Shown one piece after another: positions 1-64,000 of a stretch of 64,000 nt of DNA. Source of the stretch: Terriglobia bacterium (GTDB lineage: Bacteria > Acidobacteriota > Terriglobia > JAJPHL01); NCBI GenBank assembly GCA_021325275.1, contig JAJPHL010000036.1, positions 62,001 through 126,000 on the forward strand, read 5' to 3'. Positions within the stretch are counted from its first letter, which is position 1, and every line of letters starts with the position of its first letter. The notes below the pieces were generated by a model. That model was given only the letters and a program-made list of their open reading frames with translations, made no database searches and was not told where the DNA came from. A program made the position numbers and the translations under genes.

Positions 1-531
1 GCGCTCTCCGGCAAAGCCGGACAGATGAATACCGTGCTTCTGCGCAGCGCCACTCTGAAAGGCGTGTTGAATCGCGTGGCCGCCGAACACGCCAACTTGG
101 TGAACGCCGCGACGCTCGCCGCGGAGCGCGGAATTTCCATCGAGGAAGTGGGCGCGCGCGGAACGGCGCACGGCGATTCCATGTGCGTCACGATTGTCAC
201 CGATGAGCGCGAATCGTCGGTGGAAGGCGGCATTTTCTTCGGCGACCGCCCGCGACTGCTGGCCGCCGACGGAATCCAAGTGGAAGCGCCGCTCGAAGGC
301 AATTTGATTTACTTCAAGAACGACGACGTGCCCGGCGTGATCGGACGCATCGGTACGCTGCTGGGCGACGAGCACGTGAACATCGCGAATTTCTCCCTTG
401 GTCGGCGGGAAACAGGTTCGCCCGCGAAAGCCGTGGCTGTGGTTCACGTCGACGGCGCGGTCCCGGAGAAAGTGCTCGAGAGTCTACGCAAGCTTCCGGC
501 CGTGCGTTATGCTCGGAGCGTTCAGGTCTAA
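1..531 (+). CDS. serA: D-3-phosphoglycerate dehydrogenase, C-terminal part (5' end outside window)
   Basis: The frame is open from base 1, so the gene begins upstream; 176 residues are visible. They match the C-terminal regulatory half of long-type phosphoglycerate dehydrogenases. First comes the allosteric substrate-binding-like domain (NLVNAATLAAERGI, then an EGGIFFGDRPRL region). An ACT domain of about 75 residues follows (NLIYFKNDDVPGVIGRIGTL, then VNIANFSLGR). The catalytic NAD domain is not in the window. In the family this enzyme makes 3-phosphohydroxypyruvate, the first step of serine synthesis, and the ACT domain usually senses L-serine. A lipocalin-like gene with a good ribosome site follows 14 bp later, so the two may be cotranscribed. 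Confidence 0.93.
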   Translation, partial: ALSGKAGQMNTVLLRSATLKGVLNRVAAEHANLVNAATLAAERGISIEEVGARGTAHGDSMCVTIVTDERESSVEGGIFFGDRPRLLAADGIQVEAPLEGNLIYFKNDDVPGVIGRIGTLLGDEHVNIANFSLGRRETGSPAKAVAVVHVDGAVPEKVLESLRKLPAVRYARSVQV

Positions 532-545
532 CTTCAGGAGGCGTC

Positions 546-1022
546 ATGCACACGCTGATCCTCGCTCTGCTTTTCGCGCCATCGGGCCCCGCGTTGACGA
601 AAGACAATTTGATCGGCACGTGGAAGCTCGTTTCCTACTGGAACGTCGCGGCGAGCGGCGAAAAGTCCGCGCCGTACGGCGAGCATCCCACGGGATTCAT
701 CACGTACACAGGTGACGGCCACATGAACGCGATCTTCACAGCCGAGGGACGCAAGCCGCTCTCCACCGGCGACCGTTTCGCCGCGGGTGAAGCGGAACGA
801 GCCAATGCGTTCACGACGCTGGTGGCCTACGCGGGGACGTACCGGATCGACGGCGACAAAGTGATCCACCACGTGGAAGTGGCATGGCTGCAAAGCTGGG
901 TCGGCACCGAGGTGGTGCGCTCGGTAAGGCTTGACGGCGACAAGATTGTGCTGCGCACGGAGTCGCGCGCGGTACGCGGTGTCCAACAAGTGGGTGAATT
1001 GACTTGGGAGCGCGTGAAGTAG
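546..1022 (+). CDS. Lipocalin-like domain protein
   Basis: 158 residues. A short hydrophobic N-terminus (MHTLILALLF) may act as a signal or anchor. The rest resembles the lipocalin-like family: an opening GTWKLVSY motif, a central GFITYTGDGHM strand, and a C-terminal strand pattern (VRSVRLDGDKIVLRTES). Proteins of this family are small beta-barrels often found next to metabolic genes; their ligand is rarely known. The start is supported by CAGGAGG at 535-541, 4 bp before the ATG. It follows serA closely and ends 2 bp from the stop of the convergent glycosidase gene, so there is no room for a conventional terminator. Function beyond the fold is unknown. Confidence 0.72.
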   Translation: MHTLILALLFAPSGPALTKDNLIGTWKLVSYWNVAASGEKSAPYGEHPTGFITYTGDGHMNAIFTAEGRKPLSTGDRFAAGEAERANAFTTLVAYAGTYRIDGDKVIHHVEVAWLQSWVGTEVVRSVRLDGDKIVLRTESRAVRGVQQVGELTWERVK

Positions 1023-1024
1023 CG

Positions 1025-3172
1025 CTATAAATCAATCGCGATCACCTCGTGATCGAGGATCGAGTCGAGCGCGACCTTCACGACCCCGCTCGCAACGATC
1101 GCCGCAGCTTCGCGATCTTTCACCAACAACCGGACATTTTTCGCACCGCGGCCATCGGGCAGTTTGATCGTTACCGTCTGCGGCGGCGACGGAAGAAACT
1201 CGCGCACCGGACCTTTCATCGTCATCGGATTGTTCAGATTCACCAAGTGAACGGTCATCGAGTTCTTCTGACGCCAGACGGTCACGTCGAGCAATCCCGG
1301 GCCGGTCACCGTTACGGGTGACTCTTCATGCGCGGCCCAGGTGACAGCGTTGCGCATGAGCAGTCCGTGATCGGGCGATAGGATTTCCCAGAACGTTCGA
1401 TCGATGTCCCACGGAAAATAGACGACACGGCTGCGTCCGTTTTCTCGCAAATGCACTTCCGGCGCCGCGTTGCCGCCGGTGCGCGGAAAAACTTCCTCCA
1501 TCGGCAAATCGGGATACGAGGGAATCAGCGTCAACGGTGCCGGAGCGTTTGGATCGAGTGAACGCGTGTGGACGCGCGACACTCCGTTGATGATGCGGCT
1601 TGTATCTTCGAGTCCCGCGAGGATTGGGTGTCGTGCGCCAAGCTGCAAATACGAATTCTGCATCCGCGCATCGACCGTTCCTCCAAACGACGCGCCAAAA
1701 AGCTCCCGCAGTCCAAAGTCCGCCCGCCGCGCTCCCCACTCGTCGTACAGCGACGTTTCGTGCGTCGCCACAACGCTGCCACCCGCCGCCGCGTATGCAG
1801 TGAGTTGCTTGCACTGCGCCTCCGAAAGCGCTGCGACGTTCGGAAGGACTAGCACGGCGAAGTGCCCAACGTTCGAGGCGTCGAGCATGTTTTCGTGCAC
1901 TGCCTCGAACGGAATGCGCGCCTCGATCAGCGCTTGATGCCATCCCAGAATGTGATCCTCCACGCGCGACTGCGGGCGATCCGCGCCGTAGTACACGCCC
2001 GTCTGCTGCGAATACACAACGCCCACGCGTGCCAGCGATTGTTCGTTGCGCAAGTATTTTTCATTGCGCGCGTGCCACACGAAAAGATCTTCCACCGGCT
2101 GAAGCCAGCGGCGGTCGTAAAGCACACCGCCGAATTTCGTGAACCACGGACGCGCGCCGTTGGCGATTCCTTCGAGCACCCACATGCGAATTTCCGCAGG
2201 ACTCTGCACGGAGTCCTTCCAGCGATACGCTTCTTCCACGCCGACACTGAAGAGTCCCGCGCACGCCTTGTGGCCGGCGACCGAGCGAAACTCCTTCGCC
2301 GATTTTCCGTTGGCCCACGGCGCGGTGGTCCCGCTGCGGGCTTGTCGATCGGCCACCAGCATCGGCGCACGCTCGCCGAGCGTCTTCATGTTGAGCTTGC
2401 TCAGCGCACCGCCGCCGCTATTCGGAATAAATCCCGCCGCCGGGTTGATTTTGCGAATCTCGGTGTCCCACAACTTCGCCAACTCGAAGAGCCGCTGCTG
2501 GCTCCACTCGTTGTGCGCGCGACGCCGCGGATCGCGCGGATCGTTGGTGCGCGGCAATTCCATTCCCGTGGCTTTCTTGAAATTCGCGACGCAATGTTCG
2601 CAGTAACACATCCCCGATCCCGACCAGCGATTGCTGAACACGCCGTCCACTTGATAGAGCGTGACGATCTCCTTGGTCACTTCCGTCATGAAGTCGAAGT
2701 TATACGGACCCAGCGCGCAGGTCACCCAAAGCTCGGGCATCACCCAGTGGCGGCGCTTCTTTCCTTCGGCGTCTACGGCGATCCAATCGGGATGCGCGTC
2801 GAAAACATCCTGGTGCGCGGCGTGCGGATCGGTGCGCGCGACGACGTTCATGCCCAGCCGCCTGCATCCGCGAACCAAGTCGCCGAATGAATCGCGATCG
2901 CCGAGCCATTGGCTGCGATAGTGAAACGGAATCTTGGTGGGATAAAACGCCACGCATCCGCCGGCGCTCAGGCAAGCGGCGTCGGAATGCGTGCGCTTGA
3001 AGTAGTCGAGCCAGAAGGCGAGATCGTACGTTCCGGGATCATTTTCTACAAGCGTCAGTTGCGCCCAGCGCATCGGGCGATCCCACCAGGCGGGCGCGGT
3101 GGACATTTGTAGGTTGAGCGCCGCGGCGGACGCCCCGAGCGCGGTGGTTGCGAGAAATTCACGACGATCCAT
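1025..3172 (-). CDS. Tat-exported glycoside hydrolase-like protein with beta-galactosidase trimerisation-type domain
   Basis: 715 residues from the ATG at 3172. The frame stays open further upstream, but that part is an antisense shadow and repeat DNA, while MDRREFLATTALGASAAA is a clear Tat signal. The body looks like a TIM-barrel family related to GH42 and alpha-L-fucosidase enzymes: a barrel of about 330 residues with a CYCEHC cysteine cluster, then a Rossmann-like segment (FAVLVLPNVAALSEAQ, YAAAGGSVVATHETSLYD) typical of beta-galactosidase trimerisation domains. A C-terminal beta domain ends the protein. It probably acts outside the cytoplasm on a plant or microbial glycan; the substrate cannot be told. 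A TAGGAT box 7 nt before the ATG suggests a leaderless start. Confidence 0.78.
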   Translation of the reverse strand: MDRREFLATTALGASAAALNLQMSTAPAWWDRPMRWAQLTLVENDPGTYDLAFWLDYFKRTHSDAACLSAGGCVAFYPTKIPFHYRSQWLGDRDSFGDLVRGCRRLGMNVVARTDPHAAHQDVFDAHPDWIAVDAEGKKRRHWVMPELWVTCALGPYNFDFMTEVTKEIVTLYQVDGVFSNRWSGSGMCYCEHCVANFKKATGMELPRTNDPRDPRRRAHNEWSQQRLFELAKLWDTEIRKINPAAGFIPNSGGGALSKLNMKTLGERAPMLVADRQARSGTTAPWANGKSAKEFRSVAGHKACAGLFSVGVEEAYRWKDSVQSPAEIRMWVLEGIANGARPWFTKFGGVLYDRRWLQPVEDLFVWHARNEKYLRNEQSLARVGVVYSQQTGVYYGADRPQSRVEDHILGWHQALIEARIPFEAVHENMLDASNVGHFAVLVLPNVAALSEAQCKQLTAYAAAGGSVVATHETSLYDEWGARRADFGLRELFGASFGGTVDARMQNSYLQLGARHPILAGLEDTSRIINGVSRVHTRSLDPNAPAPLTLIPSYPDLPMEEVFPRTGGNAAPEVHLRENGRSRVVYFPWDIDRTFWEILSPDHGLLMRNAVTWAAHEESPVTVTGPGLLDVTVWRQKNSMTVHLVNLNNPMTMKGPVREFLPSPPQTVTIKLPDGRGAKNVRLLVKDREAAAIVASGVVKVALDSILDHEVIAIDL

Positions 3173-3179
3173 AATGTCG

Positions 3180-3185
3180 ATCCTA
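3180..3185 (-). promoter_or_regulatory. -10 box (TAGGAT) of the Tat-type glycosidase
   Basis: TAGGAT on the minus strand lies 7 nt before the ATG at 3172. Transcription would start at or next to the start codon. No Shine-Dalgarno sequence is visible. Confidence 0.4.
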
Positions 3186-3209
3186 ACCGAATACGTAGTT
3201 ACTGGCGGT

Positions 3210-3297
3210 TTTCTCACCGCAGAGCCGCAGAGGCGCAGAGAAAACCAAATCGTCTCTGCGCTCCTCTGCGTCTCTGCGTCTCTGCGGTGAAGAAACC
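3210..3297. repeat. CGCAGAG-type intergenic inverted repeat
   Basis: The left arm (about 3210-3246) carries repeated CGCAGAG units and the right arm (about 3253-3297) the complementary CTCTGCG units, including GCGTCTCTGCG copies. The arms pair into a long imperfect hairpin. The element sits between two divergent genes, ending about 8 bp before the -10 box of the amidohydrolase gene, so it supplies that promoter's -35 region. A related element lies at 17119-17199. Confidence 0.8.
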
Positions 3298-3304
3298 GTT
3301 GGTG

Positions 3305-3310
3305 TAAACT
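3305..3310 (+). promoter_or_regulatory. -10 box (TAAACT) of the amidohydrolase gene
   Basis: TAAACT followed by 7 nt and the ATG at 3318. There is no ribosome site between them, so the transcript is predicted to be leaderless. Confidence 0.4.
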
Positions 3311-3317
3311 TCTCCCT

Positions 3318-4991
3318 ATGAAAACCCGTCGTCGTGAGTTTTTAGGATTGATGGCCGCCGCGCCATTCTTGAACGCCGCACCACAGGACGCCGATCTCGT
3401 GGTGTACAACGCCCGCGCCGCAACCGTCGATGCCGCAATGCCGCGCGCCGAAGCGTTCGCAGTGAAGAACGGGCGATTCATCGCCGTCGGTTCCACGCGC
3501 GACATCCGTGGACTCGCCGCGAAAGGCACGCAAATGTTCGACGCCAAGGGCATGACAATCGTCCCCGGCTTCATCGATTGCCACAATCACGCCTCGGGCG
3601 ACACGTTGCTGTATGAGGTTCTCGTCGGCAATCCGTTCGAAGTGGAATTCGTAACGATCGCCAGCATCATCGAGAAGTTACGCGCTCGCGCCGCAAAAAC
3701 ACCGCCGGGATATTGGGTGGACGGCCGCTTCTTCGACGACACCAAAGTGAAAGACAATCGCCTGCTGAACATTCACGACCTCGACCAAGTGTCGAAGGAT
3801 CATCCGGTCGCGGTCCATCATCGCGGCGGCCACACCACGTTCTACAACAGCAAGGCGTTCGAGTTAGCGCACGTGGACAAGAACACGCCCAATCCACCGG
3901 GCGGCACTTTCGATCGCGACGCGAACGGCGAGTTGACCGGCCGCGTCACCGATCGCGCCACGGCGGCGTTCCGCTTAGCGGGTCAGCGGGAAAGATTCAC
4001 GCCGGAGCAGCGGCTGGAGCGCGATCGCAACGGAGCGGCACACATCTCGAAGCAGTTTGTACGCTATGGCGTCACAAGCGTTCACCACGAAGGAGGAAAC
4101 CTGGAAGCGCTGCAACAAGTGCGAGCGCGCGGCGAGTTGTTGCATCGCGTCAGCTACGAGCCGCAGGACGCCGTGATGGAGTCGATGATTTCAGGCGGCA
4201 TCATGACGGGATTCGGCGACGAATGGATTCGCTTCGGCGCCACAAGCGAACACACCGTCGACGGATCGTTCTCGGAACGCACTATGGCGCTATCGACGCC
4301 ATATCCCGGCGTCACGCCGCCGTACAAAGGAAACATCACCACTACGCAGGACGACTTGAACAAGTGGATCGAGCGTGTGCATCGCGCGGGAATCCAAGTG
4401 AATTGTCACGCCAACGGTGATGTGGCCATCGATATGTTCCTAACGGCCGTGGAACGCGCGCAAAAACTTTTCCCGCGCGCCGACGCGCGTCCGAAGATCA
4501 CGCATTGCACGCTGATCAATGACGATCTTGTCCGGCGCATTGCAGCACTCGACGCCGTTCCCGCCGCATTCACCACATACGCCTACTACAATTCCGACAA
4601 GTTCCACTTTTACGGCGAGGAAATGATGAAGCACTGCATGGCGTATCGCACGTTTCTCGACGCCGGAGTGCATGTCGCGGCGGGATCGGACTTCGATCCT
4701 GGACCATTCGATCCGCGCATGGCGATCCAGGGAATGGTCACGCGCACGGGATGGGACGGCCAAACGTGGGGAGGAAACCAGCGCATCTCCATCGACGAAG
4801 CGCTGCGCGTGAACACGCTGAACGGCGCGTACAATTCCCACGAGGAATCGCAGAAGGGGTCGATCACCGCGGGAAAGCTGGCGGATTTTGTGGTGCTCTC
4901 GGACGACTTGTTCGCGATGCCGAAGGAAAAAATCAAAGACCTCACGATCGTGCGGACGGTGGTCGGCGGAAAGACGATGTATCAGGCTTAA
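3318..4991 (+). CDS. Metal-dependent amidohydrolase, family 3 (YtcJ-like)
   Basis: 557 residues. The N-terminus MKTRRREFLGLMAAAPFL resembles a Tat signal, so export is possible. The enzyme fold is that of YtcJ-like amidohydrolases: an N-terminal beta strip (DLVVYNARAATVDA), the metal motif DCHNHASGDT near residue 90, HRGGHTTF, a conserved HANGD, HCTLINDDLVRRI, and the late Asp in GSDFDPGPFDP. The C-terminal strip contains GSITAGKLADFVVLSDD. The family hydrolyses C-N bonds of varied substrates; which one is unknown. It is divergent from the glycosidase gene across a repeat and convergent with mutS2, with the two stop codons overlapping in TTAA. Confidence 0.86.
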   Translation: MKTRRREFLGLMAAAPFLNAAPQDADLVVYNARAATVDAAMPRAEAFAVKNGRFIAVGSTRDIRGLAAKGTQMFDAKGMTIVPGFIDCHNHASGDTLLYEVLVGNPFEVEFVTIASIIEKLRARAAKTPPGYWVDGRFFDDTKVKDNRLLNIHDLDQVSKDHPVAVHHRGGHTTFYNSKAFELAHVDKNTPNPPGGTFDRDANGELTGRVTDRATAAFRLAGQRERFTPEQRLERDRNGAAHISKQFVRYGVTSVHHEGGNLEALQQVRARGELLHRVSYEPQDAVMESMISGGIMTGFGDEWIRFGATSEHTVDGSFSERTMALSTPYPGVTPPYKGNITTTQDDLNKWIERVHRAGIQVNCHANGDVAIDMFLTAVERAQKLFPRADARPKITHCTLINDDLVRRIAALDAVPAAFTTYAYYNSDKFHFYGEEMMKHCMAYRTFLDAGVHVAAGSDFDPGPFDPRMAIQGMVTRTGWDGQTWGGNQRISIDEALRVNTLNGAYNSHEESQKGSITAGKLADFVVLSDDLFAMPKEKIKDLTIVRTVVGGKTMYQA

Positions 4992-7363
4992 ACGCGCAGT
5001 TCCACGATTGTCGCTCCGGTGCCGCCTTCGCTCTGCGGCGCGGGATAGCTTTTTTCCACGAGCGGATGTCCCTTAAACAGGTCGCCGAGCGCTTGGCGCA
5101 GAATTCCCTTGCCGTGACCGTGAACCACGCGCACGCGCGCCACGGTGCCGAGCACGGCCGTGTCCAAAAACTTGTCGACGCGCTCGCACGCTTCGTCCGC
5201 CGTGCATCCGATTACGTTGATTTCGCTTTGCAGCGACTGCGGCGCGGTAGCCGTAACATGAACATCGCCGCGCTTCGGCGCGGCGGCCGTGTCGACGGGA
5301 TCGAGATCGTGAGAAGCCGCGCGAGTTTTCAGCGCGCCCACTTCTACTTCCCACAAGTCGTCGGCGACTCTTCGCTTCACCACGCCGGGGCGGCCAAGCG
5401 CGCGGACGCGAACGGTCATCCCTTCGGAAATCTCCGCGGGTTCCGCGCGACGCGGGCCAGGCTCGGCTGTGCCAAGCTGCTCGACAACAGCGGTAGAAAA
5501 TTCCTCGCGCATTTCCTCGCGCGCCTTGAGGACGCGCTTCTCCATTTCTTTTCGAGTGGCACGATCGGCGATGTCGCGCATCGCCTTCCGGGCATCATCG
5601 TCGAGCCGCGAGATCACTATGTCTAGCGCCTTCTCGAGTCCCGCAAGGCGCGTTTTTTCCTTTTGCGCCCATTCCGCAGAGAGCCGCGCGGTTTGGTCGC
5701 GCAACTCACGCTCGCGCTGCGCCAGTTCGACGCGCAGACGATCCGTTTCATCCACACCGTCACGCAGTTTGCCAAGAAGTTGCGCAACTTCGGCGTCGCG
5801 CGATGCCAGTGCGCCGCGCGCGCGGGCCAGAATCTCCGCCGGCACGCCAAGGCGTCCGGCGATATCGAGGCCACTCGATTTTCCCGGCACGCCCATCAAC
5901 AGACGATAGGTGGGCGCGAGTGTTTGCTCGTCAAAGCCGACGGCGGCGTTCACCACGCCCGGCGTGTTCATCGCGTACGCCTTCAACGCCAGATGATGCG
6001 TCGACGCGATGACGAACGCTCCGGCATGCAGGAAATGATCGACCAACGCAACGGCCAGCGCGCCGCCTTCCTCGGGATCAGTGCCGGTGCCCACCTCGTC
6101 GAGCAGCACGAGCGATTCGTGACTCACTTCGCCGGCCATGGCGGCGATGTTGGTCATGTGCGCGGAAAACGTGCTGAGGCTCGCGGCGATCGACTGGTGA
6201 TCGCCGATGTCGGCGAGCACCTGGTCGAACATGGGAAACGCCGCTTCGCGCGCGGGCACGGGAAATCCCGCTTGCGCGGAGAGTGCGAGAAGGCCCGCGG
6301 TTTTCAGCGCGATCGTTTTGCCGCCGGTGTTCGGTCCGCTGATCACCAGCACGCGATTCGCGCGATTGAGATCGAGCGACATCGGCACGACTTTTTCTTT
6401 GCGCGCGCGCAAAACGTCTTCAAGCACCGGATGGCGAGCGTCTTTTAAAAACAAACGGCCGGCGCCGATTTCCGGGATGACGCAATCGAAGGCGTGCGCG
6501 AATCCGCCGCGCGCGAAGGCAGCGTCGATTTCAGTGACGGCCGCTAGCGCCTCGAAGATTTCGGTGGCTCGCTCGCGCAATCGCGCCGTCATTTCGCGCA
6601 GGATGCGATGGATCTCGCGCGCCTCTTCCTCGCGCAGGGCGATTAGCTCGTTGTTGCGCTCGATCGTTTCGAGCGGTTCGATGAAAACGGTTTGGCCGCT
6701 GGAGCTCGATCCGTGAATCACGCCCTCGATGCGCCGCTTCATGCCGGCTTTCACCGGAACCACAAAGCGATCGTTGCGGACGGTGACCAATTCGTCTTGC
6801 AGCGCGCCCTCACTGTGGTCGCGAAGCACACGCTCGAGCGATTCCTCGATGGCGGCGCGCTTGCGTCCCAATTCCTGGCGAATGCGATGCAGCGCGGGAC
6901 TGGCGCGATCGTCGAGCGAGCCGTCGGGCAGGATGCGCCCGGAAAGTTCGCGCAGGAGCGCGGAGAAATCGGCGGCACGCCGCGCCGATTTCGCGAGCGC
7001 CGGATACTCGTGATCGACGGCGTCGAGAATCTGGCGAAAGTCGGAGGCGCGATCGAGCAGCAAAAGTACCGCGTTGATTTCCGGCGCTTCGAGCGACGTC
7101 CCCTCGATGCGCAGATGCTCGATAAGCTGCGCGACGTCGGCGATTCCGCCGAAATCGAGACGCAACACGCCGCGCCGCGCGGCATCGGCGTCGCGCAAGT
7201 ATCGCGCCGCCTCGCCCGCCAGGCGGAACGTGTGATCGAGCCAATCGCGCGGACGACCCGGCTCCGAGCCGAGAATCTCGCGATGGCCTCCCGGCGTTCG
7301 CGCGTAGCGATCGACAATCGCGACAAGCGCGGGAAATTCCAACAGATCGAGCGACGCCTTCAT
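4988..7363 (-). CDS. mutS2: Endonuclease MutS2
   Basis: 791 residues, the usual MutS2 length. An N-terminal helical clamp is followed by the MutS-type ATPase: Walker A GPNTGGKT about residue 345 and Walker B with signature LLDEVGTGTDPEEGGALA. A coiled-coil segment (about 520-630) and a C-terminal Smr domain (VRVVHGHGKGILRQAL) complete the protein; the HGHGKG loop is the Smr nuclease signature. Family members suppress homologous recombination or act on collided ribosomes; which applies here is unknown. The ATG overlaps the selB stop by 4 bp (ATGA), indicating translational coupling in a brnA-pyrF-selB-mutS2 run. Confidence 0.96.
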   Translation of the reverse strand: MKASLDLLEFPALVAIVDRYARTPGGHREILGSEPGRPRDWLDHTFRLAGEAARYLRDADAARRGVLRLDFGGIADVAQLIEHLRIEGTSLEAPEINAVLLLLDRASDFRQILDAVDHEYPALAKSARRAADFSALLRELSGRILPDGSLDDRASPALHRIRQELGRKRAAIEESLERVLRDHSEGALQDELVTVRNDRFVVPVKAGMKRRIEGVIHGSSSSGQTVFIEPLETIERNNELIALREEEAREIHRILREMTARLRERATEIFEALAAVTEIDAAFARGGFAHAFDCVIPEIGAGRLFLKDARHPVLEDVLRARKEKVVPMSLDLNRANRVLVISGPNTGGKTIALKTAGLLALSAQAGFPVPAREAAFPMFDQVLADIGDHQSIAASLSTFSAHMTNIAAMAGEVSHESLVLLDEVGTGTDPEEGGALAVALVDHFLHAGAFVIASTHHLALKAYAMNTPGVVNAAVGFDEQTLAPTYRLLMGVPGKSSGLDIAGRLGVPAEILARARGALASRDAEVAQLLGKLRDGVDETDRLRVELAQRERELRDQTARLSAEWAQKEKTRLAGLEKALDIVISRLDDDARKAMRDIADRATRKEMEKRVLKAREEMREEFSTAVVEQLGTAEPGPRRAEPAEISEGMTVRVRALGRPGVVKRRVADDLWEVEVGALKTRAASHDLDPVDTAAAPKRGDVHVTATAPQSLQSEINVIGCTADEACERVDKFLDTAVLGTVARVRVVHGHGKGILRQALGDLFKGHPLVEKSYPAPQSEGGTGATIVELRV

Positions 7364-9249
7364 AAGATGATTCTCTCATCGCCCGCGCGGCGCGTCACGC
7401 GTTCGCGATCGAGATATTCGAGGAGCGGAATCGCGTACTTGCGGGAGACGCCGGCCAATTCCTTGAATTGTCCGACGTTGATCTTGGCATTGCGCAACTT
7501 GTGTTGCGCGAGAAGTTGCTTCAAACGATCGAGCGCGCTGTGATGGAAAACGAGGTCGGGCGTCACGCGCACCAGCACACGGTCTTTCAAGAGAAGCTGC
7601 AGAAGCTTCTGCTTGCGCGGCGCGTCCATCGGGACCGAATCGAGCACTTCTTTCATCGATGGCGCGGCGAGACCGGCGCGTTCGAAGGCGGCGGCGATGG
7701 AATTGCGCGCACTGGCTTCGGCGTCATCGAGAGTTACTTGCCGGCCGGCCTGACGCACCAGTTCGCCGGCGGATTCGAGTTTTCGCGCTTGGATCAAGCG
7801 AGCCAGAGCGGCATCAAACGCCACCGGGAGCGCCGTCGGGATGGTTCGTTCGCGCAAGTCCTCGCGAGTGATGCCGGGGACGAGCGGATTCTGCTTGTGA
7901 AAATGCTCCACTGCCTCGGTCATTGACACTAGCGCGGCGGCAAAGCGGGCGCGACTCGCGAGGACCAGCGGCTTTTCGGTAATTACTTCTGCTGTCGCTG
8001 AGACCGCGCGCAATTCCGCGTCCGACCATACAGTGCGCGCGAGCAAATCGCTTTCCTCCGATCCCAAGCGGCCTTGCGCGAGTCGAGCCGCGAGGATTTG
8101 CTCTGGCGATCCCCTCTCGAGTGTCGCGAGAAATGGCGCTAAGTCTTCCGAAGTTTTGTGTCGCACCGCAAGATTGTCGAGCACCGTGCCGCCGGCAATC
8201 GTGATCACGGGCGAGAATTGCCGAAGAATGAATTTGTCGCCTGGCAAGAGGAGCATCGGTTCGCGCAATTTGATTTGCACGAACGTATCGCTTCCTGGTG
8301 CGACACTGCGTTCGCGGCCGAGGCAAATGACTTCCGCCACGCCTTCCGCCGTACCGCTATGAAAATGCACCGGCCCGCGATTCTTCAGCGGTCGCGCGGA
8401 TTTCAACAAGTGCAGTCGCGCGTCGAATCTTTGCGTCGCGCGAAAACGTCCCGGCGGCGCGATGGTCATGCCGCGCGCGAGATGCGCGACGTCGATTCCG
8501 GCGAGATTCACCGCGGTACGTTGTCCCGCCGCGGCCCGCTCGGTGGTTTTTCCGTGCGCTTGCACGCCGCGAACGCGCGCCGTCTGCGATGTCGGATAAA
8601 TCTCAACTTCCGTTTCCTTCTCGATCGCCCCGGAGATGAGCGTTCCCGTGACCACCGTGCCGAATCCTTTGATGACGAACGCGCGATCGATCGGCAGACG
8701 AAACGGCCGCGAGGAATCGCGCGACGGTGCCGCCTCCGCGGCGCGGCGCAACGCTTCGAGAAGCTCGTCGATTCCTTGGCGAGTGATCGCACTCACGGGA
8801 ATGACCGGAGCGTTTTCAAGAAACGATCCCGCGAACAATTCCGCCGCTTCGAGCCGCGCGAGTTCCAACATGTCGGGCGCGGCCAAATCGCATTTTGTGA
8901 GCGCCACGACGCCGGAGCGCACGCCGAGCAGCCGGCAAATGTCGAAGTGCTCGCGCGTTTGCGGCTTCACGGATTCGTCGGCGGCGATGACGAACAGCAC
9001 TAAGTCGATGCCGCCTGCGCCCGCGAGCATGTTTTTGACGAATCGCTCGTGACCGGGCACATCGACGAAGTCGAGCTGCACGCCGCCGGCACCGGAATCG
9101 AGCGTGCGATGCGCGAAACCGAGATCGATCGTGATGCCGCGGCGGCGTTCTTCTTCCCAGCGATCGGGATCGGTGCCGGTGAGCGCTTTGACGAGCGAAC
9201 TTTTGCCGTGATCGATGTGTCCAGCGGTGCCGATGACGACGGTTTTCAT
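7360..9249 (-). CDS. selB: Selenocysteine-specific elongation factor SelB
   Basis: 629 residues. The N-terminus is the SelB G domain: [17 protein letters not shown] (G1), DVPGHE (G3) and TKCD (G4). Two beta-barrel domains follow ([20 protein letters not shown], then [14 protein letters not shown]). The last 200 or so residues are winged-helix modules that in characterised SelB bind the SECIS hairpin of the mRNA; the end reads [18 protein letters not shown]. SelB delivers Sec-tRNA to in-frame UGA codons. It lies 12 bp after pyrF and overlaps mutS2. The neighbouring selA and selC genes common elsewhere are absent. It fits functionally with the UGA-containing selD at 55383-56414. Confidence 0.96.
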
Positions 9250-9261
9250 CGGCTCAGGGAA

Positions 9262-9960
9262 TTAAAGGGCGGATTGAATTTCTTCGACCACGCGCGCGGC
9301 GGCCGCGACGGGATCGGCGTCGCCGGTGATCGGGCGGCCCACCACAATGTAGTCGGCGCCGGCGGACGCGGCGTCGGCGGGACTCGCGGGACGCTGGTGA
9401 TCGTGCGTCGACGCGGCCCATGCGGGACGCACCGCCGGACTTACGAGCAAAAACTTGGGACCGAACCGCTCGCGCAACGCCCGCATTTCGCGCGGCGACG
9501 CGACCACGCCGTCGAGCCCTGCTTCGTGGGCGGCAGCGGCGAGTCGCAGCACTTCTTCGGAAGTCGTGGGAAGGCTTGTGAGCACTGTGACCGCGATGAT
9601 TTTCGTTTCCGGCCGCACGGCGCGCGACGCCTCGGCCGCGGCGCGCATCATTTCCGCGCCACCTGAAGCGTGAACGTTAAACACCGTGACGCCCATGCGC
9701 GCGGATTCACGCGCCGCCGCCGCCACCGTGCGCGGGATATCGTGAAACTTCATATCGAGAAATACCGGAGCGCCGCGATCGACCAGTCGCCGGACGGCAT
9801 CGGGTCCCGCTTGCAGGAAAAGTTCAGGACCGATCTTGAAGAGTCCCGCGGCGCCATTCAGGCGTTCGAAAAGCTCGAACGCCGGCGCGACGGAAGGAAA
9901 GTCGAGCGCGACAGCGAGTTTTTGTATTGCGGATGGCGATGGCGCAGTCATGGAGGTCAT
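9262..9960 (-). CDS. pyrF: Orotidine 5'-phosphate decarboxylase
   Basis: 232 residues, typical for the bacterial type I enzyme. Visible hallmarks are KLAVALDFPS at the first strand, the catalytic signature FLDMKFHDIPRTV (D-x-K-x-x-D), VFNVHASGG, and the phosphate-binding end GADYIVVGRPITGDADP. It removes CO2 from OMP to give UMP, the last step of pyrimidine synthesis. Two ATG codons (9960 and 9951) are possible; the first is used. The stop is 12 bp before selB and the start is 5 bp after brnA, so the four genes probably share a transcript. Confidence 0.95.
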   Translation of the reverse strand: MTSMTAPSPSAIQKLAVALDFPSVAPAFELFERLNGAAGLFKIGPELFLQAGPDAVRRLVDRGAPVFLDMKFHDIPRTVAAAARESARMGVTVFNVHASGGAEMMRAAAEASRAVRPETKIIAVTVLTSLPTTSEEVLRLAAAAHEAGLDGVVASPREMRALRERFGPKFLLVSPAVRPAWAASTHDHQRPASPADAASAGADYIVVGRPITGDADPVAAAARVVEEIQSAL

Positions 9961-9965
9961 GGTAT

Positions 9966-10277
9966 TTATCGCTCGTTCATCAAGGCTTGGTGCAGAACGG
10001 ATTTTATGTAGGTTTGGTACGGCAAGCCTTTTTTTCCGGCTTGGCTCCGAGCGAGCTCTAAATCCTTCTCCGCGATTCGAATCGTTATGTTCTTCGACGC
10101 ACGGGCTTCCTGCACGAGCCGGTGGGCTAAGCCGCGCTCGGCAGTACCATCCGCCATCGCGTTCCTGAGATTCCTTTCGACCATTCGTCGATTGTCATAC
10201 CACCATTGCGCCTCGTCCGCTTCGCTTGAGAACTTTGGAATCTTCCGTCTCGTGGTCGGCATTGTTTTCGTTGCCAT
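9966..10277 (-). CDS. BrnA-like ribbon-helix-helix antitoxin (orphan)
   Basis: 103 residues from the ATG at 10277; a TTG start at 10328 is possible but less likely. The N-terminus (KIPKFSSEADEAQWWYDN) is the linker typical of CopG/BrnA antitoxins, and the C-terminus (ITIRIAEKDLELARSQAGKK, then YQTYIKSVLHQAL) forms a ribbon-helix-helix DNA-binding motif. In BrnTA systems BrnA binds the BrnT RNase and represses the operon. No intact toxin gene is present; upstream there is only a short stretch resembling a BrnT N-terminus (10319-10345). It is followed by pyrF 5 bp later, so it may now regulate or merely precede that operon. Confidence 0.72.
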   Translation of the reverse strand: MATKTMPTTRRKIPKFSSEADEAQWWYDNRRMVERNLRNAMADGTAERGLAHRLVQEARASKNITIRIAEKDLELARSQAGKKGLPYQTYIKSVLHQALMNER

Positions 10278-10318
10278 CGAAGCTCGTTTACTCGATCGAT
10301 ACAGCCGTCGCGTGTGCC

Positions 10319-10345
10319 GTCGTCCCAATCGAAGGCGACCCTGTC
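10319..10345 (-). pseudogene. BrnT-like toxin remnant (N-terminus only)
   Basis: Minus-strand translation gives RVAFDWDDGTRDG, matching the usual opening of BrnT RNase toxins (FDWDDGN-type). The reading continues as unrelated residues, and the HGV motif and RNase core are missing. The piece sits directly upstream of brnA, where brnT normally lies. The match is short, so this is a tentative call. Confidence 0.35.
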
Positions 10346-10358
10346 GGACGCCTCCTAC

Positions 10359-10364
10359 ATTATA
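10359..10364 (-). promoter_or_regulatory. Perfect -10 box (TATAAT) upstream of brnA
   Basis: TATAAT on the minus strand, followed after 2 nt by AGGAGG (10356-10351). No canonical -35 hexamer is seen. No ATG, GTG or TTG lies at the proper distance after AGGAGG in the BrnT-like frame, which suggests that the first gene of the original operon has lost its start. Confidence 0.5.
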
Positions 10365-10397
10365 CGTTTGTCTGTATCAGCGCCGGAAGGCGAATCC

Positions 10398-12482
10398 TCA
10401 GGGTCGAGGAGGACCGCCCGCCTGCATCCGCCGCAATCCCTCGGCGACGCCCACCTTCGGCGACCACCCGAGTTTCTCACGCGCGGCCGTACAATCGAAC
10501 GTGATCGGCGACAGCGACGATGCCACGCGATAGCGCGACAACGGCACCGGCCGGCGCAACACCGCGCCCAACATCTCCACGCCGATCGCCAGCAAGTTCA
10601 CAACGAAGCGCGGGACTCTTACGATTGGCGCGTTCGGTTCGGCCAGGCGCGCGACTTGTTCCTGTGTGTACATCGGCGCATCAACCAACAAGAAGATTTC
10701 GCCGGTCCAAATACTGCGTTTTTCCGCCAGGCGTATCGCGTCGACCACGTCGTCGACCCATACCAGCGGAAGAATCTGCCGGCCGTCACCCAAAATCACG
10801 ATGCGCTTCCCCGCCCGTCGACCGACCGACGGCGCGAGCATCTCCGTGCCGGGTCCCGCGATTTGCCCGGGGCGCAAAATCACGGCGGACACGCCGTCGT
10901 CCTTCACGGCTGCGCGCACCAACAGCTCGGCGGCGAGTTTGTGTTGCGTATACGCGCCGCGACGCTCCGGATATTGCTCCAGCGGAAAATCCTCGCGCGC
11001 GGGAACGCCCGCCACGCCCGCCGACCAGTGCATCACGCTCAGCGAACTGATGTACACAAGCTTCGGCATCGCGTGCTTCTTGATGCTCGCCAGCAAATTT
11101 CGCGTACCGGCGGCGCAACCGCGCTCGAAATCTTCCGGGCTTCCTGACATTGCTCCACCGACGTGATAGATCAGCGACACGCCGGCCACCGCGCGATCCA
11201 TCGCCGCGGCGTCGCCGAGATCGCCGAGAATCACTTCGATGCGTGGATCGTTCTTCACACTCGCCGGCGGATCGCGCCGCACGAAGACTCGCAACTTCTC
11301 GCCTTCCGGCAGTTCCGAAAGAAGTCTCGCGAGCAAATGCTTGCCCAAAAATCCCGACGCGCCTGTGAGCAAAGTTTTTCCGGTGAGCGTTTGCGGAAAC
11401 GACGCGAGCAAGTTTTTCTTGTGCTCGTCGGCCACGCGCGCGACGCGCTCGGTCCAATCGACAATCGGGCGCGCGTCCTCCACTGTGCTGGGCGCGGGCC
11501 GGCCCGCCGCGAGCGCAGCGTAGTAGTCCGCGATCATGGTGCGCAAACCTTGATACGGCAAAATCTTCTTGCGCAAAAAGCGCAGCACGTTCGACGGCAC
11601 TTGCACCAGCGTGCTCAGCGCCTCGCGCAGCGGATTCCAGGCGCGCTCGATCGCTTTCGGCATCGGCGACGTGCGGCGCGTAGTCACGGCCATCGAAAAA
11701 AGGTCGGCGCGCAGGACGCCACGCGTCCCTTGCACCACGAGCAGGCTTTGCAGGGGCCGCACGTTCCAGGAAAGCTGGATTTGTCCCGACCCTTTCGCGC
11801 AACGCACCACGGCGCGCCACTCGTCGCACAACAAGTTGGGATCGCCGCCTTTGGTTGCGAACCACGCTTGCACGTCGCGAATCTCACCGAGAAACGCGGC
11901 CATCAGATACAGCGCGTGTACACCCAAATCGCGGAACGGATAGCCGCCGTCGCGATATTGCGGCGGCACGGGACCTCCCGGCCATGGCGGATAGTCGGAG
12001 CTACGGAAATAATCGACGGTCAGCAGATCGCCGAGCGCGCCCGAGCGCGCGATGTCGAGCGCGCGCCTCACAAACGGATCAGCCAGCAGCGAGTGATTCA
12101 CGCCCACCGTTTTTCCCGCGCGGCGCGCCGCGTCGGCGATGCGGTCGCAATCTTCCACCGTGGTGGCGAGCGGCTTTTCGACGAAAACGTGCAGACCCAA
12201 CTCCAGCGCCTCGATCGCCACCAGCGCATGGAACGCGGGCGGCGTGAGCACATGCACTACGTCGAGCTTTTCGGCCGCTGCCATTTCCTTCAGCGACGTG
12301 TACACGCCGGGGATCGCAAATCGCTCGGCGATCGCCGCGGCTTTCGCGCGGTCGAGGTCGCAGATCGCCGCTAAAGTCACGCCCGGCACGGCGCGCAGGG
12401 CCATCACATGGTATTCGCAGATATAGCCCGCGCCGACTAGACCGGCGCGCAGGGTTTGTTGGTGGGTCGCCTCGGAAGCCAT
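10398..12482 (-). CDS. Fused Gfo/Idh/MocA oxidoreductase - NAD-dependent epimerase
   Basis: About 694 residues with two complete enzymes in one chain. The first half is a Gfo/Idh/MocA dehydrogenase: Rossmann LRAGLVGAGYICEYH, ICDLD, the catalytic EKPLATT motif, GVNHS and a C-terminal alpha/beta domain. After DEHKKNLLASFPQTLTGK comes an extended short-chain dehydrogenase: TGASGFLGKHLL, YHVGGAMSG, SSLSVMHWS and the catalytic pair YTQHK, ending KLGWSPKVGVAEGLRRM. The joint suggests two consecutive steps on a nucleotide-sugar or cyclic polyol, but the substrate is unknown. The start at 12482 is preferred because TACAAT lies 10 nt upstream; ATG 12494 is an alternative. Confidence 0.82.
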   Translation of the reverse strand: MASEATHQQTLRAGLVGAGYICEYHVMALRAVPGVTLAAICDLDRAKAAAIAERFAIPGVYTSLKEMAAAEKLDVVHVLTPPAFHALVAIEALELGLHVFVEKPLATTVEDCDRIADAARRAGKTVGVNHSLLADPFVRRALDIARSGALGDLLTVDYFRSSDYPPWPGGPVPPQYRDGGYPFRDLGVHALYLMAAFLGEIRDVQAWFATKGGDPNLLCDEWRAVVRCAKGSGQIQLSWNVRPLQSLLVVQGTRGVLRADLFSMAVTTRRTSPMPKAIERAWNPLREALSTLVQVPSNVLRFLRKKILPYQGLRTMIADYYAALAAGRPAPSTVEDARPIVDWTERVARVADEHKKNLLASFPQTLTGKTLLTGASGFLGKHLLARLLSELPEGEKLRVFVRRDPPASVKNDPRIEVILGDLGDAAAMDRAVAGVSLIYHVGGAMSGSPEDFERGCAAGTRNLLASIKKHAMPKLVYISSLSVMHWSAGVAGVPAREDFPLEQYPERRGAYTQHKLAAELLVRAAVKDDGVSAVILRPGQIAGPGTEMLAPSVGRRAGKRIVILGDGRQILPLVWVDDVVDAIRLAEKRSIWTGEIFLLVDAPMYTQEQVARLAEPNAPIVRVPRFVVNLLAIGVEMLGAVLRRPVPLSRYRVASSLSPITFDCTAAREKLGWSPKVGVAEGLRRMQAGGPPRP

Positions 12483-12706
12483 CGAAACAAACATTGTAGC
12501 AGCAGTGTGGCAGTAAGTTGCTCCAGCTGTGGCGCTTCTCCGTAATTCCATTTTACATAACTTAGCATTTCAAAATTTGTAGATCACTGAAGTATCTGAA
12601 TCCAATACGCATAAGGCTTTCAGTAAGAACGTGATAGCCGCCGACGCCGGGCGCGAGCATTGGAATCAATCGTGCTCTAAGATATGCTAGGGTTGGCGAG
12701 CGTGCC
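12483..12706. other. AT-rich divergent intergenic region
   Basis: This stretch is clearly richer in A and T than the rest of the window, for example around 12550-12620. It separates the oxidoreductase fusion from the sensor kinase and must hold both promoters. A sigma-54-like GG/GC pair near 12507-12521 has wrong spacing. A TATGCT box at 12683-12688 could serve the kinase gene 18 nt downstream. No small gene is supported. Confidence 0.5.
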
Positions 12707-15673
12707 ATGACAGCTCAGGGTTTCAAGCCCGGATTCCGCGCGATTGTCGCTGGTTTGGCGACCGTAGCGGCTATTACGCTCGGCTACTTCAATCTCTACC
12801 AACACCGCATTTTCCATCCGGTTTACGACGGCGTCACATGGGTGGACGCCGACCACGGGGTGATCGCGCAGGCCGTGGCGAAAAACGGTCCCGGCGAAAC
12901 CAGCGGCATTCGCGCCGGCGACATGCTGATCAGCATCAATCACACCGACGTGCAATCCACGGCGCGCGTGGCACGGATTCTCGATCACCTGCACGATTGG
13001 CAAACCGCCGACTACACGCTTTCGCGCGAGGGCCAGCCATTTCCGGCCAAGGTGATTTTGGAGCCGGAGCATTCCAACCTGATTTGGTATTTGCGCGCGG
13101 TAGGAATGCTCTATCTCGGCGTGGGATTGTTCGTTTTGTTGCGCCGTCCCAACGCCCCGCGCTCGGGACACTTTTACGTTTTTTGTCTGGCATCGTTCGC
13201 GCTGTATTTTTATCACTACACCGGAAAATTCAATCCCTTCGATTGGACCATCTACTGGCTGAATGTGATCGCGTGGCTCGCCCAGCCGCCCTTGTTCCTG
13301 CATTTCGCGCTGGTCTTTCCGAAGCCGAAGCCATTCGTGTCGCGCCATCGCTTGGCGATTCCGTTGCTGTACCTGCCCAGCGGACTGCTGCTGATGTTGC
13401 ACGCCAGCGTGGCCATCGATTTTCTGCGCGTGCACATGCCGCTCACGACCGTCCGCTGGGGCCTGGACCGCGTGGAGCTGCTGTACATGGGCGTGATCTA
13501 CCTCGCGGCGGCCGCCGTGCTGCACCATACCTATCGCAAGGCCGACACGGTTGTGCTGCGCCAGCAGATGAAATGGGTGACGCGCGGAACCACTGCGGCG
13601 ATCCTGCCGTTCGTCTGCGTCTACGTGCTGCAGTACGCGCTAGGCAAAGTGCCGTCGCCGGCGCTGAACGTGTTTGTGCTGGCGCTGGCGTTGATCCCGA
13701 TCACCTTCGGTTACGCGATTTTCCGCTGGCGCTTGATGGACGTGGACATTTTGTTCCGCCGCGGTATCGTGTACACGCTGGCGACCGCCGTTCTCGTGGC
13801 GTTTTACTTCGCGTTGGCTGCGCTCGCCGGCGTGATGCTGCAGCCGGTGCTGCCGGAAACGGGTCCTTGGGGATGGATCGTTGCGGTCGTCGTCGCCGCG
13901 TTTCTCCTCCAGCCGTTGCGGAACAGCATTCAGGAGCGCTTGGACCGGTTTTTCTATCAAGAGAGTTACGACTACCGCCGGACACTCATCGAATTTGGCC
14001 GCGACATCAGCGCGGAAGTGGATCTCGACCGCCTGCTCGATCGCACGCTCGATCGCCTGTCGCGCACGCTCGGTGTCGACGGCGTGGCGGTGTTCCTGGT
14101 GAGCGATGAAAGCGAAGCCGGCGCGGCGGAACCGGTGGTGAGTCTGGCGAAGTCGCTGGGCGTGGCGTATCACAGCACACTCGACCTGTCGTTCCTCGAT
14201 CCGCGCACTCTGCGGGCCGCGCATCGCGCGCTGTTTTTCGAAAACGTTCATCAAGCGGTCACCGAAACTCCGTCGGCGCGCCGCACGATCGAGGATTTGG
14301 AACTGCACTACTACGTTCCGTGCCAGGCGCAGGGCCGCGTGGTCGGATACTTGGGACTCGGCAAAACACACGACGGCGATTTTCTCTCCACCGAAGACGT
14401 CGCGCTGATCGAAACGCTGAGCGGATATCTCGGCACGGCGATTGAAAACGCGCGCCTCTATCGCCGCCTGGAACGCAAGGTAGCGCAGTACGAGCGGCTG
14501 AAGGAATACAGCGAAAACATCGTGGAGTCGGTGAACGTCGGCATCATGGCGCTCGATCTGGAAGACCGCATCGAGAGCTGGAACACGCAAGTGGAGCTGA
14601 TGTACGGCGTGACGCGCGATCGCGCGATCGGCTGCCGCATCGACGAAGTGTTTCCGCCCGATCTGGTCGCCGAGTTGATGCGTTTGCGGTCCACCGAGAA
14701 TCCCACCGGCATTCACAATTTGTACAAGTATCGCGTGAAGACTAGCGCCGGCTCCGAGCGCGTCTTCAACGTGGCGGTGGCGCCGCTGGTTTCCAAGGAT
14801 TTTCAGATGGTCGGGCGTTTGGTGGTTTTCGACGACATCACCGAGCGCATGGACCTGGAACGCCAAGTGGCGCACGCCGACAAACTCAGTTCCATTGGAT
14901 TGCTCGCCGCCGGCGTGGCGCACGAAGTGAACACGCCGCTGGCGGTGATCTCGAGCTACGCGCAGATGCTGGCCAAGCAAATGCCGGAAGACGATCCGCG
15001 CTGGAAGCTGCTGGAGCGCATCAACCGGTCGACGTTCCGGGCGTCGGAGATTGTGAACAACTTGTTGAATTTCTCGCGCACCGGCAGCGCGGAATTTGCG
15101 GACGTGGATTTGAATCAGGTTGTGGGCGACACGCTGGCGCTCTTGGAGCACCAGTTCAAGACGGGTCGCATCACGGTGAACAGGCGCGTGGCTTCGATGG
15201 CCGACGAGGCCGCGCCTGATCGCCTGATCATCCACGGAAATTCCGGCAAATTGCAGCAGGTGTTTTTGAATTTGTTCCTGAACGCGCGCGAGGCCATGCC
15301 GGAAGGCGGCATGCTCACCGTTTCCGCCGAGGCCCGCGATTCGCGCGTGCTGGTGCGCGTGAGCGACACGGGTCAAGGGATCGATCCTCGCAACGTCGAG
15401 CGGATTTACGATCCGTTCTTCACCACGAAACCGCCGAAGGGCAAAGTTCGCACGGAAGCTCCTCGTGAAAACGAAGCGTTTCGCGGCGGCACCGGACTGG
15501 GATTGTCGGTGACCTACGGAATTGTGCAGGAGCACGCCGGAAAAATCGCGGTGGAATCGACGTCGATGCGCGGAACGACGTTCGCGCTGGAATTTCCGCT
15601 GGCCGCGCCGCGAGCCTCCCAGACGAGTTCGGACGCCAACGCCGCCGCAGTCGCCGTTCGGAGGCAGGCTTGA
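12707..15673 (+). CDS. Membrane sensor histidine kinase with PDZ, GAF and PAS domains
   Basis: 988 residues. A membrane segment (about 10-28) is followed by a PDZ-like domain (AVAKNGPGETSGIRAGDML, about 55-115), then several membrane helices (about 125-400), a GAF domain (about 425-590) and a PAS domain (SENIVESVNVGIMALDLEDR, about 605-720). The kinase core has its H box at His739 (AAGVAHEVNTPLAVI), the N box FLNLFLNAREAMPEGG, and the G boxes DTGQGID and GGTGLGLSV. It resembles NtrB/AtoS-like kinases. The response regulator gene begins 10 bp downstream, so the two form one signalling pair. The PDZ domain probably lies outside the cytoplasmic membrane and could sense envelope peptides; this is inference. 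Confidence 0.92.
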   Translation: MTAQGFKPGFRAIVAGLATVAAITLGYFNLYQHRIFHPVYDGVTWVDADHGVIAQAVAKNGPGETSGIRAGDMLISINHTDVQSTARVARILDHLHDWQTADYTLSREGQPFPAKVILEPEHSNLIWYLRAVGMLYLGVGLFVLLRRPNAPRSGHFYVFCLASFALYFYHYTGKFNPFDWTIYWLNVIAWLAQPPLFLHFALVFPKPKPFVSRHRLAIPLLYLPSGLLLMLHASVAIDFLRVHMPLTTVRWGLDRVELLYMGVIYLAAAAVLHHTYRKADTVVLRQQMKWVTRGTTAAILPFVCVYVLQYALGKVPSPALNVFVLALALIPITFGYAIFRWRLMDVDILFRRGIVYTLATAVLVAFYFALAALAGVMLQPVLPETGPWGWIVAVVVAAFLLQPLRNSIQERLDRFFYQESYDYRRTLIEFGRDISAEVDLDRLLDRTLDRLSRTLGVDGVAVFLVSDESEAGAAEPVVSLAKSLGVAYHSTLDLSFLDPRTLRAAHRALFFENVHQAVTETPSARRTIEDLELHYYVPCQAQGRVVGYLGLGKTHDGDFLSTEDVALIETLSGYLGTAIENARLYRRLERKVAQYERLKEYSENIVESVNVGIMALDLEDRIESWNTQVELMYGVTRDRAIGCRIDEVFPPDLVAELMRLRSTENPTGIHNLYKYRVKTSAGSERVFNVAVAPLVSKDFQMVGRLVVFDDITERMDLERQVAHADKLSSIGLLAAGVAHEVNTPLAVISSYAQMLAKQMPEDDPRWKLLERINRSTFRASEIVNNLLNFSRTGSAEFADVDLNQVVGDTLALLEHQFKTGRITVNRRVASMADEAAPDRLIIHGNSGKLQQVFLNLFLNAREAMPEGGMLTVSAEARDSRVLVRVSDTGQGIDPRNVERIYDPFFTTKPPKGKVRTEAPRENEAFRGGTGLGLSVTYGIVQEHAGKIAVESTSMRGTTFALEFPLAAPRASQTSSDANAAAVAVRRQA

Positions 15674-15683
15674 GGCTTTTATC

Positions 15684-17105
15684 ATGAAAGAACGTCAGCA
15701 GGCCTCAGGAGGCTCTGTTCTGATCGTTGACGATGAAGTCGACGTTCGCGAGAGTCTCGAAACGCTGCTTTCCCTGGAAGGATTTCAAGTAGACACGGCC
15801 GACACGGCCGAAGGCGGACTGCGCCGCCTGGAGCGCAAGGCCTACGACACGGTGCTGCTCGATGTCGCGCTGCCCGATAAATCGGGCCTGGAAGCGCTCA
15901 TCGATTTCCGCCGCCTCGATCCGCAACTGCCCGTGCTGGTGATCACGGCGTACGGTTCGGTGGAAAACGCCGTCACCGCAATCCGCAACGGTGCGCTGAA
16001 TTTTCTCACCAAGCCTTGGGACAACGAGCAACTGGTCGCCGAAGTGCGAGCGGCCGTCGATCGCCGCCGCCTGACCGAAGAAAACGTCCAACTGAAGCGC
16101 GCCCTGCATCAACGCTACAGCTTTCCGAATATCGTGGGAAAGTCGGAGCCGATGCTGAAGATTTTCGACCTCGTCGAGCAGGTGGCGCCGTCGCGATCCA
16201 CCGTTTTGCTGACGGGGGAGAGCGGCACGGGAAAAGAAGTGATCGCCAAGGCGTTCCACGCGCGGAGTCCGCGCGCGCAAAACGCTTTTGTTCCCGTGAA
16301 CACCGGCAGCCTGCCACCGGAATTGCTCGAAAGCACGCTGTTCGGTCACGTGAAGGGCGCGTTTACCAGCGCGATCGCGTCCAAGCGCGGATTGTTTGAA
16401 GTGGCCGATCAAGGCACGCTCTTCCTCGATGAAATCGGCACCGTGGGTCCCGACATTCAGGCCAAACTTCTGCGCGTGATTCAAGAACGTGAGTTCATGC
16501 CGCTGGGGTCGAACGATACCATCAAGACGGACGTGCGCTTCATCGTCGCGACGAACGTCGATCTGCGCACGCTGGTGCAAGAAGGAAAATTCCGCGAGGA
16601 TCTTTACTATCGCCTGAACGTGATCACCGTGAACTTGCCGCCGCTGCGCGATCGCCGCGAGGACATCCCCGCGCTGGCCGATCATTTCCTGGTGAAATTC
16701 TGCGAGGAAAACCAGCGCCCGCTGCGGCGCTTCTCGCCCGAAGCGTTGCGCATGATGATGGATCACGATTGGCCCGGCAACGTGCGGGAACTGGAAAACG
16801 TCGTGGAGCGCGCCGTGGTGCTGTCGCGCGACGTATTGATCGAAACCGATTTGCTGCCGGAAGCGCTCACCTCCCGTACCGGCGCGTTTCTGCCGCTGAC
16901 CGGCGCGCGGCCCGGCGCGTCACTGTTCGAGATCATGGATGAATGCGAGCGTCACGTGATTACCGAGATGCTCGAAAAAAGCAACTGGAGCCAGACCGAA
17001 GCCGCCGAGCAGTTGCAGGTGCCGCTCTCCACGCTGAATCAAAAGATCAAGCGGTTGAATATCGAGATCAAGCGGAAAACGCGCGGTAAAGATTCTGCCG
17101 CGTAG
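15684..17105 (+). CDS. NtrC-family sigma-54-dependent response regulator
   Basis: 473 residues from the ATG at 15684; the frame remains open upstream inside the kinase gene. The receiver domain (about 8-125) has VDDE and the phospho-acceptor Asp60 in LLDVALPDKSG. The AAA+ domain (about 145-380) has Walker A GESGTGKE, Walker B GTLFLDEIG and the arginine-finger region FREDLYYRLNV. The sigma-54 contact loop reads GAFTSA (225-230) instead of GAFTGA. A Fis-type helix-turn-helix ends the protein (NWSQTEAAEQLQVPLSTLNQ). It is expected to activate sigma-54 promoters when phosphorylated by the adjacent kinase. No sigma-54 promoter was found in the window, so the targets are probably elsewhere. Confidence 0.95.
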   Translation: MKERQQASGGSVLIVDDEVDVRESLETLLSLEGFQVDTADTAEGGLRRLERKAYDTVLLDVALPDKSGLEALIDFRRLDPQLPVLVITAYGSVENAVTAIRNGALNFLTKPWDNEQLVAEVRAAVDRRRLTEENVQLKRALHQRYSFPNIVGKSEPMLKIFDLVEQVAPSRSTVLLTGESGTGKEVIAKAFHARSPRAQNAFVPVNTGSLPPELLESTLFGHVKGAFTSAIASKRGLFEVADQGTLFLDEIGTVGPDIQAKLLRVIQEREFMPLGSNDTIKTDVRFIVATNVDLRTLVQEGKFREDLYYRLNVITVNLPPLRDRREDIPALADHFLVKFCEENQRPLRRFSPEALRMMMDHDWPGNVRELENVVERAVVLSRDVLIETDLLPEALTSRTGAFLPLTGARPGASLFEIMDECERHVITEMLEKSNWSQTEAAEQLQVPLSTLNQKIKRLNIEIKRKTRGKDSAA

Positions 17106-17118
17106 CCCGGCGGTTTTA

Positions 17119-17199
17119 TTTAACGCAGAGGACGCAGAGAAAACCTGATTGATTCGATCGCTAGGTTTTCTCCGCGTCTCTGCGTCCTCTGCGTTGAAA
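17119..17199. repeat. CGCAGAG-type inverted repeat between convergent genes
   Basis: The left arm 17119-17145 contains AACGCAGAGGACGCAGAG followed by AAAACCT. The right arm 17162-17199 is its complement with a few extra bases (GACGCG). The transcript would fold into a stem of about 25 bp. It sits exactly between the ends of the response regulator and hydantoinase B genes, where it could end transcription from both sides. It is similar to 3210-3297. Confidence 0.82.
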
Positions 17200-17215
17200 G
17201 AACCCTTACCATTCG

Positions 17216-18790
17216 CTAACGCCGTTCCCCGAAGCCCCCACCTCCCGGCGATTCGATTCTGATGCGGTCCCCAGCGCTCACCTGCACACTGCATTTCCCC
17301 GGCAGCGTGTCGTTTTTCCCATCGGCATGCACGAGCACGGTGTGTCCGCGCAATCCGGCGCTGCCGCCCGACAATCCGTACGGCCCCCGGCTGCGGCGAT
17401 CGGCGAGAAGCGTCACTTGCGACGGAACAAGCAACTCAATTTCGCGAACCAATCCATCGCCGCCGCGATATTTTCCGATTCCGCCCGACCCGCGGCGATA
17501 CGAGTATCGCCGTACCCGAAACGGGTAGAAGTATTCCAGCGCTTCCACCGGCGTATTCAGCGAATTCGTCATGTGCGTGTGAATTCCCGGGACGCCGTCG
17601 CGATCCGGCCGCGCACCCATTCCTCCCGCGATGGTTTCGTAATACGCAAACGGCTTTTGCGTGCGCGGGTCGATGCCGCCGATGGTGAGATTGTTCATCG
17701 TGCCGGAGCTCGCCGCCGGCACGCGATGGGGCGCGGCTTGCGCCAGGGCGCGCAGCAGCGTATCGGTGATCCGCTGCGAGCATTCAACGTTTCCACCGGC
17801 CACGGCCGCCGGAGGCCGCGCGTTCACAATCGTGCCTTCCGGCGCGATCACCGTGATCGGGCGCATCAATCCCGCGGTGCAGGGCGCGTCGCCATCGAGG
17901 AGACAACGAAAAACGTAGAACACCGCGGACCACGTGATTGCATATACGGCGTTCACGCTGCCGCCACACTGCGGATCGCTGCCCGTAAAGTCGATGTGGG
18001 CGCGGCGATGTTTGGGATCGAGCCTGATCTTCACGCGAATGGCAATTGAACTTGACCCCGCGCCATCGTCGTCGAGAAAATCCTCGGCGGAGAATTCGCC
18101 GGCCGGCAGTTGCGCGATCGTCGAGCGCACCAGCCGCTCGGTGTAGTCGAGCAATTCCGTCATGCGGCGATTCACGGCGGGCAATCCGTACTTCGCGGCC
18201 ATCTCGAGCAGTCGCCGCTCGCCGATCCGGCACGATCCGATTTGCGCCGTCAGATCGCCTTCGCGTTCTTCCGGCGTGCGCACGTTGTAGAGGATCAATC
18301 CCAGCACTTCGCGATCCACGCGGCCGCGGCGAATGATTCTGACCGGCGGAATGCGAATGCCTTCCTGATAAATCTCGCGCGCATTGCCCATCGAACCGGG
18401 AAACATGCCGCCGACATCGGAATGATGGGCTCGATTCGCCACGTAAAACGCGCGCTTGTTCTTCACGTACACGGGAGCGACCAGCGTGATGTCGGGCAAA
18501 TGCGTTCCGCCGCCGTAGGGATCGTTGAGGATCGCAACGTCGCCCGGTTCCAGATCAAGCGTGTCGATGGCCACGCGCACCGACATCGGCATAGACCCCA
18601 AATGCACGGGCATGTGATCGCCCATCGCGACGACGTTACCGGCGGCGTCGAAAAGCGCGCAGGAGTAATCGCGGCGTTCCTTGATGTTCGGCGAAAACGA
18701 GGTGCGTCGCAGCGCCGCGCCCATTTCTTCGGCGATGGAGTGAAACGCACTCTTGAAAAGTCCCAGTTCAACGGGATCCACGGTCTTCAT
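17216..18790 (-). CDS. Hydantoinase B / 5-oxoprolinase family, subunit B
   Basis: 524 residues, the usual size of the HyuB subunit. Family features include the opening DPVELGLFKSAFHSIAEEMG, RRTSFSPNIKERRDYSCALFD, HMPVHLGSMP, LNDPYGGGTHLPDI, a C-terminal glycine-rich ADRRSRGPYGLSGG segment, and the end IESPGGGGFGERR. With HyuA it makes an ATP-dependent amide ring-opening enzyme acting on hydantoins, 5-oxoproline or N-methylhydantoin. Its ATG overlaps the stop of the A subunit by 4 bp, so the subunits are translationally coupled. The true substrate cannot be decided from the sequence. Confidence 0.93.
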   Translation of the reverse strand: MKTVDPVELGLFKSAFHSIAEEMGAALRRTSFSPNIKERRDYSCALFDAAGNVVAMGDHMPVHLGSMPMSVRVAIDTLDLEPGDVAILNDPYGGGTHLPDITLVAPVYVKNKRAFYVANRAHHSDVGGMFPGSMGNAREIYQEGIRIPPVRIIRRGRVDREVLGLILYNVRTPEEREGDLTAQIGSCRIGERRLLEMAAKYGLPAVNRRMTELLDYTERLVRSTIAQLPAGEFSAEDFLDDDGAGSSSIAIRVKIRLDPKHRRAHIDFTGSDPQCGGSVNAVYAITWSAVFYVFRCLLDGDAPCTAGLMRPITVIAPEGTIVNARPPAAVAGGNVECSQRITDTLLRALAQAAPHRVPAASSGTMNNLTIGGIDPRTQKPFAYYETIAGGMGARPDRDGVPGIHTHMTNSLNTPVEALEYFYPFRVRRYSYRRGSGGIGKYRGGDGLVREIELLVPSQVTLLADRRSRGPYGLSGGSAGLRGHTVLVHADGKNDTLPGKCSVQVSAGDRIRIESPGGGGFGERR

Positions 18791-20709
18791 ACGGAAATCA
18801 CCACGTTCTTCCAGGCGTCGACTTGGGCGCGTGCGCCGCGCGGAATCAAGGTTGTCGCACTGTACTCCACCAGCACCGCGGGACCTGCGAACGCGTCGCC
18901 CGCGCGAAGCAATTCGCGCTCGTAGAATGTCGCGCCGCCATGACGTTTGACAATCGCTTGCTGGGCATTACCGCGCTGCCATTTGAATTTCGGAAATCTC
19001 ACCGGCTTGCTGCTTGCGACGAAGCGGGAACGCACATTCACCACTTCCACGGGACGCGCGGGATCGGCGTACCCGTAGCGTTGACGATGCGCTTCGTGAA
19101 ACGCCGCGACAACTTTTTTGCCGGCGGGCACATTCAGTTCGAAACCTTGACCCTTGTAACGCAAGTCGAGCGATCGCGCCGCGACGCCTTCCAGGCCTTC
19201 GGCGCGCAATTCGTCGCGGCCGCGCGTCTCCAGCGCCAAGAAGCCCGATTCCAAATCCGGAGAGTCAGGCGCCACCATCACGGTGCGCGAATAATCCTTC
19301 ACCACGTCGGAAATCAAAATGCCCAGCGCCGAAAGCGCGCCCGGCATGATCGGCACGAGCACGCGCGGAATGCGCAGCGCGCGCGCCAACGCGCAAGCGT
19401 GCAATCCACCCGCGCCGCCGAAACATACCAGCGTGTAGTCGCGCGGATCGCGGCCGCGTTCCACCGAAATCAAGCGAATCGCCTTCTCCATCGTGGCGTC
19501 GGCAATGCGCACGACACCTTCCGCAAATTCCTCGACGGTGTCGAGCGGACCCTTTGCTTGCTCGCAATATTTCCGCGTGCGCGCTTCGTCCAGTTTCGCC
19601 GCGCCGCCCAAAAATCGCTCGGGATCGAGCCGCCCGAGAATCAAGTTGGCGTCGGTGACGGTGGGTTCCTTGCCTTTGCCGTAACAAATCGGTCCTGGAT
19701 CGGCGCCCGCCGACTGCGGACCTACGAGCAACGCGCCGCCGGAATCGAAACGCGCCAGCGATCCTCCGCCCGCGCCGACCGTGTGAATGTCGAGCATCGG
19801 CACGCCGACCGGCAGTCCCGCAACTTGCGACTCATGGCTCGCGGCGGGCACGCCGTCGACCAGCGCGACATCGGTGGACGTGCCGCCCATGTCGAACGTG
19901 ATGATGCGATCGATGCCCGCGCGCTTCGCCACGTGATGCGCGCCGACCACGCCGCCCGCGGGACCCGAAAGAATCGTGCGTACCGGCTCGCGCGCTGCGA
20001 CGCTCGCGGCGACAATGCCGCCCGAAGATTGCATCACCGAAACGTGGCCGGCGCCGAGGCGCGATTCGATTTCGCCCAAGTAGCGGCTCATGCGCGGCGC
20101 GAGGTAGGCATTCACCGCGACGGTGGAGGCGCGCTCGTACTCCCGGAATTCCGGCAGAATCTGGTGCGAGAGCGACACGGGAATCCCCAGCGCCGCAAGC
20201 GCCGCGCCCACCGCGCGCTCATGCGCCGGATTCGCGAACGAAAAAAGCAACGACACCGCCGCTGCTTCCGCGCCCGACGCGCGAACCGCTTCCACAAGCG
20301 ACGGCAGCGTGTTGGGATTCAGCGCTTCGAGAATCGCGCCATCGGGAAGGGTGCGTTCCACCACGCCGAAGCGTCTCTCTTGCGGCGCTAAAGCAGGCTC
20401 TGGCGACGCAAACCAATCGAACAAGCTGGGTCGCGCTTGCCGTCCGATCGCCAGCGTATCTTCAAATCCGGAGGTCGTAATGAACGCGACGCGCGCGCCG
20501 GACCGTTCCAGCAGCGTGTTGGTTCCCACCGTTGTTCCGTGACGTACTTCCACCGATTCTTTTCGCGCGCCGGAAATCTGTTTCACCGCCGCGACAATGG
20601 CGTCGGCGGGATTCGACGGCGTCGAAAATATTTTCAGCACACGGAGCGCGCCCGCCTCTTCGTAGACGCAATCGGTGAACGTTCCGCCGGTGTCGATGGC
20701 GATTCGCAT
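18787..20709 (-). CDS. Hydantoinase A / 5-oxoprolinase family, subunit A
   Basis: 640 residues. It has the actin-like ATPase fold of HyuA proteins: MRIAIDTGGTFTDCVYEE at the start, RHGTTVGTNTLLER, SLSHQILPEFREYERASTVAVNAYL, LSGPAGGVVGAHH, FDMGGTSTDVALV and CFGGAGGLHACALA. This subunit phosphorylates the ring amide so that subunit B can hydrolyse it. The pair follows the order A then B on the minus strand and ends at the palindrome at 17119-17199. Together with the separate gamma-glutamyltransferase at 46283 it could take part in recovery of glutamate from pyroglutamate, but hydantoin use is equally possible. Confidence 0.94.
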   Translation of the reverse strand: MRIAIDTGGTFTDCVYEEAGALRVLKIFSTPSNPADAIVAAVKQISGARKESVEVRHGTTVGTNTLLERSGARVAFITTSGFEDTLAIGRQARPSLFDWFASPEPALAPQERRFGVVERTLPDGAILEALNPNTLPSLVEAVRASGAEAAAVSLLFSFANPAHERAVGAALAALGIPVSLSHQILPEFREYERASTVAVNAYLAPRMSRYLGEIESRLGAGHVSVMQSSGGIVAASVAAREPVRTILSGPAGGVVGAHHVAKRAGIDRIITFDMGGTSTDVALVDGVPAASHESQVAGLPVGVPMLDIHTVGAGGGSLARFDSGGALLVGPQSAGADPGPICYGKGKEPTVTDANLILGRLDPERFLGGAAKLDEARTRKYCEQAKGPLDTVEEFAEGVVRIADATMEKAIRLISVERGRDPRDYTLVCFGGAGGLHACALARALRIPRVLVPIMPGALSALGILISDVVKDYSRTVMVAPDSPDLESGFLALETRGRDELRAEGLEGVAARSLDLRYKGQGFELNVPAGKKVVAAFHEAHRQRYGYADPARPVEVVNVRSRFVASSKPVRFPKFKWQRGNAQQAIVKRHGGATFYERELLRAGDAFAGPAVLVEYSATTLIPRGARAQVDAWKNVVISV

Positions 20710-20736
20710 GCAAAAGGGAATGATATCAGCGCATGA

Positions 20737-20742
20737 TAAAAT
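20737..20742 (+). promoter_or_regulatory. -10 box (TAAAAT) with 6-nt spacing to ATG
   Basis: TAAAAT is followed by six bases and the ATG at 20749. It predicts a leaderless mRNA for the small secreted protein. The divergent hydantoinase A start is 39 bp away and has TATCAT on its strand at 20720-20725. Confidence 0.42.
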
Positions 20743-20748
20743 TCACGC

Positions 20749-21297
20749 ATGAAAGCCACCCAAAGATTTTTGATTCTTCTCGCGACGGCGGCGCTGGCCA
20801 CCGCACAAGGCGCCAAGACCGCACCGGGCGTTGTCGACGGCATTCGTTACACCGCGCCGGCGAAGTGGTCGTTGCAACCGGACCGCCCGATGCGCGTGGC
20901 CACCTACACCGTCCCTCAAGCGGCCGGCGATCCCGAGGCCGGCGAATGCGGCGTGTTTTTCTTCGGACCCGGTCAAGGCGGATCGGTGCAGGCGAATCTC
21001 GATCGCTGGACGGGACAATTTCAAACGCCGGGCGGCCAGAAAATCGGCGATCCCAAAACGTCGAAGGAAACCGTCGCGGGAATCAACGTGACGATGGTGG
21101 ATATTTCCGGAACGTACATGCAATCATCGGGGCCGATGATGGCTGCGAAGCAAGCGAAACCGAACTATCGCATGATCGCCGCGGTAGTGGAAGGCAAGCA
21201 AGGTCCGCTCTTCATCAAACTCACGGGACCCAAGAAAACCGTGGCCGCCGCGGAAGCCGATTTCGCGGCGATGATCAAGTCGATCAAGCCGGAATAA
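20749..21297 (+). CDS. Small secreted protein of unknown function
   Basis: 182 residues. MKATQRFLILLATAALATAQG is a signal peptide with a likely cleavage near Ala-Gln. The mature part has no motif I can name. It starts with a PGVVDGIRYTAPAKWSLQ strand and ends with FIKLTGPKKTVAAAEADFAAM, a pattern seen in proteins that describe a protein-surface or lipid-binding fold. It lies 2 bp before the sarcosine-oxidase-like gene, so the two are probably cotranscribed, yet a link in function is not evident. Confidence 0.7.
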   Translation: MKATQRFLILLATAALATAQGAKTAPGVVDGIRYTAPAKWSLQPDRPMRVATYTVPQAAGDPEAGECGVFFFGPGQGGSVQANLDRWTGQFQTPGGQKIGDPKTSKETVAGINVTMVDISGTYMQSSGPMMAAKQAKPNYRMIAAVVEGKQGPLFIKLTGPKKTVAAAEADFAAMIKSIKPE

Positions 21298-21299
21298 CC

Positions 21300-22391
21300 G
21301 TGGACGTCGCCATCGCCGGCGCGGGCATGTTTGGCCTGGCCACGGCGCTCACATTCGCGGAAAACGGAGCGCACGTTGTGCTCTTCGATAGGTGGGGAGT
21401 GGCGAATGCGCGCGCCACATCCAATGATCACACGCGTGTGTGGCGCACCGCGTACGGCCCGAAACGTTTGTACTCGCGATGGGCGCGGGAGTCGCTCGAG
21501 GTATGGAAACGTTGGGAAGCGGAGTGCGGCGAACAACTTTTCCAGCAGACGGGCGTGCTGTGGCTGGAAGGCGACGATCCGGAATTCGCCTCAGCAACCC
21601 GCGCGGCGCTCGATGCGCTGGGCATTCCGTACGAATCACTCGCGGCCGGCCGAGCCGCGTCGCGATTTCCGCAATTCTCCGGGATCGAGGATCGACGCGC
21701 GTTGTGGGAGCCGCTGGCCGGCGTGTTGTTCGCGCGGCGGGCGTGTCTGGCGATTGCGCGATTGTTCGAGCGGCGCGGCGGGAAAATCGAGACGGCGGGC
21801 GTCGCGTCGTTTTCGGGACGGCGAATGATCCTTGAGGACGGTCGCGATATTTCCGCTGACAAATACGTTTTCGCGTGCGGTCCTTGGTTGCGCGACATTT
21901 TTCCGTCGCTTCTCGGCGGACGGATTCGGGTGACACGCCAAGAAGTCTTCTATTTCGAGCCGCCGGCCCCGGACAACTTCGGTCCCGGCGAGTTTCCGGT
22001 TTGGCTCGAAGAAGGCCGCCGCGCCGGAAAAGAGTTTTCGTACTACGGCATGCCGACGCTCGATGGACGCGTCAAGCTGGCTTCCGACGAGCGCGGTCCG
22101 GAGTTCGATCCCACGTCCGGCGATCGCACTACGTCACCGGAATCGCTCGCCCAGGCTCGCGATTTCCTGACGCGACGTTTACCGGCACTTGCACCGCAGC
22201 GCCTGATCGACTCGCGCGTCTGCCAGTACGAACAAACCATCGACTCGCACTTGATTGTCGACCGTCATCCTGATTGGGAGAACGTCTGGATCGCCGGCGG
22301 CGGCTCCGGCCATGGATTCAAACTCGCGCCGGCCGTCGCGAACGCGTTACTTCGCGAAGAAACTCCGGATGAGGTGCGTCTCAAGCGTTAA
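21300..22391 (+). CDS. FAD-dependent oxidoreductase, sarcosine oxidase / N-methyltryptophan oxidase-like
   Basis: 363 residues from GTG 21300; the reading frame extends upstream only as an antisense-type shadow of the previous gene. The N-terminus is a DAO-type FAD domain (VDVAIAGAGMFGLATAL, then VVLFDR). The C-terminal RVCQYEQTIDSHLIVDRHP matches the region that in monomeric sarcosine oxidase carries the covalent-flavin cysteine, and GGGSGHGFKLAPAVA is the matching FAD-binding end. It probably oxidises a secondary amine or amino acid. It overlaps the convergent epimerase gene by 11 bp. The exact amine is unknown. Confidence 0.85.
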   Translation: MDVAIAGAGMFGLATALTFAENGAHVVLFDRWGVANARATSNDHTRVWRTAYGPKRLYSRWARESLEVWKRWEAECGEQLFQQTGVLWLEGDDPEFASATRAALDALGIPYESLAAGRAASRFPQFSGIEDRRALWEPLAGVLFARRACLAIARLFERRGGKIETAGVASFSGRRMILEDGRDISADKYVFACGPWLRDIFPSLLGGRIRVTRQEVFYFEPPAPDNFGPGEFPVWLEEGRRAGKEFSYYGMPTLDGRVKLASDERGPEFDPTSGDRTTSPESLAQARDFLTRRLPALAPQRLIDSRVCQYEQTIDSHLIVDRHPDWENVWIAGGGSGHGFKLAPAVANALLREETPDEVRLKR

Positions 22392-23427
22392 ATCGCCCGC
22401 CGTTGAACTGGGATGTCCGCAGGATCGCTTCTTCCAGGCTGACCGTCTCTCGCAAACCCAATTCCGTTCGCGCGCGCTCCGTCGACGGCACGTAACGCTC
22501 TGGCGACGCACCGAGCACGGGATTACGCGCGGTCGTCACGTTGTCCGCTATGCCCAGCGTCGCCGCGACAACTTCGCCGAGCTGCGCGATCGTCAAGTCA
22601 TGCTCCGACCCCACGTTGTAAGGACGGCACGGCGCGCCGCGCAACAGAATCGTCCACAGCCACACCGCGAGGTCGGCGGCGTATAAGTAAGAACGATACG
22701 GCGTGCCGTCGCCGCCGATTTTCACGGGACCGCCGCGCATCGCGTCGCGAATGAAATTTCCGATGGCGTAGTGGATGTCGAGCGGCAGGTACGGTCCCGC
22801 AAACGCGAAGCATCGCGCGATCGTGCACTCTAAACCGAACTGCTTGTGATAAATCGCGCACAGCAATTCGGCGGCGCGTTTCCCTTCGCCATACGCCCAC
22901 TTGGGATCGCTCGGCTCCGGCCCCACGCGCGATTCCTCGCCGATGTGCGTGACGTTCGACGGTTGCGCGCCGTACACCGCGCCCGAGCTCGTCAGCAGAA
23001 ATCGCCGCGCGCCCGACGCCAGCGCGAAATCGAGCGTGTGGCGCGTGCCTTCCACAATCGTGTCGAACATCACCAGCGGATGATCGCGATTCAGCGACGC
23101 ACTGGCGTCCGTCGCGGCGTGGATCACGTGCGTGAAGCGGGTTTTTGGAAAAGCGAATGACCGCACGTCGCCGGCGAGCAACTCAACGGCGGCGTGCCCC
23201 GCTAAACGCGGGGCTTTCGTGCGAAACGCTTCCGGCGACCGCGTCAAAACGGTGATGGTCGCGGGTAGTTGCAGGCGGTCGCGCGCGTACAGAAACGTTT
23301 CGAGCAGCCAACAGCCGAAAAATCCTGTGCCGCCGGTTAGAAAGATTCGCACCTCGCGCATTTCCTCGAACAAACCGCGCGTTTGCTCGAACACGTGCTC
23401 CAGATCGCGGGAAAGTGGCTCGGACAC
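22381..23427 (-). CDS. NAD-dependent epimerase/dehydratase (extended SDR)
   Basis: 348 residues when read from GTG 23427, which I prefer over the ATG at 23361. The extra N-terminal residues SEPLSRDLEHVFEQTRGLF resemble the lead-in of related sugar-nucleotide epimerases just before VRIFLTGGTGFFGCWLLETF. AGG precedes the GTG. NAD motif TGGTGFFG, SSGAVYG and YGEGKRAAE (YxxxK) are visible. Late motifs GGDGTPYRSYLYAADLAVWL and PYNVGSEHDLTIAQL are typical of nucleotide-sugar epimerases or dehydratases. It is divergent with the GT2 gene by only 21 bp. It probably makes a precursor for a surface glycan. Confidence 0.87.
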   Translation of the reverse strand: MSEPLSRDLEHVFEQTRGLFEEMREVRIFLTGGTGFFGCWLLETFLYARDRLQLPATITVLTRSPEAFRTKAPRLAGHAAVELLAGDVRSFAFPKTRFTHVIHAATDASASLNRDHPLVMFDTIVEGTRHTLDFALASGARRFLLTSSGAVYGAQPSNVTHIGEESRVGPEPSDPKWAYGEGKRAAELLCAIYHKQFGLECTIARCFAFAGPYLPLDIHYAIGNFIRDAMRGGPVKIGGDGTPYRSYLYAADLAVWLWTILLRGAPCRPYNVGSEHDLTIAQLGEVVAATLGIADNVTTARNPVLGASPERYVPSTERARTELGLRETVSLEEAILRTSQFNGGRFNA

Positions 23428-23436
23428 GTCGCCTGC

Positions 23437-23442
23437 TATAAT
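23437..23442 (+). promoter_or_regulatory. Perfect -10 box (TATAAT), leaderless GT2 start
   Basis: TGCTATAAT, an extended -10, is followed by six bases (ACCGCA) and the ATG at 23449. Transcription should start at the A of ATG. It lies within a 21-bp gap between divergent start codons. Confidence 0.6.
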
Positions 23443-23448
23443 ACCGCA

Positions 23449-24441
23449 ATGACTGAAGGGGGTCCGCGCAAGACCATCTCCATTCTCACCGCTTGCTACA
23501 ACGAAGAAGACAACGTAGAAGAGTTGTACGAGCGCGTGCGCAAAGTGATGGTCGAAGTGGCACGCTACGATTACGAGCACGTTTTCATCGACAATTGCTC
23601 CACCGACCGCACGGTGGAAATCCTGAAGCGCATCGCGGCGCAAGATCCCAACGTCAAGCTCATTGTCAACGCGCGCAACTTCGGACACATCCGCTCTCCG
23701 CATCACGCCCTGCTGCAAACCTCCGGCGACGCCGTCATCGGATTGGTCGCCGATCTGCAAGATCCGCCGGAAATGATCCCGCAATTTCTCGAGAAATGGG
23801 AGCAAGGCAACTTCATGGTGCTGGCGATCAAAAGCGCCAGCGACGAGAATCCGCTGATGTTCTGGATCCGCAAGCGTTACTACGCGCTGGTGAACAAGCT
23901 GTCGTCGATCGAGACATTCCAGAACTTCACCGGTTTCGGCCTGTACGACCGCCGCGTGATCGAGGAAGTGCGCCGCATGGGCGATCCCTATCCGTACTTT
24001 CGCGGGATGATCGCCGAAATCGGATTGCCTTACACGACGATTCCCTTTCATCAGCCGGCGCGCACGCGCGGTATCACCAAGAATAATTTTTACTCGCTCT
24101 ACGACATGGCGATGCTCGGCATCACCAACCTCTCGAAAGTTCCCCTGCGCCTGATGACGTTCTTCGGATTCGTCGCCGCGGCGCTTTGTTTTCTCGTCGC
24201 GCTGTTTTATCTCCTCTACAAACTGATCTTTTGGCAGGAATTCTCACTCGGCGTCGCGCCATTGGTGATCGGCATTTTCTTTCTCGGGTCCGTCCAACTG
24301 ATCTCCGTGGGGATTTTGGGCGAATACGTGGGATCGATCCACACGCGCGTGTACAACCGGCCGTTGGTCGTGGAGCGCGAGCGCGTGAATTTCGATCGCA
24401 TGCCGGGACCGCCGCGCTCCACGCCGTACTCTTCCACTTAG
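23449..24441 (+). CDS. GT2 glycosyltransferase, polyprenyl-phosphate type with two C-terminal membrane helices
   Basis: 330 residues from ATG 23449. The GT-A domain has ISILTACYNEEDNVEELYE, FIDNCSTDRTVEI and VGLVADLQDPPE, where the D-x-Q-D-P motif is typical of dolichol- or undecaprenyl-phosphate sugar transferases. C-terminal helices at about 240-300 (FFGFVAAALCFLVALFYLLY) anchor it in the membrane. Such enzymes load a sugar onto a lipid carrier for glycan modification. The flippase-like membrane protein starts 4 bp later and the epimerase is divergent, so the three genes form a small glycan-lipid locus. Confidence 0.9.
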   Translation: MTEGGPRKTISILTACYNEEDNVEELYERVRKVMVEVARYDYEHVFIDNCSTDRTVEILKRIAAQDPNVKLIVNARNFGHIRSPHHALLQTSGDAVIGLVADLQDPPEMIPQFLEKWEQGNFMVLAIKSASDENPLMFWIRKRYYALVNKLSSIETFQNFTGFGLYDRRVIEEVRRMGDPYPYFRGMIAEIGLPYTTIPFHQPARTRGITKNNFYSLYDMAMLGITNLSKVPLRLMTFFGFVAAALCFLVALFYLLYKLIFWQEFSLGVAPLVIGIFFLGSVQLISVGILGEYVGSIHTRVYNRPLVVERERVNFDRMPGPPRSTPYSST

Positions 24442-24445
24442 CCCT

Positions 24446-25450
24446 ATGCGCCGCATCCCTGCTTGGATTCCGGCCGCGATTCTCGCCGCCGTGCTGCTTT
24501 ACTTCGCGCTGCGCGGCGTAGAATGGCGTCGCGTCGGCGAAATTATCGCCGGCGCGCAGTGGCGGTTTCTGGCCATGTCGATTGTTACGTCCACCACCGC
24601 ATTGCTCCTGCGCGCGGCACGCTGGAGGATTCTCCTAAACTCAAGCGCGCAAGACGAAGAGAAACAAGTGAGCTTGCCCACCGCGTTTTGGGCGACCACC
24701 GCGGGATACTTGGGAAATCTGTTATTGCCCGCGCGCGCCGGCGAGTTGGTACGTACATTTTTGATCAGCGCAAAATCGGGATTGACGAAGACGTTTGTCC
24801 TAACCACTGCGGCCGGCGAGCGCATCATGGACGCGATTTCGCTGATCCTTTTTAGTTCCTTGGCGCTCCTCACGGTGGAATCGCAGCCGCTGTGGATGAA
24901 AAATGCCGCCCGCGGGCTGGCGATTGTCGCGGTTGTCGCGGCAACCGGCATCGCGTTGCTGCCGTACATTCATGAATCCATCGAAACGCTGCTGCGCAAG
25001 CTGCCGATCCCGGCGGGACTCGTTGAAAAGCTCGTGGAGATCATGCATCAAGTGATTCTCGGCCTGCGCGCGTTTCACAATCCCGGCCGCTTCGCGGAGT
25101 TCGCGGCGCTCACCGTTGTGATTTGGTCGACCGACACGCTCGGTGCGATTCTAACGGCGCGCGCGTTGGGACTCGATCTCGCGTTTCCCGTGGCGCTGCT
25201 GTTTCTCACGGCGCTGGGACTTAGTAGTGCGCTGCCCTCGACACCGGGCTATGTGGGAATCTACCAGTATGTCGCCGTCACGGTGCTAGGCCCGTTCGGC
25301 ATCGCGCGCGATCCGGCGATCGCATACGTGATTGTGGTGCAAGCGATCATCTATGCCACGATGATCGCCTACGGCGTCCCGGGCGTCATCAAGCTAGGCG
25401 GAAGTTTTTCGGCGATGCGGAAGATGTCGCGGCAGGCGGCGCGCGATTGA
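24446..25450 (+). CDS. Flippase-like integral membrane protein (lysylphosphatidylglycerol synthase TM family)
   Basis: 334 residues with about eight hydrophobic helices. Its pattern is that of the family that includes the membrane half of MprF: FLAMSIVTSTTALLLRAARW, LGNLLLPARAGELVRTFLI, the central FVLTTAAGERIMDAISLI, and LFLTALGLSSALPSTPGYVG. In MprF this part flips aminoacyl-lipids; free-standing versions often stand next to lipid-linked sugar transferases. The gene lies 4 bp after GT2, so it may move the glycolipid that GT2 makes. That role is inference. Confidence 0.85.
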   Translation: MRRIPAWIPAAILAAVLLYFALRGVEWRRVGEIIAGAQWRFLAMSIVTSTTALLLRAARWRILLNSSAQDEEKQVSLPTAFWATTAGYLGNLLLPARAGELVRTFLISAKSGLTKTFVLTTAAGERIMDAISLILFSSLALLTVESQPLWMKNAARGLAIVAVVAATGIALLPYIHESIETLLRKLPIPAGLVEKLVEIMHQVILGLRAFHNPGRFAEFAALTVVIWSTDTLGAILTARALGLDLAFPVALLFLTALGLSSALPSTPGYVGIYQYVAVTVLGPFGIARDPAIAYVIVVQAIIYATMIAYGVPGVIKLGGSFSAMRKMSRQAARD

Positions 25451-25451
25451 A

Positions 25452-25844
25452 TCATTCAGAACTAATCGTGTGACCCGATTCCCGCAGGATCGCTTGGGCC
25501 CTCTCGAAATTCTCGCGCTTCACGAGTAAATAATCGGTGTCGTAGCTCGACACCACGAACACGCTCACGCCGGCGGCGGCCAGCGGTTGCGAAAGCGCGG
25601 CTACCACGCCGATCGTGTTGAAGTCCATGGGACCGTCCACTTTCAAGCATCGCCATCCGCGATTGCACGTGACCGTGCCGGGCACGTTGGCCTCGGCGCA
25701 GATCACGCTGAGTTCGTCGGCGGTTCGCGTGATCGAGTAGAACAATCCCGTGGCGGCCCAGGGCGGCGGCGCGGCATTGGGACCAAGCCGGCAGATCGCG
25801 AACGTCTCCGGAAGCGGTGAAAGCGTCAGCTTAGGATTCGCCAT
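25452..25844 (-). CDS. ACT-domain protein
   Basis: 130 residues from ATG 25844, with TACGAT 7 nt upstream. The sequence is like small paired-ACT proteins of the lysine/aspartate kinase regulatory type: FAICRLGPNAAPPPWAA, FYSITRTADELSVICAE, FNTIGVVAALSQPLAAAGVSVF and YDTDYLLVKRENFERAQAIL. These proteins bind amino acids or other small molecules. The gene is convergent with the flippase-like gene (1 bp apart) and stands alone, so its partner is unknown. Confidence 0.8.
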   Translation of the reverse strand: MANPKLTLSPLPETFAICRLGPNAAPPPWAATGLFYSITRTADELSVICAEANVPGTVTCNRGWRCLKVDGPMDFNTIGVVAALSQPLAAAGVSVFVVSSYDTDYLLVKRENFERAQAILRESGHTISSE

Positions 25845-25851
25845 TACAGCC

Positions 25852-25857
25852 ATCGTA
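25852..25857 (-). promoter_or_regulatory. -10 box (TACGAT), ACT gene
   Basis: TACGAT on the minus strand, 7 nt before the ATG at 25844. No ribosome site lies between. Confidence 0.38.
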
Positions 25858-25927
25858 GCAAGTTCCGTCGCCAGAATCGAGCACGCCAGGGCGTTTGATC
25901 CGGGCACCAATGCTATGATTTCTCACC

Positions 25928-26914
25928 GTGCGCAAACTTCTGATGGCCGCCACGCATCGCTATCCCCTATGGAAGCTGCCGGCGTGGCTTCCCGCTCGCA
26001 TTCAAGAGCGATTCCCGCAACTTCACGTGGTGCATCGCGAGAATTACCTGGATCTCGATCAGCACATCGGCGATGCCGAGGTCTACGTCGGATTCGTTCT
26101 GCCGCCGGACGTGCTGGCAGTGGCGCGCGAACTGCGCTGGATTCACGCGACCGCCGCGGGCGTCGACCAGCTTTGCTATCCGGAAATGGTGGCGCGATCC
26201 ATCGTGTTGACGAACGCGTCCACGGTGATGTCCGAACCCGTCGCCGAACACACCATGGCCCTGATTCTGGCGTTGGCCAAGCGCCTCATGAGCTCGATGG
26301 AGTATCAGCGGAAAAAGTTTTGGGCGCAGTCGGAAGTCAGCGTCGAGGAACCGGGGATCATCGAATTGCAGGGCGCGACGCTCGGTCTCATCGGACTCGG
26401 CGATATTGGACGCGAAGTCGCGCGGCGGGCCCGCGCGTTCGGCATGCGCGTGGTGGCGGTGAAGCGCGATGTTTCGAGTGGTGGCGATCTGGCGGATCGC
26501 GTGTTGCCGCCAAGTGCTCTTCATGAAATGCTGAGTGAAGCGGACTTCGTGGTCGTCTGCGCGCCGCAAACCAGCGCCACCAAGCGGCTGATGGGCGCGG
26601 CGGAATTCGCGGCGATGAAACGCTCGGCGTACTTGATCAACGTAGCGCGCGGAACGCTCGTGGACGAGGCGGCGCTCGACGCAGCATTGCGCGGCGGGAA
26701 AATCGCCGGAGCCGCCGCCGACGTTTTCGATCCCGAGCCGCTGCCGCCGGAGAGTCCCCTGTGGACCGCGCCGAATATGCTGATCACGCCGCATACGGCC
26801 GCCAGCACGTCGATGTTGTGGAAGCGCCAGGCCGCGCTGCTCGAAGACAACATCGCGCGTTATCTCGATGGACGACCGTTGCGAAATTTGGTCGACAAGA
26901 ATTTGGGGTATTGA
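25928..26914 (+). CDS. D-2-hydroxyacid dehydrogenase, NAD(P)-dependent
   Basis: 328 residues from GTG 25928 with TATGAT 8 nt upstream. The NAD-binding motif is GLIGLGDIGREVARRARAFG. Catalytic residues of the family are visible: Arg in NVARGTLVDEAAL, Glu in the DVFDPEPLP region and His in TPHTAAST. It is nearest to glyoxylate/hydroxypyruvate-type reductases. The S9 peptidase starts 10 bp downstream with its own GGAGG site, so the two may share a transcript, but no metabolic link is obvious. Confidence 0.88.
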   Translation: MRKLLMAATHRYPLWKLPAWLPARIQERFPQLHVVHRENYLDLDQHIGDAEVYVGFVLPPDVLAVARELRWIHATAAGVDQLCYPEMVARSIVLTNASTVMSEPVAEHTMALILALAKRLMSSMEYQRKKFWAQSEVSVEEPGIIELQGATLGLIGLGDIGREVARRARAFGMRVVAVKRDVSSGGDLADRVLPPSALHEMLSEADFVVVCAPQTSATKRLMGAAEFAAMKRSAYLINVARGTLVDEAALDAALRGGKIAGAAADVFDPEPLPPESPLWTAPNMLITPHTAASTSMLWKRQAALLEDNIARYLDGRPLRNLVDKNLGY

Positions 26915-26924
26915 CGGAGGCTTT

Positions 26925-28946
26925 ATGAAAAAGACATTCGCCGCGGTTTTTGTGTTTGCCGTGCTTGCCACGGCCGCAACGCCCATGACCGTGGAAACGC
27001 TGCTGAAGTTGTATCGCATCGGCGATCCGCAGCTTTCGCCCGACGGCAAGATGATCGTGTATCAGGCGATGGCGCCCGACCTCGCGGCGAACACGCGGCC
27101 GGTGCAGATTTGGAGCGTTCCCGCCGGCGGCGGCGCGCCGAAACAGATTACGCATGACGGCTCGCAGAACTCGAGGCCGCGCTGGTCGCCGGACGGCAAG
27201 CGCATCGCGTACATCAGCGATCGCGGCGGCAGCTCGCAAATCTGGACGATCGCGCCCGATGGCTCCGACGCCAAGCAAGTCACGCGGATTTCGAGCGAGG
27301 CTGACGGCGAAACGTGGTCGCCGGACGGCAAGAGTTTCCTCTTTATCTCCGACATTTATCCCGAATGCAAGGACGACGCCTGCAACGCCGCGCGCGCCGA
27401 AGAGCGCGCGAAGAGCAAAGTGCGGGCCCACTTCGTCGATAACAAATTGCTCTTTCGCCATTGGACTACGTGGAAGGATGGCCATCGCAGCCACCTGTTT
27501 CTCGTCTCCGCGCAAGGCGGGACGGCACGGGATCTGACGCCCGGCGATCACGACGTTCCGCCGTTTTCACTCGGCGATCCGGACGCATATGCGTTTTCTC
27601 CCGATGGGAGTGAAGTGACGTATTCGAGCAACCACGACGCCGTCGAAGCTACCAGCACCAACAACGACCTGTGGGTGCTCTCGCTCGCCGGCGGAAGTGC
27701 GCGCAATATCACGGCGGCGAATCACGGCTCCGACACCACGCCCGTCTATTCGCCCGACGGCAAGTGGATTGCATATCGCTCACAGGCGCGGCCGCAAGCG
27801 GAATCGGATCGCTTCCGTCTGATGCTTTTCGAGCGCGCCACAGGGAAGATCACCGTGCTGAGTGAGAACTTCGATCGCTGGGTGGAATCGATCGCGTGGT
27901 CACCGGACAGCAAGACAATTTACTTCGTGACGGAAGATACGGGACGCCATCCCATCATGTCGATGCCGGTGTCCGGTGGGACGCCGAAAGTGATCGTGGT
28001 GGGCGGCGCAAACGACGACGTTTCGGTGAGCGCCAGCGGTCACACGTTGGTTTTTTCGCACGCCAGCATGAAACGGCCGAACGAAGTGTACACCGTGGAT
28101 GTCACGGGCGGCGAACCGAAGGCGATCACGCACATGAACGACGAATTTCTCGCGGGCGTCGAGCTGACGGCGCCCGAGGAGTTCTGGTTTGCCGGAGCGG
28201 GCGGTACGAAAGTGCAAGGCTGGCTCTTGCGTCCGCCGAATTTCGAAGCGTCGAAGAAATATCCGGTGGCGGTGATTCTGCACGGCGGTCCCGAAACCGG
28301 TTTCGACGACGCATGGTCGTTCCGCTGGAACACGCAAGTTTTCGCGGGCGCGGGATATGTCTTGGTGATGATCAATCGCCGTGGATCGACGGGTTTCGGC
28401 CAGAAATTCATCGACGAAATTCAACAGGATTGGGGCGGCAAACCTTACGAAGACGTAATGAAGGGCGTCGACTACGTGTTGGAAAAATATCCTTTTGCCG
28501 ACGGCACGCGCATGAACGCGTCGGGCGGCAGCTACGGCGGCTACATGGCGAATTGGATCGAAGGGCACACCGACCGCTTCAAGTGCATCGTTTCGCACGC
28601 GGGACTTTTCAACCTGGCGAGCATGTTCGGCGCGACGGAAGAATTGTGGTTTCCGCTTACCGAGTTCGGCGGCACGCCGTGGGACAAGCCTGAAGTGTAC
28701 AGAAAATGGTCGCCGGCGGAATCGGTGAAGAATTTCAAGACGCCCACGCTGGTGATCCACGGCGAGCTCGATTTCCGCGTGCCGATCGGCGAGGGCCTGC
28801 AGATGTACACCGCGCTTCAGATGATGAAAGTGCCGTCGGAGTATTTGAATTTCCCCGACGAAGGACATTGGGTGGGCAAGCCGCAAAACAGTTTGTTGTG
28901 GTACAAGACAGTTCTCGCGTGGTGGGATCGCTGGCAGAAAAAATAA
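26925..28946 (+). CDS. Secreted S9 family peptidase (acylaminoacyl-peptidase-like)
   Basis: 673 residues. MKKTFAAVFVFAVLATAATP is a signal peptide; GGAGG at 26916-26920 fixes the start. Residues 25-400 are a TolB/WD-like propeller with repeated SPDGK motifs (for example RWSPDGKRIAYIS and YSPDGKWIAYRS). The C-terminal alpha/beta hydrolase has the triad Ser536 (GGSYGGYM), Asp616 (HGELDFRVP) and His648 (DEGHWV). It cleaves dipeptides or acylated amino acids from short peptides, probably in the periplasm. Such peptidases are plentiful in acidobacterial genomes. It does not overlap its neighbour, and the next gene is convergent. Confidence 0.94.
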   Translation: MKKTFAAVFVFAVLATAATPMTVETLLKLYRIGDPQLSPDGKMIVYQAMAPDLAANTRPVQIWSVPAGGGAPKQITHDGSQNSRPRWSPDGKRIAYISDRGGSSQIWTIAPDGSDAKQVTRISSEADGETWSPDGKSFLFISDIYPECKDDACNAARAEERAKSKVRAHFVDNKLLFRHWTTWKDGHRSHLFLVSAQGGTARDLTPGDHDVPPFSLGDPDAYAFSPDGSEVTYSSNHDAVEATSTNNDLWVLSLAGGSARNITAANHGSDTTPVYSPDGKWIAYRSQARPQAESDRFRLMLFERATGKITVLSENFDRWVESIAWSPDSKTIYFVTEDTGRHPIMSMPVSGGTPKVIVVGGANDDVSVSASGHTLVFSHASMKRPNEVYTVDVTGGEPKAITHMNDEFLAGVELTAPEEFWFAGAGGTKVQGWLLRPPNFEASKKYPVAVILHGGPETGFDDAWSFRWNTQVFAGAGYVLVMINRRGSTGFGQKFIDEIQQDWGGKPYEDVMKGVDYVLEKYPFADGTRMNASGGSYGGYMANWIEGHTDRFKCIVSHAGLFNLASMFGATEELWFPLTEFGGTPWDKPEVYRKWSPAESVKNFKTPTLVIHGELDFRVPIGEGLQMYTALQMMKVPSEYLNFPDEGHWVGKPQNSLLWYKTVLAWWDRWQKK

Positions 28947-28965
28947 ACAGCGGAGGACGGCCGCG

Positions 28966-31900
28966 TCATGTTTGCGCCGGCGCGATCGCGTGTCCCCAGC
29001 CGACTTGGCGGCCTTGCACGGCGCGAACCAGTGCGCGGAACAGCACCACGTACATCATTTGCCGGTAGTAGAAGCGCTGGATGAGCATCGGGAATAGCAG
29101 CGTGTAGTCTTCGTCGCGCTCCAAAAGGAACGCGATCACGCACGTACAGAAGTCGATCACCAAGAATCCGAGGAAAAACAGCACCGCGCGGCGCACGTCG
29201 TCGCCCGACCACAGTTGCGGAATTTGGCGGATGTGCAACTGACCCAATCCCCACAACGTGAGCGATCCCACGAAGAGCAAATCGATCAGCGGCGAGAAAA
29301 GCGGCAGCACAATCTGAAAGAGAAAGACGTTGGGCAGCGCGATCCAGCCGAGCGTGCCGTACTTGAAACGCGCCAGGGTGTCGCGATGTTTCCACACCGC
29401 TTGCATCGTGCCGAACGTCCATCGGAAACGCTGGCGGATCAATTCCCCGGGCGATTCCGGCGCTTGCGTCCAGGCGATCGCTTGATCGTCGTACAAGATT
29501 CGCCAGTGGCGGCGGCGGATCGCCAGTGTCAAGTCGGTGTCTTCGGCCACGGTCTCGCTGGTGAAACCGCCGCATTCGCGCATCGCGGAGGCGCGCCACG
29601 CGCCGATCGCGCCGGGAACTACGGTGATGCAATTCAGCAAATCGAACGCGCGTTTTTCCATGTTCTGGCTGCTGATGTATTCGAGGGCCTGCCAGCGTGT
29701 GATCCACAAATGGCGATTGCCCACTTTGGTGTTGCCGGCGACCGCGCCCACCGTGGGATCGGCGAAATTCCGCACCAGTTTCGAGATGGCGTCCGGCTCG
29801 ATTTCGGTGTCGGCATCGATGGTCACGACAATCTCACCGTCCGCGTGCGATAGCGCGCGATTCAGCGCCGCGGGCTTGCCGCCGTTGGACTGATGAATGA
29901 TCCGCACGCGCGGATTCGCGGCGAAACACTCGTCGAGCAATTCGGCGGTGCGGTCGCGCGATCCGTCGTTCACGACGATCACTTCGACGTCCGGATAATC
30001 CGAGCGCAGCGCGCTCTCGACGGTGCCCACCACCGACAACTCCTCGTTGTACGCCGGGATCAGCACGCTGACTTTCGGCCGATACTCCGGGTGCGCGCCG
30101 GGATCGGCGCGCAATTTCTCGATGATCGCGAGCACGCCGACCAGCAGCGCGCGCCCCGAGATCAGCGCGATCCCGGCCAGGAAAATCCAGGCGATTCCGA
30201 AACGCAGCCAGCGATACAGATCGAAGATCAGCCCGTCGGCACGCGCCGTCCAGCGCTCGGTGGCCGTGAGCGTGGGCATGGTTTGCGCGCGCGTTTGTCC
30301 GATCAATTCGGAAACGCCGGTCAAGTGGAATCCATGCGCGCGAAGGCCATCGATGATTCCCGGCAACGCCTCCACGGTGTTTTCGCGATTTCCGCCGCCG
30401 TCGTGCAGCAGCACAATGTGCCCGTCGACTCCCACGATGGCAGGTGGAATCGGCTTGCCCATCGCCTGATCGATCACGCGCTTCACGATGTCCTTGGGCG
30501 GAGGCGGCGCGCCGCCGCCGTGTTCGCCCCAATCGTGCGGATCGATTTTCGCGCCAACCAACAAATATCCGTACGATTGCGGAATCGGCAGCAGGCGCAC
30601 GTCGTTGTCCGATTCCGGCTGGTGATCGATGCCGTAGGGCGGACGGAAAAGCAGCGTCTTGATGCCGAGGCGGCTTTCAAACAATCGCTGCGTGAGCGTG
30701 ATTTCCCACTCGAGCTGGCTCAGCGGAATGTCGTTGAAACTCGGATGCGTGTAGGTGTGATTGCCGATTTCGTGGCCTTCGCGATAAATCCGCTGCAACA
30801 ATTCCGGCGACGCGTTGGCATTCACGCCGGTGATGAAAAACGTAGCCACCGCGGATTTCTCTTTCAAGATGTCGAGAATGCGCGGTGTGAAACGCGGATC
30901 GGGACCGTCGTCGAAGGTCAGCGCGATGTCTTTGTCGATCGCGCCGATCTGATCGATCTGATAGGGAAACGGCGATTGCAGATAGTTCTCGTCGGTAAAC
31001 AAATCGGTGGACGAATCGTAGCGGAACTCGCGTTTGCCATGCGTGGGTGTCGCGGTGATGCGCCACACGTCGCCTTCGCCTTCGATCGCCAAGTCGTAGC
31101 CGGGCGGCATGTCTTTGATTTTGTCGCGCGTCGAATCGTCGGGATGAAGATTGTCCCAAATCGACCAGATCGAGGGATCTTCCGATCCCAAGCGCCACAG
31201 CGCGGTGCCGCGAATCTGCTTCCTTTCGGCGGCGCGGATTTCGTTGTACGCCGTCACGCCGTCGAGCAGCCAAACTTCGTGGGTGATGTGGTGTTCGTCC
31301 TCGTACTCGTAGGCCGGATTCATGGCGTCTTCGTCGAAGTAAACGGAAGCCTCGGATTCCTTCGCCGTCACGAGAGCTTCTTGAAAACTCGTCGATTGCG
31401 ATTTCTCTTTCGCGCCGGGACCCTTCGTGCCTTTCGGAATCTTCGGCCAATCGTAGGAGTAGTTGGCGATACCCATTACCAATTTCTCCGGGGGCACTTC
31501 CTTGAGCGTGCTTTCGAGATTGCGCTGATACCACGCTTGGCTCGTGATCGGTCCGGGATCGGACGTCAGCCAGTGTTCGTCGTAGTTCATCAGGATGACG
31601 GCGTCGGCGACTTTGCCGAAATACGCGTAGTCGTAACTCGAGTCGGCCGCGGGCAGGCACACCATCACCTTGCGGTTGTAGACGTGCGCCGCAATGGTCA
31701 ACTCGGAGATGAATTTCTCGAAATCGTCTTGCGACTTCTCGGGGATCTCCTCGAAGTCCACCACGACGCCCGATTGTCCCGGCGGCGTGGACGCGGCGGG
31801 CGCGGAGGGATTCGCCGTCGACGGCGCTTCCGGCCGGCGGCGGCCTTCGGCGTCGACGTTGACGAAGCGAATCAACTCGGAAACCAAGCGCTTTCGAGCG

Positions 31901-32460
31901 TCGGGACTCTTGAGATACCGGACCATTTCCTCGGTGCGCCAATTCACGCCGTCGTAATTGTTCACCAGCGGCATGATGGGGATGGAAACGTCGAGCGTGT
32001 CGAGCCACGCTTTTAGTTTTTCGTCCGGTTCGATCACCATGTGGCCGTCGGGCGACACGGCGTGCAACTGTTCGGGGATCAGCAAGTCGAGCTCGCGATA
32101 ATGCTGCTGCAGCGACGAAAGACTGGTGTAATCCCACGGGACATAAAACGCCGCGCGCAACGGATCGTAATTCGCGGGAATCGTGCCGAGCGCTTCCACG
32201 CGGCTGCGGCGGCCGCGGCGCCGCGGAAGATTCTTGGCCTTCGGGCGATCCTTCGACGGATGCAGCTCGGGACGCGTGTCGGGCAGCAGCAACTGCGGAA
32301 GCGCGGGACGCTGCGCGATGCTGAGGAAGAAAACCACCACCAGCGCGGCCAGCACCAGCCCGAGAACTTCCAAGGCGCGACGGGTAAGCCACCAGCGGCG
32401 TTGACGCTCGTCGAAGAAAACGGGTTTGCCTGAGTTTGGCGTCACGAGTTTCGGCGTCAC
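28966..32460 (-). CDS. Trifunctional membrane protein: GH18-like - polysaccharide deacetylase - GT2 synthase
   Basis: 1164 residues. A membrane segment (about 29-48) leads to a GH18-like domain with VVVDFEEIPE near residue 235 (catalytic Glu) and VILMNYDEHW. A NodB deacetylase follows at about 500-690: IALTFDDGPDP, HTYTHPSF, RPPYG and IVLLHDGGGNR. After a membrane helix (about 750-775) comes a GT2 synthase: VSVLIPAYNEE near 800, VTIDADTE and RQRFRWTFG near 1008, then several membrane helices. The three activities are those of PgaB-like deacetylase/hydrolase plus PgaC-like polymerase, here in one chain. It probably makes and trims a poly-N-acetylglucosamine-like exopolysaccharide. The start GTG 32460 is tentative; GTG 32445 is in a direct repeat. 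Confidence 0.9.
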   Translation of the reverse strand: MTPKLVTPNSGKPVFFDERQRRWWLTRRALEVLGLVLAALVVVFFLSIAQRPALPQLLLPDTRPELHPSKDRPKAKNLPRRRGRRSRVEALGTIPANYDPLRAAFYVPWDYTSLSSLQQHYRELDLLIPEQLHAVSPDGHMVIEPDEKLKAWLDTLDVSIPIMPLVNNYDGVNWRTEEMVRYLKSPDARKRLVSELIRFVNVDAEGRRRPEAPSTANPSAPAASTPPGQSGVVVDFEEIPEKSQDDFEKFISELTIAAHVYNRKVMVCLPAADSSYDYAYFGKVADAVILMNYDEHWLTSDPGPITSQAWYQRNLESTLKEVPPEKLVMGIANYSYDWPKIPKGTKGPGAKEKSQSTSFQEALVTAKESEASVYFDEDAMNPAYEYEDEHHITHEVWLLDGVTAYNEIRAAERKQIRGTALWRLGSEDPSIWSIWDNLHPDDSTRDKIKDMPPGYDLAIEGEGDVWRITATPTHGKREFRYDSSTDLFTDENYLQSPFPYQIDQIGAIDKDIALTFDDGPDPRFTPRILDILKEKSAVATFFITGVNANASPELLQRIYREGHEIGNHTYTHPSFNDIPLSQLEWEITLTQRLFESRLGIKTLLFRPPYGIDHQPESDNDVRLLPIPQSYGYLLVGAKIDPHDWGEHGGGAPPPPKDIVKRVIDQAMGKPIPPAIVGVDGHIVLLHDGGGNRENTVEALPGIIDGLRAHGFHLTGVSELIGQTRAQTMPTLTATERWTARADGLIFDLYRWLRFGIAWIFLAGIALISGRALLVGVLAIIEKLRADPGAHPEYRPKVSVLIPAYNEELSVVGTVESALRSDYPDVEVIVVNDGSRDRTAELLDECFAANPRVRIIHQSNGGKPAALNRALSHADGEIVVTIDADTEIEPDAISKLVRNFADPTVGAVAGNTKVGNRHLWITRWQALEYISSQNMEKRAFDLLNCITVVPGAIGAWRASAMRECGGFTSETVAEDTDLTLAIRRRHWRILYDDQAIAWTQAPESPGELIRQRFRWTFGTMQAVWKHRDTLARFKYGTLGWIALPNVFLFQIVLPLFSPLIDLLFVGSLTLWGLGQLHIRQIPQLWSGDDVRRAVLFFLGFLVIDFCTCVIAFLLERDEDYTLLFPMLIQRFYYRQMMYVVLFRALVRAVQGRQVGWGHAIAPAQT

Positions 32461-32478
32461 GAGTTTGGCGTTACAGAA

Positions 32479-34119
32479 TTATTTTAGCGATTTTCCCTCG
32501 ACATACGCTACCTTCGTCGCGCCGGTATGCCCAACAGGCGCGCGCGGCGAGGGCGTGGGGACCTGCAACGCCGGCGGCGGATGGCGGTAGAACAAGTCGC
32601 TGTGCTCCATCCACTCGGTCCACTGGCCGCGCAGGCGGATCGCGCCGAGGCTCACCAGATTGAAGCGCAATCGCACGGCGATGGGGTCCATCGGCGGATG
32701 GCGATGATAAAGGTCCGCGCGAATCCGCTGCAAGAACGGATATTGGTGAAGCAAGTCGAAATTCGGATGCCACTCCGCGGCGTACATGAAGATCACGTCG
32801 AAGTCACCGGGCTGAATCTTGTCGAACGAGCCCTCCGAAAAATCGGGCATGGCGACGACCGTCTGCGCTTTGTGGACGTAGCCCAATTCCGGACGGAGAA
32901 ACTCGTCGGTGGCGGGCCAGGTTGTGAGAATGCGCGTGCCGGAGGGAAACGTGTTGGCGCGTTCCACGGCAGTCTCCTGCAAATTCAGAAAATCGGCGTA
33001 GGCCAGGTTCTCTTCGTAAGGAAACGGATACGGCGGATTCCAAAACCAGCAGATCATTTCCATGAGCGTCAACGCCAGCAGCGTCCAGCGGCGCTGCGGC
33101 AGTTTCAGCCGCTCGATGGCTTCCACGCCCAGCAGGAAAAACAGCGCCAGCGCCGGAAGCAAGTAGCGTTCCAGAATCGCGCCGCCGAAGACGCTCATGA
33201 TCAACAATTGCAGCGCCAGCACGATCCACAAGAGGCGATGACCCGGCCTGGGCGCGGGCAAGCCTTTCTTCCACAAGACCCAAAACGCCGGGATTGTCAG
33301 CACCCAGCGAAAATCGCTGAAGAAGAGGAAGAACAAGCGGCGCAGCAGCGTCACCATGATCCGCACCGGATTCATCGCGTCGATCACATTGAACGCCACG
33401 AAGCGCGCGTCGCCGAACCAGTGACCCGTGGCCGCGCGCAGGTACACAAACCACAGTGCGAGCGGCGCGAGCGGAAGAAGCATTGACGCTTGCCGCAGGC
33501 GATGACGCGCGGAATCGTCGCCCGCCGGCATCCGCCACGCCATCACCGCGAGCAACACCACGAGGGCCGCGCCGGTTTCGCGCGTCAAACACAGGACGGT
33601 GGCGGCGACCAAGTATCCGGTGAGCCGGCCGCGCAAATAAAAGTACAGGGCGAGCAACGTGGCCGCCGTCGCGGCGACATCGATATGCGCCAGCGTGCTT
33701 TGTGCGAAGAAAATCGGCGACACCAGCAGCAATCCCGCCGACCACAAGCCGGCGCCCGCGGGGACCAGCAGCGTCGCCAGGAGCAGGAGCGCGTAGATCG
33801 CCGTGCCGGCGACCAGGCACATCGCCACGCGCGTGACCACCGCGGAGCTTCCGAAAATCTTGTACACGCCCGCCAGATACAGCGACTGCAAAGGCGGATG
33901 CACTTCGACGATGGTGGATTGTGGGATCAGGTGGCCGTGCTGCGACAGTTCGAGCGCCGCCGGAAAATAGTAGCCTGCTTCGTCCCAGTAATACGGCAGT
34001 CGCAGGTAAGGCGCGTGCGTGAAGATCACGGCGACGACGCACACCACCCAAAGTCCCAGGTGAGATTGCCAGCCGGACTTCGAAGTCTTGCTCGATTCTG
34101 CCGTCGCCTTGCGCGGCAT
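32479..34119 (-). CDS. Polytopic glycosyltransferase, GT39/ArnT-like
   Basis: 546 residues with about ten membrane helices. The conserved acidic motif of GT-C transferases is present in the first loop (LPYYWDEAGYYFPAALEL). Others are VHPPLQSLYLAGVYKIFG and a C-terminal periplasmic domain of about 200 residues. Such proteins move a sugar from a lipid carrier onto a protein or lipid in the periplasm. It ends 19 bp before the start of the exopolysaccharide protein on the same strand, so the pair could be an operon. The acceptor is unknown. Confidence 0.85.
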   Translation of the reverse strand: MPRKATAESSKTSKSGWQSHLGLWVVCVVAVIFTHAPYLRLPYYWDEAGYYFPAALELSQHGHLIPQSTIVEVHPPLQSLYLAGVYKIFGSSAVVTRVAMCLVAGTAIYALLLLATLLVPAGAGLWSAGLLLVSPIFFAQSTLAHIDVAATAATLLALYFYLRGRLTGYLVAATVLCLTRETGAALVVLLAVMAWRMPAGDDSARHRLRQASMLLPLAPLALWFVYLRAATGHWFGDARFVAFNVIDAMNPVRIMVTLLRRLFFLFFSDFRWVLTIPAFWVLWKKGLPAPRPGHRLLWIVLALQLLIMSVFGGAILERYLLPALALFFLLGVEAIERLKLPQRRWTLLALTLMEMICWFWNPPYPFPYEENLAYADFLNLQETAVERANTFPSGTRILTTWPATDEFLRPELGYVHKAQTVVAMPDFSEGSFDKIQPGDFDVIFMYAAEWHPNFDLLHQYPFLQRIRADLYHRHPPMDPIAVRLRFNLVSLGAIRLRGQWTEWMEHSDLFYRHPPPALQVPTPSPRAPVGHTGATKVAYVEGKSLK

Positions 34120-34183
34120 TGTCTAATCGCTCCGTGCCGCGGCATTTGCCGCGACCACAATCCGCTCTGGCCGCAGGCGCATT

Positions 34184-34477
34184 CTATTGCACTGTCCCGG
34201 CTTCGGGCACGTGGCGGGAATCGAGTTTGATTTCCCCGAACGTTTGTTCGTACTGGTGAACGTTATGCTGCAACAGCCCCAGCAACGCTTTCGCTTGCTG
34301 CGGGCTGAGATAGATGCCTTGGAAATTGGTGATGTCGACGACGTCGGCCGAGTTTTGTTCGATGGTGCCGAATTGCAGGAAGAAATCCCAAATGTTCAGG
34401 CGGATCTGCACGCTGTTGCAATAATTCTCGCGCCATTCGTTGGCGCGCACAATGTTCAGCCGAGGCGGTTGCGTCAT
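34184..34477 (-). CDS. DUF3467 family protein
   Basis: 97 residues. The core VVDITNFQGIYLSPQQAKAL followed by LLGLLQHNVHQYEQTFGEI is the hallmark of DUF3467, a small family of unknown function whose members sit near metabolism or secretion genes. ATG 34477 is supported by TATCAT 6 nt upstream. It is flanked by the GT39 gene (64 bp) and the enoyl-CoA hydratase gene (36 bp) on the same strand. Confidence 0.82.
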   Translation of the reverse strand: MTQPPRLNIVRANEWRENYCNSVQIRLNIWDFFLQFGTIEQNSADVVDITNFQGIYLSPQQAKALLGLLQHNVHQYEQTFGEIKLDSRHVPEAGTVQ

Positions 34478-34483
34478 GCGCCT

Positions 34484-34489
34484 ATGATA
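34484..34489 (-). promoter_or_regulatory. -10 box (TATCAT), DUF3467 gene
   Basis: TATCAT on the minus strand, six bases before the ATG at 34477, predicting a leaderless mRNA. Confidence 0.42.
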
Positions 34490-34513
34490 TCCCGGCTTGG
34501 GACCGGTTCGCCT

Positions 34514-35308
34514 CTACTTGTTCTTCCAAACCGGCTTGCGCTTCTCGGCGATGGCGCGCAGACCCTCTTGTGCGTCCTCCAAATCCATCAACTGATTCAA
34601 GTACAGATTCGCGCTGCGTTGGAACGCTTCGGCCAGCGGATAGCCCATCGAATCGAACATCACGCGCTTGGCCATTTCGAGCACGGCGCTGCTTTGATCG
34701 GTGATGCGCGCCAGAATCGCATCGACCTCTGCGGTAAGTTTGGCTTCCGGCACCAGGCGATTCACCAATCCCAAGCGATGCGCGTCGAGATGGCTGATCG
34801 GTTGCGCCAGCAGGATCATCTCCATGGCGCGCTTGGGACCTACCAGGTGCGGCAGCAGAATCGCGGCGATGGGCGGAAAGACACCGGCGCGGACTTCTGG
34901 TTGTGCAAACTGGGCCTTCTCCGTGGCTACCACCAAATCGCCGAACAGGGCTAGCTCGCAGCCTGCGCCCACGGCGGGTCCATTGATCACGGTGATCAAG
35001 GGCTTGGAGATTTCCAGCATCGACTTGAAGATTCCCTGGAACGCCTCCATCATTTGGAACGCGCGACCGGGTGCGGCATCGGCGGGCGCGACGCCGGCAC
35101 AGAAGAACGTCGACCCGGGCGCGGCTTCCATCACGATGGCCCGGACCTCGCGCGCCGCGTGCATGCTCTCGATGGCCTGCGAGATTTCGCGCATCGCCTT
35201 TACCGTGAGAAAGTTGTGAGGCGGCTTGTTTAACACCATGCGAGCCACCCGGCCGTTTACGGCGACCTGGATAGACTCGTACTCTAATGTGGTTGCGGGG
35301 GAACCCAT
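34514..35308 (-). CDS. Enoyl-CoA hydratase/isomerase family protein
   Basis: 264 residues from ATG 35308. The crotonase fold is clear: VNGRVARMVLNKPPHNFLT, AIVMEAAPGSTFFCAGV (first oxyanion strand), LITVINGPAVGAGCELALFG (second), the hydrophobic GVFPPIAAILLPHLVG, and LGLVNRLVPE. The family acts on enoyl-CoA thioesters with hydratase, isomerase or related chemistry; the catalytic acids are not decisive here. It is alone on its transcript and divergent from the export operon. Confidence 0.9.
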   Translation of the reverse strand: MGSPATTLEYESIQVAVNGRVARMVLNKPPHNFLTVKAMREISQAIESMHAAREVRAIVMEAAPGSTFFCAGVAPADAAPGRAFQMMEAFQGIFKSMLEISKPLITVINGPAVGAGCELALFGDLVVATEKAQFAQPEVRAGVFPPIAAILLPHLVGPKRAMEMILLAQPISHLDAHRLGLVNRLVPEAKLTAEVDAILARITDQSSAVLEMAKRVMFDSMGYPLAEAFQRSANLYLNQLMDLEDAQEGLRAIAEKRKPVWKNK

Positions 35309-35445
35309 GACCGCTGATTTCACCACAACTGAGGGGTCAAACACAATTCCCCATCGGGTCCAGTTTCAAACCATTTGACGATTTCCCCTAACGATTTTCC
35401 ATTCTCTGGCGTCTATACTCATTGAGTACCGGGGGAGTGGTGTCG

Positions 35446-36720
35446 ATGAGCTCGGTAAAAGCCTTGAAATGGATAGCGGCGGGATTGACGGTAGCGCTCG
35501 TCATTGTGGGGCTGGTGATATTCGAACACGGCAGCGGACGGTCGACCGTCGCGGCGGCCGGGGCGCTGTCCGGATCGACGCCGTACGTTCCGGTGACGCG
35601 CGGTCCCATGCTCCGCACGATTCGCGTGGGCGGAACACTGGCGGCCGTGCATTTCTCGGGCGTGTCCGCGCCGGCGCTGCGCGGCGCGCGCTTCCAACTG
35701 ACGATTGTGCGTGTGGCCCCCGCCGGAACGCATGTGCAGGCCGGCGACGTGGTCGCGGAGTTCGATCGCCAGCAGCAGAAGCAAAATTTCGACGATCACC
35801 AAGCCGCCTACAACGATCAGAACGACGCCATCCTGAAGCGCCAAGCCGAACTGAAGATCGAACGCGAGAAGCAACTGAGCGACCTGCAAAAAGCCAAGGC
35901 CGACGTGGAATCGCAGAAGCTTGAGAATCGCCGCAACGAAATTGTTTCGAAGATCGACGCCGAGAAAAACCAGGAGGCGTTGGCCGAAGCTGAAGCGACG
36001 CTCAAGATGCAGCAGGAAACGCTCGACTTGCGGCAGGCCTCGGCGGTCGCCGAAATCAAATTGCTGGAAATCAAGCGCGACCGCGAGAAGCTGGCCATGG
36101 ATCAAGCGCGCATCAACTACGATCGCCTGGTGGTGAAGTCGCAGGTGCCGGGCATGGTGGTGTATCAACCGTTTTGGAAGAGCAGCAAGATCGGCACGGT
36201 GCAGGAAGGCGATCAAGTGTGGCCGGGACTCGTCTTCATGCAGATTGTGGACACCACCGCGATGGCCATGCGCGCGCACGTGAATCAGCTGGACGCCAAG
36301 TACATTCAGGCAGGACGTTCCGCGGAAATCCACTTAGACGCGTATCCCGATGCGCGCTTGCAGGGCCGCGTGGAAAACCTGAGTCCGCTCGGGCAAAGCG
36401 GGAATTACGGCGACAAGATGCGGTCGTTCACCATGCGATTCAGCCTGCAAGGCAGCGATCCCCGCCTGATTCCCGATATTTCCGCCAGCGCCGACGTGGA
36501 GGTGTCGCGCGTGCCAGACGCGTTGCTGGTCCCTCGCGGCGCGGTGGCGCGTCTCGCCGGCGGCGACTACGTTTGGGTGCATAGCGAAAAGGGTCTCGAG
36601 CGGCGGCAAGTGACGCTCGGCGGATTCAACGACGTGAATTGGGCGATCACCGGCGGCGTGAAGGAAGGCGAAATGGTTTCCGTGATGGTTCCCGCGGACG
36701 CGCAGGAGAACAAGAAGTGA
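35446..36720 (+). CDS. Periplasmic adaptor (HlyD/MacA-like), first of three
   Basis: 424 residues from ATG 35446, with GGGGGAG at 35431-35437. An N-terminal membrane anchor (WIAAGLTVALVIVGLVIF) is followed by a lipoyl/barrel-sandwich half, a coiled-coil of about 120 residues rich in Q, K and E (for example EREKQLSDLQKAKADVESQK), the second lipoyl half and beta-barrel parts. It lacks an ATPase. Adaptors of this type bridge an inner-membrane transporter and an outer-membrane TolC. The next adaptor overlaps by 4 bp (GTGA). Confidence 0.9.
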   Translation: MSSVKALKWIAAGLTVALVIVGLVIFEHGSGRSTVAAAGALSGSTPYVPVTRGPMLRTIRVGGTLAAVHFSGVSAPALRGARFQLTIVRVAPAGTHVQAGDVVAEFDRQQQKQNFDDHQAAYNDQNDAILKRQAELKIEREKQLSDLQKAKADVESQKLENRRNEIVSKIDAEKNQEALAEAEATLKMQQETLDLRQASAVAEIKLLEIKRDREKLAMDQARINYDRLVVKSQVPGMVVYQPFWKSSKIGTVQEGDQVWPGLVFMQIVDTTAMAMRAHVNQLDAKYIQAGRSAEIHLDAYPDARLQGRVENLSPLGQSGNYGDKMRSFTMRFSLQGSDPRLIPDISASADVEVSRVPDALLVPRGAVARLAGGDYVWVHSEKGLERRQVTLGGFNDVNWAITGGVKEGEMVSVMVPADAQENKK

Positions 36721-37985
36721 AGCGTGCTCTCCTCGCGATCGTACTTATCGGAGCCGCCGGCGGAATCGCCGCTGCCGCGTATCGCTTCCGCGACCGTCTG
36801 CCGAAACTCACGACGAACGAAGACGCGCAGGTTCCCACCGCGTCCGTGCACAAAGGCGATCTCACCATCACGATGAAGCTGACCGGCGACATCAAGGCGA
36901 TGAAGAGCGTCACGTTATATGCCCCGTTTTCGGTGACCGACGTGAAACTGGTTTCGGTCACCAAGAGCGGCACCATGGTGAAGGCCGGCGACGTGGTGGC
37001 GGTGATCGACGCCACGCAGGAAAAAGATAAAGTCAAGGAACAAGATTCCAACGTCAAGCAGGCCGACAAAGAAACCGACAAGGTGAAGGCGCAGCAGCAT
37101 CAAGTCGACGAGCAATCGCGGCTCGATGAGGCGCAAGCGCGCTACGACGTGGAAGGCGCCAAGCTCGACACCAAGAAAGGCGAGATCGTCTCCGACATCG
37201 ACGCCGGCAAAGCTCGCTTGACGCTGGCCACCGATGAGCGTCATCTCCAGGAATTGCTCAACGACGACGACGCGCGCGAAGTGTCCAAGGCTTCCGACCT
37301 GAACACGGTGGGCCGCAAGCGCAAAAAAGCCGAGAACGATCGCAACCTGGCGCAGGCGAACATCGACTTGCTGACGATCAAAGCGCCCATGGACGGCATG
37401 GTGGTGATTCTGCCGAACTGGCGATCGCAAATGGGTTTTGGCCAGCCCGCGCCGTTCAAGGCCGGCGACGCCTCGTGGCCGGGCGCGTCGCTGGCGGAAA
37501 TCCCCGACCTGCACACGCTGGTCCTCGAGTTGACGATTGAAGAAACCGAACGCGGCAAAGTTTCCGCCGGAGAACCGGCGCGCGTGAAAGTGGACGCGAT
37601 TCCCGATCGCTCGTTCACCGGGAAAATCAGAGAGATCAGCACCACGGCACAGATGGTTTTCGACGGATGGCCGCCGAAAAAACTTTTCAAAGCGCTGGTG
37701 GACATCGCGCCCGACGATAATCGCTTGCGTCCGAACATGAGCGCCAGCGCCGACATCGAAACGGAGACGCTCTCGGGCGTGGTCCTGGTTCCTTCGCGCG
37801 CCGTGTTCGAACGCAACGGCCGCGTGATCGCGTGGGTGCGCACGGGCGGACGCTTTGAAATGCGCAAAATCGAAGTGGGCAAGAAGGGCGACGGTCAAAC
37901 GCAGGTGCTGAGCGGTCTGCAGCCCGGCGACGTGGTCGCGCTGGAAGAGCCGCCGAAGGCCGCCGCGGCGCTGGGAGGCGTGTAG
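36717..37985 (+). CDS. Periplasmic adaptor (HlyD/MacA-like), second of three
   Basis: 422 residues from GTG 36717, overlapping the previous stop by 4 bp. A membrane anchor (LLAIVLIGAAGGIAAAAYRF) leads to a lipoyl domain (VKLVSVTKSGTMVKAGDVVA), a charged coiled-coil (about 105-210), and beta-barrel segments (LVLELTIEETERGKVSAGEP). It is related to the first and third adaptors but not close in sequence. It stands 3 bp before the third one. The three probably assemble with the single permease and TolC as one hetero-oligomeric tube, or work at different complexes. Confidence 0.9.
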   Translation: MKRALLAIVLIGAAGGIAAAAYRFRDRLPKLTTNEDAQVPTASVHKGDLTITMKLTGDIKAMKSVTLYAPFSVTDVKLVSVTKSGTMVKAGDVVAVIDATQEKDKVKEQDSNVKQADKETDKVKAQQHQVDEQSRLDEAQARYDVEGAKLDTKKGEIVSDIDAGKARLTLATDERHLQELLNDDDAREVSKASDLNTVGRKRKKAENDRNLAQANIDLLTIKAPMDGMVVILPNWRSQMGFGQPAPFKAGDASWPGASLAEIPDLHTLVLELTIEETERGKVSAGEPARVKVDAIPDRSFTGKIREISTTAQMVFDGWPPKKLFKALVDIAPDDNRLRPNMSASADIETETLSGVVLVPSRAVFERNGRVIAWVRTGGRFEMRKIEVGKKGDGQTQVLSGLQPGDVVALEEPPKAAAALGGV

Positions 37986-37988
37986 ATC

Positions 37989-39299
37989 ATGAAAGCAGCA
38001 GTCAAATGGATTCTGGGATTGCTGATCGTCGGCGCGGTCCTGGCCGGCGCGAGCGTGGAAGCAACACGCTATTTCGCGCCGCCGAAAATCGAGGTCGCCA
38101 CGATCCTCTCGCGCAACGGCGAGTTCGTGATCGAAACGCACACCCGCGGCACGCTGCGCGCCGTGAATTCCGCCATGATGGTGGCGCCCAACGTCGGCGG
38201 CACGCTGATGATCACCGAACTGGCGCACTCCGGCGAATCCGTGAAAAAGGGCGACGTGGCGATGAGTTTCGATCGCGAGGATATGCAGAACAACGTCGAC
38301 GCCGCGAAGTCGCGCGTGGAGGAAGCCGAACAGACCATCCGCAAAGCGAACGCCGACGCCGCCATCAAACGCCATGAAGATCAAGTGGACCTGATGAAGG
38401 CGCAGTTCGCGGTGCGCCGCGCCGAGTTGGACGTGAGCAAGAACGAGACCGTATCGGCCATCGACGCGCAGAAAAATATTTTGACGCTGGAAGCCGCCAA
38501 GAAGAAGCTTTCGCAATTGCAGGAAGACATCTCGGCGCGCAAAACCTCCGACGCCGCCGATCTCGCCGTCAACGAAGAAAAGCTCAACAAAGCGAAATTC
38601 GATCAGACCCAAGCCGAAACGCGTCTGCACCAGTTGGACGTAAAAGCGCCGATGGACGGATTGCTGAGCCTGCGCACGAATCGCATGGCCGCCGGCGGCA
38701 TGTGGTATCCCGACTTGCCGGACTTCGGCATCGGCGATCAGGTCAACGGAGGAAATCCGGTGATCGACGTGGTCGACAACACCAATCTGGAGATGTCGGC
38801 GCAGATCACCGAAACCGATCGCGGCAATTTGAAGGAAGGCCAGCCGGTGACCATTCATCTCGACGCGCTGCCGGATATCGTGATCGAGGGCAAAGTGAAA
38901 TCGCTGGGCGGAATCAACGCGCGCGATTGGGACGCTTCGCCGAACAAAACGTTCGAGGGCGTTTTCGAATTGACGCCGGGACCGAACGGCAACGATCCGC
39001 GTTTGCGCCCGGGGCTGAGCGGCGAGGTGGTGGTGACAACCGAGAAAGCCCCGAACGTCGTTTTTCTTCCGCAGCAGGCGGTCATCGAAAAAGAAGGCCG
39101 CAAATGGGTTTACCTGGCTCAAGGCGGAAGCAACTTCCAGCGCGTGGAAGTGCAAACCGGACGCCGCAGCGAAAGCCAAGTGGAAATCACCAAGGGTTTG
39201 AATGGCGGCGAGCGCGTGGCGCTGGCCGATCCGGAAGAACGCTCTGCCGCGGCGAAGAAGAAAGCGAATCCGCTGGCATCGTCGCCGGGAGGCAAATAG
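37989..39299 (+). CDS. Periplasmic adaptor (HlyD/MacA-like), third of three
   Basis: 436 residues. An anchor (WILGLLIVGAVLAGASVEA) is followed by the lipoyl half, a coiled-coil with EEAEQTIRKANADAAIKRHE and related heptads (about 95-200), and a late beta-barrel region (LEMSAQITETDRGNLKEGQP). Ends with a short charged tail. The family role is as a link between inner-membrane exporter and TolC. Only 7 bp separate it from the permease gene, so it belongs to the same operon. Confidence 0.9.
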   Translation: MKAAVKWILGLLIVGAVLAGASVEATRYFAPPKIEVATILSRNGEFVIETHTRGTLRAVNSAMMVAPNVGGTLMITELAHSGESVKKGDVAMSFDREDMQNNVDAAKSRVEEAEQTIRKANADAAIKRHEDQVDLMKAQFAVRRAELDVSKNETVSAIDAQKNILTLEAAKKKLSQLQEDISARKTSDAADLAVNEEKLNKAKFDQTQAETRLHQLDVKAPMDGLLSLRTNRMAAGGMWYPDLPDFGIGDQVNGGNPVIDVVDNTNLEMSAQITETDRGNLKEGQPVTIHLDALPDIVIEGKVKSLGGINARDWDASPNKTFEGVFELTPGPNGNDPRLRPGLSGEVVVTTEKAPNVVFLPQQAVIEKEGRKWVYLAQGGSNFQRVEVQTGRRSESQVEITKGLNGGERVALADPEERSAAAKKKANPLASSPGGK

Positions 39300-39306
39300 G
39301 CGCCGC

Positions 39307-40575
39307 ATGGTCACTCCCTTCAAACGAACGCTGATGCTGTTGCCGGAAGTGCGCATGAGCGTGGGCAACTTGGCGGCGCACAAATTGCGCACGCTCTTGA
39401 CCATGCTCGGCATGATCTTCGGCGTCGGCGCGGTGATCTCCATGCTGTCGATCGGCGCGGGCGCGCGGCAGGAAGCGTTGAGCTTCATCGAAACGCTCGG
39501 CGTGAACAATGTGATCGTAGAGGCGAAGGAAGCCAGCGGCTGGCCGGAATTGCAGGAACGCCGCAAAATCTCCGCGGGACTCACTTTTCGCGACGTCCGC
39601 GCGCTGGCCGGTAATCTGCCCCAAGTGGAGTTGGTTTCGCCGCGCAAGCGCTACAAGCCGGCCAAAATCTTTCCCAGCGCCGCCAAAGACTTGCCGACGG
39701 TGGTCGGCGTGATGCCGGAATTTCCCGCCATCGCCGGACTGAAGGTGATCGCCGGAAGATTCTTCGACAAGAGCGAACAAGCCGAAGGCGCGGCGGTGGC
39801 CGTGGTGGGAGACGGCGCGCGCCGCGCGATTTTCGGCAGCGGCGATGCGGTCGGCGAGTTCGTGAAGGTCGACGACGCGTGGTTCCGCGTGATCGGCGTG
39901 CTGGCCTCGCAAGCGGGCTATCAAACGGAACTTGAAGGCGTGCAAGTGGAAGATCGCAACATGTTCATCTATGTGCCGCTGAACGCGGCGATGCTGCGCC
40001 TGGCCAACACGCAAAGCGATTACAAAGACGAAATCGACGGCATTTACCTGAAACTCATCGACTCGCGGCAGTCGGTGGACACCGCGCAAGCGACGCGCGC
40101 GATTTTGGACGCGCGACATCGAGGCGCGGGCGATTTTTCGGTGATCGTGCCGGCGGGATTGCTCGAGGAACAGCGCCGCACGCAAAATATTTTCAATTTC
40201 GTGATGGTCGCCATCGCCGGAATCTCGCTGCTGGTCGGCGGCATCGGCATCATGAACATCATGCTGGCGACGGTACTGGAGCGCACGCGCGAAATCGGTA
40301 TCCGCCGGGCCATCGGCGCCCGCCGCGCCGACATCGTGCGGCAATTTCTACTCGAAGCCACCATGATTTCCATCGCCGGCGGATTGCTGGGTATCGCCTT
40401 CGGCTTCACCATGTCGCGATTGATCGCGCTGACCGCCGGATGGTCGACGATCGTCAGCCCGGCGTCGATTGCGCTGGCCTTCAGCGTGTCGGTTTCCGTT
40501 GGTTTGGTTTTTGGTTTGTACCCCGCGCGTCAGGCCGCGCAGCTCGACCCGATCGAGGCGATCCGCTACGAATGA
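39307..40575 (+). CDS. MacB/FtsX-like ABC transporter permease (no ATPase domain)
   Basis: 422 residues. One helix at about 30-55 (LTMLGMIFGVGAVISMLSIG), a large periplasmic domain of about 220 residues, and three C-terminal helices (about 285-410), with GIGIMNIMLATVLERTREIG, the conserved MacB/FtsX cytoplasmic loop, and a final GLVFGLYPARQAAQLDPIEA. MacB proteins carry an N-terminal ATPase or have a separate LolD-type one; neither is in this operon. TolC starts in the same TGA/ATG (ATGA). The ATPase must come from another locus or the complex uses a different driver. Confidence 0.92.
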   Translation: MVTPFKRTLMLLPEVRMSVGNLAAHKLRTLLTMLGMIFGVGAVISMLSIGAGARQEALSFIETLGVNNVIVEAKEASGWPELQERRKISAGLTFRDVRALAGNLPQVELVSPRKRYKPAKIFPSAAKDLPTVVGVMPEFPAIAGLKVIAGRFFDKSEQAEGAAVAVVGDGARRAIFGSGDAVGEFVKVDDAWFRVIGVLASQAGYQTELEGVQVEDRNMFIYVPLNAAMLRLANTQSDYKDEIDGIYLKLIDSRQSVDTAQATRAILDARHRGAGDFSVIVPAGLLEEQRRTQNIFNFVMVAIAGISLLVGGIGIMNIMLATVLERTREIGIRRAIGARRADIVRQFLLEATMISIAGGLLGIAFGFTMSRLIALTAGWSTIVSPASIALAFSVSVSVGLVFGLYPARQAAQLDPIEAIRYE

Positions 40576-42266
40576 AAATCTTCCGCTCCCTCTCGCTTTT
40601 TTCCCTCATGGCGTTGCCTTGCCTGCGTGCACAGACCGCACCGCAGACCGCACCGCAGACCGCGCCACAGATCGCACCACAGATCGCACCAGGAGACACG
40701 TCGCGGGAGAGTACGCCCTTCTTTCCGACGCGCGAATACTTTCACACGATGTTCCAGCCGCGACAGCAGTACAAGCTGGAGTTGCCCGGCACGTTGCGCG
40801 ATCGCGTGCGCGACGGCAAGCTGCGCTTGTCGCTGGCTGACGTGACCCAGCTCGCGGTGTCGCGCAATACCGACGTGTGGCTCGCCCGTCTCGACGTGCA
40901 ACAGGCCGTCACGCCCGTGATGCGGTCGTGGACGGTGTTTGATCCGCAATTCTCGGGGACTTTCTCGAGTTCGTTTTCTTCGTCGCCCGTGGCTTCAGCG
41001 CTGTCGTCGAGCAAATCGCTTTTCCAACAAACGTCGGTGGGAATCTCGCAAGTGCTGCCGACCGGCACCGTCTACAACGTCGGCTTCACCGGCACAAAGG
41101 CGTCGAACAACAACGGCTTCGACTTGCTGAATCCGTCGTTGACCGCGTCGCTGAATTTTTCGATCGTGCAACCGCTCTTTCGCGGACGCGGCGTCTACTT
41201 GAATCGCGCGCCGATTCTGATTGCGCGAATGAATCGCCAAATTGCCCGCGACCGCTTCGAGCAATTGCTGATCGGCTCGCTGCAATCGGTGCAAAACCAA
41301 TACTGGGATACGGTGAATGCGCGCGAGTCGCTGGCGGTGGCGCGCAATTCGCTGCAACTGGCCGAAGCGTTCTACCAGCATGACAAGCGGTCGCTCGAGT
41401 TGGGCGCGCTGCCGCCGCTCGACATTTTCCGCTCGGAAGCGGACGTGGCGAATCGCAAAGTCGCGGTGACGAGCGCGGAATATTTTTTGAAACAGCAAGA
41501 AGACGCCCTGCGCCGCTTGATCGCCGCGGATCTCGATCCCGATGTGCGCGGACTTCCGCTGGAGTTGACAGAGTCGCCCTCGGGCACGGAAGTTACTTTT
41601 CCCGCGCCGGAAGAAGCCGTGGCGCTTTCATTCCGCAAGCGCCCGGAGTTAAATCAGCTTCATCGTCAATACGCAATTCAGCAGACTTCCGAACGCGTGG
41701 CGTTGAACGAATTGAAACCCAACATGGCGGTGGGCGCCAACTACAGTTCCAACGGCTTGGGCGGCGACAATTTCATCTCGGGCGTGCTGGTTCCCGGCGG
41801 CTTCAACGATGCATTGCGTCAGGCGTTCGGCTTCGGCAGTCCGACCTACGGCTTCTCGGTGACGTTGGGCTTGCCTCTGCGCAATCGTTCCGCCGCCGCC
41901 GACGTGGTGGACGCCGAGATCAACCTGAAGCGCACCATTTATTCGCAGCGCAGCACGGAACAGCAGATCGCGCTCGACGTGCGCACGTCGCTGAACCAGC
42001 TGGAACAAAGCCGGCTGAACATTGTCGGCGCGATCCAGGCGCGCGATCTTGCCAAGAAGACACTCGACGCCGAGCAGCGCAAGTACGAACTGGGCAGCGG
42101 CCAAGTGAATTTCGTGTTGGACGCGCAACAGCGGCTCACCGACGCCGAGAACCAACTCCTGCAAGCGACGATCAGCTATCGCAAGGCGGTAATTTCCGTG
42201 CAGCGCGCCACCGGCACGCTTCTCGACGACAATCACGTGGTACTCGATCAAGCCATCGGCGGTTGA
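40572..42266 (+). CDS. TolC-like outer-membrane efflux protein
   Basis: 564 residues. A signal peptide (MKIFRSLSLFSLMALPCLRA) is followed by an imperfect TAPQ/IAPQ repeat (about 22-40), then the TolC repeat architecture. LADVTQLAVSRNTDVWLA and LNYS-type strands start the first half; ETVNARESLAVARNSLQLAE and RRSLELGALP-like helices follow; and the late GSGQVNFVLDAQQRLTDAENQLL is typical of TolC helices. It forms the outer channel for the adaptor-permease complex in the same operon. The start overlaps the permease stop. Confidence 0.88.
   Translation: MKIFRSLSLFSLMALPCLRAQTAPQTAPQTAPQIAPQIAPGDTSRESTPFFPTREYFHTMFQPRQQYKLELPGTLRDRVRDGKLRLSLADVTQLAVSRNTDVWLARLDVQQAVTPVMRSWTVFDPQFSGTFSSSFSSSPVASALSSSKSLFQQTSVGISQVLPTGTVYNVGFTGTKASNNNGFDLLNPSLTASLNFSIVQPLFRGRGVYLNRAPILIARMNRQIARDRFEQLLIGSLQSVQNQYWDTVNARESLAVARNSLQLAEAFYQHDKRSLELGALPPLDIFRSEADVANRKVAVTSAEYFLKQQEDALRRLIAADLDPDVRGLPLELTESPSGTEVTFPAPEEAVALSFRKRPELNQLHRQYAIQQTSERVALNELKPNMAVGANYSSNGLGGDNFISGVLVPGGFNDALRQAFGFGSPTYGFSVTLGLPLRNRSAAADVVDAEINLKRTIYSQRSTEQQIALDVRTSLNQLEQSRLNIVGAIQARDLAKKTLDAEQRKYELGSGQVNFVLDAQQRLTDAENQLLQATISYRKAVISVQRATGTLLDDNHVVLDQAIGG
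40636..40692 (+). repeat. Short tandem repeat in the TolC leader (12-bp units)
   Basis: Four to five 12-bp units of the CCGCACCGCAGA type, some changed to CCACAGATCGCA, encode TAPQ and IAPQ. The units follow the signal peptide cleavage region. Unit number can vary by slippage without breaking the frame. Confidence 0.75.
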
Positions 42267-42299
42267 CCGCTTCTTAACACGGTAGCGGCCGCAGTCTGG

Positions 42300-42305
42300 C
42301 ATAAT
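42300..42305 (+). promoter_or_regulatory. -10 box (CATAAT), phosphatase gene
   Basis: CATAAT, 7 nt before the ATG at 42313. The fourth-to-sixth bases fit the -10 consensus; the first does not. No ribosome site lies between. Confidence 0.35.
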
Positions 42306-42312
42306 CGTTCGG

Positions 42313-43347
42313 ATGAAAATACGCGCTGCCCTCCTGGCGATCTTGGCGTGTGCCTCACTAGCCGCCGCCCGCGACTGGACAAAATATCCCGCCATCGTCG
42401 AGATCGATACCACCGCCGACGTTTACGCGGTCGGCGATCCGCACTCCGACTGGGAGCGGCTCGCCGGCGTGCTGGCGACCGCCAAAGTGATCGAGTCGAA
42501 GCCCGCGGAGCCGAATCAAGTGCAGTGGAGGGCCGGAAAATCAGTGCTCGTGATCACCGGCGATCTCATCGACAAAGGACCTCCGGGGTCGGGCGCTGCG
42601 GGGTTGGGCGTGATTACATTCCTGAGCGCGCTGCGCACCTCGGCGAGCGCGGCGGGCGGATTGGTGATCGTGACGATGGGCAATCATGAAGCGGAATTTC
42701 TCGCCGATCCCACGGCCGGCAAAACGAAAGAGTTTCAGAAGGAACTGAAGACCAACAAGATGGAACCCGCGCGCGTGGCGGCGTGCGACGGAGCCGTCGG
42801 CGAGTTTCTATGCAACCTGCCCATCGGCGCGCGCGTGAACGATTATTTCTTCTCGCACGGCGGCAACAGCGGCGGACAAACGGTCGCCGGGCTCAATGCA
42901 TCGATCGCGGACGACGTGAACAAGTCGGGCTTCCGCGCGAAGGCGTTGATCGATCCCAACTCGATCCTCGAGGCGCGCTTGAACGACGGTGGACCCGCGG
43001 GATTGCCGTGGATTTACGACGGCAACAAGAAGACCGACGCGCAAGCGCTGCTCGCGGACTACGCCGCGAAGCTCGGTGTGCATCACATCGTGCAGGGACA
43101 TCAGCCCGGCAACGTCAAGTTTCTCGACGGACCGAAGCGCGACGCCGGCACGATTTTCCAGCGCTGGGGATTGCTCTTCCTGATGGACACCGGAATGTCG
43201 CGCGGGATTGAAGGATCGAACAGTATCGGCGGCGCGCTGCACATCACGCCGAAGGGTGTGGAAGTGATTTGCGCGGGCGGCACGCGCTCCATGCTCTGGG
43301 ACGCCGGCGCAAACACGCCGGTAGCCGCGATGTACTGTGGAAAATAA
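42313..43347 (+). CDS. Secreted metallophosphoesterase (Shewanella-like phosphatase type)
   Basis: 344 residues with a signal peptide (MKIRAALLAILACASLAAA). Calcineurin-type motifs are GDPHSDWERL, ITGDLIDKGPPG, TMGNHEAEFL, HHIVQGHQPGNV and a late MDTGMSRGI, which are the metal-binding blocks of protein phosphatase-like enzymes of the Shelph type. The first motif has GDPHS in place of GDxHG. It probably dephosphorylates a periplasmic phosphoester or phosphoprotein. It stands alone after the export operon, with a 46-bp gap. Confidence 0.87.
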   Translation: MKIRAALLAILACASLAAARDWTKYPAIVEIDTTADVYAVGDPHSDWERLAGVLATAKVIESKPAEPNQVQWRAGKSVLVITGDLIDKGPPGSGAAGLGVITFLSALRTSASAAGGLVIVTMGNHEAEFLADPTAGKTKEFQKELKTNKMEPARVAACDGAVGEFLCNLPIGARVNDYFFSHGGNSGGQTVAGLNASIADDVNKSGFRAKALIDPNSILEARLNDGGPAGLPWIYDGNKKTDAQALLADYAAKLGVHHIVQGHQPGNVKFLDGPKRDAGTIFQRWGLLFLMDTGMSRGIEGSNSIGGALHITPKGVEVICAGGTRSMLWDAGANTPVAAMYCGK

Positions 43348-43570
43348 GCCGACGGCCGGCAATCAAAGCACGATTGTTGTGGGCGCGGCACTGCCGCCGG
43401 TTTGTCCGGCGAGCGCCAACGCCGCATCGTCGGGCGCCTGCCATGACCGCGACCGGCGTGGAGGTCGCGACTCCCGCCTGCGGCGCAGGCTCGGGGACAG
43501 AATGTAACCGAACACTCGCCAACGTGGCACGAGAAATGTCCAAACTCCAGGGGCAGGAGAACATCCTGCC
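43348..43570. other. Intergenic region, no gene
   Basis: The stretch between the convergent phosphatase and GT4 genes contains no conserved frame. A CTCGGGGACAGAATG-like word lies at 43491-43505 and TGGCACGAGAAATGTCC at 43525-43541; they may be worn ends of a mobile element, but no inverted partner was found. Nothing else is supported. Confidence 0.4.
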
Positions 43571-44689
43571 CTACGCTTCGAGCCATTCCAAGACCGGCCG
43601 AAATTGCGCTTCGTAGTTCCAGTCTTCAAGGATGCGCCGGCGCCCACTCTCCCCCATCGCGCGCGTTTCCGCGGGATGTTCCAGAAACCACTCAAGCGCC
43701 GCGGCAATACTCGCAGGATCGCCGGGATCGCACACGCGCCCAAGCCCTGAATCCGCAAACATCGCGCGCCAATCGGGGCGATCGGAAACCAGCAACGCCA
43801 AGCCGTTCGCGAGATAGTCGAATGGCTTATTCGACGCGCCGGTCATGTTGGATTCGTTGATGTCGCCGCGATCGTCGATGGGCATGAACGACAAACCAAC
43901 GTCGGCGCGGCGGCACGCGGCGAGTAAGTCGCTGCGCAGGGGAATTTCGCCGAGATAACTAAAGCGATGCTCCACGCCGAGGCGCCGCGCTTCCGCGCGC
44001 AGGTTGTCGACGTGATCGCGCGCGCCAACCGGCTGATAGCCGGCCACCGTGAGGCGCACGCCTTCAGGGAGTCGCGCGAGCGCGGGGATCAGCGAAACGG
44101 GCAGTCGCGCCGGTACGATCGAGCCGTGGTAGAAAACTTCCAGTTTTCCCGATACCGCGGGTTCGCGCGGCGGACCCGCTTCGCCGCGCGCGGGACAATT
44201 CCACACGATTGCGCGATGCGGCGCATTTGGCGCACAGACTTCCGCGCGCCGCGCATTCGGCCAAATGCAATACGCGCCGCGGAACAGGCGCGCACGAAAC
44301 CATCTAAATCCGCCCGGATGATTCGGCGAGTCGTGTTCGTGGAAAATCACACGGATGCCGGAGATTTTTCCGGCGAGCCACGCCAGCGGCGCCGCAAAAA
44401 GATCGGATGCATAGACGCATCGCGGACGCCACAGGACGATCGTCGCGAACACCCGGCAGCAATACGCGAAATAATGCAGCTTTTGCCGCCAGCCGGGCGG
44501 ACAAAACGGCATCCGCTGCTCGCGAATGTTGGGATGCGGCGGAAAACGCAGCTTGTCGGCGCCGAACGCGCCGGTGCCGAGAAACAACACGTCCCATCCG
44601 CGGTCGGCGAGAATGCGCGAGCTATGCTCCAGCGGCGGATATCCGGCGGGATTGGTGTACTGGACGTAGAGGATGTGTCGGCGCGCCAT
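43571..44689 (-). CDS. Glycosyltransferase family 4-like protein
   Basis: 372 residues from ATG 44689. A GT-B fold is indicated by an N-terminal Rossmann region (HILYVQYTNPAGYPPLEHSS, YASDLFAAPLAWL, VIFHEHDSPN), and the C-terminal half has VFYHGSIVPARLP, RLTVAGYQPVGA, FSYLGEIPLRSDLL and a nucleotide-sugar site (NKPFDYLANGLALLVSD). It adds a sugar to a membrane acceptor, perhaps for lipopolysaccharide or exopolysaccharide. Its start is 173 bp from the divergent GT gene. Confidence 0.9.
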   Translation of the reverse strand: MARRHILYVQYTNPAGYPPLEHSSRILADRGWDVLFLGTGAFGADKLRFPPHPNIREQRMPFCPPGWRQKLHYFAYCCRVFATIVLWRPRCVYASDLFAAPLAWLAGKISGIRVIFHEHDSPNHPGGFRWFRARLFRGAYCIWPNARRAEVCAPNAPHRAIVWNCPARGEAGPPREPAVSGKLEVFYHGSIVPARLPVSLIPALARLPEGVRLTVAGYQPVGARDHVDNLRAEARRLGVEHRFSYLGEIPLRSDLLAACRRADVGLSFMPIDDRGDINESNMTGASNKPFDYLANGLALLVSDRPDWRAMFADSGLGRVCDPGDPASIAAALEWFLEHPAETRAMGESGRRRILEDWNYEAQFRPVLEWLEA

Positions 44690-44850
44690 GACCGGGATCA
44701 AAATATCATACGCGGCCCGGCGCCGCCGCGTACCACAGCATGACCGCCGCCAAATGTGTAAAACATTTTCCTGCAGAATCGTTTTAGTAACGAATCACGG
44801 CAGTCACGGGTCCGGCTTCCCCTTTCGGGATTGGCGCGGGATCGCGCCGC

Positions 44851-44856
44851 TATTCT
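44851..44856 (+). promoter_or_regulatory. -10 box (TATTCT) next to a GC palindrome
   Basis: TATTCT is followed by six bases (GGCTTC) and the ATG at 44863. Just upstream, 44833-44848 is the palindrome GGCGCGGGATCGCGCC, which could hold a repressor. The mRNA would be leaderless. Confidence 0.45.
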
Positions 44857-44862
44857 GGCTTC

Positions 44863-45987
44863 ATGGTCCTCATACAGGCGCTACGAAATGCGGCTCGAAA
44901 GTTGGGCGTGGGAAGATTTCTTCTTCAAGTCCACCGGATTCGCAGCAAAGGATTGCGAATGTCGGCGGGCATCGCCTACGTGCGCTGGCTTGTCATGCCG
45001 CGAATCCTCGACGCGCCGCCCATCGCCGCCGGTCACGGCGCGATGGAAGTACACGTCCTGATGCCGAAGCAGCGGTTGCTGGAAACGGCGTGGGCGCTCT
45101 ATTCATTCCTGCGTTGCTCGGCACGGCCGATGCGTGTGGTGGTCCACGATGATGGATCGCTGGACGAAAGTTGCCGCGCCGGCCTCGCAAGACTCTTCCC
45201 AGGCGTCACGATCATCGATCGCGCGGCGGCTGACCGCGCTGTGATCTCGGAATTGCAACAGCGCGGCCTGCCCTTGCTGGCGGAATTGCGCAAGCGCCTG
45301 ATTTTCGCATTGAAGCTGATCGATCCGTTTTTGTTCGGCGCCACCGACTCCTACGTGATCCTGGACTCCGATATTCTTACGTTCCGCCGTCCTACTCAAT
45401 TGATCGATGGACAGGGACATCTCTTCAGCCTCGATCACAATGACTACGGCTACTCGTTTCCGCCTCGCGTCCTGCGTTATCTGTTGGGACGCGATGTCAT
45501 CGAGCGCGTCTGCGCGGGACTGTTGCGCGTTGACCGCGGCGCTTTTTCGCTGGAACGCCTGGAAGAACATTTGCGCGCCACCGATCTTCTCCACGATCCG
45601 CGCGCGAACTTCGTGCACACCGAACAAACGCTCTACGGCTGCGAGATGGCCGTGGAGGGCGCCGCCTGCCTCGATCCCAACGCGTACGCTACGTGGTGGG
45701 ATCCGCACACGCCGCAAATCGCGATGATGCACTATTGCGGCGGCATCGCGTGGTCGCCGCAGTATCACAGTGGATTGCATCGCGTGGCCAACAAGATCGG
45801 GTTGAGTGGGCGCTTCGCGCGTTCGCTCGCCGCGATCACGGGACTGGCACGTGTGCACGATCCGGAAGCGCCGAGCGGCCGGATGCGTCCCGAAGAAATT
45901 GCGTCGTCGCGCGAGGCGCGGCATTTCGCCGAAAGCTGGGCTGCGTGGCAGCCGCAGCCGATTCCGGCCGAGACCACCGGAGACTAG
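44863..45987 (+). CDS. Glycosyltransferase-like protein (GT-A/GT8-type fold)
   Basis: 374 residues. The region around VRWLVMPRI...EVHVLMPKQRLLETAWALY and SARPMRVVVHDDGSLDESC looks like a GT-A nucleotide-binding half, with a DxD in ILDSDILTFRRP and an acceptor part ending near HTEQTLYGCEMAVEGAA. It is not a close match to any named family. The last codon and stop (TAG) fall inside the first 4 bases of an inverted-repeat element (45984-46240), so the end of the protein may have been set by an insertion. Confidence 0.7.
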   Translation: MVLIQALRNAARKLGVGRFLLQVHRIRSKGLRMSAGIAYVRWLVMPRILDAPPIAAGHGAMEVHVLMPKQRLLETAWALYSFLRCSARPMRVVVHDDGSLDESCRAGLARLFPGVTIIDRAAADRAVISELQQRGLPLLAELRKRLIFALKLIDPFLFGATDSYVILDSDILTFRRPTQLIDGQGHLFSLDHNDYGYSFPPRVLRYLLGRDVIERVCAGLLRVDRGAFSLERLEEHLRATDLLHDPRANFVHTEQTLYGCEMAVEGAACLDPNAYATWWDPHTPQIAMMHYCGGIAWSPQYHSGLHRVANKIGLSGRFARSLAAITGLARVHDPEAPSGRMRPEEIASSREARHFAESWAAWQPQPIPAETTGD

Positions 45988-46240
45988 TGGGCTGTCTGCG
46001 AGTAGTCGCTAGGGCATTGGATTGCGCGCGGGGACATGCGCCTTGTATCAGGGCACGGCTTCAGCCGTGCCGACCGCGTTTCATTGATAGTGGGCTTTAG
46101 CCCCTGTGTCAGGTGCGCAGCGGCTAAAGCCGATTCCTCTGCCGCGAGCATGCGGCACGGCTAAAGCCGTGCCCTGATACAAAACCGCGCTCCTTTACGC
46201 GATCGACAGCACTATCGACGACTTACCGACAGCCCACTAG
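45984..46240. mobile_element. MITE-like element with 25-bp inverted ends and internal palindromes
   Basis: The ends CTAGTGGGCTGTC (45984-45996) and GACAGCCCACTAG (46228-46240) are perfect inverted repeats; over 25 bp 21 bases match. Inside are two 20-bp palindromes of the GGCACGGCT/AGCCGTGCC type (46052-46071 and 46154-46173), flanked by TTGTATCAGG and its complement. A GGGCTTTAGCCC (46092-46103) and a CGGCTAAAGCCG (46131-46142) lie in the middle. There is no reading frame. The outermost CTAG may be a duplicated target; it also supplies the stop codon of the preceding gene. Confidence 0.82.
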
Positions 46241-46282
46241 CGCACGCCGAGGCTCCTCACGGTGTGCTACATTCAAGGGGAA

Positions 46283-48043
46283 ATGAAGATCAAGCGTATT
46301 TCCCTGCTCGCATCTCTAGCCTGTGGACTCCTGATTTGTTCCGCCCTCCGCACCGCGCCGCCGGTTTCCGCGGCGAGTCCGCAACCCGTCCGCGCGCGTC
46401 ACGGCATGGTGGTGTCGACGGAGGAAAACGCCTCGCGCGTTGGCATGGAGACGCTGCGACGCGGTGGCAACGCGGTCGACGCGGCGGTCGCCGTGGGCTT
46501 GGCGTTGGCGGTGACGCATCCCACCGCGGGGAATTTGGGCGGCGGCGGATTCATGTTGATCCGCTTCAAAGATGGCCGCGCCACCTTTATTGATTTTCGT
46601 GAACGCGCGCCGGCCGCGGCCAGCCGAACCATGTATCTCGACGCCAACGGCAATCAAACCGGCGATTCCTGGATGAAAGTGGAGAGTTCCGACGGCACGC
46701 GCGAAAGTATGTTGATGGTGGGGCCGCGCGCCTCCGGCATTCCCGGCTCGGTCGCCGGATTCGACTACGCGCGATCGAAATACGGGTCGATGCAATGGGC
46801 CGATCTCGTCGCGCCGGCGGAAAAACTCGCCTCCGAAGGCTTTGTGCTCGACTACGAAACGGCGCGTTCGCTCTCCAGCCAAAACACCCGCCGATTGCTC
46901 GAGCGCTATCCCGATTCCAAACGGATCTTCCTGAAGGAAGGCGGCTATCAGTGGGGCGACACGTTTGTGCAAAAAGACCTCGCCTCGACGCTCGAGATTC
47001 TGCGCAAGAAAGGTCCGCGCGATTTCTACGAAGGAGAGATCGCCCGTCGCCTTGACGCGTTCATGAAAGCGAACAACGGCGCCATTTTCCTCGACGACCT
47101 CAAGAATTACAAAGTGAAGGAACGCGAAGCGCTGCGGGGGACGTATCGGGGATACGAGATCGTTACCGCCCCGCCGCCCAGTTCCGGCGGCGTGGCGATG
47201 ATCGAAATGTTGAACATTTTGGAAGGCGTGCCGATGAAAGAGAACGGCTTCGGATCGGCGAAGTCGGTCCACTGGGCCGCCGAAGCAATGCGCCGCGCCT
47301 TCGCCGATCGCGCCGAGTTCATGGGCGATCCCGATTTCACCAAGCTCCCGGTGAAGGGACTGGTCGACAAGAAGTACGCCGCCGGTTTACGCGCGTCCAT
47401 CGACGTGGATCACGCCGGCAAATCGCAAGACGTGCGCGCCGGCAATCCTGCGCCGTATGAATCGATGGAGACAACGCATTACTCGGTGGTCGACAAAGAC
47501 GGCACGGCGGTTTCGGTTACCTACACGCTGAACGGCGGCTATGGTAGCGGCGTCACGGCGGGAGATTTGGGATTCCTGCTGAACAACGAAATGGACGATT
47601 TCACCGCCGTGCCCGGCAAGCCGAACATGTACGGAGTCTTGCAGAGCGAAGCCAACACGATCGCACCCGGCAAAACGCCGCTCTCCTCGATGACGCCGAC
47701 CGTCGTCACCAAAGACGGTCAGCTAGTGCTCGTGCTCGGCAGCCCCGGCGGTCCCACGATCATCAACACGGTCTTTAACACCGTGGTTAACTTTCTCGAC
47801 TTCGGGATGAACGTACAAGCGGCCGTCGACGCGCCGCGCATTCATCATCAGTGGATGCCCGATCGCCTGCAAATGGAAAACGGTTTTTCGCCCGACACCA
47901 TCGAATTGCTGAAAGCGCGCGGACACAACTTGAGCGTGGGTGCGTCCATCGGCGATTGCAATGCCATCGCCATCGATCCACGGTCGGGCGATTTGCTCGG
48001 TGCCGCCGATTCGCGGCACATGGGTAAAGCCGTGGGATACTAG
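46283..48043 (+). CDS. ggt: Gamma-glutamyltransferase
   Basis: 586 residues from ATG 46283, with AAGGGG upstream. A signal peptide (IKRISLLASLACGLLICSAL) is followed by the conserved large-subunit block (RHGMVVSTEENASRVGMETL, GGNAVDAAVAVGLALAVTHP, GNLGGGGFMLI). Autocleavage should occur before Thr397 in TTHYSVVDKDGTAVSVTYTL, almost identical to the E. coli site. Late substrate motifs are GVLQSEANTIAPGKTPLSSM and LGSPGGPTIINTV. It hydrolyses gamma-glutamyl bonds of glutathione and related compounds in the periplasm. The sugar isomerase gene follows 5 bp later. Confidence 0.95.
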   Translation: MKIKRISLLASLACGLLICSALRTAPPVSAASPQPVRARHGMVVSTEENASRVGMETLRRGGNAVDAAVAVGLALAVTHPTAGNLGGGGFMLIRFKDGRATFIDFRERAPAAASRTMYLDANGNQTGDSWMKVESSDGTRESMLMVGPRASGIPGSVAGFDYARSKYGSMQWADLVAPAEKLASEGFVLDYETARSLSSQNTRRLLERYPDSKRIFLKEGGYQWGDTFVQKDLASTLEILRKKGPRDFYEGEIARRLDAFMKANNGAIFLDDLKNYKVKEREALRGTYRGYEIVTAPPPSSGGVAMIEMLNILEGVPMKENGFGSAKSVHWAAEAMRRAFADRAEFMGDPDFTKLPVKGLVDKKYAAGLRASIDVDHAGKSQDVRAGNPAPYESMETTHYSVVDKDGTAVSVTYTLNGGYGSGVTAGDLGFLLNNEMDDFTAVPGKPNMYGVLQSEANTIAPGKTPLSSMTPTVVTKDGQLVLVLGSPGGPTIINTVFNTVVNFLDFGMNVQAAVDAPRIHHQWMPDRLQMENGFSPDTIELLKARGHNLSVGASIGDCNAIAIDPRSGDLLGAADSRHMGKAVGY

Positions 48044-48048
48044 AAAGG

Positions 48049-48891
48049 ATGAGGCGCGCTCTTTCCACGCACATGTTCATCCGCCAGCGCCTGGGCAGTG
48101 CGATCCTCGATCGCATTTCTCACGCCGGATTTCGGAACGTGGAAATGTTCTGCGCGCGCCAGCACCTGGACTATCAGAACAAAAACCAAGTGCTCGATCT
48201 CGCGGCGTGGTTTGCCGGCAACGAGATGAAGCTGCACTCCATCCATCTGCCGATCTATCGCGACGAGTCATGGGGCAAGAGCGGCCCGCAAGCGCGCCTC
48301 TCCATCACCGAACCCGACAAACTGCGGCGGATCGAGGCGGTGGATGAAATCAAACGCGCGCTGGAACTCGTCGAGAGCATCCCGTGCGCTTACGCGATCC
48401 TGCACATCGGCGCGTCGGACGAAATGAGCAGCGCCAAGAAGCTCGACGCGGCGTTGTGGAGCATCGAGCATTTGCGGTTGTTCGGACGCAATCGCGGCGT
48501 GTCGCTGCTGCTGGAAAACACGCCGAACGAACTTTCCACGCCGGAAAACCTCAACTGGATCGCGCGCGAACTGCGTTTTCCGGACTTGGGTTTTTGCTTC
48601 GACTCCGGTCACGCGCGCATGGGCGGCGATCCGGTCGCCGCGTGGGACCTGATGGCGCCGCACATCCACTCCACGCATCTGCACGACAACGACGGCGTGA
48701 AAGACGATCACCTTTTTCCGGGCGAAGGCTCCATCGATTGGGACGCGCTGCACAGCGCGATGCACGCCACGGAAAACTCCACGAATGAATTTACCTGGAT
48801 GATGGAGATTCACGATCCCAGCGGCAAAGAAGATCCCGTGACGCACGCCTGGGATCTCTTCGAGAAGTGGGAAGCCAAAGTTCACACCTAA
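48049..48891 (+). CDS. Xylose isomerase-like TIM barrel (sugar phosphate isomerase/epimerase family)
   Basis: 280 residues. The pattern of this family is seen in [77 protein letters not shown] and WMMEIHDP, where the Glu, Asp and His residues would bind a divalent metal. The family has aldose isomerases, epimerases and endonuclease IV. The substrate is unknown. It starts 5 bp after ggt and 2 bp before asnS, so it is part of the same operon. Confidence 0.86.
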
Positions 48892-48893
48892 AC

Positions 48894-50195
48894 ATGACAA
48901 CAGCGACGATCGGCGGTATCGGCAAATTCGACGGCCAGGAAGTCACGATTCAAGGCTGGCTCTACAACCTGCGCGAAGCGGGCAAACTTTTGTTTCCGCA
49001 ATTTCGCGACGGCACGGGCGTGATCCAAGGCGTGGTGGTGAAGAAGGAAACGCCGGAAGTTTTCGAGACGGTGAAGCATTTGACGCAGGAAACGTCGATG
49101 CGCGTCACCGGAAAAGTCCGCGCCGATGCGCGCGCGCCCGGCGGATACGAAATGCAGGTGACCGGCGTGGAAGTCCTCCAGAGAATTCCGCCAGAAGATC
49201 CGTATCCGATTACGCACAAAGAGCACGGTCCCGATTTCTTGCTGGAGCGCCGGCATCTTTGGATTCGCACGCCGCGGCAAAACGCGATTCTGCGCATCCG
49301 CCATGAAGTGATCCGCGCGGTGCGCGATTGTCTCGATGGCGAAGGCTTTATTCTCGTCGACACGCCGATCTTCACGCCGGCCGCGTGCGAAGGCACCACG
49401 ACGTTGTTTGAATGCGACTACTTCGACGAAGGCAAGGCGTACCTGACGCAATCGGGACAGCTTTACAATGAAGCGACCTCGGCGGCGCTCGGAAAAACGT
49501 ACTGCTTCGGTCCCACGTTTCGCGCGGAAAAATCGAAAACACGCCGCCATCTGACGGAATTTTGGATGGTGGAGCCGGAAATGTCCTACGCCGGCATCGA
49601 CGACGTGATGGATTTGTGCGAACGCTTCGTTAGCTTCATCGTGGGGCGCGTGCTGGAGCGCCGCGCCGCGGATCTTGCGACGTTGGGCCGCGATCTCTCG
49701 AAGTTGCAGACCGTGCTGACGCCGTTTCCGCGGATTTCCTACGACGACGCCGTGGCCATCCTCAAGCGCAAAGGCAGCGCCATCGAGTGGGGCGGCGATT
49801 TCGGCAACGCCGACGAAACGCTGCTCGGCGAAGAATTCGATCGTCCCGTGATGGTGCATCGTTATCCGGCGGCGATCAAGGCTTTTTACATGCAACCCGA
49901 TGCGGACCGCCCCGAACTGGCGTTAGGCGTCGATGTGCTCGCACCTGAAGGCTACGGTGAAATCATCGGCGGCGGACAGCGCATTCACGACTACGATTTG
50001 CTGATGTCGCGCATCAAGGAACACGGGCTTCCGCCCGAAGCTTTCGCCTGGTATCTCGACTTGCGGAAATATGGCAGCGTACCGCACGCGGGATTCGGCA
50101 TGGGGATCGAGCGCGTGGTTTCGTGGATTTGCGGTCTCGAGCATTTGCGCGAAGCGATCGCGTTTCCGCGCATGCTGTATCGCATCTACCCGTAA
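48894..50195 (+). CDS. asnS: Asparaginyl-tRNA synthetase
   Basis: 433 residues from ATG 48894. An N-terminal OB domain ([34 protein letters not shown]) binds the anticodon and the C-terminal class II catalytic domain has [53 protein letters not shown] and [10 protein letters not shown] (motif 3). The presence of Asp-type residues in place of Lys-type and the overall length fit AsnRS rather than AspRS. It charges tRNA-Asn directly. Arginase and ddl follow closely. Confidence 0.93.
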
Positions 50196-50207
50196 CCGGT
50201 GATTGCG

Positions 50208-51122
50208 ATGCCCGAACGGAAAATCAAAATCATCGGCGTGCCGCTCGACCTCGGCCAAGGACGCCGCGGCGTCGACATGGGACCGTCGGCCATGCGCGTC
50301 GCGGGACTTAACGCTCGCATCCGCGAGCTTGGTTATAGCGTGGAGGACGCCGGCAATGTCCCGGTGGCCATCGCGGAAACGAAAGCGCCCGGCGATCCCA
50401 AGGCGAAATATCTGCCCCAAGTCGCGGAGACATGCCGCAAGCACGCCGTGTGGATCGACGGAATCCTGCGCGGCGGATTTCTGCCGCTGGTGCTGGGCGG
50501 CGATCACTCCATCGCCGTGGGAACGGTGGCGGGCGTCTCCAATTTCTATCGCAAGAAGAAAAAGAAAATCGGATTGCTGTGGATCGACGCGCACGCCGAC
50601 GCCAACACGCCGGAGACGACGCCGAGCGGCAATATTCACGGCATGCCGCTCGCGTGTTGCTTGGGGCTGGGGCCGGTGGAGCTTTCCGGAATTTTCGGAT
50701 ACGCACCGAAGGTCGCCGCCGATAACGTCGCATTGATCGGCGCGCGCGATCTCGACGAGGGCGAGAAGCGCATCTTACGCGAACAGGGCGTTCACGTGTT
50801 CACGATGCGCGATATCGATGAACGCGGCATGCGCGCCGTGATGGGTCAAGCGATTCGCGCGGCGTCGCACGGCACGGCGGGATTTTGCGTGAGCTTCGAC
50901 ATGGATGCCGTCGATCCGGCGTCCGCGCCCGGCGTCGGCACGCCCGTTCCCGGCGGACTCAGCTATCGCGAGGCGCATCTGGCGATGGAAACGATCGCCG
51001 ACACGGGCAAAATGATTTCGCTGGAGCTTGTGGAAGTGAATCCGGTGATCGACACCGCCAACAAGACCGCGAATCTCGGCGTGGAATTGGCGCTGTCCGC
51101 GCTTGGAAAGAAGATTTTATGA
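50208..51122 (+). CDS. Arginase
   Basis: 304 residues from ATG 50208 (GTG 50199 is an alternative). The arginase signature is complete: [34 protein letters not shown] and [17 protein letters not shown], which supply the Mn ligands. It opens with [20 protein letters not shown], the usual arginase N-terminus. It turns arginine into ornithine and urea. Its stop overlaps the ddl start by 4 bp. The ligand motifs favour arginase over agmatinase. Confidence 0.92.
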
Positions 51123-52177
51123 AAAAACTTCGCGTGGGCATTCTGTTCGGCGGCAAATCGGGCGAGCACGAAGTGTCGTTGCGCTCCGCGGCGTCGGTTG
51201 CGGCGGCGCTCGACAAATCGAAGTACGACGTGATTCCCATCGGTATCACCAAAGAAGGACATTGGCTCAGCTCCGGCGAATCCCGCAAGCTTCTGCCTCA
51301 AGCCGGTGAAGCGGTTTCTCAAGAAACGGCGCTCGAGCTTTCCTGCGATCCCACGGCGGCGCAACCGGTGGACGTGGTTTTTCCCGTGCTCCATGGAACC
51401 TATGGGGAAGACGGAACCGTGCAAGGCTTGCTCGAGATGGCGGGACTTCCTTACGTTGGCTCGGGCGTCTTAGGCTCGGCGGCGGGCATGGACAAAGATG
51501 TAATGAAGCGCTTGTTTCGCGACAACGGACTCCCCGTGGTCGAGTGGATTTTGGTCCTGCGCAGCGAACTGCAGGCGAACTCGGCGGCGGTGCGCGAGAA
51601 ATCCGAGCGGGCGTTTGGCTATCCCGTCTTCGTCAAGCCGGCGAATCTCGGATCGTCGGTGGGCGTCAGCAAAGCACGCGACGCTGAAGAACTCGACGCC
51701 GCGCTGGAACTCGCGGCCTCGTTTGACCGTCGAATCATAGTAGAGCGTTCTGTGGACGCGCGCGAACTGGAGTGTGCGGTGCTCGGCAACGACAATCCGA
51801 TCGCTTCGGTCCCCGGCGAAGTTGTGCCGGCCGGCGATTTTTACGATTACGAAGCGAAATACATTCGCGACGATGCCCGCTTGCTGATTCCCGCGCCGCT
51901 CGCGCCGGAAGAGTCGGCGAAGGTGCGCGACTTGGCGTGCCGGGCGTTTCTGGCGATCGATGGCGCGGGCATGGCGCGCGTGGATTGCTTCCTGGAACGC
52001 AGTTCCGGCAAAATCTGGTTGAATGAGATCAACACAATTCCGGGATTCACGTCGATCAGCATGTATCCCAAGCTCTGGGAAGCGACGGGGATTCCATATT
52101 CCGAACTGCTCGACCGTTTGATCGCCCTGGCGCTCGAGCGTCACGAAGAAAAGAGGCGAACCCAATATGTTCGATAA
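51119..52177 (+). CDS. ddl: D-alanine-D-alanine ligase
   Basis: 352 residues. The first domain begins [19 protein letters not shown]; the ATP-grasp domain has [58 protein letters not shown] and ends [15 protein letters not shown], with the Mg-binding Glu/Asn. It makes the D-Ala-D-Ala dipeptide used in peptidoglycan. The ATG is in the arginase stop (ATGA), and a small membrane protein starts 11 bp before its stop. The Ser/Gly residues next to the ligand site look normal, with no sign of a D-lactate ligase type. Confidence 0.95.
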
Positions 52178-52565
52178 CATCAAACCACTCGATCAAAAAT
52201 GGGAGCGGCGGAAAAAACAGATTTGGATTGCGATTGCCGTCTTCATCGTGCTCGCGCCGCTGTGTTACTACGAGTTCAAGAACTGGCCCGAGGAACACGC
52301 CGCGACAAAGTTCCTGACCGCGCTGGAAAGCGGACAGTATCAAGAGGCGTATACGCTGTGGCATCCCGCGCCGTCGTACAAAATGGCGGACTTCATGCAA
52401 GACTGGGGCGACAAGAGTCCTTTCGGCAAGGTGACGGATTTCAAAATCACCAAGTCGCACGAGCGCGGCAGCGGCGTGATCATCACCGTCTCGATCAATC
52501 AGGGCAAGGAAGCGCGAATCTGGGTGGAGAAGAAAGACAAGAGCCTGGGCTTTCCGCCGTATTGA
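52167..52565 (+). CDS. Small membrane-anchored protein of unknown function
   Basis: 132 residues. One helix near the N-terminus ([19 protein letters not shown], about 19-37) is followed by a folded outer part ([20 protein letters not shown], then [20 protein letters not shown]) that recalls DUF4878- or NTF2-like lumenal domains. It overlaps ddl by 11 bp and is likely part of that operon; a role in the envelope is possible but unproved. The next gene is convergent, with a 9-bp gap. Confidence 0.72.
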
Positions 52566-52574
52566 TCCGGCGGA

Positions 52575-53063
52575 TCAATCCTTCCAGGCCCCCAGCAAGC
52601 GCCGCACCACGACCAACTCGCCGTAGTGATATGCGTTGTGATCCGCCAGCACCAGCGCCTCTCGCAGCACCGTTTGTCCCGAGCCGTGCGCGATTTTCTC
52701 GAACAAATCGGTTTCCGGATTCGCGACCAGTTCGCACATTGCTTTTAAATCGGCGCGAAACGCCGCGGCACTCTTGTTCCACGCCGCGCCCGAGGGTGGC
52801 GCGGGGGTCTTCGGCCAATATCCAGAGGGCCAATCGGGCGAGACATGTCTGGCGTCGCGCGTGAACTCCAGAATGTCCCACGTGGCGATGCGCAAATGTT
52901 CAAGTACTTCCCACAGCGAATGCGCGGCACGATTTCCCGATGACTGCGGACGCTTGCCGCGCAGTTTCACAGGAATGTTTTTGATCGCGCCTTCGAAATC
53001 CACGTGCGCGTTCTTGGCAGTGAGCAGGGTTACAACGTGATCGCGAAGGGCTTGGTCGTTCAT
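52575..53063 (-). CDS. DinB/YfiT-like four-helix protein
   Basis: 162 residues. The DinB-type fold is indicated by AHSLWEVLEHLRIATWDILE (first His ligand), PAPPSGAAWNKSAAAFRADL and LADHNAYHYGELVVVRRLLG (the second and third His ligands). Such proteins bind a divalent metal and are often thiol-dependent transferases or of unknown function. It lies 5 bp from the PilZ gene on the same strand, and the two may share a transcript. Confidence 0.85.
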   Translation of the reverse strand: MNDQALRDHVVTLLTAKNAHVDFEGAIKNIPVKLRGKRPQSSGNRAAHSLWEVLEHLRIATWDILEFTRDARHVSPDWPSGYWPKTPAPPSGAAWNKSAAAFRADLKAMCELVANPETDLFEKIAHGSGQTVLREALVLADHNAYHYGELVVVRRLLGAWKD

Positions 53064-53068
53064 ACGTC

Positions 53069-53410
53069 CTAAGATGTCCCGGCGGCGTTGGCGGATTCAG
53101 GATTTGTCGCGAGGTACTCGGCGAGGCGCTGCTGGTCGGCCGCTTGAATCTCCACGAACTCCACGCCGCAGCCTTTTTCCACCACGGAGTGGCGAATCAT
53201 ACCGCGCACTTCGATTTGTCCGCGGCTTTCGAGATCGAACACCAGGCGAGCCATCGTTCCCACCGGAAGAACTTGCGCGGAGAGTAGCATGATGCCGCCG
53301 CGCGAAATATTCGCGGCCTGCATCTCGAACGTATTTCCCGCCGCTTCGCACGTCACTGGAAAACGTACTCTGTGGCGTGGAGTACTGCGGGCGTTCGGTG
53401 CGGCATCCAT
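53069..53410 (-). CDS. PilZ domain protein
   Basis: 113 residues. PRHRVRFPV gives the RxxxR motif and AANISRGGIMLLS gives the [D/N]xSxxG motif, so both c-di-GMP binding elements are present. The domain fills the protein. It probably responds to cyclic di-GMP, though no partner is encoded nearby. TAACTT lies six bases before the ATG. Confidence 0.9.
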   Translation of the reverse strand: MDAAPNARSTPRHRVRFPVTCEAAGNTFEMQAANISRGGIMLLSAQVLPVGTMARLVFDLESRGQIEVRGMIRHSVVEKGCGVEFVEIQAADQQRLAEYLATNPESANAAGTS

Positions 53411-53416
53411 GGGAGG

Positions 53417-53422
53417 AAGTTA
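53417..53422 (-). promoter_or_regulatory. -10 box (TAACTT), PilZ gene
   Basis: TAACTT on the minus strand, six bases before ATG 53410. The intervening bases are TCC-rich and do not resemble a ribosome site. Confidence 0.4.
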
Positions 53423-53429
53423 GCACGTT

Positions 53430-54134
53430 TTACTTCAAATGTGCGGACAATGCGGAGAGACGGTCGATCAAAAGATCGGGAGGGTGCGCGTTGAACGATT
53501 CCGCTTGAAAGCCGTACGTCACGCCGCACGTCCACACGCCGGCGTTGCGTCCCGTGATCACGTCAACGGATGAATCGCCGACCATCAGCGCTTGCTTCGG
53601 CTGAAGTTCGGTCTTTTTCAGCATCGTGACGATTCCGATGGGATTCGGTTTTTTCTCCTCGAAACTCATCGTGCCCTCGAGATGCGGCGGACCCGGCAAT
53701 GGTCCGCGCGCGCCGTAGATGAATCGGAACATTTCGACGACTTCGAGAGCCGCGAGAATGTCGCGGCTGATGCGCACGGGCTTGTTGGTCAGCACGCCGA
53801 GGATGAATCCGCGCGCATACAGCGCGCGGATGGCATCGAAGGTGCCCGGATAAAGCTTGGTGTTTTCGAGCGAATGCTTGCGGTAGTAGTGAACAAAGAA
53901 TTCCAGCGAGTGGCGGAACCGCGCCGGGTCGGTGGATTGATTCGGCACGGCCATGCGCACCAACTCCGTGGCGCCGCGACCAACCATCGAGGCCACTTCC
54001 GCTTTGGTGATCGGCGGCAATCCGGCGTCGGCGCGCGTGGCGTTCACCGCGACGGCGAGATCCTGTTCGGAGTCGATCAACGTGCCGTCCAAATCGAAGA
54101 TCAGGAGGCGGATGCCGGGAGCGAGCGAATTCAT
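53430..54134 (-). CDS. gph: HAD family phosphatase, phosphoglycolate phosphatase-like
   Basis: 234 residues. The HAD motifs are LLIFDLDGTLIDSEQDLAVA (motif I), FILGVLTNKPVRISRDIL (motif II, Thr/Asn) and PKQALMVGDSSVDVITGRNA (motif III/IV). The insert and its length fit phosphoglycolate phosphatase, which removes phosphate from 2-phosphoglycolate. Related enzymes act on other phosphates, so the substrate is likely but not certain. The start is 23 bp from the divergent DUF1015 start. Confidence 0.87.
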   Translation of the reverse strand: MNSLAPGIRLLIFDLDGTLIDSEQDLAVAVNATRADAGLPPITKAEVASMVGRGATELVRMAVPNQSTDPARFRHSLEFFVHYYRKHSLENTKLYPGTFDAIRALYARGFILGVLTNKPVRISRDILAALEVVEMFRFIYGARGPLPGPPHLEGTMSFEEKKPNPIGIVTMLKKTELQPKQALMVGDSSVDVITGRNAGVWTCGVTYGFQAESFNAHPPDLLIDRLSALSAHLK

Positions 54135-54139
54135 CGAGT

Positions 54140-54149
54140 AGAATAAAGT
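54140..54149. promoter_or_regulatory. Overlapping divergent -10 boxes
   Basis: TATTCT on the minus strand (54145-54140, 5 nt before ATG 54134) overlaps TAAAGT on the plus strand (54144-54149, 8 nt before ATG 54158). Only 23 bp separate the two start codons, so the -35 of each promoter must lie in the opposite gene. Confidence 0.45.
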
Positions 54150-54157
54150 TTACACCA

Positions 54158-55393
54158 ATGGCCGACATCCAACCTTTTGCCGCGCTTCGCTATGACGCCG
54201 CACGCACCGGCCCGCTCGAACGCGTGATCACGCAGCCCTACGACAAGATTTCTCCCGCGATGCTGGAGCGCTATCACCAATTGAGTCCCTACAATTTGTC
54301 GCGAGTCGTGAAGAATGCGAGCTACGCGGAAGCCGCGGCGAACTTGGAAGCGTGGAAGCGCGACGGCGTTTTGGTGCGCGATCCCGCGCCGGCGTTTTAT
54401 CCGTATTTCCAAACGTACACGATTCCCGGGACGAGCACGGTGCTTACGCGGCGCGCGATTGTCGGTGCGCTGGAATTGACGCCGTACGAAGACGGCGTGG
54501 TCTTTCGCCACGAACTGACCCTGAAAGGACCCAAGCAAGATCGCTTGGAGTTGATGCGCGCCACGCGATTGCATTGCGAATTGCTTTTTCTGGTGTACGA
54601 GGATGAGGACGGCGCCGTGGCCCGATTGCTGGATCGCGCAACGACCGGCGATCCCATCGAAAAGCTGCAAGACGATTTCGGCGACACGCATGCCGTGTGG
54701 CGCGCCTCCGATCCCGCGTTGACGGCTGCGCTGCGCGCGGCGTTTGCGCCCAAGCGCCTCCTGATGGCCGACGGCCATCATCGCTATGAAACAATGCTCG
54801 CGTACCGCGAAGAACAACCCGCGGCACGACGGGTGCTCGTGGCGCTGGTGAGCATGTCGGAGCCGGGTCTGACGATTCTGGCGACGCATCGTTTGCTGTC
54901 GCGCGTCGCGGGATTCTCACGCCAGGCGTTGCTCACCGCGGCCGCGCGATTCTTCGACGTCAGCGAGACGTCGGTGGACGCGGGACGCGCGGCGCTCGCG
55001 CCCAACGTAATCGGCGTGGCGTTTGCGGGTCACGCGGGATTCACATTGCTGCGGCTGAAACCATCGGCGGACTTGGCTGCGGCGCTGCCGGAACTTTCGC
55101 CGGCGCAGCGCAAACTGGACGTCGTGCTGCTGCACCAAATCCTGCTGCGGATTTGTTTGGGAATCACCGAGGAAGCCACGAAGCAGGAAAAGAATCTCGA
55201 GTACATTCGCGAATTCGAGAAAGGAGTGGACGGCGTGCAGCATGGCGCGCAGGCGTGTTTCTTCCTGCATCCCGTTTCCGTCGAGCAAATGAAGGAGATT
55301 TCGTTTGCAGGCGGCGTGATGCCGCAAAAATCCACGGACTTCTATCCAAAAATGTTGAGTGGACTGGCGATGTACGAGGCGGTCACACGATAA
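54158..55393 (+). CDS. DUF1015 family protein
   Basis: 411 residues. The opening MADIQPFAALRYDAARTGPL and ITQPYDKISPAMLERYHQLS are the marks of DUF1015, and LMADGHHRYETMLAYREE is its central conserved motif. The function of this family is not established, although it is widespread and often single-copy. It overlaps the selD stop by 11 bp in convergent direction. The promoter is shared with the phosphatase gene. Confidence 0.92.
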   Translation: MADIQPFAALRYDAARTGPLERVITQPYDKISPAMLERYHQLSPYNLSRVVKNASYAEAAANLEAWKRDGVLVRDPAPAFYPYFQTYTIPGTSTVLTRRAIVGALELTPYEDGVVFRHELTLKGPKQDRLELMRATRLHCELLFLVYEDEDGAVARLLDRATTGDPIEKLQDDFGDTHAVWRASDPALTAALRAAFAPKRLLMADGHHRYETMLAYREEQPAARRVLVALVSMSEPGLTILATHRLLSRVAGFSRQALLTAAARFFDVSETSVDAGRAALAPNVIGVAFAGHAGFTLLRLKPSADLAAALPELSPAQRKLDVVLLHQILLRICLGITEEATKQEKNLEYIREFEKGVDGVQHGAQACFFLHPVSVEQMKEISFAGGVMPQKSTDFYPKMLSGLAMYEAVTR

Positions 55394-56414
55394 CGATCGG
55401 CTTGTCGCCTTTTTCTACGCGGCCGATCAACGCCACCGGCGACCCGATATCGCGGAGAATCACCATCATGGGCCGCGAGTCCGCGCCATCGACGGCAATG
55501 AGCAATCCGCCGGAAGTCTGCGGATCGTAGAAAAGCGTTTCTTGTTCCGGCGTGAGGTGCGCGCGCACCTCGACGCATCCCGAAACGAACTCGCGATTGC
55601 GCTGCAATCCTCCGGGGACCGCGCCGGCCTGCACGGCTTCCTTGGCGCCCGCGAGAAACTCCACCGCAAAGCTATCGATTTCCAGTGTCACGCCGCTGCC
55701 GATGGCCATTTCCCGCGCATGACCCAGCATTCCGAAGCCCGTGATGTCGGTGACCGCGTGGGTGCGGAAGCGACAGGCGATTTCCGAGGCGTGCTTGTTC
55801 AACGCGCGCATCGAATCGATGGCGCCGGCGATATGCGCTTCGGCGGCGATGCCGCGCTTCGCGGCGGTGGTGATCACGCCCGTGCCTAGGCGTTTCGTCA
55901 GGATCAACGAGTCGCCGGGGCGCGCGCCGGAATTGGTGTGGATTCTCTTCGGCGAGATGGTTCCGGTAACCGCGTAGCCGAATTTGATTTCCGAATCGGC
56001 CACCGAGTGGCCGCCCAGCACGGCGCATCCCGCTTCATTCATTTTATCGAGACCACCCAGCATGATTTGCTCGAAGATTTCCGCGCCGCCGTCCATGGTT
56101 TCCGGAAACGCCGCCACGCTGAGCGCGGAGACCGGCTTGCCGCCCATCGCATAAATGTCGCTCAGCGAGTTGGCGGCGGCGATTTGTCCAAACGTGTATG
56201 GATCGTCGACGATGGGCGGAAAAAAATCGACGGTCTGAACGATGGCCAGTTCGTCGGAGAGGCGATACACGCCCGCGTCGTCGGCTTTGTCGAAGCCGAC
56301 CAGCACGTTCGGATTATCGCCGCGCGGAATTTTGCGCAACACCGTGTCCAAGAACTTTGGACTCAGCTTCGACGCTCAACCCGCGGCCTTCACGCCGGCC
56401 GTCAGTCTGACCAT
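55383..56414 (-). CDS. selD: Selenide, water dikinase SelD, itself a selenoprotein (UGA-Sec at codon 13)
   Basis: 343 residues when TGA 56376-56378 is read as selenocysteine. From ATG 56414 the protein begins MVRLTAGVKAAGUASKLSP; this aligns with E. coli SelD, in which the catalytic Cys17 and Lys20 lie in the GAGCGCK segment, so U13 and Lys16 are the equivalents. Starting at TTG 56351 instead would remove the active site. The rest is typical: GFDKADDAGVYRL, QTVDFFPPIVDDPYTFGQIA and FGMLGHAREMAIGSG. SelD makes selenophosphate from selenide and ATP for Sec-tRNA synthesis. The start is 5 bp after the SYLF gene. A gene caller that treats TGA as stop would truncate this gene. Confidence 0.95.
56341..56378 (-). 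promoter_or_regulatory. Sec UGA codon and bacterial SECIS-like hairpin of selD
   Basis: The UGA is at 56378-56376. Thirteen bases further on the minus strand a perfect 6-bp stem GUCCAA/UUGGAC (56362-56357 with 56351-56346) closes a 5-base loop AGUUC, which has the GU needed by bacterial SECIS loops. A lower stem (56367-56364 with 56344-56341, including two G-U pairs) extends it past an A-A mismatch. The GU lies 21-22 nt after the UGA, close to that of E. coli fdhF. Confidence 0.78.
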
Positions 56415-56419
56415 GAGAT

Positions 56420-57094
56420 TTATCGCGCCGAATACTTTTCCAACTCGTGGAGAAACGGCTTGAATCCCGCGGGCGGCGCGACGGAACCCACTTTCAGCAG
56501 TTCCGCGGCGTCCATGTGCTTGCCGTACATCGCCACGTTGCCGTCGCCGTCCGGTTTCACCACCGCGCCCTTCACGGCGATTCCACCGAATAATCCGCGG
56601 GCCCGCGAGTACATGTAGATTTCCGCGTTGCCCACGGCGTCGGTGCCGCCTTGCGCGTCGCGGCCCACCGGTCCCGCGGCTACGGAAAGGTCGCCGCCCA
56701 CTTCAAACTTGTCCTTCACCAGAAAGTCGATGCCGCGGCGATTGCGAATCACCATCACCAGATCGATAGCCGTGACGCCGATCTGAAATCCAAAGCCGCC
56801 GCCGTTCACGGTGAGCATGGAAGGAGGTCCCCACAAACCATTTGTTTTTCGACAAGACACCAGTCCCGCGCCGTGCTCGCCCGAGAATCCGAAGCCGCCC
56901 TTCTTCAGCGAGGGAATCACGGCCACGCACGCGGCGTGGCGAAGCACATCGGTGGGAATGCCTTTATCGGGAGCCGACATGATTTCACGCAGCACGACAG
57001 CGGCGTCGATCACGCGCTGTTCTTCTTTGCCGGCGGCAGAAAGGAGAACGGCGCAGCCCAAACAGGTGGAAACGAGCAGAGTGAGTTTTCGCAT
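56420..57094 (-). CDS. SYLF/YSC84-type lipid-binding domain protein
   Basis: 224 residues from ATG 57094. A signal peptide (LTLLVSTCLGCAVLLSAAGK) is followed by the SYLF domain: VIDAAVVLREIMSAPDKGIP, CVAVIPSLKKGGFGFSGEHG, GGGFGFQIGVTAIDLVMVI, GIDFLVKDKFEVGGDLSVAAGP and IYMYSRARGLFGGIAVKGAVV. In eukaryotes this domain binds phosphoinositides; bacterial forms are exported and of unclear role. The selD gene begins 5 bp after its stop, so both are probably transcribed from TAAAAT at 57102-57107. Confidence 0.9.
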   Translation of the reverse strand: MRKLTLLVSTCLGCAVLLSAAGKEEQRVIDAAVVLREIMSAPDKGIPTDVLRHAACVAVIPSLKKGGFGFSGEHGAGLVSCRKTNGLWGPPSMLTVNGGGFGFQIGVTAIDLVMVIRNRRGIDFLVKDKFEVGGDLSVAAGPVGRDAQGGTDAVGNAEIYMYSRARGLFGGIAVKGAVVKPDGDGNVAMYGKHMDAAELLKVGSVAPPAGFKPFLHELEKYSAR

Positions 57095-57101
57095 GAGGCG
57101 T

Positions 57102-57107
57102 ATTTTA
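57102..57107 (-). promoter_or_regulatory. -10 box (TAAAAT), SYLF-selD
   Basis: TAAAAT on the minus strand, 7 nt before ATG 57094. It would drive both the SYLF gene and selD. Confidence 0.42.
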
Positions 57108-57147
57108 TAACCACAAAGACACAAAGAACACAAAGAAGACTGCGGTA
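57108..57147. repeat. ACAAAGA-type short repeat
   Basis: ACCACAAAGACACAAAG followed by AACACAAAGAAG: repeats of an ACAAAG unit, with no complementary arm nearby. Similar in style to the CGCAGAG elements but without a hairpin partner. Confidence 0.55.
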
Positions 57148-57220
57148 GTGACTCATTCGGATTTGATCGACGAGGAAAAATACCTTCCCGGCTCCACGGG
57201 TGGAGCATAGGCGTTTCGGT

Positions 57221-57446
57221 CGTCCGTGAAACGGACGGCATGAAAATAGCCCAGCCATTCATGGCTGGGTACCGAAACAAATGCAGGAAGTCCGTGAAAC
57301 GGACGACTGAGGTTCGTTGTTTTTCGTCTGGCCGGCCCAAGAAACCTCAGCCGTCCGTTTCACGGACTTGCCTCGTCCCGCACATGTTCCCAGCCATGAA
57401 TGGCTGGGCTATTTTCATGGCGTCCGCTTCGCGGGCGCCAACGTCT
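57221..57446. repeat. Nested inverted-repeat element with 31-bp perfect arms
   Basis: Arms 57239-57269 and 57389-57419 are exact reverse complements over 31 bp; each arm also contains a palindrome CCCAGCCAT/ATGGCTGGG separated by two bases. Between them lies a second inverted pair (57288-57314 with about 57342-57370, one mismatch) built on AGTCCGTGAAACGGAC. A further copy of CGTCCGTGAAACGGACG flanks the left arm (57221-57237). There is no reading frame. The rest of 57095-57531 has no gene. Confidence 0.85.
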
Positions 57447-57531
57447 GCTCACAAACTAAGTGCCGGTTTTTTCTCTGTGCGCAAATTCAAGTTGCCTCAA
57501 CTCGAGACGTTGCCGCGCTGGTGCGGAGGCG

Positions 57532-59286
57532 TTACTCCCACTCGATGGTTGCGGGCGGTTTGTGCGAGATATCGAGGAGCACGGCGTCGACGGCCGATAG
57601 ATCGAGGAGCCGCGCGGTGAGGCGATCGAGCGCGTCGAACGGCAGCGGCGCGACATGCGCGGTCATACCGTCTTCGGATTCCACGGGGCGAAGAACAATC
57701 GTTTCGCCGCCGTTGCCGATGGGCAGCAACACGACGGGAAATTGCCACACCGCGGTGGAGAGTTTTTCGTCGCGCAACCATTGGCGGACTCTCGCGTCGG
57801 CTTCTTGCAGCAATGCAATGCGCTCGCGTGTGAGGAATGCGCGATGCGCGCGCGTGGGCGCGGGACCAGCCAACAAATAGGTCACGCGATTCGACTCGCG
57901 TTGCGTGTTGGTGACGAGTCCCGAAACTTCCGAAAGCGCTGCGTGATCGCGGCGGCCGCCCGAGAGAAGCGTGGGTTGCTTGTAACTTCGGAAATCGCCT
58001 TGCACACCGACGGATTTGATTGGCAGTCGCGCGGCGTCGTAACCGTTGACTGGCGGCGCGGGCGTGCTCGCGCCGTCTTCGGTGGAACACAAGCAACGGA
58101 TCGCCAAACCGGGTCCGGGAAACGGATGACGCGCGATCAACTCCGTGGGCAATTCGAGCTTGCGGCCCACTTCGCGCACTTCATCCTTGTACAACTCCGC
58201 AATCGGCTCGAGGACGCGCCCGGCGGCGATCATCTCTTCCACTTTGCCCACGCGATTGTGATGCGTCTTGATCTTGGCCGATTGTTTGGTGCCGCCGGAT
58301 TCGATGGTGTCGGGATAAATGGTTCCTTGGCCGAGAACCCAATTGTCGTCCCAACCGAGGCGCGCGATGGCCTGATCCTGCACGGTGATAAACATCTCAC
58401 CGATGATCTTGCGTTTCGCTTCCGGCTCGGCGACGCCATCCAGCGCGCGGAAAAATTGCTCTGACGCGTCGATCACTTCGAGATCGACGCCCAGTGCGCC
58501 GAAGGCCGCCGCGATCTCGCGCGTTTCGCCTTGGCGCATAAATCCCGTGTCGATATACGCGCCATGGACGCGCTCGCGTCCAAGCGCCCGCGTGACCAGC
58601 GTAAACGCAACGGTCGAATCGACGCCGCCGCTGACGAAGAAAAACACGCGGCGGTTTCCCGCGGCCTTCCGCACGTGTTCTTCGAGAGCCGCGACGCGCT
58701 CGCCCGCCGACCAATCGCTCGAGCATCCGCAAATTTCATGCACAAAGTTCTGCAGGATCGCCTTGCCGTGCGGCGTGTGCGTTACTTCCACGTGAAATTG
58801 CACGCTGTAGAAGCGGCGCGCGTCGTCACCCATCGCGGCGACGCGACAGCCCGGCGTCGACGCGAGCACGCGAAATCCCGCCGGCGGCTCGCGCACTAAA
58901 TCGCCGTGCGACATCCACACAGGTTCATGCGCCGAGAGTCCTTTCGTCAACCGGGAGGAGTCGAGTACTTCAATTTCCGCAGGACCGAACTCGCGATGGT
59001 CGCCGGGCTGCACGTCGCCGTGGAGCGCGTGCGCCATCAACTGATGACCGTAGCAAATGCCGAGCGCGGGAATTCCCAGAGTGAAGCAACCGGATTGAAT
59101 TTGCGGGCTGCCGGCGTCGTAAACACTGGAGGGACCGCCTGAAATAATGAAGCCTTTGGCTCCGCGCAACGCTTCGGGAGGGCAATCGACGGGAAGGATT
59201 TCGCTGTACACGCCGCACTCGCGCACCTTGCGTGCGATCAAATGCGTGTATTGGCCGCCACAATCGAGGACAACGATTTTATCCAT
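57532..59286 (-). CDS. guaA: GMP synthase (glutamine-hydrolysing)
   Basis: 584 residues, about 60 longer than E. coli GuaA. The glutamine amidotransferase half has KGFIISGGPSSVYD and LGICYGHQLMAH (nucleophile Cys) and FHVEVTHTPHG. The ATP-pyrophosphatase half has FFVSGGVDSTVAFTL and GQGTIYPDTIESGG, and the end PPATIEWE is the conserved tail. The extra length is in a segment after residue 410 (from LCSTEDGASTPAPPVNGYDA to about 490). It turns XMP into GMP. TAAAAT lies 5 nt before the ATG. The start is 51 bp from the divergent gltX start. Confidence 0.94.
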   Translation of the reverse strand: MDKIVVLDCGGQYTHLIARKVRECGVYSEILPVDCPPEALRGAKGFIISGGPSSVYDAGSPQIQSGCFTLGIPALGICYGHQLMAHALHGDVQPGDHREFGPAEIEVLDSSRLTKGLSAHEPVWMSHGDLVREPPAGFRVLASTPGCRVAAMGDDARRFYSVQFHVEVTHTPHGKAILQNFVHEICGCSSDWSAGERVAALEEHVRKAAGNRRVFFFVSGGVDSTVAFTLVTRALGRERVHGAYIDTGFMRQGETREIAAAFGALGVDLEVIDASEQFFRALDGVAEPEAKRKIIGEMFITVQDQAIARLGWDDNWVLGQGTIYPDTIESGGTKQSAKIKTHHNRVGKVEEMIAAGRVLEPIAELYKDEVREVGRKLELPTELIARHPFPGPGLAIRCLCSTEDGASTPAPPVNGYDAARLPIKSVGVQGDFRSYKQPTLLSGGRRDHAALSEVSGLVTNTQRESNRVTYLLAGPAPTRAHRAFLTRERIALLQEADARVRQWLRDEKLSTAVWQFPVVLLPIGNGGETIVLRPVESEDGMTAHVAPLPFDALDRLTARLLDLSAVDAVLLDISHKPPATIEWE

Positions 59287-59324
59287 AAATGATTTTAGCA
59301 GAAGTGCGGCGCGCCTCTACCTGC

Positions 59325-59330
59325 GATAAT
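59325..59330 (+). promoter_or_regulatory. -10 box (GATAAT), gltX
   Basis: GATAAT ends seven bases before ATG 59338; it overlaps the other candidate ATG at 59329. This argues for the second ATG and a leaderless mRNA. Confidence 0.42.
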
Positions 59331-59337
59331 GAAACGG

Positions 59338-60741
59338 ATGACCGAAGTCCGTACGCGGTTTGCTCCCAGTCCCACAGGATTGCTTCATATCGGCGGCGTG
59401 CGCACCGCGCTTTTCGAAGTGCTGCTGGCGCATCATTACGGCGGCAAAGCGATCTTACGCATCGACGATACCGACCGCGAACGCCTCGTGCCCGGCGCGG
59501 TCGACGCGCTGATCTCCGATCTGCGTTGGGTCGGATTGATTTTCGACGAAGGCCCGTTTCCCCAGAGCGAAAGGCTCGCGCGATACAAGGAAATTTCCGA
59601 AGAGTTGATCGCGCGCGGCTTCGCCTATCGCTGCGATTGCACCGCGGAGCGCCTGGCGCAAGAACGCGAGGAGCAAGCGGCGCGCAAGGAACCCCTGGGG
59701 TACTCGGGATACTGCCGCAATCGCGGCGTTTCAGCGAGCGTCCCTCATGTTGTCCGCTTCAAAATCCCCGAAGATCGCGCGATCACCTTGCACGACGCGG
59801 TGAAGGGCGACGTGCATTGGGAAAAAATCGCGCTGCGTGACACGGTGCTGCTGAAGTCCGACGGATTCCCTACGTATCACTTGGCCACCGTGGTCGACGA
59901 CCGCGACATGCGCATCTCGCATATCCTGCGCGCCGACGAATGGCTCTCCACCGCGCCGCTGCACCTGCTGATCTTCGAGGCGATGGAGTGGCCGGCGCCC
60001 GTGTTCGCGCACTTGCCGCCGGTGTTGGGCGCGGACGGCAAGAAATTATCGAAGCGTCACGGCGCAACGTTTTTGAGTTCCTTTCGTGAAGCGGGCTACT
60101 TGCCGGAAGCGATTTTGAATTTCATCGCGCTCATCGGATGGTCGGCGGGCGAAGGCGAGGAGCAGGAGATTTTTTCGATGGAGGAACTGACGCGCCGCTT
60201 CACGCTCGAGCGCGTGAACAACGCGGGCGGCGTTTTCTCCTATGAAAAGTTGAATTGGATGAACGGCGTATACATTCGAAATCTCCCGCCGGAAGATTTG
60301 CAAGCGCGCCTGGAGCCGGTGCTGGCGAAAGCGGGACTGGCGGTGGATTCCGAAAAACTGCGCCGCATCCTGCCGCAGGTTCGCGAACGTTTGCAACTAT
60401 TGCCCGACGCCGTACCGCTGGTCGATTTTCTTTTCAAGCAATCCATCGATCGGGACATGCCGGCGATGCTCAAGAAAGGCATGGACGCCGCGAAGGCGCG
60501 CGAGATTTGCGTGGCGGCCGCGGAGAAGCTTGCGTCGCTGGCAACATTCGATACGCCGGCGATCGAGGCGGCATTGCGCGAGGTGGCGGAGTCGGCCGGG
60601 GGAAAAAGTGGTCCCGTGTTTACGGTGGTTCGCATCGCCGTGACGGGGAAAACGATCACGCCGCCGCTGTTCGAATCGATTTACGCCTTGGGCCGCGAGC
60701 AGACGATCGCGAGATTGCGCGAAACCGCCGCGCTTCTCTGA
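59338..60741 (+). CDS. gltX: Glutamyl-tRNA synthetase
   Basis: 467 residues from ATG 59338 (or 470 from 59329). Class I motifs are RFAPSPTGLLHIGGVRTALF (HIGH) and DGKKLSKRHGATFLSSF (KMSKS). An intermediate block (RIDDTDRERLVPGAVDALIS) and the C-terminal anticodon domain are normal. It charges tRNA-Glu, and in many bacteria also tRNA-Gln, which then needs GatCAB; no glnS is in this window. It is divergent with guaA. Confidence 0.95.
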   Translation: MTEVRTRFAPSPTGLLHIGGVRTALFEVLLAHHYGGKAILRIDDTDRERLVPGAVDALISDLRWVGLIFDEGPFPQSERLARYKEISEELIARGFAYRCDCTAERLAQEREEQAARKEPLGYSGYCRNRGVSASVPHVVRFKIPEDRAITLHDAVKGDVHWEKIALRDTVLLKSDGFPTYHLATVVDDRDMRISHILRADEWLSTAPLHLLIFEAMEWPAPVFAHLPPVLGADGKKLSKRHGATFLSSFREAGYLPEAILNFIALIGWSAGEGEEQEIFSMEELTRRFTLERVNNAGGVFSYEKLNWMNGVYIRNLPPEDLQARLEPVLAKAGLAVDSEKLRRILPQVRERLQLLPDAVPLVDFLFKQSIDRDMPAMLKKGMDAAKAREICVAAAEKLASLATFDTPAIEAALREVAESAGGKSGPVFTVVRIAVTGKTITPPLFESIYALGREQTIARLRETAALL

Positions 60742-60926
60742 GTGCACTGCGGTTTTTTTCCTGCGCTGAATCAGGTGTTTACGGCGTCGCGATGCCTCGA
60801 TGCATACGGCAGTGTGTCACACTGGATGGATGCGTCGCTTGTTTTTTCGAACGGCGTTGAGTAAGCGCGGCGACGCGAAAAGTGAAATTACAAAACGAAC
60901 CTACCGAGTACTTAACCCGTTTCGAC
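60742..60926. other. Intergenic region with possible terminator
   Basis: GCGGTTTTTTT at 60748-60758 follows a weak CCGC-type partner and may end gltX transcription. A near-palindrome CAGTGTGTCACACTG lies at 60810-60824. No gene is supported here. Confidence 0.35.
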
Positions 60927-61487
60927 TCATCGTCTTGCAAAGCGCGAAAACTGGAAGCGATTCTCCAGTAGAGCCAAGTCCGTGACGTACACTGCGGGAC
61001 CCTTCGCTTCGACCTTGGCGACGATGGTCGTCAACTCGCGGACTGCGAGCGCGTCGCGAAAGGCTTGCGCAAATTCGTCCACGGTGTTCACGGACACGCT
61101 GCGCGGAATGCCCGCGGCGCGCGCGATGCCTGCGATATCCGATCCTGTGGACGTGGCGGTGGGAAATCCGCCGACTGAGAGCAAACTTTCATTGTCGAAG
61201 ACGACGTGTACCAAGTTCTTGGGCGCATATCGGGCCAGCGTGGTGAGTCCGCCGAGATTCATCAGAATCGAACCGTCGCCGTCGAAAACGATCACCTGGC
61301 GATCGGGCTTGCACAACGCGAGACCCAATCCCAGGGACGACGCGAGTCCCATGGCGTGCTGCAAATAGAAAAAGTTTTCGCGATGCCCCAGCGATTGCAG
61401 TTCGGCCGCGGTCGCGCCCATGATCGTGACGACCAGCGCGTCTGGCAAATCGTTGTAAATGGCGCGAAGGCAATCGATTCGTAACAT
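60927..61487 (-). CDS. TPP-dependent decarboxylase, beta-type (sulfopyruvate/phosphonopyruvate decarboxylase-like)
   Basis: 186 residues. The TPP-binding half has HRENFFYLQHAMGLASSLGL and FDGDGSILMNLGGLTTLARY with FDNES about 20 residues later, the GDG-x-N signature. The split subunit form is like ComE of sulfopyruvate decarboxylase or the second half of phosphonopyruvate decarboxylase. Its partner gene (61518-62039) is 30 bp upstream. No phosphonate or sulfonate genes are near, so the substrate is unknown. Confidence 0.85.
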   Translation of the reverse strand: MLRIDCLRAIYNDLPDALVVTIMGATAAELQSLGHRENFFYLQHAMGLASSLGLGLALCKPDRQVIVFDGDGSILMNLGGLTTLARYAPKNLVHVVFDNESLLSVGGFPTATSTGSDIAGIARAAGIPRSVSVNTVDEFAQAFRDALAVRELTTIVAKVEAKGPAVYVTDLALLENRFQFSRFARR

Positions 61488-61517
61488 TATGAACGACTCC
61501 GCTGCGAAACGCTCCGG

Positions 61518-62039
61518 CTAAGCACTCGGCTCCTCCCACATCAAGTCGCGCATCAACAACAGCGCGACGGGCTGCAAGCTGCTTTCCGCGAGGGTTTGCG
61601 CCTGGCGGATTTTCTTTTCCACGGCCGCAGTGTCGTCGAGGAATTCGTAGGGAATTCCCAGCGCCTGCAGCGTGCGCTCGGTGACGTTGCCGCCTTGCGT
61701 CTGCCTCGGATCGCGCTCGCCGTGCGTGCCGCGATAGCTGATCAACATGAGCAGCGGAATTTTGTAAAGATGGGCCATCGACACGATGCCGTTGATCGAC
61801 GCGAGGAATCCGTGATTCTGCATCAGCATCGCGGACTTCACGCCGGCGAAATGCGCTCCGGCGGAAATGCCCACGCCTTCTTCTTCCTTCGCCAGACGCA
61901 CCAGGATCATCTCGGGATCGTCGTCCGCCATGCGGATCAAGTGGACGAGCCACGTCTCCGGCAGCGCGGAAACCAGGCGTACGCCGCAGTTTTTTAAGGC
62001 CGCGTATACCAGACGTGAATTGTTTTCCGAGACAGGCAT
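61518..62039 (-). CDS. TPP-dependent decarboxylase, alpha-type (pyrimidine-binding subunit)
   Basis: 173 residues from ATG 62039; the frame continues upstream but the sequence there is not like this family. LVYAALKNCGVRLVSALPET, ILVRLAKEEEGVGISAGAHF (the Glu that activates TPP) and AMLMQNHGFLASINGIVSMA identify the N-terminal TPP domain of sulfopyruvate/phosphonopyruvate decarboxylases. It combines with the beta subunit from the next gene. Together the two proteins equal one full-length decarboxylase of this family. Confidence 0.87.
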   Translation of the reverse strand: MPVSENNSRLVYAALKNCGVRLVSALPETWLVHLIRMADDDPEMILVRLAKEEEGVGISAGAHFAGVKSAMLMQNHGFLASINGIVSMAHLYKIPLLMLISYRGTHGERDPRQTQGGNVTERTLQALGIPYEFLDDTAAVEKKIRQAQTLAESSLQPVALLLMRDLMWEEPSA

Positions 62040-62168
62040 TGGATTCCGCGCCCGTGGTTCCGATCGTTGTGCAGGGAACCGCGTACAGCTTACTACAATC
62101 GCCCGGAGCCTGTGCTCTAGAGGCCACGCCGCTTGATTTCGGCGGCGGACTTTGTTAGGCTCCCAAAA

Positions 62169-62492
62169 GTGGAACGCAGAAAAGTCCTTCGCCGCGAAGT
62201 CAACTTCGAAGTAGCGTATTCGGCTGACGGGGCTCGCGGAACGACCCAAGCGAAGCAGTTGAGTGAATTCGGCATGTTGATCGGGCCCGTGGATCATCCC
62301 CGATTGCTGCTCGAAAAACACATTCAACTGCAATTTACGTTGCCGGGACAAGACCCCTGCAAGGTGCGGGGATTCTGCGCCTACGTCACACCTAGCGCGG
62401 CGGGAATTCGCTTCGAAACCATTCCCGACGATCTCAAACAAAAACTCGCGCGCTTCGTCAACGAAGATTCGGTTAAGGCCGCGCAGTCGTAA
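62169..62492 (+). CDS. PilZ-like domain protein
   Basis: 107 residues from GTG 62169; TTG 62133 would add 12. VERRKVLRREVNFEVAYS gives a PilZ-type arginine cluster (RKVLR). The second motif reads QLSEFGM in place of the usual [D/N]xSxxG. TAGGCT lies 7 nt before the GTG. It may have weak or no c-di-GMP binding. The gene is convergent with the M20 peptidase, 9 bp apart. Confidence 0.78.
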   Translation: MERRKVLRREVNFEVAYSADGARGTTQAKQLSEFGMLIGPVDHPRLLLEKHIQLQFTLPGQDPCKVRGFCAYVTPSAAGIRFETIPDDLKQKLARFVNEDSVKAAQS

Positions 62493-62501
62493 CGGCTCGT
62501 G

Positions 62502-63779
62502 CTAATTGATTCCTACCGCTGCCACCACGATCGCTAACGCCCGCTGCTGGCCCGGCACGTTGGCGGACTTTTCCATCACCGCGAACTCGTCGGGCGAATG
62601 CGCGCGTTGTCCCGCGCGGCCCGCGCCGATGGTGATCGCGGGAATGCCCAAGCCGATCGGCACGTTGGAATCGGTGGAACTGTAGCGCAACTCGGGTTTG
62701 CCGCCGAGCGCGCGCGTCACTTCCATGGCCGCGCGCACCAGGGCGGTCGATTCCGCGGTCTGTCCGCCGCGGCGATCGCCGACCAGTTGCGCGTCCAGCG
62801 TGATCGAGCCGTTGCGCGTAGAGCGCGCTTTGTTTTCGGCCGCCACGGCATCGGCGATGTCCAAGAGAAATTTCTTTTCAATCTTGGCCAGCTCCTCCGG
62901 CGACTCCGACCGCATGTCCACTTCCATCCAAACGGATCCGGGAATCGAATTCACCGATGTGCCGCCGCCGACCACTCCGACATTGAACGTGGTTTTCGGC
63001 GAGCGCGGGACGTCGGAGTGCGAAAAGCGCGCCATGGCATCGCCCATCGCGAACGCGGGATTCACCAATCCAAACGCGCCGTAGCTATGTCCGCCGGGAC
63101 CCTTGAAGGTGACGCGATAGCGCTTGCTGGCGACGCCGCCGTTGGTGATGGAGTTGTCGTCGCCGCCATCGATGGAAATGAAGTTTTTGATTTTCTCGCG
63201 ATACTCGCCTTTTTCGAGGAGAAAGTGAATGCCGCGCGAGTTGCCCAAGCCTTCTTCGCCGACGTCGGCGACAAACAGAATCTCGCCGCGCGTGGAAACA
63301 TGCGCCGCGTCCAGCGCGCGAATGATGCCCAGCATCGACGCGAGACCGTGCGTATCGTCGCCGATGCCGGGCGCGGAGTACTTGGTTCCTTCTTTGCGCA
63401 CATGGACGTCGGTGCCTTCGGGAAAAACGGTGTCGAGGTGCGCGGCCAGCGCCAGCATCGGGGCGTTGCCGGCGTTGGGGCCGGCGCCGGGGCGCTCGCC
63501 GAGAACGTTGCCTTCGGCGTCGATGTGGACGTTCTTCAGTCCGGCCTCGCGAAATTTCACTTCCATCGCGCGGGCCCGCGCGGTTTCCTTGAACGACGGC
63601 GCGGGGATTTCGGTCAAGGCCACCAGTTCGTTCACGAAGTGATCGAAATTGGCGTCGAGATGTTGAAACGCCGCCTTGACTTGCGCATTTTGCAAGACGG
63701 CCGAAGCATCTTGCGCGCCCGCCGGCACAGCGGCGAGCACCGCCGCGGCGAGAACCACAGTGGACCGAATCAGGTTCAT
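62502..63779 (-). CDS. M20 family zinc peptidase with signal peptide
   Basis: 425 residues. MNLIRSTVVLAAAVLAAVPAG is a signal peptide. Metal ligands lie in LALAAHLDTVFPEGTD (His, then Asp), GIGDDTHGLASMLGIIRA and VADVGEEGLGNSRGIHF (Glu-Glu). The dimerisation domain is at about 210-330 (GVASKRYRVTFKGPGGHSY) and the last ligand is near GRAGQRAHSPDEF. It resembles PepT-like tripeptidases and related amidohydrolases. It is probably exported to the periplasm. TATGAT lies 9 nt upstream of the ATG. Confidence 0.92.
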   Translation of the reverse strand: MNLIRSTVVLAAAVLAAVPAGAQDASAVLQNAQVKAAFQHLDANFDHFVNELVALTEIPAPSFKETARARAMEVKFREAGLKNVHIDAEGNVLGERPGAGPNAGNAPMLALAAHLDTVFPEGTDVHVRKEGTKYSAPGIGDDTHGLASMLGIIRALDAAHVSTRGEILFVADVGEEGLGNSRGIHFLLEKGEYREKIKNFISIDGGDDNSITNGGVASKRYRVTFKGPGGHSYGAFGLVNPAFAMGDAMARFSHSDVPRSPKTTFNVGVVGGGTSVNSIPGSVWMEVDMRSESPEELAKIEKKFLLDIADAVAAENKARSTRNGSITLDAQLVGDRRGGQTAESTALVRAAMEVTRALGGKPELRYSSTDSNVPIGLGIPAITIGAGRAGQRAHSPDEFAVMEKSANVPGQQRALAIVVAAVGIN

Positions 63780-63807
63780 AAGTGCTCGATCATACCGCCA
63801 TCTGTGC

Positions 63808-63813
63808 TACATT
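63808..63813 (+). promoter_or_regulatory. -10 box (TACATT), partial PilZ gene
   Basis: TACATT, then six bases (CCAAGC), then GTG 63820. Predicts a leaderless transcript. Confidence 0.42.
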
Positions 63814-63819
63814 CCAAGC

Positions 63820-64000
63820 GTGGGACGGGAACTTCTCAGCGAACTTCGACGCTCGCCACGGATTGTTTGCCGCTTCCCACTCGTGTTGATCTCCGACGGC
63901 GCACCGGTAGTAGCGTATTCGGCGGTGATCAGCCGCCACGGCGCGATGGTGCTGACGTCGATGGCCTATCGCGCGGGAACCACCGTGGAAATGCAAAACC
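63820..64000 (+). CDS. PilZ-like domain protein, N-terminal part (3' end outside window)
   Basis: 60 residues are visible from GTG 63820. VGRELLSELRRSPRIVCRFP gives the arginine-rich start of a PilZ domain, and AVISRHGAMVLTSMAY is the likely second motif with Val replacing the usual Asp or Asn. The frame runs open to the window end. It is divergent from the M20 peptidase by 40 bp. The protein may be like the one at 62169. Confidence 0.65.
   Translation, partial: MGRELLSELRRSPRIVCRFPLVLISDGAPVVAYSAVISRHGAMVLTSMAYRAGTTVEMQN

Follow-up and report, generated by a model that had tools for sequence, protein, structure and literature searches.

The window, by which we mean the whole 64 kb stretch of DNA that was analysed, carries at positions 35446-42266 five tightly coupled genes, all on the forward strand. 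The first three encode periplasmic adaptors, A1 (35446-36720, 424 aa), A2 (36717-37985, 422 aa, GTG start) and A3 (37989-39299, 436 aa), each with Pfam matches to HlyD_D23/HlyD_3. They are followed by a MacB-type permease without ATPase domain (39307-40575, 422 aa, MacB_PCD and FtsX), and by a TolC-type outer membrane channel (40572-42266, 564 aa; OEP, E 4e-35), which scores 71 bits, under the cut-off, against the type_I_sec_TolC model. The coordinates of the open reading frames give joins of −4, +3, +7 and −4 bp, i.e. a 4-bp overlap between A1 and A2, a 3-bp gap between A2 and A3, a 7-bp gap between A3 and the permease, and a 4-bp overlap between the permease and the TolC-type gene. Both the tight coupling and the composition, three different adaptors with one permease and one channel, are thus as stated in the original prediction. 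The operon is flanked on the 5′ side by an enoyl-CoA hydratase gene on the opposite strand (34514-35344), and on the 3′ side by a metallophosphoesterase gene (42313-43347). Elsewhere in the window, a minus-strand gene (28966-32460) encodes a 1164-aa protein made of a glycosyl hydrolase 18 domain, a polysaccharide deacetylase and a family 2 glycosyltransferase.

The operon had also been described as lacking an ATP-binding protein. This was confirmed, and the absence extends to the entire 64 kb, as a six-frame profile scan of the window found no LolD/MacB-type ATPase even at E 0.1. The host genome (6.86 Mb in 75 contigs) is 97.6% complete, and its relatives place it in the Acidobacteriota.

Conservation and age of the three adaptors

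A search with A1 in 60 relatives showed that several families of the class share the order A1-A2-A3-permease-(TolC). With the permease as query across the phylum, the order adaptor-adaptor-adaptor-permease was found in about 90 of 396 sampled Acidobacteriota genomes. The loci fall into clade I, with 32 members including the window (some 50-72% identity to the window permease; Candidatus Solibacter, Bryobacterales and Paludibaculum are among the named relatives), and its sister clade II, with 84 members (44-50% identity). The comparison genomes are drafts, and three adaptors are present in nearly all loci with enough upstream sequence. A TolC-type gene belongs to the operon in only part of clade I, many loci having none, and flanking genes vary among the loci examined.

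Outside the phylum, the order ATPase-adaptor-adaptor-adaptor-permease was found in Shewanella, Pseudoalteromonas, Psychrobium and Aminicenantes, ATPase-adaptor-adaptor-permease in Latescibacterota, and adaptor-adaptor-adaptor-permease-ATPase in Proteiniphilum. Most Bacteroidota have a single adaptor and a permease. Most of the Bacteroidota loci collected here (L280-L308) consist of one adaptor and a MacB-type permease with no adjacent LolD-like ATPase within the up to 7 kb covered on each side, and the ATPase may be shared there too. The comparison with relatives proposed along with the original prediction thus recovered the same gene order in both clades and in the named genomes, so that the operon is not a chance assembly. 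The set adaptor-adaptor-adaptor-permease is an old, conserved module.

All three adaptors begin with a hydrophobic, anchor-like segment. A1 comprises an N-terminal membrane anchor, membrane-proximal, barrel and lipoyl domains, and a 126-residue hairpin segment. In its AlphaFold2 model (pLDDT 84) two 59-residue helices span residues 109-167 and 169-227, and the closest PDB structures are those of MacA (9qgy/5nik). MacA entries (9qgy, 4dk0, 5nik) are also the PDB sequence matches of A3. Within the window the adaptors share 28-30% pairwise identity (A2 versus A1, 28.5%; A2 versus A3, 29.9%). In a 130-row tree, the clade I orthologues of A1, A2 and A3 form one clade each, with 100, 99 and 99% support respectively, and nearly all intact loci keep all three genes. 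Given this low identity and these separate, well-supported clades, A1-A3 are not recent copies of one another, and the recent duplication that would have undermined the original prediction is ruled out.

These data also bear on whether the locus is an ordinary MacAB-TolC operon that underwent a recent tandem duplication of its adaptor gene and lost its ATPase by chance. Every part does come from a known family, but the three adaptors represent old lineages, each conserved separately, and the ATPase-less order is common to all 32 clade I loci, which makes such an origin most improbable. In a quick tree the adaptors of clade I and clade II lie apart. AU tests did not reject clades by position (p 0.51 for position 1, 0.12 for position 2), and for this reason we do not claim that the adaptor triplications are convergent.

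Some relatives have adaptors of 600-720 aa, and these were considered as possible ATPase fusions. This was ruled out: none contains a fused ATPase, and the surplus length is glycine-rich, low-complexity sequence. The inserts, of 100-250 residues, are lacking in the window copies; they lie near the lipoyl domain in A1 and near the membrane-proximal domain in A2 or A3 (examples at L066:7760-9799, L066:11128-12942, L068:9600-11516, L077:5643-7796 and L061:6659-8647).

The permease and its missing ATPase

The permease matches MacB_PCD (E 5e-36) and FtsX (E 2e-20) in Pfam. It starts directly with the membrane part, and its best NCBIfam match, MacB, begins only at model position 259, leaving the ATPase domain of the model uncovered. 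The MacB-type fold, with four transmembrane segments, MacB_PCD and FtsX, is present, and the AlphaFold2 model aligns with MacB (5gko) with a Foldseek E value of 5.6e-25 and a TM score of 0.79. With 36.7 bits against the curated LolC/LolE model (cut-off 362.45), the protein is not of the LolCDE type. It shares the MacB/FtsX type with the acidobacterial duplicated orphan permeases (ADOP, TIGR03434) but scores 127.7 bits against that model (cut-off 622.3), and its 422 aa are unduplicated, whereas ADOPs are duplicated proteins of about 800 aa.

In MacB, two coupling helices, CH1 and CH2, have been described (PMC8277102), and the permease model places both alike, CH1 at about residues 327-335 between TM2 and TM3, and CH2 as a short C-terminal helix at about residues 415-420. 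Mean conservation of the coupling region (residues 322-350) is 0.81 in clade I and 0.78 in clade II for loci with no ATPase beside the operon, compared to 0.83 and 0.80 in the groups with an adjacent one. The motif ERTREIGxRRAxGARRxDIxRQFLxEA and the C-terminal DPxEAxRYE are equally kept in both situations. The ATPase-coupling helix of MacAB-TolC-type permeases is therefore conserved in this protein. Together, the conserved coupling region and the presence of CH1 and CH2 in the model argue against ATP-free function, and the permease still looks driven by an ATPase.

Where this ATPase might be encoded was examined by profile scans. In clade I, all 32 loci are without an ATPase gene inside the operon or immediately next to it. 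One of them, L073, does carry an ATPase of a different class 3.7 kb downstream, beyond a further adaptor gene (the two genes lie in L073:1148-3390, minus strand). Of the 84 clade II loci, 11 have an ATPase gene next to the operon; in six it follows the permease and in five it precedes A1. More may exist, as some contigs end too close to the operon. An ATPase gene directly outside the five-gene order in relatives had been named as an observation that would count against the original prediction. Such genes do occur in this minority of clade II and in proteobacterial loci, but in no clade I locus. They suggest that the module is ATP-driven and do not render its lack of an ATPase gene in clade I trivial.

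Alternatively, the permease may need no ATPase at all, for instance if it gives the adaptors a passive or signalling platform, or if it draws on another energy source. The lack of an ATPase gene inside and immediately next to the operon at 32 clade I loci would fit, but the coupling-helix and C-terminal motifs are kept as in the copies with an adjacent ATPase, and relatives of the same architecture have the ATPase within the operon. We regard this alternative as improbable.

A profile built from the in-operon ATPases was next used to search 50 genomes, and 49 of them gave exactly one match of at least 355 bits. This match is the in-operon gene in the genomes that have the ATPase in cis, and a gene elsewhere in the others. 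The exception among the former is G377, where an apparently in-operon ATPase gene, broken by Ns, is accompanied by a second copy. In G282 and G306 there is a second ATPase whose score differs from that of the in-operon one by no more than 13 and 50 bits, respectively. The contexts of the separate copies were read from 1.5 kb on each side and from contig coordinates. Among the matches listed, no related permease lies nearby in 27 of 30 genomes; one was found within a few kb in the remaining three (G001, G061 and G122). In G177, a complete genome, the related permeases listed are megabases away from the ATPase. Most of the flanks read contain unrelated genes (GDSL lipase, DnaJ, QueC, PLP decarboxylase) or a lone MacA-like adaptor. 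In G398, a MacB/FtsX-type permease gene adjoins the ATPase gene on the opposite strand.

In the ATPase tree, most separate copies, including that of the host on contig C66, belong to one clade with 98% support, which also includes the in-operon ATPases of G106 and G372. Given the position of these two, the same ATPase gene would stand apart in most genomes and inside the operon in two. The other in-operon ATPases group with the proteobacterial ones next to this clade. Genomes lacking the three-adaptor operon (family f10, e.g. G246) carry the ATPase too, and it is therefore not specific to the operon. The suggestion that the ATPase is shared from another locus thus finds support in the genome comparison: there is about one such ATPase per genome, mostly without an adjoining permease, and it is part of the operon in two relatives.

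In the host genome, the proposed search for a LolD/MacB-type ATPase gave 12 LolD-like matches above 180 bits. The best candidate is C66 (contig C66:214414-215091), which outscores the other host ATPases against each of the 11 in-operon ATPases, in two cases by a few bits only. In the host, as in its nearest relative G001, the ATPase is encoded together with its own permeases. The gene order around C66 is macA-ATPase-permease-permease, and its product would consequently be shared between systems. The pairing in trans of the operon permease with the C66 ATPase is proposed from these comparisons and would fit them. It may also be that one or several other LolD-like ATPases, rather than C66 specifically, serve the operon. 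With a dozen candidates in the genome, and with the C55 ATPase as the second closest to the in-operon ones (53-63% identity), this possibility has some support; we nevertheless hold it to be rather unlikely, in view of the first rank of C66 against all 11 in-operon ATPases and of its place in the clade holding two of them. The ABC-GAF protein of contig C25 was also considered as an orphan ATPase and ruled out, being far from the in-operon ATPases. Its gene (L093:4692-6026, minus strand) encodes a protein in which an ABC ATPase is joined to a GAF domain, and no permease of this family lies directly beside it.

A proposed mixed adaptor ring and shared motor

All three window adaptors have a hairpin of 126 residues between the two lipoyl halves, a length shared by nearly all clade I loci; in clade II it is 127 residues. 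The three hairpins of a locus differ by no more than 2 residues in 108 of 110 cases. The hairpin of MacA from the same genome has 138 residues. Single-adaptor relatives from Bacteroidota also have hairpins of 126 residues, so that equal length is a necessary feature of a mixed ring and not a specific one. It is partly a family trait, and natural fusions of A1 with A2 provide a stronger sign. Such fusions, of about 780 aa, were found in about 12 acidobacterial loci of several families (among them L142, L155, L164, L167, L170, L175, L179, L200, L201 and L224) and in two proteobacterial loci (L299 and L329, Pseudomonadota). In the sequences inspected, the second adaptor follows without a new membrane anchor. 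Being naturally fused, A1 and A2 would be adjacent in the ring and present in equal number; the same argument has been made for adaptors that occur as fused dimers (PMC4446572). If three adaptors share a tube of six members, the simplest assembly would be (A1-A2-A3)x2. Equal hairpins and A1-A2 fusions thus suggest one mixed ring. A TolC-docking motif common to the three adaptor tips was also sought, but the tips are only partly alike across clades and this argument was dropped.

At one of the fused loci, L155 in G106, a 789-aa frame without Pfam match (L155:11892-14261, minus strand) lies between the fused A1-A2 gene and A3; G372 has a frame of similar size.

The adaptors might instead assemble as three homo-hexamers, each on its own, which take turns on the one permease or compete for it and link it to different substrates or outer-membrane partners. 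Their strong divergence, with 28-30% identity, would suit such an arrangement, and so would the many loci without a TolC gene in the operon, where different partners are possible. It accounts less well for hairpins of equal length within each operon, for the A1-A2 fusions, and for the co-retention of all three adaptors in nearly all intact loci, and we consider it rather unlikely. The hetero-hexamer is indirectly supported by the same three observations, the co-retained paralogues being ancient. The original prediction had offered an ATPase acting in trans and a hetero-hexamer of adaptors as alternatives. Both ideas gained support, but they are not alternatives, since the two can hold together.

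The reading that we favour, with some reserve, is that of an exporter resembling MacAB-TolC, with a mixed ring of three adaptors, powered in trans by an ATPase such as C66. Two permease subunits would form the inner-membrane part, and A1, A2 and A3 would build a single mixed tube. Its simplest form would be the hexamer (A1-A2-A3)x2, which has the two-fold symmetry of the permease dimer. The hairpin tips of this tube would contact TolC. A separately encoded MacB/LolD-type ATPase would dock from the cytoplasm on the coupling helix of the permease and supply the power. Export, as the direction of transport, is presumed.

In its working the operon would resemble MacAB-TolC, the type VII ABC tripartite exporter (5gko, 5lil, 5nik), to which it is similar in permease fold and topology, in adaptors nearest to MacA, in the TolC-type channel and in the placement of CH1 and CH2. 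In MacAB-TolC, however, the ATPase is fused to the permease in MacB and there is one adaptor gene, whereas here an ATPase domain or nearby ATPase gene is lacking and three distinct adaptor genes are present. As these two defining features, a fused or adjacent ATPase and a single adaptor, are absent, we did not file the operon as a plain member of that system. Spr0693-0695 of Streptococcus pneumoniae has its ATPase in the same gene cluster and one membrane fusion protein, in a Gram-positive host without outer-membrane channel. As in our operon, its MacB-type permease chain is separate from the ATPase (5xu1). More than one distinct adaptor per pump is known from TriABC-OpmH of Pseudomonas aeruginosa, where TriA and TriB, 36% identical, are thought to form a 3:(3+3):3 mixed ring (PMC13328181 and PMC4446572). 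That pump has two adaptors, not three, and an RND transporter instead of a MacB/FtsX-type permease. For a shared motor, experiments have shown that an MsmK-type ATPase energises several ATPase-less ABC transporters (PMC4519317). Those are sugar importers of Gram-positive bacteria, whereas the systems considered here are exporters, for which a shared ATPase would fit the gene distribution. Searches of open-licence literature gave nothing relevant on a three-adaptor ABC exporter or on orphan MacB permeases in Acidobacteria, and a term search of a 2026 review (PMC13328181) returned no named three-adaptor pump.

The host genome encodes 67 ADOP permeases above the curated cut-off, far more than its approximately 12 LolD-like ATPases; other genomes of the phylum have 2-48 ADOPs. 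It also has eight single MacB-type permeases, of which those at C42:27318, C8:42018, C13:72099 and C13:73356 (L082, L085, L084) are without adjacent ATPase. A broader proposal, which we put forward as possible rather than probable, is that Acidobacteriota use an exchangeable motor, a single-copy ATPase encoded apart that powers many ATPase-less permeases, combined in the present case with an obligate (A1-A2-A3)x2 ring matching the permease dimer. Its clients would be the three-adaptor exporter, other single permeases and perhaps the 67 ADOPs of the host.

If true, a motor shared between exporters would account for the dozens of acidobacterial MacB-like permeases without adjacent ATPase genes. 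A three-adaptor ABC exporter would likewise offer a natural case in which to read the order and number of subunits around an adaptor ring, and would inform the question of how a three-fold TolC is matched, through a six-membered adaptor tube, to a two-fold transporter. Both proposals, the three-adaptor ring and the shared motor, are now attached to named genes.
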